Shown here one piece after another: positions 1 through 35,029 of a stretch of 35,029 nucleotides of DNA (position 1 is its first letter; each line of letters starts with the position of its first letter). This DNA is from Alphaproteobacteria bacterium (GTDB taxonomy: Bacteria; Pseudomonadota; Alphaproteobacteria; Acetobacterales; Acetobacteraceae). The position numbers were made by a program, and so were the translations under genes. Under the pieces are notes generated by a model that worked only from the letters and a program-made list of their open reading frames with translations, was not told the origin of the DNA and ran no database searches. The stretch covers positions 1-35,029 of the forward strand of contig JAPLOK010000211.1 in assembly GCA_026400775.1 (NCBI GenBank), read 5' to 3'.

Positions 1-51
1 ATCAGCGCGCGCCAACGCCCGCTCTCGCAAATCGTCTGAGTATGGCCGCAT
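1..51 (-). mobile_element. N-terminus of an IS630-family-like transposase, running off the left edge of the window
   Basis: Reverse strand from 51 to 1 reads ATGCGGCCATACTCAGACGATTTGCGAGAGCGGGCGTTGGCGCGCGCTGAT = MRPYSDDLRERALARAD. This resembles the typical IS630-family N-terminus (PYS.DLRERV...). Only 17 codons are visible. Confidence 0.6.
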
Positions 52-171
52 CCCCGCTGGCCTCCTGTCCAGCAGGAAGCTTGAATCAGAAACTCAGCCG
101 CGCCGGAATCCCGATTCTATCAAAAGACAGCATGCTCTAAAGTAGTATACTACAACTATAATCCAAATTAC

Positions 172-2127
172 GTGGGTCCAGATAAGTGGGAAACTACCCA
201 GACCTACGGTGAGAATGCGAAAATTGTCAACGATACATTCCAAGATGTGTTTGACAACAACGAGATATTTGCGTCACGCACGACATGGTTTGATACTCAA
301 GGCTGGAAAGTTACTGAAAACGCAAATCTTGACAATGGTAATACTTATGTTCTGACCTTCGGGCCAGGATCCAATGTGATGCAGTCTTATGTTTTTCATG
401 ATGCAAATCACGACGAAACGTGGAGTCGAGTTGAATATTCGGAATTGAATTCGGGCTCTGGACAATGGATGAAGACCAACGTCTACGATGACTATGGCAG
501 ACTGGATCAATTTCGGCATGACGACCTTCCTGACAATTTTGATTTCGAGTGGTACGTCAATACAACCGATGCGGATGGTCAGTTTGATGGGCAGTATGGC
601 GTTCGAGACAACGGCACAACGTGGAAGTTTGGTTGGAACGGTCAAACTTATACACACTGGAAGGAAGCGGATCCGTTAGATTATTATGCGCATTGGAAAA
701 CTATCGACTACAGAGCGTACGATATGGCGAGTGCGAAATGGGCAAGCTCGCTCATCGAATACAACGACAGCACGAAGCTGCTATGGGCGCAGGACACTAA
801 AGGCATCCAGCGTTGGTCGCAGTTCGAAATGTCGTTCAATGCTGACGGCACGGTCAACGACATCCAGACGACCATGCGGGATGGGTTGAAAGTTCAAGAT
901 CGTACCGTAGCGGATGGCAATGGCGGTTACCAGCACTTCACCGTCTATCGCGATGCGAGCGGTGTCGAGGTCGGCCGGGTCATCACGGCTGCTACGGGGC
1001 TACAGACGGCGAATTTGACGGCCGCGAGTGCGGTTGCCGGAGCCCATTTGTTCATCAACGCCAGTACGGGCAGCTTTGAAATCGGGATCAATTCAGGCGG
1101 CGGATGGGCCTTGCCCGACCTCAGCGGCGGGCCGGGTATTTGGGAGGCAGTCAAGGGGGTTACGAACTTCCTCCTTGGGCGCGGCGGCCTTGCCGGGTCA
1201 ACGCTGGGCATGGTGCTAACCCCATGGAACACCTATCCGCCGGCCCAGCTATTCGAACTGAGCCCGGACTTTCGCTTCATCGCTCCACCGCCCATGGAAG
1301 TGACACCAACACTCCAGTATCGTGACGCGAACGGCCAGTGGCAAACGATTAACGGCGCTGCGGTAGGCGCCACATTCACCGGCAGCGTGCTGAGACTCGA
1401 CAGCGCCCGATTCACCGAGCTAACCGGCCTTGATGCGTCAGTGCTTGCAACAACCCCTGACCGGGGAATTGGAGATAATTCGGGAAATTTCACTATTGAT
1501 GAGCAACCCGCCCTTGGACAAGGCGAGTCACCTGACGGAGAGCCGCCGAATGGCAGCGACGTCGCGGCGATTGTTGGCGGCTTGTTTGCTGTCGTTGCGG
1601 AACGAGGTTTAGAGAGCGATAGGATGGCCGTGGAGTTGCGTTCGCTCGCGGGTGCCGTGGTTAGAGTATGGGGCGCCGACGCGTCTCCTGAGAATTTGGC
1701 CCGGGCGCTAGACTTGGCGAGAGATTCGGCGATATCTAGTAATGATCCAAGCGCCCTTGGCCGAACGAGGCCAAATGAATTCGAGGCAGCAATTCGCTAC
1801 GAGAGGGCTAACAATGTGCTTCTGGACCGATCTGGAGGATCAGGTGTAGATTTCATTATTAGGGGTAGCACCGGAGGAAGTGGACCCAATGGACAGATAA
1901 CTATTGATGAAATGGGATCAAATCTGACAAATCAATTCGTCCCATCTCAAATGAATAATTTAGTTGAAACAGTTGTTTCGAAGCTAAGAAATCCTAACAC
2001 CGATTTAGTTTTAGTTGATGTTTCGCGCTGGTCGGCTAGTCAGGTGACGACTTTTGAGAGTCGATTGCTAAACGATAGTCGGCTTCACAATCAAATGGGC
2101 CGCATAATCATACAAGGAAGGCCGTAA
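172..2127 (+). CDS. 5'-truncated polymorphic toxin: repeat-like N-terminal region, pre-toxin linker, and C-terminal domain resembling the CdiA C-terminal tRNase type
   Basis: 651 aa ORF. The frame is open back to codon 85 (in-frame TGA at 82-84) with no credible start or RBS. The C-terminus (EFEAAIRYERANNVLLDRSGGSGVDFIIRG...GQITIDEMGSN...NPNTDLVLVDVSRWSASQVTTF...MGRIIIQG) has the VDFI...G.T.D..G...D.VVID...Q pattern of CdiA-type tRNase toxins. Assigned from memory of the family, not a search. Confidence 0.6.
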   Translation: MGPDKWETTQTYGENAKIVNDTFQDVFDNNEIFASRTTWFDTQGWKVTENANLDNGNTYVLTFGPGSNVMQSYVFHDANHDETWSRVEYSELNSGSGQWMKTNVYDDYGRLDQFRHDDLPDNFDFEWYVNTTDADGQFDGQYGVRDNGTTWKFGWNGQTYTHWKEADPLDYYAHWKTIDYRAYDMASAKWASSLIEYNDSTKLLWAQDTKGIQRWSQFEMSFNADGTVNDIQTTMRDGLKVQDRTVADGNGGYQHFTVYRDASGVEVGRVITAATGLQTANLTAASAVAGAHLFINASTGSFEIGINSGGGWALPDLSGGPGIWEAVKGVTNFLLGRGGLAGSTLGMVLTPWNTYPPAQLFELSPDFRFIAPPPMEVTPTLQYRDANGQWQTINGAAVGATFTGSVLRLDSARFTELTGLDASVLATTPDRGIGDNSGNFTIDEQPALGQGESPDGEPPNGSDVAAIVGGLFAVVAERGLESDRMAVELRSLAGAVVRVWGADASPENLARALDLARDSAISSNDPSALGRTRPNEFEAAIRYERANNVLLDRSGGSGVDFIIRGSTGGSGPNGQITIDEMGSNLTNQFVPSQMNNLVETVVSKLRNPNTDLVLVDVSRWSASQVTTFESRLLNDSRLHNQMGRIIIQGRP

Positions 2128-2128
2128 A

Positions 2129-2581
2129 ATGGGCGCAGAAATTGTGTTTAAGGGTATATCAGGCGTGCCGGGATTTGAAAATTCCACCTTCGTCGACGGT
2201 GGCCAGCAGACAACTATATGGTATGTGTCAACTTCTATTTTTGAGTTCATTTTTTCTGTTTTGTATGAAATGATTGTTCCGATCGAAGAAATGCCGGTTT
2301 TCGCCGAAATTTGCCGTAATTCTTGCGGCTATTTTCATGATGAATTTTTTCCAAACTTGCCAGAGTTTGGTGATCCTGTCATTGAGCCCTTTTTGGTGTT
2401 TGGCGATCTCCCCGATCATGAGCAGCAGAAGTTTGCGCTGGGTGTAAATCAATTACTTCGCTCCCTGCATGACGAAACGCTCTCTATACCAAAATTAAAT
2501 TGGAAGGCAAAAAAATTAGAATTGGAAAAAGACATTAACAGACTTAATGTGTTGGTAAATTCTTATATAAAAACAATATAA
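2129..2581 (+). CDS. Candidate immunity protein for the upstream toxin
   Basis: 150 aa ORF starting 1 bp after the toxin stop (TAA 2125-2127, ATG 2129). Low-GC composition shared with the toxin 3' end. No family recognised; assignment is positional. Confidence 0.55.
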   Translation: MGAEIVFKGISGVPGFENSTFVDGGQQTTIWYVSTSIFEFIFSVLYEMIVPIEEMPVFAEICRNSCGYFHDEFFPNLPEFGDPVIEPFLVFGDLPDHEQQKFALGVNQLLRSLHDETLSIPKLNWKAKKLELEKDINRLNVLVNSYIKTI

Positions 2582-2859
2582 AGCTGGCCATGTTTTGGGT
2601 TTAATTGCCCGTTATCGCATGCGTTTTATTGAGCAGTTCGCTCATGCGTGCTGGGCGCAGCACGTTGCGCATTGGCCAACTGTTCCTGGGTGGCGTGACC
2701 CGGCCAGTGGAGGAGGATATCGATATCCCAGTCCTGATTTGGAAGTGATCTCATTGACGCGCTAAATGGTGGTGATGCCGGCCGCCGCATGGCGCGCGCC
2801 GTCCCCGCTGCGCTATCAGCGCGCCATCGGGCCACAAACCGGCCCACAGGACCAACACC

Positions 2860-3561
2860 ATGATCGAGTTCCGACCCTTCAACTCCCTCGGCGGCGCCGA
2901 TTTCGGCTGGCTGAAGGCAAAGCACCATTTCAGCTTCGGGCATTACCGCGATGCCTCGCGCGTCAACTGGGGCGCGCTGCGCGTCTGGAATGATGATGAG
3001 ATCGCGCCCGGCACCGGCTTTGACCCGCACCCGCACCGGGACATGGAAATCATCACCTATGTCCGCCAGGGCGCCATCACCCATAAGGACAATATGGGCA
3101 ATGAAGGCCGCACCGAGGCCGGCGATGTGCAGATCATGTCCGCCGGCACCGGCGTGGTGCACAGCGAATACAATCTGGAATCCGAGGTGACGAAGATCTT
3201 CCAGATCTGGATCATGCCGGACCGCCAGGGTGCGACGCCCAATTGGGGCGCCAAATCCTTCCCCAAGGCCGGGCGCGATGCACGCTTTGCGGTGCTGGCC
3301 AGCGGCCGCGAGGGCGATACCGATGCCCTGCCCATCAACGCCGATGCCGCGGTGATGGCCGCCACCCTGTCCAAGGGCCAGGAACTGACCCACGCTTTGC
3401 CGGCGGGCCGCGTGGCCTATCTGGTGGCGGCGCGCGGCTCTGTCTCCGTCAATGGCCAGGTGCTGAACCTGCGCGATGGTGCCGCGATCCGCGACGAGGC
3501 GGAAATCCGCATCACCGCCGATGACGAGGCCGAGGTGGTGATGGTGGAAGCTGCGGCCTGA
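2860..3561 (+). CDS. Pirin family protein (YhhW-like bicupin)
   Basis: 233 aa with FDPHPHRDMEIITYVRQGAITHKDNMGN...AGDVQIMSAGTGVVHSEYN, characteristic of the pirin N-terminal cupin. Confidence 0.95.
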   Translation: MIEFRPFNSLGGADFGWLKAKHHFSFGHYRDASRVNWGALRVWNDDEIAPGTGFDPHPHRDMEIITYVRQGAITHKDNMGNEGRTEAGDVQIMSAGTGVVHSEYNLESEVTKIFQIWIMPDRQGATPNWGAKSFPKAGRDARFAVLASGREGDTDALPINADAAVMAATLSKGQELTHALPAGRVAYLVAARGSVSVNGQVLNLRDGAAIRDEAEIRITADDEAEVVMVEAAA

Positions 3562-3653
3562 TTGAAGGGCTGAGGCTTCCGGCGGGAGCGTTGTGGTGTA
3601 TCCATGCTCGCCTGCGCGTGCTGTTCGCACGACGCTCCCTTTCGGAGACACAC

Positions 3654-3986
3654 ATGACCGACACCACCATCGGCACCGGCGCCGAGGCCATGCAGGGCCA
3701 GATGATCACCGTGCACTACACCGGCTGGCTGTATGATGAATCCGCGCCCGACAAGAAGGGCCGTAAATTCGACAGCAGCAAGGATCGCGGCCAGCCCTTC
3801 CAGTTCCAGCTCGGCGTCGGCATGGTCATCGCCGGCTGGGATGAGGGCTTCGCGGGCATGAAGGTGGGCGGCGCGCGCACCTTGGTGATCCCGTCGGAAA
3901 AGGGCTATGGCGCGCGCGGCGCCGGCGGCGTGATTCCGCCGAATGCGACGCTGATTTTCGATGTGGAGTTGCTGGGCGTCGGTTGA
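3654..3986 (+). CDS. FKBP-type peptidyl-prolyl cis-trans isomerase
   Basis: MTDTTIGTGAEAMQGQMITVHYTGWLYD...KFDSSKDRGQPFQFQLGVGMVIAGWDEGFAGMKVGGARTLVIPSEKGYG; start placed at ATG 3654 rather than ORF-track 3591. Confidence 0.95.
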   Translation: MTDTTIGTGAEAMQGQMITVHYTGWLYDESAPDKKGRKFDSSKDRGQPFQFQLGVGMVIAGWDEGFAGMKVGGARTLVIPSEKGYGARGAGGVIPPNATLIFDVELLGVG

Positions 3987-3994
3987 TCAGCACC

Positions 3995-4049
3995 GCCATG
4001 GACGCTGCGAATAGCGCCGCGTCCATGGCCGTCAGCTGGCCATGACGGC
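3995..4049. terminator. Two adjacent hairpins after the FKBP gene (possible terminator)
   Basis: GCCATGGACGC (3995-4005) / GCGTCCATGGC (4019-4029), perfect 11-bp inverted repeat; then GCCGTCA (4028-4034) / TGACGGC (4043-4049). No clear T-run. Confidence 0.4.
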
Positions 4050-4086
4050 ATTCTCCGTGCGTCATTGTGCATGTCCCGGAGCCATC

Positions 4087-4470
4087 ATGCCGCATCTCTT
4101 GCTCGCCGCCGCGCTGCTGCTCACAGCCCTGCCCTGGGCTGGCGTGCATGCCCAGCCGAGCCGCAGGTTTTGCGATGGCATCATCCGGGTCGATGCGAGC
4201 CTTCAGCCCGGCAATCCGGCCCGCTACGACCTGGTGTTTGTCTATACCGGGGCTGCGCCAGATCGCCGCCCGACCGTGACGGTCACGCTCGATATCCCGA
4301 GCGACACGTTCCCCGACATCACAGTGCAGCGGGTGCCGGTGTTTTCCATCGGCCGCAGTGAGCGCCGGCAATGGTGCGCGGCCACCGAGAGCCTGCCGCC
4401 GGATCGGCGCGCACCCAGCATCCCGGCTGCTGATCTGCTGAACTTTGTGACGATTGACTGCGCCGGATAG
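4087..4470 (+). CDS. Small secreted hypothetical protein
   Basis: MPHLLLAAALLLTALPWAGVHAQPSRRFCDGIIRVDASL...: signal peptide then a ~110 aa mature region. Start placed at ATG 4087; ORF track starts at 4042. Confidence 0.6.
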   Translation: MPHLLLAAALLLTALPWAGVHAQPSRRFCDGIIRVDASLQPGNPARYDLVFVYTGAAPDRRPTVTVTLDIPSDTFPDITVQRVPVFSIGRSERRQWCAATESLPPDRRAPSIPAADLLNFVTIDCAG

Positions 4471-4521
4471 CGGCCAGCTATCCAACAGCCGGGACCAGGC
4501 AGCTTGGAGAGCAGCTGCCTG
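4465..4521. terminator. Two hairpins between convergent genes (candidate bidirectional terminator)
   Basis: GGATAGC (4465-4471) / GCTATCC (4477-4483), and CAGGCAGCT (4496-4504) / AGCTGCCTG (4513-4521), both perfect, between the + hypothetical gene and rho on -. Confidence 0.45.
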
Positions 4522-4548
4522 ATCGGCGCGAAGCCCGGCCGCTGCGCC

Positions 4549-5823
4549 TCAGGTGTTCATCGCATCGAAGAAATCCTGGTTGGTCTTGCTGTATTTCAGC
4601 TTGTCCAACAGGAATTCCATCGCGTCCTGCGTGCCCATCGGGTTCAGGATGCGCCGCAGCACCCACATCTTGGACAGCGTGCCGCGATCGACCAGCAGCT
4701 CTTCCTTGCGCGTGCCGGATTTCAGAATGTCGATCGCCGGGAAGGTGCGCTTGTCGGACAGCTTGCGGTCCAGCACGATTTCGCTGTTGCCGGTGCCCTT
4801 GAACTCTTCAAAAATCACCTCGTCCATGCGGCTGCCCGTATCGATCAGCGCGGTGGCGATGATGGTCAGCGAACCGCCTTCCTCGATATTGCGCGCGGCA
4901 CCGAAGAAGCGCTTGGGGCGTTGCAGCGCATTGGCGTCCACACCACCGGTCAGCACCTTGCCGCTCGATGGCACCACCGAGTTATAGGCGCGGCCCAGGC
5001 GCGTAATGCTGTCCAGCAGGATCACCACATCGCGCTTGTGCTCGACCAGGCGCTTGGCCTTTTCCAGCACCATTTCCGTCACCTGCACGTGGCGCGTAGC
5101 CGGCTCGTCGAAGGTGCTGGCCACCACTTCGCCGCGCACGGTGCGCGCCATGTCGGTGACTTCCTCGGGGCGCTCATCGATCAGCAGCACCATCAGGAAG
5201 ACATCGGGGTTGTTGGCGGTGATGGATTTGGCGATGTTCTGCAGCATCACCGTCTTGCCGGTGCGCGGCGGTGCCACGATCAGCGCGCGCTGGCCCATGC
5301 CGATCGGCGCGATCAGGTCTATCACCCGGTGCGTGTTGTCCTTGGTAGGACCTTTGCCGACGCTCTCGACCTCGGCGTTTTCCATCTTCAAGCGGCGCGT
5401 CGGGTAAAGCGGCGTCAGGTTGTCGAAGTTGATGCGGTGGCGCAGGGCGTCCGGCTCTTCGAAATTGACCGTGTTGACCTTCAGCAGCGCGAAATACCGC
5501 TCGCCATCCTTGGGCGCGCGGATCTGGCCTTCCACACTGTCACCGGTGCGCAGCGCGAAGCGCCGCACCTGCGCGGGGGAGACATAGATGTCATCGGGCC
5601 CGGGGAGGAAATTCGCTTGCGGGCTGCGCAGATAGCCGAAACCATCCGACAGGATTTCCAGCGTGCCGTCGCCATAGATGGCCTGGTCGTTATCGGCCAG
5701 CACCTTCAGGATGGCGAACATCATGTCCTGCTTGCGCAGGGTGGATGCGGCCTCGACCCCGACTTCCTCGGCGAAGGCCAGGAGATCGGGCGGGGTCATG
5801 TTCTTGAGTTCGGAGAGTTGCAT
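4549..5823 (-). CDS. rho: Transcription termination factor Rho
   Basis: [24 protein letters not shown]...GFGYLRSP...[20 protein letters not shown]...[12 protein letters not shown]...[13 protein letters not shown]...[54 protein letters not shown]. Start placed at ATG 5823. Confidence 0.98.
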
Positions 5824-5969
5824 CGCGCGTGCGTATTCCGCGTTGAGCAGCGTGCCGCGACTATGGGGCGGGGTCCGGCCTTGCCGGCTGTGCCGCGACT
5901 GCGCTGTGGGGAGGCCTGTGCGAAAATCGTACAAGCGCTCGAGCTATTACGGGATGGTGGGGTGTTTCG

Positions 5970-6581
5970 TCAATCTGCCAATACGCCATGTTGTCGCAAG
6001 AAGGCCAACAGCGGCAGCATGGGCATGCCCAGGATGGCGCTGTGCTCGCCCTCGATGCGGGTGAACAGGTGCATGCCAGGCCCTTCCAGCCGGTAGCCGC
6101 CAACTGAATGTCGCGCGGCCTCGCCCTCCACCGCGACATAGGCGGCGATGAAGGCGTCCGACAGGGGGCGCATGGTCAGCGCCATGCGTCCGGCGTGCTG
6201 CCACACGCGCTGGCCATGGCGATGCGCCACCACGCCATTCACCAAATGGTGTGTGCGGCCGGAGAGGGCGCGCAAATGCCCTGCCACGGCAGCGGCATCC
6301 AGCGGCTTGTCGAACCATTGCCCCTCGCACAGCAGCAGCTGGTCGGCGCCGATCACCAGCGCATCGGGGTGGCGGCGGGCGATGCGGGTGGCCTTGGCAT
6401 CGGCCAGCATCACCGCGGCGTCTTCCGCGCGCAGCTGCTCGGCCTGAGCAGAGGTCTTCAGGGCGTTCTCATCGACTGCGGCCGGCATGGCTTCGAAACG
6501 CAGCCCGGCGGCGCGCAGCAGGGATTGGCGTGCGGCAGACTGGCTGGCCAGGATCAGCGCGGGCGCGGACGCCTGGATCAC
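5970..6581 (-). CDS. maf: Maf family nucleotide pyrophosphatase
   Basis: [38 protein letters not shown]...IGADQLL...; GTG start at 6581 overlaps the upstream gene's stop (GTGA). Confidence 0.92.
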
Positions 6582-7465
6582 GTCTTGCCCAGCACGGCGG
6601 CGGCCGGATCCTCGGGCGTGGGTTCTGTGTGGGCTCCGCGCTTGCGGTGCCAGATTTCCATTTGCTGCAGCACAGTGGCGGCGGTCTCCTCGATGCTGCG
6701 GCGGGTGACATCCACCACAGGCCAGCCATTGGCCGAACACAGGCGCCGCGCGGCCAGGATTTCGGCTTTCACCGCTTCCTGATCGATGTAGTCGGTCTCA
6801 TCCTGACGGATACCGCCGCCGCCGATGATCTTCAGCCGGTGGCGGCGGATTTCGATCAGCGCCTGCACATCAATGGTCAGCCCGACCACCGGACAGGGCG
6901 GCGATACCAGTTCCGCCGGCAAGGGCGCGCCAGGCACCAGCGGGACATTCGCCGCCTTCACGCCCCGATTCGCCAGATAGAAGCAGGTCGGCGTCTTGGA
7001 GGAGCGTGAGACGCCAACCAGCACAACATCCGCATTGGCAAAACCCGCACTGCCCTGGCCGTCATCATGGGCCAGCACGTAATGCATCGCGTCGATCCGG
7101 CGGAAATAGTCGCTGTCCATCACGTGCTGGGCGCCGCGCTTGGGCTTCGCCGGCGCACCGATTTCGTGCGCCAGCAATTCCATGGCCTGGTCCAGCACAG
7201 AGAGGCAAGGCACGTGCAGCCTGGCGCAGGTTTCCTCCAGGGCGTGGCGCAGCGACTGGTCGACCAGGGTGAACAGGACCGGGCCAGGTTCGTGCTCAAG
7301 GCCCTCCAGCACGCGGTCCAGGTTCATGCGGCTGCGCACCAGCGACCAGCGGTGGTGGATGACCTGGTGGTTCTCGAAGCGCGCCAGAATGGCGCGGCCA
7401 ATGCTGTTCAACGTCTCCCCGGTGCTGTCGGAGACGAGATGCAGGTTGATCCCGCGCTGGTCCAT
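6578..7465 (-). CDS. Pyruvate phosphate dikinase / PEP synthase regulatory protein (DUF299 kinase/pyrophosphorylase)
   Basis: [32 protein letters not shown]...[33 protein letters not shown]...[37 protein letters not shown]. Start at ATG 7465. Confidence 0.95.
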
Positions 7466-7814
7466 CAGGCTCTCCGCAACGCTGCTTGCTGGGCACACAT
7501 AGGCTGTGCAGGACCGCTGGGGAACAGCGTGGATCACTGTGGAGAATGTGGATGATGTGGTGCCGCCTAGCCAGGCCCGGCCGATAACGGGGATGCATGG
7601 CACAAACTGACAAACCGGCATGTATCCGGGGTGAACAAGCTGGAGAACGGGGACACGCCCAGGAGTAGCTCGCAAGAGCAAGGCCTTGCGCGCCGGCCAC
7701 CCCCTGGGATAGGCCGTGGACATTGCCCGGCGGAGCGGGGTTGCACGCTATCCACACCCCCTACAGACAACCACATCTATCTTACTTCTTAGTTTATGGC
7801 TGATAGTAGGGCCG
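7466..7814. promoter_or_regulatory. oriC: Candidate chromosomal replication origin (oriC) between the DUF299 gene and hemE
   Basis: DnaA-box-like 9-mers CGTGGATCA (7528-7536), TGTGGAGAA (7538-7546), TGTGGATGA (7547-7555) and CTATCCACA (7748-7756), plus an AT-rich stretch at about 7766-7803. Divergent hemE context matches known alphaproteobacterial origins such as Caulobacter. Confidence 0.6.
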
Positions 7815-8858
7815 ATGAACGAAACGACAAAACCGATCCTGCGTGCTCTGGCCGGCGAACCGGTCTGGCCGCCACCGGCCTGGATGATGCGCCAGGCCGG
7901 CCGCCATCTCCCTGAATACAAGGCTACACGGGCCGAGGCTGGGAGCTTCCTGGCACTCGCAACCACGCCACATCTGGCGGCTGAGGTGACGCTGCAACCG
8001 GTGCGCCGCTATGGCATGGACGGCGCCATCCTCTTCAGCGACATCCTGATGGTGCCCTGGGCGCTCGGCCAGAAGCTGTGGATGGAGGAGGGTGAAGGCC
8101 CTCGCCTGGAACCCATCCAGGACATGGCCGCTCTTTCCCGCCTGGACCCCGGCCGCCTGCGCGGTGAGGCACAATGCATCTTCGACACCGTCACCCTGAC
8201 CCGCAACGCGCTGGATGAAGCCTGCAGCCGCACCACCTTGCTGGGCTTTGCAGGCAGCCCCTTCACCGTCGCCTGCTACATGATCGAGGGCCGCGGCGGA
8301 TCGGATTTCGCCTTTACCCGGCATCTCGCCTACACGGACCCCGCATTTTTCGGCCGCCTGATCCGCATTCTGACCGATGCCACGGTGGAATACCTGTTGG
8401 GCCAGGTGGAAGCGGGCGCCGAGGCGCTAATGCTGTTCGACAGCTGGTCGGGCCTGCTCTCGCCCAGCCAGTTCCGGCGCTGGGTGATCGAGCCCACGGC
8501 GAATATCCGCCGTGCCATCGGCCAGGCCGCGCCACTTATCCCGATGATTGGGTTTCCGCGCCTGGCGGGGTCGATGTTCGGGGATTACGCGGCCCGCACC
8601 GGCATGCAGGGCCTGGCCATGGACACCCACATGGACCCGCGCTGGGCTGCACAGCAGATCCCGGCTGAGATGGCGTTGCAGGGCAATCTGGACCCGCTGG
8701 CCTTGATCGCCGGCGGTGTCGCGCTGGAGACTGAGGCCCGGGCGCTGCTCGCGGCCATGCGCGGCCGGCCCTACATCTTCAATCTGGGCCATGGGATCGA
8801 GAAGGAAACGCCCATCGAACACGTGATGGCACTGCTTCGTCTGGTCCGCGGGGGTTGA
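7815..8858 (+). CDS. hemE: Uroporphyrinogen decarboxylase
   Basis: MNETTKPILRALAGEPVWPPPAWMMRQAGRHLPEYKATR...AILFSDILMVPWALG...LFDSWSGLLSP...NLDPLAL...FNLGHGIEKETPIEHV. Confidence 0.98.
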   Translation: MNETTKPILRALAGEPVWPPPAWMMRQAGRHLPEYKATRAEAGSFLALATTPHLAAEVTLQPVRRYGMDGAILFSDILMVPWALGQKLWMEEGEGPRLEPIQDMAALSRLDPGRLRGEAQCIFDTVTLTRNALDEACSRTTLLGFAGSPFTVACYMIEGRGGSDFAFTRHLAYTDPAFFGRLIRILTDATVEYLLGQVEAGAEALMLFDSWSGLLSPSQFRRWVIEPTANIRRAIGQAAPLIPMIGFPRLAGSMFGDYAARTGMQGLAMDTHMDPRWAAQQIPAEMALQGNLDPLALIAGGVALETEARALLAAMRGRPYIFNLGHGIEKETPIEHVMALLRLVRGG

Positions 8859-8889
8859 ACTCCGCGCCCAGGGGGGTATCTGCGGCGTA

Positions 8890-9972
8890 ATGACCGCCGA
8901 CACCGCCCGCCGCGAGAAGATCGCCCTTGTCCTGCTGAACCTGGGCGGGCCGGATGCACCGGAATCGGTGCGCCCGTTCCTCGAGAACCTGTTCACGGAC
9001 CCTGCCATCCTGCGCGTGCCTGGTTTCATCCGGCCATGGCTGGGCAAGTTCATCGCGCGCCGGCGCACCAAGGCGGCGTTGGAAAACTACATGGTCCTGG
9101 GCGGCAAGTCGCCGCTGCTGGAATTGACGATCGAGCAAGGCCAGTCGCTGGATGCCGCGCTCGCGGGGGACGAGCCGGAATTCCGTTGCTTTGTTGCGAT
9201 GCGCTACTGGCACCCATTCTCGGATGAAGCGGCCGCCGCGGTGAAGGCATGGGGCGCGGATCGCGTCTTGCTGGTGCCGCTCTATCCACAGTTTTCCACC
9301 ACCACCACGGGCAGCAGCATGCTGGCCTGGGACGTGGCGGCGCAGAAGATCGGGCTCTCGGTGCCGACGCAGACGCTCTGCTGCTGGCATTCCGATAGTG
9401 GCTTCGCCGAGGCCACGGCGCGCATCGTCAAGGATGCCTATGACAAGGCGCGGGCCGAGCTCGCGCCGGAGATCCCGCTGCGCGTGCTGTTCAGCGCGCA
9501 TGGCCTGCCCGAGACCATCGTAAAGCAGGGCGATCCCTACCAATGGCAGGTCGAGCAGACGGTGTTGCGCGTGGTTGATGCGCTAGCGATGCCGGGGCTG
9601 GACTGGATCACCTGCTACCAGTCCCGCGTGACGCCCCAGAAATGGATCGGGCCCGCGACCGAGGCCGAGATCGAACGCGCGGGCGAGGAGAAGGTTGGCA
9701 TCCTGATCGTGCCGATTGCCTTCGTCTCCGAGCATTCGGAAACCCTGGTGGAGCTGGATGTGGAATACCGCGAGGAGGCCGATGAATTCGGCGTCCCCGG
9801 GTATTTCCGCGCCCCCGCCCAGAACAGCGACCGGGCCTTCATCGAGGCGCTGGCCGGGCTGGTACGCCGCACTCTGGCCAGCGAGCGGAAGCTGTGCAGC
9901 TTCGCCGGTGGCAGGCAATGCCCGAAGATGCATGGCGATTGTCCGCATGCGAAGCTGAAGCAGGCGGCGTGA
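8890..9972 (+). CDS. hemH: Ferrochelatase
   Basis: KIALVLLNLGGPDAPESVRPFLENLFTDPAI...YMVLGGKSPLLELT...LLVPLYPQFSTTTTGSS...LFSAHGLPETIVKQGDPYQ...CYQSRVTPQKWIGP. Confidence 0.98.
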   Translation: MTADTARREKIALVLLNLGGPDAPESVRPFLENLFTDPAILRVPGFIRPWLGKFIARRRTKAALENYMVLGGKSPLLELTIEQGQSLDAALAGDEPEFRCFVAMRYWHPFSDEAAAAVKAWGADRVLLVPLYPQFSTTTTGSSMLAWDVAAQKIGLSVPTQTLCCWHSDSGFAEATARIVKDAYDKARAELAPEIPLRVLFSAHGLPETIVKQGDPYQWQVEQTVLRVVDALAMPGLDWITCYQSRVTPQKWIGPATEAEIERAGEEKVGILIVPIAFVSEHSETLVELDVEYREEADEFGVPGYFRAPAQNSDRAFIEALAGLVRRTLASERKLCSFAGGRQCPKMHGDCPHAKLKQAA

Positions 9973-10607
9973 TCGGCGCCGTCCTGTTCGACTGCGACGG
10001 CGTCCTCGCAGACACCGAATTGCTGGTCAACCAGCTGGTTGCGGTGGAACTGACCGCGCGCGGTTGGGTGATGGATGCGGCCGATGCTCGGCGGCAATTC
10101 CTGGGCCTTGCCTGGCCCGACATACGGCCCCTGGTGGAGGCCCGCACCGGTCCGCTGCCTCCAGGCTGGGAACAGGGCTTCGGCCATCGCATCGCGGAAT
10201 TGCTGGCGCGTGAGACCATGCCGGTCGATGGCGCGCTGGATGCGGTGCGGCATGTGGCAGCAAGGCTGCCGGTGGCGGTGGCGTCCAATTCGTCGCGCGA
10301 GGAACTGGCCACCAAGATGGCAAGGCTGGGCTTGGCGGAGCTCTTCGGCCCGCGGGTGTTCTCCTTCGAGGATGTGTCGCGCCCCAAGCCCGCACCCGAC
10401 ATCTACCTGGCCGCGGCGCACGCCTGCGGCGTGGAACCCGCCCGCTGTGTGGTGGTGGAGGACAGCGTGACCGGCGTGCGAGCTGGCAGGGCGGCGGGCT
10501 GCATCGTGATGGGTCTTGCCCATGAAACGCCGGCCGAGACCCTGCATGCCGCGGGTGCCATACCCTTCTTTGGAATGGCGGATCTGCCGGAGTTGCTCTG
10601 CCTGTAG
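9969..10607 (+). CDS. HAD family hydrolase (phosphoglycolate phosphatase / beta-phosphoglucomutase-like)
   Basis: MIGAVLFDCDGVLADTELL...VASNSSREELATKM...FSFEDVSRPKPAPDIYLAAA...CVVVEDSVTGVRAGRAAG; GTG start overlaps the hemH stop (GTGA, 9969-9972). Confidence 0.9.
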   Translation: MIGAVLFDCDGVLADTELLVNQLVAVELTARGWVMDAADARRQFLGLAWPDIRPLVEARTGPLPPGWEQGFGHRIAELLARETMPVDGALDAVRHVAARLPVAVASNSSREELATKMARLGLAELFGPRVFSFEDVSRPKPAPDIYLAAAHACGVEPARCVVVEDSVTGVRAGRAAGCIVMGLAHETPAETLHAAGAIPFFGMADLPELLCL

Positions 10608-10862
10608 CGCCAGGACCACCGCGCCGAGCTTGCGCCATGACATGATGCTGAGGTCACGCGCGCCGAAGACCACCCGGATGTGCCGCCCCTGAGGGTCCAG
10701 CGCGGTGTGCCAGGGCAGGGGATCTGCGCCGCCGAGAGGTCCAGCGGGATATCAGCGCGGCCTGGCCGATCGCGGCTGGCGATGCCGAACGCCGCCTGCC
10801 GCCGATTCGCTTGCCGAAGTGGCTGGTGTTCGACATTCTGGGAAGAGCCTGTCGGCCCGGTA

Positions 10863-10955
10863 GAGCATGATCCGCGAAGGCGGAATCGCCCGCGCAATGA
10901 ATCATTCTTGCATAGCGGCTACAGCGTGTTTCCGTGAAACGGGATCACGCTGTAG
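10863..10955. repeat. REP-like palindromic element upstream of the Bug receptor gene
   Basis: GAGCATGATCCGCGAAGGCGGAATC... followed by CTACAGCGTG (10919-10928) / CACGCTGTAG (10946-10955), a perfect 10-bp inverted repeat. Style resembles intergenic REP-like repeats of Alphaproteobacteria. Confidence 0.45.
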
Positions 10956-10965
10956 GCTTCGCGCC

Positions 10966-11898
10966 ATGAGGAAGCTGCTGATCATTCTGCTGGCGCTGGC
11001 CAGCCCCGCCTTCGCCCAGGAGGCCTGGCCGTCGCGGCCCATCCAGCTGATCATTCCGTTCCCGCCTGGTGGCAACACTGACCTGATGGCCCGCGCCCTG
11101 CAAGCCGAGCTGTCCCGCGCGCTGGGGCAGAGTGTGGTGGCGGTCAATCGCGGCGGGGCCGCGGGTGCGATCGGCAATGCCGAGCTGCACCGCGCCCGGC
11201 CAGATGGCTACACGATCGGGCTGTCGCCCAACAACGCCATCACCACGCAGCCCTTCATGCAGGCCACGCCCTATCAGGCGGACCAGTTCCGCTATCTGTG
11301 CCTGGTGTATGACAACCCGCAGGTGCTGATCCTGGGCCGCAATGCGCCGTTCTCAGACATGGCGGGGATGATCGCTCTGGCCCGCACCGGGCCTGAGGCG
11401 CTGGTCTATGGTGTGCCGGGCATGGGCAGCACGCAGCACATCCTGATGGCGCAGCTGCTGCGTGCGGCGGGTGTGCGTGGCCTGGCGGTGCCTTTCACCG
11501 GCGCGGGGCCCATGGCCACCGCGGCGCTGGGCGGGCAGATCATGGCCTTCGTGGAGGCCGCCACCATCCCGGCCAGCACCGGGCTGACCGCGCTTGCGGT
11601 GCTGAACGCCACTCGGATGCCGGGCCTGCCGGAGCTGCGCACCACCACCGAACTCGGAATCCCGATGACCGGCAGCACCTATGGCGGGTTGCTGGCGCCG
11701 GCCAACTTGCCGGATGCGATCGCCACGCGAATCGAGGCTGCCTGCGCTACTGCTGTGGCCAGTGACGGTTTCCGCGCCGCTGCTGAACGGCTGAACGCCG
11801 GGCCCGCTTTCCTGCCCGGCACTGCCTTCCGTGAACGTTTCCTGGCTGAAGCAGCCATCAACCAGGCGCTGCTGCGCGAATTGGGATTGTCGAACTGA
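10966..11898 (+). CDS. Bug family tripartite tricarboxylate transporter substrate-binding protein
   Basis: Signal peptide MRKLLIILLALASPAFAQ then EAWPSRPIQLIIPFPPGGNTDLMARALQAELSRALGQSVVAVNRGGAAGAIG, diagnostic of Bug receptors. Confidence 0.93.
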   Translation: MRKLLIILLALASPAFAQEAWPSRPIQLIIPFPPGGNTDLMARALQAELSRALGQSVVAVNRGGAAGAIGNAELHRARPDGYTIGLSPNNAITTQPFMQATPYQADQFRYLCLVYDNPQVLILGRNAPFSDMAGMIALARTGPEALVYGVPGMGSTQHILMAQLLRAAGVRGLAVPFTGAGPMATAALGGQIMAFVEAATIPASTGLTALAVLNATRMPGLPELRTTTELGIPMTGSTYGGLLAPANLPDAIATRIEAACATAVASDGFRAAAERLNAGPAFLPGTAFRERFLAEAAINQALLRELGLSN

Positions 11899-12350
11899 TG
11901 CTGGATGTCTTGTCGGGAGCCTATCTCTGGGTGAAGGCGCTGCACGTGATGGCGGTGATGGCCTGGATGGCTGGGCTGTTCTACCTGCCTCGGCTGTATG
12001 TGTACCACATGCAGATCGCACCGGGTGGCGCGGAGCATGCGCGCTTCGTGGTGATGGAACGCCGCCTGCTGCGCGCCATCATGAACCCTTCGATGATCGC
12101 GGCCTGGCTGTTCGGGCTGATCATGGTGCTCTCCCCCCCGGGCTTGGGTTTCTGGTCCAGCGGGTGGTGGCATGTGAAGCTTCTGGGAGTGATCGCGATG
12201 ACCGGGTTCCACATGTACCTGGCGAAGGCCCGCCGCCAGTTCGAAGCGGATCAGCGCCCTGGCAGCAACGTGTTCTGGCGCGCCGTGAACGAGGTACCGA
12301 CGCTGCTGATGATCGTGATCGTCATCATGGTGATCGTGAAGCCGTTCTGA
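11898..12350 (+). CDS. hemJ: Protoporphyrinogen oxidase HemJ (CopD/UPF0093 family membrane protein)
   Basis: LWVKALHVMAVMAWMAGLFYLPRLYVYH...RLLRAIMNPSMIAAWLFGL...WWHVKLLGVIAMTGFHMYLAKARRQF...RAVNEVPTLLMIVIVIMVIVKPF. ATGA overlap with the upstream gene. Confidence 0.93.
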   Translation: MLDVLSGAYLWVKALHVMAVMAWMAGLFYLPRLYVYHMQIAPGGAEHARFVVMERRLLRAIMNPSMIAAWLFGLIMVLSPPGLGFWSSGWWHVKLLGVIAMTGFHMYLAKARRQFEADQRPGSNVFWRAVNEVPTLLMIVIVIMVIVKPF

Positions 12351-12362
12351 AGCGGGAGCTGA

Positions 12363-14006
12363 TCATTTCCATTGCTCGTCCGAGACCTCCTTGCGCCGCG
12401 CCGCCTTGGGCGGCAGCGGCGGCGTGATGGCGCCGGGCCGGCCGAGATGCCAGCCCTGGCCATAGGACACGCCCAGCGAGGCCATGGTGGTGACATGCGC
12501 CTCCGTCTCGATGCGTTCGGCGATGACCTTGGCACCCACCGCCAGCGACAGATCGACCATGGAGGCGACGAAGCTGCGGTCGCGCTCACCGGTCATGGCG
12601 GCTTCGACGAAGCTGCCATCGATCTTCACGAAATCCACCGGGAAGGCCTTGAGGTAGCGGAAGGCCGCTGCACCGGCGCCGAAATCATCCAGGCAGGTCG
12701 GGATGCCGCGATCGCGAAGGGCAATGATGGTGGCCACCGCTGCCTGTTCGTGTTCGATTTCAGCGCTTTCGGTCAGCTCCACCATCAGCCGTTCGGCGTA
12801 GGCCGGCAAGTTGTCCAGCCTGGTGGAGACCTGCTGGCGGAACTCGGCGCTCTGCATGGACAGGCCGGACATGTTGATCGCGATGCGCTGCGAGCCGCTC
12901 AGCAGCGGAAAGCTTGCGGCGGCCTGGTCCAGCACCGCCAGATCCAGTTCCTCCGTCAGGCCGACCATCTCGGCCAGGTTGACGAATTCGGCAGGCCCCT
13001 GGCCATTGCCGAGCATGCCCTTGTGCGGACGCAGCAGCGCTTCGTAGTGATGCAGCACGCGGTTATGCAGGTCCAGGATGGGTTGGAATTGCAGCGTGAA
13101 GCGACGCTCGCGCAGCGCGCGGCGGAAGGTTTCAGCGCGTTCGCCGACATCTGCGACGAAGGCGGCGATGCCCTTGTCGAAGCCGGCATCGCGCAGCCCA
13201 TCTGTCCCGCCGGTGGCGAAGGTGGAAAGGCATGCCCGCACCGCGCGCACCACCTGCGCGGGATTGAGCCCCGTAGCATCCAGCGCAATGGCGCCGAGCT
13301 TCAGCACCCGGACCATATCCTGCTCCGGCATAGCGTGCTGGAGGGCTGCCATGATCTCATCCATGGCTGGCATGGGCTGGCCGGCGCGCGGCAGCACGCC
13401 GAAGCGGCCGGGCGCCACTTCGGCCGAGACGAAGGCACTGGACAGGGTATTGTTCAAGACGTTGCTGATGGCCGGTTGCAGCGCCGAATGGCCCGAGCGC
13501 AATTCGATCACGCTCAACCGGTCGGGCCCGGGAGCACCCTGGGCTGCGCTGCGCAGCTGGCTTTCAACCTGCTGCAACAGCCCCGCGGCCCCGCGCCCGC
13601 CTGGGCGCCTGCGATCGGGCGTGGAGGGTGGCTGACCGAAGCTGATGCAGAGCCGTGGTGTATGGCCCGGCAGCACAAGATGCAGGCCGGATACGACGAT
13701 CATGGAGCCCTTCTGGTCCGCCAGCCGTACCATTTGCGGCTCCAGCCGGCCGCGCAAGGGCATCATGGACAGCTCGGCGGCCAAGCCCTCCCGTTCCTCG
13801 GGCGCGAGTAGGTCGAGCAACGAGGTGCCGGTTAGCTGCTCAGGCGAGCGGCCGAAACGGGCACGGAAGGCGCCGGTGGCGAAGAAGATCAACCCATCTT
13901 CGGAGCATTCCAGGAGCATATCAGCTGAGGCGAAGGCGAAAGCGACAAAGCGTTCGCGCTCACCCAAAGGGCGTGTTCCATCCGGCATGAGTGGATAATC
14001 CGCCAT
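12363..14006 (-). CDS. EAL-domain protein with N-terminal PAS-like region (putative c-di-GMP phosphodiesterase)
   Basis: YEALLRP, INMSG, ELTES, LDDFGAGAAAFRYLKAFPVDFVKIDGSF, IAERIETEAH and GQGWHLGRP match EAL motifs; N-terminal FASADMLLECSEDGLIFFATGAFRARFGRSPEQLTG is PAS-like. Confidence 0.9.
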   Translation of the reverse strand: MADYPLMPDGTRPLGERERFVAFAFASADMLLECSEDGLIFFATGAFRARFGRSPEQLTGTSLLDLLAPEEREGLAAELSMMPLRGRLEPQMVRLADQKGSMIVVSGLHLVLPGHTPRLCISFGQPPSTPDRRRPGGRGAAGLLQQVESQLRSAAQGAPGPDRLSVIELRSGHSALQPAISNVLNNTLSSAFVSAEVAPGRFGVLPRAGQPMPAMDEIMAALQHAMPEQDMVRVLKLGAIALDATGLNPAQVVRAVRACLSTFATGGTDGLRDAGFDKGIAAFVADVGERAETFRRALRERRFTLQFQPILDLHNRVLHHYEALLRPHKGMLGNGQGPAEFVNLAEMVGLTEELDLAVLDQAAASFPLLSGSQRIAINMSGLSMQSAEFRQQVSTRLDNLPAYAERLMVELTESAEIEHEQAAVATIIALRDRGIPTCLDDFGAGAAAFRYLKAFPVDFVKIDGSFVEAAMTGERDRSFVASMVDLSLAVGAKVIAERIETEAHVTTMASLGVSYGQGWHLGRPGAITPPLPPKAARRKEVSDEQWK

Positions 14007-14026
14007 CGGCGTAACCGAATGATGAA

Positions 14027-15208
14027 TCAGTCGCGAATGAGCTTCACCCGCCGCCCATCCACGCCCAGGGATAGCCGCCCTTCCTTCAGGGCCAGTGCGT
14101 CATCCCCGAACACCCGCCGGCGCCAGCCATGCAGTGCCGGCACGTCCGGCGCGCTGTCCGCGGCCAGGCGGTCCAGCTCCTCACTGCTGGCCAGCAGGCG
14201 GGGGGCTACGTCATGCTGTTCGGCCTTGGCTGCCAGCAGCACCTTCAGCAGCGCCACCAGCGCGGGGCTGGGCGAGGGGCCGTTGCGCTGTTCCTTGGGT
14301 AGCGGCAGTGCCTCTTCCGGCAGCTTCTTCGTTTCCGCGATCGCGGCCAGCAGTGACAGGCCCGATTTGCCTTTCGCGAAGCCTTCCGAGATGCCGCGCG
14401 CGCGCGACAATTCAGCGGGGTTACCCGGCATGGTGGCGGCGATTTCCAGCAGCGTCTCGTCCTTCACCAGGCGTTGGCGCGGGATGTTGATGCGCTGCGC
14501 CTCACGCTCGCGCCAGGCGGCGATGGCGCGCAGCACGCCCAGGAAGCGGCGGTTGTTGGTACGCGGGCGCAGGCGCTCCCAGGCGGTGTCGGGCTCGGTG
14601 ATATAGCCTGAGGCGTCTGCGAGCGCGGCCATTTCGTCGGCCACCCAATCCAGCCTGCCTTCCTCTTCCAGCTTGTCCAGCAGGGCTTCGTAGATGACGC
14701 GCAGATGCGTCACATCGGCGGCCGCATAGGCCACCTGCGCTTCCGACAAGGGCCGCGCGGACCAGTCGGAAAAGCGATGCGCCTTGTCGATCGCCGCACC
14801 CGCCAGGCCGCGCGCCAGGCTGTCATAGCTGGCCTGGTCACCAAAGCCCGCGACCATGGCGGCGATCTGGGTGTCGAACATCGGTGTCGGCACGGCGCCG
14901 TATTTCAGCAGGAAGATTTCCACGTCCTGCCGCGCGGCATGAAACACCTTGGTGACCCTGGGGTTGGACAGCAGATGCCCCAGCGGCGTCAGGTCCAGGC
15001 CCTCGGCCTGCGCGTCCACCACCGCCACATCCTGCGTGCCGCCGAGTTGCACGACGCATAATTCCGGCCAGTAGGTCCGTTCGCGCATGAATTCGGTGTC
15101 GATGGTGATGAATGGCTCATGCGCCAGGCGCTGGCACAATTCGGCCAGTTCCATGCTGGTGGTCACAAGGCGCGTGGGCGGGAATTCCGGCGGTGGGCGG
15201 CGGGACAT
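14027..15208 (-). CDS. rnd: Ribonuclease D
   Basis: FITIDTEFMRERTYWPELCVVQLGG...VFHAARQDVEIFLLKYG...FDTQIAAMVAGFGDQASYDSLARGL...QVAYAAADVTHL plus HRDC-like C-terminus. Start placed at ATG 15208. Confidence 0.95.
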   Translation of the reverse strand: MSRRPPPEFPPTRLVTTSMELAELCQRLAHEPFITIDTEFMRERTYWPELCVVQLGGTQDVAVVDAQAEGLDLTPLGHLLSNPRVTKVFHAARQDVEIFLLKYGAVPTPMFDTQIAAMVAGFGDQASYDSLARGLAGAAIDKAHRFSDWSARPLSEAQVAYAAADVTHLRVIYEALLDKLEEEGRLDWVADEMAALADASGYITEPDTAWERLRPRTNNRRFLGVLRAIAAWREREAQRINIPRQRLVKDETLLEIAATMPGNPAELSRARGISEGFAKGKSGLSLLAAIAETKKLPEEALPLPKEQRNGPSPSPALVALLKVLLAAKAEQHDVAPRLLASSEELDRLAADSAPDVPALHGWRRRVFGDDALALKEGRLSLGVDGRRVKLIRD

Positions 15209-15254
15209 GTTTTGCGCATGAACCTGTTGCGGCGGGGGCGCAAGGGGATGCGCA

Positions 15255-16421
15255 TCAACCGCGCAAAACCCCGCGCATCGCGCCCACGCTTTCACTGCCC
15301 GGAAAGGCCTGCGCCACCGCCGCCGTCGGCAGCCGCAAATGCCCGCCCAGCAGCGCCTTGGCCAGCGCCCGCAAGTCGGTGGTGGGCAACAGATCCCGGT
15401 TCTCGAACAGCTCCGACAGGCCGGGCCAATCCCCCGCCACGCGGCCGCCCGCAATGGCGCCGCCCAGCAGGAAGGCCACGCCCCCGGTGCCGTGATCGGT
15501 GCCGTTGGTGCCGTTCACGCGCACCGTGCGGCCGAATTCGGTGGCGACCAGAATGGCGGTGCGGCGCCAGGCATCGCCCAGGCCTTCGCGCAAGGCGTCC
15601 AGGCCGGTGTCCAGTTCGGCCAGCACGGCGGCCAGGCGCGGCAATTGCGCGGCATGCGTGTCCCAGCCGCCGATTTCGAGTGCCGCCACGCGCGGCCCAT
15701 CCGCTGCCGCGAGCAACCGCCCGGCCGCGCCTGACAGCGCGACAAAGCCATTGCGATTGCCCGGGCCCGGTGCCTGCCCGGCCAGCACGGCGGCCGAGAA
15801 GCCGCGCGCGCGCAGCCCCTCCGCGAAGGCCGGGCCCAGCGCCGGGTCAGCGCGATGCAGCGCCAGCAGCTGCGACATGGTGTCGCTCTCGACGGTGGCA
15901 TTGCCGGGCGGCGCATAGCTGCCCACCCGCACCGGCCCACGCATCAGCAGCGGCACATCCACGCCCATCGCCAACCCGCGCCGCGCCTGGCCAGCATCAG
16001 GCATGGCGCTGAGCGCGCGGTTCAGCCAGCCGGAATTCAGCCGTTGGCCGGCGCCGGATTCCAGAAAATCCTGCGCGTCGAAATGGCTGCGGCTGCGCCA
16101 ATGGCCGGCCACCGCATGCACGATCAGCGCATCGCCGCCGCGATACATGGCGTGCAGCTTGGGCATGGCGGGATGCAGGCCGAACCGGCCGCCGAGGTCG
16201 AGCAAGCCGCCCTCCGTGCCCGGCGCGCCGCCTGCCAGCAGGCCGCGCAAGCCGGCGAAGACGGGGTCGGCATAGGGCTGCACGGCGGCCAGGCCATCCA
16301 GCGCGCCGCGCAGCAGCACGACCACCAGCCGCGCCTCACCCGGCGCTTGTGCGAAGGCTACACGCGCGCCGCCCATGGACAGCGCGGAAAGACCCAGCAG
16401 CAGGGAGCGGCGCGCGATCAT
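15255..16421 (-). CDS. DUF1501 domain-containing protein, putatively exported
   Basis: MIARRSLLLGLSALSMGGARVAFAQA (Tat-like signal), VVVLLRGALDGLAAVQPY, SHFDAQDFLESG, GWDTHAAQ, EFGRTVRVNGTNGTDHGTGGVAFLLGG. Confidence 0.92.
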   Translation of the reverse strand: MIARRSLLLGLSALSMGGARVAFAQAPGEARLVVVLLRGALDGLAAVQPYADPVFAGLRGLLAGGAPGTEGGLLDLGGRFGLHPAMPKLHAMYRGGDALIVHAVAGHWRSRSHFDAQDFLESGAGQRLNSGWLNRALSAMPDAGQARRGLAMGVDVPLLMRGPVRVGSYAPPGNATVESDTMSQLLALHRADPALGPAFAEGLRARGFSAAVLAGQAPGPGNRNGFVALSGAAGRLLAAADGPRVAALEIGGWDTHAAQLPRLAAVLAELDTGLDALREGLGDAWRRTAILVATEFGRTVRVNGTNGTDHGTGGVAFLLGGAIAGGRVAGDWPGLSELFENRDLLPTTDLRALAKALLGGHLRLPTAAVAQAFPGSESVGAMRGVLRG

Positions 16422-17707
16422 CGGCGGTGGAACTCCGGGCTGGCCAGCAGCAGCACCAGCCCCTCACGCGGGCTGGCGGCGCGGCGGATGGCGGTGGCGG
16501 TCTCCGCGCGCAGCAGCGGGCCCAGCGTGGCTTCGGCCAGCATGCGCGCATCGCGCGTGGCGGCGGCGCGGCCGGCGATGGTGTTGGCCCAGTCCAGGCG
16601 GCGCATCATCTGTTCGGGGGTGGCCCAGTCGGCCGCGGTGTCGGGCCAGCCATTGGGGGCGGGCGCGGTCCAGAGCGGTTGCGCGAGCTGCGCGGCCGCG
16701 CCGAGCAAGGCGGGTGCGCCCAACTCACCCACGCCGGTCGCGCGCAGCACGGCCAGCACATAATCCTGCGGCGCGCGCAGCTTGGACAGCGGCGCGGACC
16801 AGGCCTCGGGCATGGCGATGACGCGGCGCATGGTGGCGGCCAGGTCGCCATGCGTGTCCGCCAGCGCCTGCGCGATGCGCTGCTTCGCGGCGGGCGGCGG
16901 CGCATCGGCGATGAAGTGGCGTGCGATCTTCCCGGCCAAATGCCGTTGCGTCGCGGGGTGCTGGGCCAGGAAACGCAGCGCCTGCACGCCGCCTTCCTCA
17001 CCTTCGGGAAAGCTGCGGCCGAGCAGGGTTTTCGCGCCCGGTTCATGCGTGCGTGGGCGGAACATGAAGCCAGCAGGTTCGTTGAATTCCGCGCCGCGCC
17101 CGACCGACCATCCGGTCAGGATGCGGGCCAGGCTTGCCACGTCATCCTGGGTGTAGCCGCCATTCACGCCGAGCGTGTGCAGTTCCAGGATTTCGCGCGC
17201 CAGGTTCTCATTCAGGCCGCGCCCCTGGCGCAGGCCGGCCATGCTGTTGGGACCGATGGAATTGGCGTTGTCGAGGTACATCAGCATGCCGGGATGGCGC
17301 GTGACGGCGAGCAGCATCTCCTCGAAGCGGCCCATGATGTGCGGGCGGATCGCCTCGCGCTGATAGACCCCGAGGAGTGCAATGATGTTGCCGCGGCGGC
17401 GGCTGATGGTGAAGTGGTTGCCCCAGAATTCCGCCAGTCGTTCTGCCAGCGGGGTCTGGGTGGTCAGCATGCGGCGCGCCCAGGCCTGGGCTTCAGCGCG
17501 GGCGATATCGGCCGGGCGGTTTTCGGTGCTGGCAGGGTCGCGCCGGGCGCGGAGGGCGGCGAGGCATTCATCCAGCGAAGGGCCGGGTGCTGCGGGCAAG
17601 GGGCAAAGCTGGCCGGAGAGCCAGGCCTCGGGCGTGTCGGGCGGCGGGGCCTCGGGCGCGATGCCCAGGCCGAAGCGGATGGCTGCGATGTGCGCGCGGG
17701 GCGTCAT
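16418..17707 (-). CDS. DUF1800 domain-containing protein
   Basis: RFGLGI..., LAEFWGNHFTIS, MLMYLDNANSIGPN, GLNENLAREILELHTLGVNGGYTQDDV, FMFRPRTHEPGAKTLLGRSF; overlaps the DUF1501 start (16418-16421). Confidence 0.93.
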   Translation of the reverse strand: MTPRAHIAAIRFGLGIAPEAPPPDTPEAWLSGQLCPLPAAPGPSLDECLAALRARRDPASTENRPADIARAEAQAWARRMLTTQTPLAERLAEFWGNHFTISRRRGNIIALLGVYQREAIRPHIMGRFEEMLLAVTRHPGMLMYLDNANSIGPNSMAGLRQGRGLNENLAREILELHTLGVNGGYTQDDVASLARILTGWSVGRGAEFNEPAGFMFRPRTHEPGAKTLLGRSFPEGEEGGVQALRFLAQHPATQRHLAGKIARHFIADAPPPAAKQRIAQALADTHGDLAATMRRVIAMPEAWSAPLSKLRAPQDYVLAVLRATGVGELGAPALLGAAAQLAQPLWTAPAPNGWPDTAADWATPEQMMRRLDWANTIAGRAAATRDARMLAEATLGPLLRAETATAIRRAASPREGLVLLLASPEFHRR

Positions 17708-17752
17708 CTGCGAAACCTAGCACAGGCCATGTTGCTCGTCAGTTTCGGAATG

Positions 17753-19321
17753 TCAGCTCCGCCGCGCGCCCCACAATACCGGCACGCCCGAGCGCACCAG
17801 CCCCGTGATGTCCCGCCGGAAGGCATAAGGCTGCCGGAACGTCCCCATCGGGAAATACGGCAGGTCCTGGAAAGCCGCGGCCTGGATCTCGCGCCCCAGC
17901 GCCGCGCGCGCCGTCGCATCCGGCGCGTCGAACCAGGACTGGATGCCCTGTTCGATGCGCGGGCTTTCCGGCCAGCCGAACCAGGCGCCGGTGCCATTGG
18001 CGCGCAGCAGTGAATGCGTGGCCGGCATCAGCCCATCGGCGCCGGAGATGTTGGTGACGAAGGCGCTCCAGCCGCCCGCTTCGGCCGGGTCGCGCCGCGC
18101 GCGGCGCTGCACCACCGTGCCCCAATCGGTGCTGACATGGTCCAGGTTCACGCCCAGGCGGCGGAACAGATCGGCCACCACATGGCAGGCGGAATCCAGC
18201 GTCGGGATGTCGGTCGCGTGCAGGAAGACCAGGCGTTCGCCGCGATAGCCGCTGGCCTCGATCGCGCGGCGGGCGGCATCGATGCTGCGCGGCCCCGCCA
18301 GCGGTTCCATCCCGGCGTCCGAGGCCATGGGCGTGCCGGGCGTGAAGAAGCCCATCGGCACCTGCCAGCGCGTGCTGTCGGTGCCGGCCACCGCCGTCAT
18401 CACATCGGATTGCGACAGCGCGAGCAGGATGGCGCGGCGGAAGGCCGGGTTGTTGAAGGGCGGCTGCAGATGGTTGGGCCGCAGCGTGGAGACGGAGCCG
18501 AACACCTCCACCTGCTGCACCTGCACCTGCCGGTTGCGGGCGAGCAGCGGGATCAGGTCGAAGGTGGGGTTTTCCCACCAGTCGATCTCGCCCGATTGCA
18601 GCGCGGCGGCGACGGTGGCGGGGTCCGGCATGATGCGCCATTCGATGCGGTCGAAATGCGCGACCTTGCCGCCGGCCAGCATCTGCGCCGGTTCGGGGCG
18701 CGGCTGATAGGCGACGTTGCGTTCATAGACGGAGCGCGAGCCGGGCACCCATTCATTGCGCACGAAGCGGAACGGGCCGGAACCCACGGCTTCCGTGATC
18801 TGGGTGAAGGCATCGATATTGGCGTGCCGTTCGGGCATGACGAACATCGGCGCGATCTTGGCCATGGCATCCAGGATCAGCGGGAAACGGCGGGTGAAGC
18901 GCCATTGCACGCGGCGGTCGTCCAGGGCGCGCACTTCGCCCAGGGCGGCCACGGCCAATTGCCCGAAGCTGTCGCGCCGCGCCCAGCGATTGAAGCTGGC
19001 CACCACATCCTGCGCGCGCACCGGCTCGTTGTCGTGGAAGCGCAGGCCGTCGCGCAAGGTGACAGTCAGGACCAGGCCGTCATTGTCCCAGCTGTGGCCG
19101 GCGGCCATCTGCGGCTGCGGCTGCAGATCCTCGCCGATGGAATAGAGCGTGTCATAGACCAAGTAGCTGTGGTTGCGGGTGATCCAGGCGGTGGTCCAGA
19201 CCGGGTCCAGGCTGGTCAGGTTGGCATGCGGCACGAAGCGCAGCAGGCGCGCGGGCTGCGCGGCGGAGGGGGCGGCAAGTGCGCCTGCGCCCAGCATCAG
19301 GTTGCGGCGGGTGGCGTGCAT
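17753..19321 (-). CDS. ABC transporter substrate-binding protein (SBP family 5, peptide type)
   Basis: Signal peptide then LLRFVPHANLTSLDPVWTTAWITRNHSYLVYDTLY...LTVTLRDGLRFHDNEPVRAQDVVASFNRW...VGSGPFRFVRNEW. Confidence 0.93.
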   Translation of the reverse strand: MHATRRNLMLGAGALAAPSAAQPARLLRFVPHANLTSLDPVWTTAWITRNHSYLVYDTLYSIGEDLQPQPQMAAGHSWDNDGLVLTVTLRDGLRFHDNEPVRAQDVVASFNRWARRDSFGQLAVAALGEVRALDDRRVQWRFTRRFPLILDAMAKIAPMFVMPERHANIDAFTQITEAVGSGPFRFVRNEWVPGSRSVYERNVAYQPRPEPAQMLAGGKVAHFDRIEWRIMPDPATVAAALQSGEIDWWENPTFDLIPLLARNRQVQVQQVEVFGSVSTLRPNHLQPPFNNPAFRRAILLALSQSDVMTAVAGTDSTRWQVPMGFFTPGTPMASDAGMEPLAGPRSIDAARRAIEASGYRGERLVFLHATDIPTLDSACHVVADLFRRLGVNLDHVSTDWGTVVQRRARRDPAEAGGWSAFVTNISGADGLMPATHSLLRANGTGAWFGWPESPRIEQGIQSWFDAPDATARAALGREIQAAAFQDLPYFPMGTFRQPYAFRRDITGLVRSGVPVLWGARRS

Positions 19322-19447
19322 GTCCTGAGGCCTCCGTGCTTCGTGGCGGCCGGTCCGCGGCCGCGGGCATTCTCGGCGGCCCGATCAGGCCGCGGACGGA
19401 TGCTGGCATGCGCAGACGGGGCGGCGCAACGGAGCGGGGGGGGGACC

Positions 19448-19523
<76 letters not shown>

Positions 19524-19628
19524 ACGCGGAGAGGCGCCTATAGCCGCGCGCCCCGCACCCGACAACCCCTTCCCCCCGCGCTTTCGCACCGTTAGTTTGC
19601 GCCGCACAACGCAAGGGGCATTGAGGGC

Positions 19629-20339
19629 ATGGGCAAGGTCTATCCGGACGCCACCGCAGCCATGGCGGGCGTGCTGCGCGATGGCATGACGATCCTGGCC
19701 GGCGGCTTCGGCCTGTGCGGCATACCGGCCACGCTGATCGACGCGATCGTGGCCTCGGGCGTGAAGGACCTCACGGTCGTGTCCAACAATTGTGGCATCG
19801 ATGATGTGGGCCTGGGCAAGCTGCTGCGCACCCGCCAGATCCGGAAGATGGTCGCGAGCTATGTGGGTGAGAATGGCGAGTTCGAACGCCAGTTCATTGC
19901 CGGCGAGCTGGAGGTGGAGTTCAACCCGCAAGGCACGCTCGCCGAACGCGTGCGCGCCGGTGGCGCGGGCATTCCGGCCTTCTATACCAAGACCGGGGTC
20001 GGCACCGCCATCGCCGAGGGCAAACCGACCGCCGTCTTCGACGGCGAGACCTATGTGCAGGAACGCGGCATCGTGGGCGACCTGGCCATCGTGCATGCCT
20101 GGATGGGCGATAGCGAAGGCAACCTCGTTTACCGGCGCACCGCGCGCAACTTCAATCCGGTGATGGCGAGTGCCGCGCGCATGACTGTGGCGCAGGTAGA
20201 ACACCTTGTGCCGGCCGGCGAGATCGATCCGGACCACATCATCACACCCGGCATCTACGTGAAGCGCATCTGCCAGGTGCCCGCCGGCTACGAGAAGCTG
20301 ATCGAAAAGCGCACCGTGCGCCCCCGCGAAGCGGCCTGA
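19629..20339 (+). CDS. scoA: 3-oxoacid CoA-transferase subunit A
   Basis: DGMTILAGGFGLCGIPATLIDAI...LTVVSNNCGIDDVGLGKLL...RKMVASYVGENGEFERQFIAGELEVEFNPQGTLAERVRAGGAGIPAFYT. Confidence 0.95.
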   Translation: MGKVYPDATAAMAGVLRDGMTILAGGFGLCGIPATLIDAIVASGVKDLTVVSNNCGIDDVGLGKLLRTRQIRKMVASYVGENGEFERQFIAGELEVEFNPQGTLAERVRAGGAGIPAFYTKTGVGTAIAEGKPTAVFDGETYVQERGIVGDLAIVHAWMGDSEGNLVYRRTARNFNPVMASAARMTVAQVEHLVPAGEIDPDHIITPGIYVKRICQVPAGYEKLIEKRTVRPREAA

Positions 20340-20426
20340 CGCTTTTGGCGCCGGGCTCATCATCCACGAGCACCTTCACGCTTGCGGCTGCGCCGCGCGT
20401 GATCCGCTGTTAGAAGGAATCACACA

Positions 20427-21068
20427 ATGCCCTGGACCCGCGACCAGATGGCCGCCCGCGCGGCGCGCGAATTGCAGGATGGGTTCTATGTGAACCTCGG
20501 TATTGGCATCCCGACGCTGGTGGCCAACCACATCCCATCAGGCATGCATGTGCAGCTGCAAAGCGAGAACGGCATGCTCGGCATCGGTCCCTTCCCCGAG
20601 GAAGGCTCGGAAGATGCCGACCTGATCAATGCCGGCAAGCAGACCGTCTCGATGCTGCCGACCACCAGCATCTTCAGCAGCGCCGACAGCTTTGCGATGA
20701 TCCGCGGCGGGCATATCGACCTGTCCATCCTGGGCGCGCTGCAGGTGGCCGCGAATGGCGACCTGGCGAACTGGATGGTCCCGGGCAAGATGGTCAAGGG
20801 CATGGGCGGCGCCATGGACCTGGTGGCCGGCGTGAAGCGCGTGATCGTGACGATGGAACACACCGCCGGCGGCAAGTCCAAGCTGCTGCCCGCCTGCAAT
20901 CTGCCGCTGACCGGCAGCCGCGTGGTGGACATGGTGGTAACGGACTTGGGCGTGTTCTCGGTGGCGCGGCGCGGCGAGACCGACCTGGCGCTGCTGGAGC
21001 TGGCGCCGGGCGTGAGCCTGGATGAGATGACCGCCAAGACCGAGGCCAAGTTCCGTATCGCGCTATGA
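20427..21068 (+). CDS. scoB: 3-oxoacid CoA-transferase subunit B
   Basis: [37 protein letters not shown]...[13 protein letters not shown]...[52 protein letters not shown]. Confidence 0.96.
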
Positions 21069-21902
21069 GCGCGTGAGCAGCCCCAGGATTTGATCGAACT
21101 GGTCCAGGTTGCGATACTCGATAGTGATGCGACCGGCGCCCTTGCCGGTCTGCGCGATGGCAACCTTGAAGCCCAGCTTGCGTTGCAGGTCCCGCTCCAG
21201 CGCCGCGACCTCGGCGGCGCCGGCCGGTTCGGCGGCGGGCTTGGGCGGGGGCGCCTTGGCCAGGGCTTCGGCCTGGCGGACATTCAGGCCGCGATCAACG
21301 ACTTGTAAGGCCGCCGCCACCGGGTCCGGCAGCTTCAGCAGCGCCCTGCCATGGCCGGCGGTCAGAGCGCCCTCACGCAGCAATCCCTGCACGCGGACGG
21401 GCAGTTCCAGCAGGCGCATGGTGTTGGCCACATGCGGGCGGGACTTGCCCACAGCCTCGGCCAGTTCCTGTTGCGTCAGGCCGAATTGCGCCTGCAGGCG
21501 GCCATAGCCTTCGGCTTCCTCCAGCGCGTTGAGATCCTCGCGCTGCAGGTTCTCCACCAGGCCTGCGGCCATGGCTTCGGTGTCCGTGAAGGCGCGGATG
21601 ACGACCGGCACCTCATGCTTCTGCGCCAGCTGCGCGGCGCGCCAGCGGCGTTCGCCGCCGATGATCTGGTAGCGGTCGGGCGTTTTGGGCTTCGGGCGCA
21701 CCAGGATGGGTTGCAGCACGCCATGGCGGCGGATCGACGCCGCCAGCTCCTCCAGCGCCGCTGGTTCCATCGCGCCGCGCGCCTGGAAGGGGCCGGGCTC
21801 CAGCGCCGTGACGGGCAGGTTGCGCGTGGTTTCGGGTGTGGCGGTCGCGACATCGCCCAGCAGGGCGGACAGGCCGCGGCCGAGGCGGGGCTGCTTGCTC
21901 AT
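21063..21902 (-). CDS. parB: Chromosome partitioning protein ParB
   Basis: [12 protein letters not shown]..., [57 protein letters not shown]...[22 protein letters not shown]...[10 protein letters not shown]. Confidence 0.97.
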
Positions 21903-22756
21903 GCCGAGAGTTTCCGCCGCGCCCGGTCGCGCCGCAACAATTCCGTGGCCAGCGCCACATAGGCCTGCGCGCCCGGCGAGCGGAAATCATAAACCGTGAC
22001 CGGCAGCCCATGGGACGGCGCCTCAGAGACGCGGATATTGCGGGGGATTTCGGTCTCGAACACCTTTGGCCCGAAATGGCCGCGCACATCATCGGCCACC
22101 GCCGAGGAGAGGTTGTTGCGGCGGTCCATCATGGTCAGCACGATGCCTTCCAGTTCGAGCTTCGGGTTGAAGCCGCGGCGCACGCGCTCAATTGTCTGGG
22201 TGATCTGGGACACGCCTTCCAGGGCGTAGAACTCCGCCTGCAATGGCACCAGCACGGCATCGGCCGTGACCAGGGCGTTGAGCGTGATGAAGCCGAGCGA
22301 GGGCGGGCAATCCAGCAGCACCCAGTCGAAACCCGTGATGCCTGCCAGCGCATCGCGCAGCCGTGTCTCGCGGCCCGGAAGGTCCACCAGCTCCACCTCA
22401 CCACCGGCAAGATCATGGTCGGCCGGCAGGATGGACAGGTTGGGCACGCTCGTTGCCCGGATGGCCTGGGTGGCGGGGCGGCCTTCGATCAGCACGGCAT
22501 ATGTGCCGGGCCTGCGCGCCGGGCGGTCCAGGCCGAGGCCGGTGGAAGCATTGCCCTGGGGGTCGAGATCAACCAGCAGCACCTTGTGCCGCGCGGCCAG
22601 GGTCGCTGCCAGGTTCACGGCCGTCGTGGTCTTGCCCACGCCGCCTTTCTGGTTGGCAATCGCCAGGATTCTCAGGGGTTTTGGGTCAGGCAGGGCGCAA
22701 ATCCCGGATGCGGAAGATGGTGGCTTCCGCATCCGTGTGGCTGCCGAAGCGTTCAA
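21899..22756 (-). CDS. parA: Chromosome partitioning ATPase ParA
   Basis: ILAIANQKGGVGKTTTAVNLAATLA...LLVDLDPQGNASTGLG...VLLDCPPSLGFITLNAL. The exact start is uncertain; this ORF overlaps the end of rsmG and the true start may be further in. Confidence 0.96.
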   Translation of the reverse strand: MNASAATRMRKPPSSASGICALPDPKPLRILAIANQKGGVGKTTTAVNLAATLAARHKVLLVDLDPQGNASTGLGLDRPARRPGTYAVLIEGRPATQAIRATSVPNLSILPADHDLAGGEVELVDLPGRETRLRDALAGITGFDWVLLDCPPSLGFITLNALVTADAVLVPLQAEFYALEGVSQITQTIERVRRGFNPKLELEGIVLTMMDRRNNLSSAVADDVRGHFGPKVFETEIPRNIRVSEAPSHGLPVTVYDFRSPGAQAYVALATELLRRDRARRKLSA

Positions 22757-23294
22757 CCGCCATGTGCCAGTGTGGGGTGGCCTCGGTCAACTCGGCATCG
22801 GCTGTGCGGCCCTTGGGGAAGACCGCTATTCCGCCTTCACCCAGGTGTTGGCGTGCCCAGGGCAGCAATAGCGACAGCGGCGCCAGCGCGCGGGCCGTGA
22901 TGGCGGCCAGTGGCGGCAGGTGGGCTGCCTCGATTCGCGTGGCATGCACGGTCACATGGGCCAGGCCCATCTCGCGCGCGGCCTCCCGCAGGAAGGCGGA
23001 TTTGCGCTGGTCGGCCTCGACCAGGTGCATCGGGTCCGGGCGGGCGGCAGCGAGGATGAGGCCGGGCAGGCCGCCGCCGGAGCCCAGATCGGCGCATTCG
23101 CCTGGTGGCAGCAGGGGGGCGAGCTGAAGGCTGTCCTGCACGTGGCGGGTGCGCCACAGCGCGGGGGTGCCGGGGCCGACCAGGTTGATTCGGCTGTTCC
23201 AACGCTCCAGCAGGGCCAGATAGGCCTCAATCCGGTCCATTGTTTCACGTGAAACATCTGGGGCGGGCGGCAGCGGATGTTTCACGTGAAACAC
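22686..23294 (-). CDS. rsmG: 16S rRNA (guanine-N7) methyltransferase RsmG
   Basis: MDRIEAYLALLERWNSRINLVGPG...WRTRHVQDSLQLAPLLPPGECADLGSGGGLPGLILAAARPD. GTG start at 23294 or ATG at 23240; the choice decides whether the parS sites are coding. Confidence 0.95.
   Translation of the reverse strand: MFHVKHPLPPAPDVSRETMDRIEAYLALLERWNSRINLVGPGTPALWRTRHVQDSLQLAPLLPPGECADLGSGGGLPGLILAAARPDPMHLVEADQRKSAFLREAAREMGLAHVTVHATRIEAAHLPPLAAITARALAPLSLLLPWARQHLGEGGIAVFPKGRTADAELTEATPHWHMAVERFGSHTDAEATIFRIRDLRPA
23241..23256. promoter_or_regulatory. parS: parS site (ParB-binding centromere)
   Basis: TGTTTCACGTGAAACA, perfect 16-bp palindrome identical to the conserved bacterial parS consensus. Confidence 0.96.
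23278..23293. promoter_or_regulatory. parS: parS site (second copy)
   Basis: TGTTTCACGTGAAACA, perfect palindrome, 37 bp from the first copy. Confidence 0.96.
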
Positions 23295-25145
23295 TCAGGC
23301 ACGGCGGAGATGGACGGCGAGTGCGGCAACGGCCGCTGGTGTGACGCCAGGCAGGCGAGCTGCCGCACCCAGCGTGGCGGGGCGGGCGGCGCCGAGCCGA
23401 GCCTGCATTTCCCGCGACAGGCCGGCGATAGAGGCGAAATCCACCGCGTCCGGGATGGCCAGCGATTCTTCCCGCGCCAGCAGGGCGATCTCGGCCTCCT
23501 GCCGGGCCAGATAGGGGCCATAGAGTGCCTCGGTCACCAGCGCCTCGCGCACACGGGGGGGCAGGTCCCCCAACCAGGGGAACATGGCTTCGGCCACGGT
23601 GGGCGGCATGGCGGGCAGGGCCAGCACGTCCAGCAGGGAACGCCAGCGCCCATCCTGGTTCACCGGCGCGCCCGCGGTGCGGTACTGGGCGGGGTGCGCG
23701 CCCTCGGCCCGGGCGCGGGTCAGGGCGGCGTCCACCGCCGCCGCATGAGCGCGCCAGGCGACGGCGCGTTCGGGGCCGACGCAGCCCCAGCTGATGCCCT
23801 TTTCGGTCAGCCGCGCGCCGGCATTGTCGGCGCGCAGGCGCAGCCGGTATTCGCTGCGCGCGGTCAGCATGCGGTAGGGCTCGGAGACGCCTTGCAAGGT
23901 CAGGTCATCCAGCATCACGCCGGCATAGGCTTCGTCCCGGCGCAGCACGCGGTCGGGTTCCGCACCTGTTGCGCGCAGCACGGCGTTCAGCGCGGCCATC
24001 ATCCCCTGGGCGGCGGCTTCCTCATAACCCGTGGTGCCGTTGATCTGCCCGGCCAGGAACAGGCCCGGATGGTCGCGGCATTCCAGCGTGGGGCGCAGCG
24101 CGCGCGGGTCGACATGGTCGTATTCGATCGCGTAGCCGGGCCGCAGGATCACGGCGCGTTCCAGCCCGGGCATGCTGGCCACCATCGCCGCCTGCACCGC
24201 TTCGGGCAGGCTGGTCGAGATGCCGTTGGGGTAGACGGCCGGGTCGTCCAGGCCTTCGGGCTCCAGGAAGACCTGGTGGCGTTCCTTGTCGGCGAAGCGG
24301 ACCACCTTGTCCTCGATGGAGGGGCAATAGCGTGGCCCCACCCCCTTGATGCGCCCGCCATAGACCGCGCTGCCTTCCAGGTTGGCGCGGATCAGATCGT
24401 GCATGGCGCCCGTGGTCCAGGTGATGCCGCATTGCACCTGGCGGTTGGTGATGCGCGTGGTCATCCAGGAGAGTGGTTCAGGCACCTCGTCGCCCGGCTG
24501 CATCTCCAGCGCGGCCCAGTCGATGGTGCGGCCATCCAGGCGCGGCGGGGTGCCGGTCTTCAGCCGCGCCATGGGCAGGGACAGCGCTTCCAGCGCCAGC
24601 GCCAGGCCGACCGCAGGCGCATCGCCCACCCGGCCGGCGGGGCGGCGTTCATGGCCGATATGGATCATGCCGCGCAGGAAGGTGCCGGTGGTGATGATCA
24701 CCGCACCTGCGCGGTATTCCATGCCGCTTGCACCCAGCACGCCGGTGATGCGCGCGCCTTGCCGCAGCAGCCCCTCGGCCGCATCGGCCTGCACCACCAG
24801 GCCAGGGGTTTCGGCCAGCAGGCGCTGCACGGCCTGCCGGTAAAGCCGCCGGTCGGCCTGCGCCCGAGGCCCGCGTACCGCTGGCCCCTTGCTGCGGTTC
24901 AGCAGCTTGAAATGAATGCCCGCGGCATCGGCGGCGCGGCCCATGATGCCGTCCAGCGCGTCCAGCTCGCGCACCAGGTGCCCCTTGCCGATGCCGCCGA
25001 TCGCCGGGTTGCAGGACATCTCGCCGATGGTGTCCAGCTTGTGCGTCAGCAGCAGCGTGCGCGCGCCGCAACGCGCGGCGGCCGCCGCCGCTTCACAGCC
25101 AGCATGGCCGCCGCCCAACACCACCACATCGAAAACTGTGTTCAT
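23295..25145 (-). CDS. mnmG: tRNA uridine-5-carboxymethylaminomethyl modification enzyme MnmG (GidA)
   Basis: [66 protein letters not shown]...[11 protein letters not shown]...[21 protein letters not shown]. Confidence 0.98.
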
Positions 25146-25200
25146 GGGCGGGCGTATACGCCGCGAAAGCCCGCTGCGCTAATGCTTCCGCTCATCACGG

Positions 25201-25244
25201 GCGGTTGATTCACGGCTGCGGCTTCGCCTCCGCCGATCAACCGC
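25201..25244. terminator. Hairpin immediately after the mnmE stop, before mnmG
   Basis: GCGGTTGAT (25201-25209) / ATCAACCGC (25236-25244), perfect 9-bp inverted repeat. Confidence 0.35.
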
Positions 25245-26511
25245 TATTTGCCGATGCAGAACTCGGAAAACACCAGGTCCAGCACGGCCTCCACACCCAC
25301 ACGTCCGGTTAGCCGGCCAAGCGCCAGCACCGCGCCGCGCAGCGCCTCTGCGCGCAGCTCGGGCAGGGGCGCTTCAGGCAGCAGGTCGAGCGCTGCCACC
25401 GCATCGGCCAGCGCCGCGCTATGGCGTGGGCGGGTCAGGCTGGCCTGGTCCGCAAGGCCGGCACGGGCGCGGACGGCGGCTTCAAGCGTGGCGCGCAGCG
25501 CATCCAGCCCGGCGCCGGTGCGGGCCGAGACCGCCAGCCCTTCCAGCGGCGGCGGCGCCAGGTCGCATTTGTTGACGACCCGGATGGCGTCCAATGCCAT
25601 GGTCTCGGCATCCGGTGGGGCGTCGGCGGCGAAGACCGCCAGCGTGATCTCGGCCATCGCGGCCTGGGCGTGGGCGCGACGGATGCCCTCGGCCTCGATG
25701 GCATCGGCGGTGGCGCGCAGGCCGGCGGTGTCGGCCAGCACCACCGGAACCCCGGCCAGGATCATGCGGGCTTCGACCACATCACGTGTGGTGCCGGCCT
25801 GGGGCGAGACGATAGCCGCATCCCGCCCGGCCATCGCGTTCAGCAGGGATGACTTGCCCGCATTGGGAGCGCCCAAAATCGCCACGCGCACTCCTTCGCG
25901 CAGCGCCTCGGCGCGGGTGGCGCCGGCGATTTCGGCGGCGAGTTCGTCGCGCAGGACCAGCGCTTCGGCGGCCACGGCGTCATCCAGGCCGGGCGGCAAA
26001 TCCTCATCCTCGAATTCGATGAAGGCCTCCTGCCGGGCCAGAAGGCGCGTGGCACGCTCGGTCCAGGCGGCCGCGCGGGCGGCCAGCGCACCGCCAGCCT
26101 GGCGTAGGGCCTGGCGGCGCTGGGCCTCGGTTTCCGCTGCGATCAGGTCGGCAATGCCCTCGGCCGCGGTCAGGTCCAGCCTTCCGTGGGCGAAGGCGCG
26201 GCGGGTGAATTCGCCAGGCCAAGCGCCACCAGCGCATCCGCCACCACCGCCACCACCGCCGGGCCGCCATGCAAATGCAGCTCCGCGCTGTCCTCCCCGG
26301 TGTAGGAGGCCGGCCCCGGGAACCACAGCACCAGCGCTTCATCGAGCGTTTCGCCGGCATGGCGCAGGCGGCGCAGGCTGGCATGGCGCGGGGCGGGCCG
26401 GCCGCACAGCGCGACGAGCGCCGGGCCGGCCGCCGGCCCCGACAGCCGCATCAGCGCGACCGCGGCGCGCCCGGCGCCCGAGGCCAGCGCGAAGATACTG
26501 TCAGACGACAT
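25244..26511 (-). pseudogene. mnmE: tRNA modification GTPase MnmE (TrmE), apparently frameshifted
   Basis: N-terminus [29 protein letters not shown]...[37 protein letters not shown] is in one frame (26511 down to about 26215). [26 protein letters not shown]...GAPNAGKSSLLN...DTAGLR...NKCD...FSEFCIGK is in another, to stop at 25244. No single ORF spans both. Confidence 0.85.
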
Positions 26512-26839
26512 CCTTCTCCGTCAGCATCAGGCGCTGCACGCGCCCGCCGCCCTGCACGTGCACCGCGAGGATTTCGTCGATATCCTCGCGCGTGATGGGC
26601 CGGTACCAGACGCCTTCGGGGTAGATCACCAGGGCAGGACCAAATTCACAACGTTCCAGGCAACCCGCTGTGTTCACACGGATATTGGGGATGCCCAGTT
26701 CCTTCGCGCGCGCCTTCATGTAGTCGCGCAGCGGCTCGCTGCCGCGCTCGGCGCAGCTGCCGCGCTTGTGGCCGTCGGGCCGGCGGTTGGTGCACATGAA
26801 GAGGTGCGCGGTGTAGAAGGGGGGCGGATCCTGGCTCAT
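26501..26839 (-). CDS. Thioredoxin-like [2Fe-2S] ferredoxin family protein
   Basis: [50 protein letters not shown]...[39 protein letters not shown]: the CxxN...C...GCLxxC Cys pattern. Confidence 0.9.
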
Positions 26840-26889
26840 GGTTGGGATATGCGGGCCGCGCGGCGGCTTGACCACCCCCACCGGATGCC

Positions 26890-27345
26890 ATGCCCCAACT
26901 CTCCCTCCTCACCCCCCTGGGCGACCTCACCCTCTCCGAGGATGAAGGTGCCATCGTCTCCCTCGACTGGGGCCGCTCCTCTCACCAGGAATCCACGCCG
27001 CTGCTGACCGCCGCCCGCACCCAGCTGCAGGACTACTTCGACGGCACGCGCACTAGCTTCGACCTGCCGCTCGCGCCGCATGGCACCGCCTTCCAACAGC
27101 GCGTCTGGGCCGCGCTGACCACCATTCCGCATGGCCAGACCTGGTCCTATGCGCTGCTGGCCCGCGTGGTGGGGTCGGCGGCCCGCGCGGTGGGCCAGGC
27201 CAATGGCCGCAATCCCATCCCCATCATCATTCCATGCCACCGCGTGGTTGGCGCGGACGGCGCGATCGGCGGCTATTCGGGTGAGGGCGGGCCTGATACG
27301 AAGAGCTTTCTTCTCGCCCTCGAGAGCCGGAACCCCTTCACATGA
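26890..27345 (+). CDS. ogt: Methylated-DNA--protein-cysteine S-methyltransferase
   Basis: GTAFQQRVWAALTTIPHGQTWSYALLARVVGSAARAVGQANGRNPIPIIIPCHRVVGADGAIGGYSGE, with active-site PCHR. Confidence 0.96.
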   Translation: MPQLSLLTPLGDLTLSEDEGAIVSLDWGRSSHQESTPLLTAARTQLQDYFDGTRTSFDLPLAPHGTAFQQRVWAALTTIPHGQTWSYALLARVVGSAARAVGQANGRNPIPIIIPCHRVVGADGAIGGYSGEGGPDTKSFLLALESRNPFT

Positions 27346-28316
27346 CCCATGCCATTCGCGTCCATGAACATGGCGGCCCGGAGAAGCTGCTCTGGGAGGA
27401 AGTGCCCCGCCCTGAGCCCAAGGCCGGAGAGGTGCGCATCCGCCAGGAAGCGGTGGGCCTGAACTACATCGACGTCTATTTCCGCACCGGCCTCTACAAG
27501 GCGCCGACCATGCCCTTCACCATTGGCATGGAGGGTGCGGGCGTGGTCGATGCGGTGGGCGAAGGTGTCACCGACATCAAGCTGGGCGATCGTGTCGCCT
27601 ATGCCTCCGGCCCGATGGGTGCCTATGCGCAGACCCGCGTCAACAAGGCCGACCGCGTGGTGGTGGTGCCCAATGGCATCTCCAGCGAGACCGCGGCCGC
27701 CATGATGCTCCAGGGCATGACGGCGCAGTACCTGCTGCATTCCACCTTTCCGGTGAAGGCCGGCCAGACCATCGTGGTGCATGCGGCCGCCGGCGGCGTG
27801 GGGCTGATCCTGGTGCAATGGGCCAAGGCGCTGGGCTGCACGGTCATCGGCACCGTCTCCACGCCGGAAAAGGCCGCGCTGGCCAAGACCTATGGCGCCG
27901 ACCATGTGGTGCTGACCTCCGAGGACCTGCCTGCCGCGGTCAAGCGCATCACCGGCGGTGCCGGCGTACCGGTGGTCTATGACAGCGTGGGCAAGGATAC
28001 CTTCATGGCCAGCCTGGATTGCCTGGCGCCGCGCGGCTTCATGATCAGCTATGGCAATGCCTCGGGGCCGGTCACCGGCTTCGATCTGGGCATCCTGGCG
28101 GCCAAGGGCAGCCTGTATGTCTGCCGGCCCACGCTTGGCACCTATACCACCGCGCGCGAAGACCTGGTCGCCTGCGCCAATTCGCTGTTCGAGGTGGTGA
28201 AGTCCGGCAAGGTGAAGATCAACGTGAACCAGCGCTATGCGTTGAAGGATGCGGCGGCCGCGCATATCGCGCTGGAAGCGCGGCAGACCACGGGCAGCAC
28301 GGTTCTCATTCCCTAA
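27342..28316 (+). CDS. Quinone oxidoreductase (zinc-independent MDR family)
   Basis: [52 protein letters not shown]...[18 protein letters not shown]...[20 protein letters not shown]. Confidence 0.95.
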   Translation: [324 protein letters not shown]

Positions 28317-29278
28317 CGCGCGCCGAGACCTAGCGCCGCAATCAAGGGCTCCATCCGCAGCAGCTCCTCCTCCAGCATGCTGGCCAGGGCGGGGCCGTCG
28401 ATCGCGTCCAACAGGATGGTGCCGGTGCTGTCGAACAGCCGGATCACATCGGGGTCCCGCAGCGCCGCGCGCGTCACCTCCGCCAGGCGCGCCACGGCGG
28501 GCGCGGGCGTGCCCGTCGGCACATACAGCCCGGACCAGCCCAGCAGGTTGGCGCCTTGCACGCCTTCATCCTGCAGCGTCGGCAGGTCGCGCGCGACTGC
28601 GACGCGCTGCGGTGCGTTGAAGCCCAGGCCCCGCAGCCGCCCATCGCGCACGAAGGGCAGGGCCGACAGCGCATAGTCGAACATGATGTCCACGCGCCCG
28701 CCGGCGATGTCGGTCAGCGCCTGTACCGTGTTCTGATAGGGCACATGCGTCATCTCCACCCCGGTCGCGCGCATGAACAGCCCGGCCGCCAGATGCTGCG
28801 CGCCGCCCGCGGTCGCTGCGAAGGTGACGCGCCCCGGGTTGGCGCGCGCATAGGGCACCAATTCGCGAATGCGCGTCCAGGGCGTGTGCAGCCCGCCCAC
28901 GATCAGGTTGGGTGCGGCGCCCACGCCATGCACCGCCAGGAAATCGCGCCTGGCATCCCAGCGATTATGCCGCAGGATGAAGGGCGCGATGGCGAAGGTC
29001 GCGATATTGCCGTTGTAGAAGGTGTGGCCATCGACGCCGGCGCGCAGCGTGGCCTCTCCGCCCACGATGCCGCCGGCGCCGGGGCGGTTGTCCACCACCA
29101 CATTCTGCCCGAGCATCACGCCCATCTTCTGCGCCATCAGGCGCGCCGCGACATCCAGCACGCTGCCGGCGGCACCGGGGATGATGTAGGTCAGCGGCTT
29201 GCTGGGCTGCCATGTCTGCGCGATGGCGGCGGGGGCGGCCAAGCCACCCACCAGCAGCGTGCGGCGTGCGACGCGCAT
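28313..29278 (-). CDS. Bug family tripartite tricarboxylate transporter substrate-binding protein
   Basis: MRVARRTLLVGGLAAPAAIAQTWQPSKPLTYIIPGAAGSVLDVAARLMAQKMGVMLGQNVVVDNRPGAGGIVGGE. Start placed at ATG 29278. Confidence 0.93.
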   Translation of the reverse strand: MRVARRTLLVGGLAAPAAIAQTWQPSKPLTYIIPGAAGSVLDVAARLMAQKMGVMLGQNVVVDNRPGAGGIVGGEATLRAGVDGHTFYNGNIATFAIAPFILRHNRWDARRDFLAVHGVGAAPNLIVGGLHTPWTRIRELVPYARANPGRVTFAATAGGAQHLAAGLFMRATGVEMTHVPYQNTVQALTDIAGGRVDIMFDYALSALPFVRDGRLRGLGFNAPQRVAVARDLPTLQDEGVQGANLLGWSGLYVPTGTPAPAVARLAEVTRAALRDPDVIRLFDSTGTILLDAIDGPALASMLEEELLRMEPLIAALGLGAR

Positions 29279-29330
29279 CGGTGTCTCTCCCTTCTGCCGG
29301 CCCATCTGGCGGGGCCGTCCGATTAGGGTT

Positions 29331-30833
29331 TCACGCGGGCTGCGCGGGCGTCAATCGTTTCTGCGCTTCGTCGCGCAGCTTCGTCTTCTGCACCTTGCCG
29401 CTGGCGGTCATGCCGATCGCCTCGAAGTCATCCACCAGCCACAGGTATCGCGGCAGACGGAAACCGGCGATGCGCGGTCGCAGCCAGGCGAGCAATTCCT
29501 CGGGCGTGATGGTCGCACCCGCGGCCAGGCGCACGAAGGCCGCGGGCACCTCGCCCAGCCGCGCATCGGGCACGCCCACCACCTGCGCCACCGCGACATC
29601 GGGGTGCGCCTGCAGCGCTTCTTCCACCTCCGCTGGGGCAACATTCTCGCCGCCCACGCGGAACACATCCTTCAAGCGGCCGACCATGCGGAAGCGGTCG
29701 CGCGCATCCATCACGCCGAGGTCGCCGGTGCGCAGCCAGCCATCGGGCGTGATGGTCCTGGCGGTGTTCTCGGGGTCCTTCAGATAGCCCTGCATCAGCG
29801 ACCAGCCGCGCACGCGGATCTCGCCCTGCGTGCCGGCGGGTGCGCGCGCATCATCGTGGAAGATGGCCACTTCCAGCCCATCATGCGTGGGCAGCCAGCC
29901 ATCGGCGCGGTCATCCAGGCTGTCATCGGGGAAGGAGAAGCCGACATTGGGTGCTGCTTCCGACAGGCCATAAGCGTTGCACACCCCATGCGCGCCAAGC
30001 TCGGCCGCGATGCGCCGCATGGTGACGGGACCGGCCGCCGCCCAGCCGCCGCGCAGCTTCAGCCGCGCACGATCCAGGCTGGGTTCATCCATGATCATCT
30101 GGAAGATGGTGTCATTGCCGCTGCACAGCGTGCAGGCTTCCTCCGCCAGCAATCGCGCGGCTTCGGGTGCTGTGAAATGCGTGGGTGTCACCAGCGTGGC
30201 ACCGCTGCACAAACACACCAGCAGCGTCAGCGTGGTGCCGGCCACATGAAAGAAGGGGCGGTTGTTCAAATAGCGATCGGCCGGTGACGCGCGCAGCCTT
30301 TCAGCCACGGAGGCTGCGTTGCGCAGCATGGCATGCTGCGTCAGCACCACGCCCTTGGGCCGACTGGTGGTGCCGGAGGTGAACTGGATCAGCAGCGGGT
30401 CATGTTCATCGGGCAGCGGCGGCAAGCGCCCTGTTCGCCAGTGTTGATCCTCCACGATGATGTGCGGCGCATCGCTCAGCATGGCCGGGAAATCCAGCCC
30501 CAGGAAATGTCGCGTGGTGAAGGTGATGCGCGTGTCGGTGCGCGTCAGCACATCCTCGATTTCGGCGGGTTTGAAGCGCGTATTCACCGGCACCGTCACG
30601 CAGCCCAGCCGCGCGGCCGCCAGGAACAGCGCCATCCATTCCGCGCCATTGGGCAGCAGGATGGCGATGAAGTCGCCGCGCTTCAGGCCCATGGCGTGCA
30701 TGGTGGCGGCGCGGGCATCGACCTGCGCGGCCAGCTCGCGCCACGTCCAGCGCGCATCGGGCGCGACCACCGCTTCCGCATCCGGCTGCGCCGCGACGCG
30801 CGCGGCCAGCATATCGGCGACGCGCCAGCTCAT
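29331..30833 (-). CDS. AMP-dependent acyl-CoA synthetase/ligase
   Basis: LIQFTSGTTSRPKGVVLTQHAML...NAYGLSEAAPNVGFS...GWLRTGDLGVMDARDRFRMVGRLKDVFRVGGENVAPAEVEEAL...SGKVQKTKLR. Confidence 0.95.
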   Translation of the reverse strand: MSWRVADMLAARVAAQPDAEAVVAPDARWTWRELAAQVDARAATMHAMGLKRGDFIAILLPNGAEWMALFLAAARLGCVTVPVNTRFKPAEIEDVLTRTDTRITFTTRHFLGLDFPAMLSDAPHIIVEDQHWRTGRLPPLPDEHDPLLIQFTSGTTSRPKGVVLTQHAMLRNAASVAERLRASPADRYLNNRPFFHVAGTTLTLLVCLCSGATLVTPTHFTAPEAARLLAEEACTLCSGNDTIFQMIMDEPSLDRARLKLRGGWAAAGPVTMRRIAAELGAHGVCNAYGLSEAAPNVGFSFPDDSLDDRADGWLPTHDGLEVAIFHDDARAPAGTQGEIRVRGWSLMQGYLKDPENTARTITPDGWLRTGDLGVMDARDRFRMVGRLKDVFRVGGENVAPAEVEEALQAHPDVAVAQVVGVPDARLGEVPAAFVRLAAGATITPEELLAWLRPRIAGFRLPRYLWLVDDFEAIGMTASGKVQKTKLRDEAQKRLTPAQPA

Positions 30834-31552
30834 CGCATGCCTGCCTTCCAGTCGCCGCTGAACAGGTTCTCCTCGATGGCGAGAATCTCGGTGGCGAGTG
30901 CGCCGCGCGGGTGCATTTCCACACCCTCATCCACGCAGCGCTTCGCCAGGCGCAATGTGGCGGGCGGCGCGGCGGTGATGGTCTTGGCGATGGCGGCGAG
31001 TTCGTCTTCCAGCGCCTCGGGCGCGACCAGCCGCGTGACGAAGCCGATGCTGCGCGCTTCCTCCGCGCTCATCGCGCGGCCGGTGAACATCAGGTCCTTG
31101 GCCAGCTGTTTGCCGATCGCGCGCGGCAGCCGCTGCGTGGCGCCCACCGTGCCGCGCACCGCTTCCGGCGTACGGAATTGCGCGGCGGGCGTGGCCACCA
31201 CGAAGTCGCAACACGCCGCAATTTCCGCGCCCGAGCCGATCGCCGGCCCATGCACCACCGCGACCGTGGGCATCGGCAGATGCTCCAGCGCGTCATAGGC
31301 CGCGAAGGCGCGGATGCGCCGCGCGCGGATCGCATCCTCCTCCATGCCTGCGCGCTCCTTCACATCGGCGCCGGCGCAGAAGACCGGACCGATGGCGCGC
31401 ACCAGCACCAGCCGCGCATCCTCGGCCACGGCGCGCCGGCACGCGGCATGCAGTGCTGCGGCCAGCGCGTTGTTCAGCGCGTTGCGGGCCTCCGGCCGGT
31501 TCAGGGTGAAGGTCGCGACATGGTCGCGCAGTTCGTACAGCAGCTCGGTCAA
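30830..31552 (-). CDS. Enoyl-CoA hydratase/isomerase family protein
   Basis: VATFTLNRPEARNALNNALAAALHAAC...FCAGADVKERA...VAVVHGPAIGSGAEIAACCDFVVATPAAQFRTPEAVRG; ATGA overlap with the downstream ligase. Confidence 0.94.
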   Translation of the reverse strand: MTELLYELRDHVATFTLNRPEARNALNNALAAALHAACRRAVAEDARLVLVRAIGPVFCAGADVKERAGMEEDAIRARRIRAFAAYDALEHLPMPTVAVVHGPAIGSGAEIAACCDFVVATPAAQFRTPEAVRGTVGATQRLPRAIGKQLAKDLMFTGRAMSAEEARSIGFVTRLVAPEALEDELAAIAKTITAAPPATLRLAKRCVDEGVEMHPRGALATEILAIEENLFSGDWKAGMR

Positions 31553-32745
31553 ATCACGCCCTCCTCGCGCAGCGCGGTGATGCGCGCGGCGTCGTATCCC
31601 AACATGTCGCGCAGCAGCGCGTCAGTATCCGCGCCCAGCAGCGGCGGCGTGCCCAACGCCGGGTCTTCCCAGCCATCGAAGCGCAGCGGGTTGCGCAGCG
31701 CGGGGAAGGTGCCGAGCAACGGATGCGCGAATTCCGCCACGCTGCCACGCGCCGCGACATGCGGGTCGGCCAGCACCTCATCCAGCGCCAGCACCGGACC
31801 ATTGGGCACATCGGCGGCGTCGAGTGCGGTGACGGCCTCGGCGCGCGTCAGGCCATCCAACGCGCCCTGGATCATCGCCATCACCCGTTCGCGCCCCGTG
31901 ACGCGCGCGGCGTTCTCCGCCAGTTCGGGCGTGGGCGGCAGGCCCAGCGCGGAGCACAGCGGCGCCCAATGCTGGTCGCTCGCGGTGATGTGCAGGTAGC
32001 GCCCGTCGCGGCAGCGGAAGGACGCGCTGGGCACGCGGCCCGGATGCTCCGTGCCCAGGCGCGGCGGCACCTCGCCCAATGCGAAGTAGCGCGCCGCCGC
32101 GATGGTCAGCAGCGCCACCTGCGCATCGAACATTGACAGGTCGATATGCGCGCCGCCGCCCCCACGCTCGCGCCCCAGCAGCGCCGAGAGCAGCGCGATC
32201 GCGGCCCACAACCCGCTGGTCAAATCCGCCACTGGCAGCCCCGGCTTCACCGGCCCGCCGCCACGCTCCCCGGTCAATGACAACCAGCCTGCCATGGCCT
32301 GGAACACCGTGTCGTAGCCCTTGCTCCGCGCGTAGGGGCCGGTCTGCCCGAAGCCGGTGCAGGACAGCACGACAAGGCGCGGATTCAGCGCGCGCAGATC
32401 CGCCGCACCCAGGCCGCGCCGCGCCAATTGGCCGGTCGGGAAATTCTCCACCACGGCATCGCATTGCGCGGCCAGGCCGCGGATCACTTCCACGCCAGCC
32501 TTGCTGCGCAGGTTCACCGTGATGCTGCGCTTGGCGCGGTTGCACGCCATGAAATAGGCCGAGACACCATGCCCCGCGAAAGGCTCGAAGCCGCGGGTTT
32601 CATCGCCGCTGCCGGGCTGTTCCACCTTGATCACCTCGGCACCCAGTTCGGCCAGGATCATGGTCGCGAAGGGACAGGCCAGCACGCGCGACAGGTCCAG
32701 GATTCGAATGCCGTCCAGTGGTCGCATGCGCGCAGCTTCGGCCAA
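31549..32745 (-). CDS. CaiB/BaiF family CoA-transferase
   Basis: MRPLDGIRILDLSRVLACPFATMILAELGAEVIKVEQPGSGDETRGFEPF...AYFMACNRAKRSITVNLRSKAGVEVIRGLAAQCDAVVENF. Start may be 32745 or 32727. Confidence 0.95.
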   Translation of the reverse strand: MAEAARMRPLDGIRILDLSRVLACPFATMILAELGAEVIKVEQPGSGDETRGFEPFAGHGVSAYFMACNRAKRSITVNLRSKAGVEVIRGLAAQCDAVVENFPTGQLARRGLGAADLRALNPRLVVLSCTGFGQTGPYARSKGYDTVFQAMAGWLSLTGERGGGPVKPGLPVADLTSGLWAAIALLSALLGRERGGGGAHIDLSMFDAQVALLTIAAARYFALGEVPPRLGTEHPGRVPSASFRCRDGRYLHITASDQHWAPLCSALGLPPTPELAENAARVTGRERVMAMIQGALDGLTRAEAVTALDAADVPNGPVLALDEVLADPHVAARGSVAEFAHPLLGTFPALRNPLRFDGWEDPALGTPPLLGADTDALLRDMLGYDAARITALREEGVI

Positions 32746-32844
32746 TGGTTGACCGTGTCAACGATGCCCGCGACCATGCCGGCCACCGCGTCCTGGCCGC
32801 GACGACAGTCGCGGATCACCAGGCCGCCATAGGGAGGAATCAAC

Positions 32845-34533
32845 ATGCCCGAAATGACCGGTGGCGAAGCGCTCGCGGGCCAGCTGTTGAAGGAAGGCGT
32901 GACCGACCTGTTCGGCCTGCCCGGCGTACAGCTGGACTGGGCCACCGATGCGCTGCGCCGCGTCGCCAACACCATCCGCTTCATCGTGCCGCGCCACGAA
33001 CAGGCCGCGAGCTACATGGCCGATGGCTATGCGCGCAGCACCGGCAAGGTGGGCGTGTGTATGGTGGTGCCCGGCCCCGGCATGCTGAATGCGATGGCCG
33101 GCCTGTCCACCGCCTATGCCTGCAATTCGCCGGTCTTGGCGATCGTGGGTGACATCCCATCCTTCAGCCTGGGCAAGGGCTGGGGCATGCTGCATGAGGT
33201 CAACAACCAGTCCGGCATTCTCGACACCGTCACAAAATGGCGCGGCCGCGCCACCGCGCCGGAGCAGATTCCGGGCCTGGTGCGCGAGGCCTTCCGCAAG
33301 GCCACCGGCGGCCGCCCGCGCCCCGTCGCGCTGGAAATCCCGCCCGATATCCTGGCTGCGAAAGCCGACATTACGCTGATCGACCCGCCGCCCGGCGAAG
33401 ACAACCGCCTCTACCCGGACAGCAGGCAGGTCGCCGCCGCGGCCGCACTTCTGGCACGCGCGAAACTGCCGCTCATCTATGTCGGCGGTGGCGTGCTGGC
33501 CGCGCGTGCCGGCCGCGCCGTGCAGGCGCTGGCCGAGAAGCTGCAAGCGCCCGTGGTGATGGGCGAGAATGGCCGCGGCGCCATCCCGGACAGCCACCCG
33601 CTGGCCGTCACTTCGCTGGCTGCGCGCGCACTGTTCCAGCATGCCGATGCGGTGCTGGTGGTGGGGTCGCGCTTCGTCGATGGCATGACCGGCGGCTCCG
33701 CCTGGCCGGTGCCGGGAATCCAATGGGCCTGGGTCAACGCGGAGGCCGAAGCCTGGGCGCCGCCGCGACATGCGGATGCGCCGGTGCTGGCCGATTGCAA
33801 GCTGGGCATCGAGGCCATCACCGCCGCCCTGCCCGCGCTATCGCCGCCCAACCGCACGGATACCGTGCGCCAGGTGCGTGACTGGGCGGCGGCGCAGATG
33901 GACCAGATCGCGCCGCAGATCGGCTGGATCAAAGCGCTGCATGACGCCATGCCGAAGGACGCAATCCTGGTCGGCGAACTCACACAGGTCGGCTATGTCG
34001 CGCGCTTCGCGCTGCCGGTAGAGACCGAGGGCGCCTTCATGGGCCCGGGCTACCAGGGCACGCTGGGCTATGGCTTCCCCACGGCATTGGGTGTGGCCGC
34101 CGGCAACCCCGCTCGCGCGGTGGTTTCCATCACCGGTGATGGCGGCTTTGGCTGGGCCATGCAGGAGCTGGCCACCGCGCGCCGCTATGGCCTGAACACC
34201 GCAACCGTGGTGTTCGATGACGGGCAGTTCGGCAATGTCGCGCTGCTGCAAAAGCGCATGTTCGGCGCATCCTATGAAACCGACCTGGCCAACCCGCATT
34301 ACGCGCATCTGGCCGCGGCCTTCGGTGTTGCGCATGCGCGCTGCGAAACGCCCGATGCGCTGCGCGACACGCTGGCGCGGCACTGCGCCAGCCCCGCGCA
34401 ACCACTGCTGATCGAGGTGCCTGTCGGCCAAATGCCCAACCCCTGGCCGTTGATGCGCCTGAACCCGCCGCCTTTCGGTGCAGGGGCTGCGCCGCCGCCG
34501 AATCCGCTGGGCGAAGCGCCCGCCCGCGCTTGA
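32845..34533 (+). CDS. Thiamine pyrophosphate-dependent enzyme (acetolactate synthase / benzoylformate decarboxylase-like)
   Basis: RHEQAASYMADGYARSTGKVGVCMVVPGPGMLNAMAGLSTAYACNSPVLAIVGD...LGYGFPTALGVAAGNPARAVVSITGDGGFGWAMQELATARRYGLNTATVVFDDGQFGN. AGGGAGGA precedes the ATG. Confidence 0.93.
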   Translation: MPEMTGGEALAGQLLKEGVTDLFGLPGVQLDWATDALRRVANTIRFIVPRHEQAASYMADGYARSTGKVGVCMVVPGPGMLNAMAGLSTAYACNSPVLAIVGDIPSFSLGKGWGMLHEVNNQSGILDTVTKWRGRATAPEQIPGLVREAFRKATGGRPRPVALEIPPDILAAKADITLIDPPPGEDNRLYPDSRQVAAAAALLARAKLPLIYVGGGVLAARAGRAVQALAEKLQAPVVMGENGRGAIPDSHPLAVTSLAARALFQHADAVLVVGSRFVDGMTGGSAWPVPGIQWAWVNAEAEAWAPPRHADAPVLADCKLGIEAITAALPALSPPNRTDTVRQVRDWAAAQMDQIAPQIGWIKALHDAMPKDAILVGELTQVGYVARFALPVETEGAFMGPGYQGTLGYGFPTALGVAAGNPARAVVSITGDGGFGWAMQELATARRYGLNTATVVFDDGQFGNVALLQKRMFGASYETDLANPHYAHLAAAFGVAHARCETPDALRDTLARHCASPAQPLLIEVPVGQMPNPWPLMRLNPPPFGAGAAPPPNPLGEAPARA

Positions 34534-34564
34534 CATATGCTGTTGCGCGGAGCGCTTTACGCAC

Positions 34565-35029
34565 ATGACATTGACCGTGAAAGCAATCCCCTGCCTGTCC
34601 GACAATTATGCCTGGTGGGTGCGCGATGACAGCACCGGCATCTGCGCCGTGGTCGACCCCGGAGAGGCCGGCCCCGTCGCCGCCTTCCTGCGCGAACAGG
34701 GCTGCGGCCTGGACTGGATTTTGCTGACGCATCACCACGGCGATCACATCGCCGGTGTCGGAGAACTGTTGGCCGAATTCGGCGGCAAGGTCGCGGGAGC
34801 GGCGGCCGATGCGCACCGTCTGCCGCCGCTGGATCTGGCGCTGGCCGATCGCGATGACTTCGTGCTCGGCGCCACCGCCGCGCGGGTGATCGACACGCCG
34901 GGCCACACCCGCGGCCACATCGCCTTCGCCTTCGCCAGCCACGTCTTCTGCGGCGACACGCTGTTCAGCCTGGGCTGCGGCCGTCTGCTGGAAGGCGATG
35001 CGGCGGAGATGTTCGCGAGCCTCGGCAAG
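34565..35029 (+). CDS. gloB: Hydroxyacylglutathione hydrolase (glyoxalase II), partial, runs off the right edge
   Basis: MTLTVKAIPCLSDNYAWWVRDDSTGICAVVDPGEAGPVAAFL...DWILLTHHHGDHIAGVGELLAEFGG...VIDTPGHTRGHIAFAF...FCGDTLFSLGCGRLLEGDAAEMFASL. Read directly; absent from the ORF track because there is no stop in the window. Confidence 0.95.
   Translation, partial: MTLTVKAIPCLSDNYAWWVRDDSTGICAVVDPGEAGPVAAFLREQGCGLDWILLTHHHGDHIAGVGELLAEFGGKVAGAAADAHRLPPLDLALADRDDFVLGATAARVIDTPGHTRGHIAFAFASHVFCGDTLFSLGCGRLLEGDAAEMFASLGK

Follow-up and report, generated by a model that had tools for sequence, protein, structure and literature searches.

A probable DnaA-dependent chromosomal replication origin between the PPSR gene and hemE in an Acetobacteraceae genome

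Here, we analyzed a 35,029-bp stretch of DNA (the window), which is one whole contig (C443) of a 516-contig, 4.1-Mb draft genome, and propose that DnaA-dependent replication of the main chromosome starts in the 349-bp gap between the window's divergent PPSR and hemE genes, which would be an oriC of the Cori type; to this sequence-based reading we assign a probability of about 0.9. The proposal builds on what could be shown directly, that is, the sites within the gap, their conservation, and, in relatives, chromosome-scale polarity and parS proximity. A first-pass annotation had already read the gap as an origin; its location, box cluster, AT-rich flank, proximity to parS/parAB, and Caulobacter-like address all support that reading, to which our analysis adds conservation of the sequence across the family, a GC skew that reaches its minimum at the element in the complete genome of the relative G068, and a reversal of KOPS polarity near hemE in Rhodovarius, the window's own genus.

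RESULTS

Gene layout. The named relatives of the window's hemE belong to Rhodovarius and other Acetobacteraceae. The minus strand carries rho, maf, and the PPSR/DUF299 gene up to the gap, beyond which hemE and hemH follow on the plus strand; farther right, from 21 to 26 kb, the minus strand carries parB, parA, rsmG, mnmG, and mnmE in this order (Table 1). The gap bounds proposed earlier are correct, with the PPSR start codon at 7463-7465, and the 10 N-terminal residues of PPSR are kept in relatives. At the left end of the window, positions 1 to 2600 have a low GC content (0.48-0.56) and hold open reading frames of 651 (172-2127) and 150 (2129-2581) amino acids, neither with a match in Pfam or PHROGs; this stretch may be a foreign insertion.

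Table 1. Features of the proposed origin and its surroundings (window coordinates)
Feature	Position	Strand	Evidence
PPSR gene (DUF299/COG1806, Kinase-PPPase), left flank of proposed origin	6578..7465	-	PF03618, E 1.4e-85
Proposed chromosomal replication origin, 349-bp divergent PPSR/hemE gap	7466..7814	.	
PPSR-side phased array of degenerate DnaA boxes (predicted)	7519..7555	-	columns conserved across 42 gaps
Array box TGATCCACG	7528-7536	-	
Array box TTCTCCACA	7538-7546	-	
Array box TCATCCACA	7547-7555	-	
hemE-side origin core (R1 match)	7700..7798	+	50.7 bits, E 4.2e-13
Core DnaA box (predicted) CTATCCACA, most conserved site of the gap	7748..7756	+	columns nearly invariant, 42 genomes
AT-rich stretch, putative unwinding element	7769..7795	.	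70% A+T
hemE, right flank of proposed origin	7815..8858 (ATG 7815)	+	PF01208, E 4e-108
parB	21063..21902	-	TIGR00180, E 4.8e-56
parA	21899..22756	-	AAA_31, E 1.2e-54, and place beside parB
Two perfect parS 16-mers TGTTTCACGTGAAACA	23241-23256, 23278-23293	.	0 expected in shuffles

A cluster of DnaA-box-like sites. All box strings listed by the first-pass annotation occur where it had placed them, and the cluster it described withstands comparison with chance: the gap holds four sites that differ from TTATCCACA or TGATCCACA by one change at most, three of them inside 28 bp, compared to a mean of 0.11 such sites in shuffled gaps, where four were never reached (0/1000). Three such sites inside 40 bp were likewise never seen in 200 shuffles of the whole window. 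A perfect TTATCCACA is not present within the gap, and at two mismatches the whole window shows no enrichment for this motif (36 matches found, 31.6 expected), so the signal is the cluster and not the motif. Across four genomes, perfect TTATCCACA matches are rare and unclustered, and this pattern is therefore no origin finder here; the hemE gap of G209 lacks any box that matches TTATCCACA with at most one change. We rejected TGTGGTGCC (7556-7564), which had been proposed as a fourth phased box, since it lies four changes from the consensus and cannot be counted. The array on the PPSR side has the family form GGAGAATAGCGTGGAT-GCTGTGGATAA-CGGGGAAAA, with individual boxes degenerate in many relatives, and the conserved heart of the element is not this phased trio but the box at 7748.

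Family-wide conservation of the hemE-side core. The divergent PPSR/hemE gap is retained in the relative loci that we fetched, mostly with a length of 283-335 bp, and in an alignment of 42 gaps both ends are conserved whereas the middle varies. Conservation across Acetobacteraceae is deepest at the hemE end (7700-7798), where two weak boxes, the first on the minus and the second on the plus strand, precede the core box (family form nATCCACAGG), which is followed by a GC spacer and then by the AT-rich stretch. Among three close species the core box is invariant and the DNA spanning this box and the AT-rich stretch has hardly changed, with the middle of the gap diverged. We captured this end in a sequence-only family model, R1, which has a single strong match in its own genome (runner-up E 0.047) and, at an E value of 0.1 or better, has hits in 112 of 120 family genomes, many of them outside the training set and some without an adjacent PPSR gene. 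In 67 of 80 named loci, the R1 site lies no more than 250 bp upstream of hemE and in hemE's orientation. Beyond the family, 16 of the ∼75 genomes searched from other families match at an E value of 0.01 or better, although the weakest of these matches may be due to chance. One Rhodovarius relative (locus L008, G007:C12) has an 877-bp gap with two tandem copies of the core (13232-13331 and 13817-13917), possibly a duplicated origin or an assembly artifact.

The AT-rich stretch that had been noted past CTATCCACA is present, and its place is conserved: from 20 to 40 bp past the core box, mean A+T content in the 42 genomes is 68-70%, compared to 26-45% over most of the gap. With the AT-rich first 2.6 kb excluded, only ∼0.03% of the window's 27-mers are as AT-rich as the one at 7769-7795 (70% A+T). 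Judged from its composition and position, 7769-7795 is probably the unwinding element. DnaA-trios, sought as runs of at least three within 0-16 bp after the box, reach a longest run of one in the window and three in only 4 of 42 relatives, fewer than in shuffled sequence and thus no signal above chance; a run of four begins 22 bp after the box.

The core is always found with hemE, even in G068, which has no adjacent PPSR gene, and the AT-rich stretch stops ∼20 bp before the hemE start, at the usual position of a promoter. Given that DnaA regulates genes as well, one could suppose that the conserved element is merely the promoter of hemE (and PPSR) with a DnaA-regulated control region, the true origin being elsewhere. 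We consider this improbable, because the GC-skew minimum of G068 falls at the element, KOPS polarity reverses near hemE in both G209 and G005, parS is close, and the locus is homologous to the mapped Caulobacter address; moreover, promoter and origin roles can coexist in the same DNA.

Chromosome-scale polarity in relatives. Because the source assembly consists of 516 contigs, its ori-ter axis is not measurable, and chromosome-scale skew was examined in three relatives (G068, G209, and G005). In the window itself, GC skew is on the whole positive to the left and right of the gap, and negative values begin only past ∼24.5 kb. There is thus no local switch at the gap, and the skew test suggested by the first-pass annotation calls for a closed genome. 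The G068 genome, a single contig of 2.18 Mb, has a GC-skew profile shaped like a clean V: the skew changes from negative to positive within the 1819-1839 kb sample, where the element itself lies (1836.4 kb, between maf and hemE), and has its maximum near 0.76 Mb, roughly half the chromosome away.

G209 is a single contig of 4.21 Mb with only a weak GC skew, and k-mer strand asymmetry places its axis near 0.53/2.63 Mb. The KOPS motif was not presupposed: GGGCAGGG emerged as the most polar octamer between the G209 arms with the hemE region excluded, the arms having been picked with the position of the axis roughly known beforehand. Its orientation flips at 0.54 and 2.64 Mb, and hemE lies at 2.72 Mb, which puts the change point ∼75-85 kb off. 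In the Rhodovarius genome G005 (a 1.24-Mb contig), KOPS polarity flips at 0.92-0.96 Mb (support interval, 879-1021 kb), that is, ∼24-166 kb from hemE at 1.045 Mb, and polarity differs between the left and right of hemE (P = 2.4e-4 or less). As to these offsets, KOPS are known to be weakly polar near origins. The GC skew of G005 stays positive across the hemE gap, with no switch there, and codon-corrected skew was of no help in either G005 or the window; in the GC-rich G209 and G005, KOPS marks the ori-ter axis better than GC skew does. The E. coli-type KOPS, GGGCAGGG/GGGNAGGG, is strongly polar in Acetobacteraceae (G209, G005, and G068). Together, the skew and KOPS tests put the origin near hemE, not to the base pair.

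Partition sites and the neighboring region. parS/parAB had been placed ∼14 kb from the gap; the proximity is real, but the measured distance to the nearest parS is 15.4 kb. In nearly all complete relatives parS lies 8-100 kb from the gap (8 kb in G114, 9 kb in G116, 13 kb in G103, 17 kb in G131, 25 kb in G209, 50 kb in G005, and up to ∼97 kb in others), with G168 an exception for PPSR. The use of parAB as an anchor for finding alphaproteobacterial origins has been advised (PMC8116508). Four more perfect parS 16-mers occur on other contigs of the source draft (C32, C192, C194, and C311); they may be further sites close to the origin, lie on secondary replicons, or come from contaminating contigs.

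In many bacteria, oriC lies beside mnmG. An origin near but outside the gap could therefore be sought either ∼15 kb to the right, in the mnmE-mnmG-rsmG-parAB region where parS is situated, or up to 170 kb away at the KOPS switch, as the change points of KOPS and GC skew miss the gap by tens to ∼170 kb. We find this highly improbable. From position 13.99 kb to the end of the window, no box comes as close as one change to TTATCCACA, and of the 794 kb sampled in G005, including the contiguous 848-1241 kb, the hemE gap has the densest cluster of DnaA boxes. Furthermore, the offsets fall on opposite sides of the PPSR/hemE pair in G005 and G209.

DISCUSSION

Taking the PPSR/hemE gap as the origin, we infer from its sites that it would bind DnaA, contain the opening site, and have origin activity. 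DnaA would bind the weak phased boxes near PPSR together with the anchored boxes near hemE, among them the core box, from which it would spread into 7769-7795 and open the AT-rich stretch for helicase loading. Forks would then depart bidirectionally, with ParB, bound to parS at a distance of ∼15 kb, segregating the newly copied origins.

Automatic origin finders often give several candidates in alphaproteobacteria (PMC8116508). Our proposal would fix the position of the origin for one family of this class with ambiguous automatic calls, and R1 provides a sequence model that could locate it in draft genomes, enabling coverage-based estimates of growth rate. The origin would also lie at the Caulobacter address yet lack CtrA sites, which makes initiation timing in this early branch directly testable.

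The gaps of 49 relatives contain GANTC at 11.8 per kb, compared to 0.90 per kb in their flanks (13 times denser) and 1.3-3.0 per kb in the intergenic DNA of three genomes, and origins of the Caulobacter clade hold several GANTC sites (PMC3973325). There is none in the window gap, nor in that of the nearest sister genome, G008; the source genome encodes a CcrM-like RAMA-domain protein. From the GANTC enrichment, this CcrM-like gene, and the lack of CtrA sites, we speculate that CcrM methylation of GANTC clusters might have replaced CtrA sites in the control of Acetobacteraceae origins, in a manner akin to that of Dam/SeqA with GATC sites at the oriC of E. coli, the lineage of the present species having lost that layer, although we regard this scenario as rather unlikely.

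Comparison with known origins. With the basal unwinding system, which consists of DnaA boxes, a GC spacer, and DnaA-trios (PMC8287927), the gap shares a box followed by a GC-rich spacer and AT-rich DNA, and in many relatives a weaker box stands in tandem directly before the core box; in contrast to that system, DnaA-trio runs here do not exceed those of shuffled sequence. The CtrA-controlled Cori proper differs from the gap, where we find no CtrA site (TTAA-N7-TTAA or TTAACC), no IHF consensus, and no GANTC. The CtrA site TTAA-N7-TTAA occurs in 1 of 50 family loci and the IHF consensus in 0 of 50, the latter being weak evidence because IHF sites are degenerate. The loss of CtrA sites is not surprising, as those Rhodospirillales that have been tested can do without CtrA (PMC8116508).

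The hemE/COG1806 address links the gap to two other alphaproteobacterial origins. The genome of Rickettsia prowazekii is much more AT-rich than the one studied here. Its predicted origin lies between hemE and COG1806, the same flanking genes as in the window (PMC1914354). In Caulobacter crescentus, the experimentally mapped origin, Cori, lies between hemE and CC0001 (COG1806/DUF299, the family of PPSR); the flanking gene pair is the same as ours (PF01208 and PF03618), as the first-pass annotation had anticipated in pointing to hemE, and both loci share divergent flanking genes, DnaA boxes, and an AT-rich stretch (PMC1914354). Unlike in Cori, the core box and AT-rich stretch here adjoin hemE in a fixed layout. 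With divergent hemE and COG1806 flanks, a box cluster, and an AT-rich stretch, three features of the hemE/COG1806 (Cori) type, the gap is, judging by its sequence, very probably a further, well-conserved case of this type of alphaproteobacterial origin.
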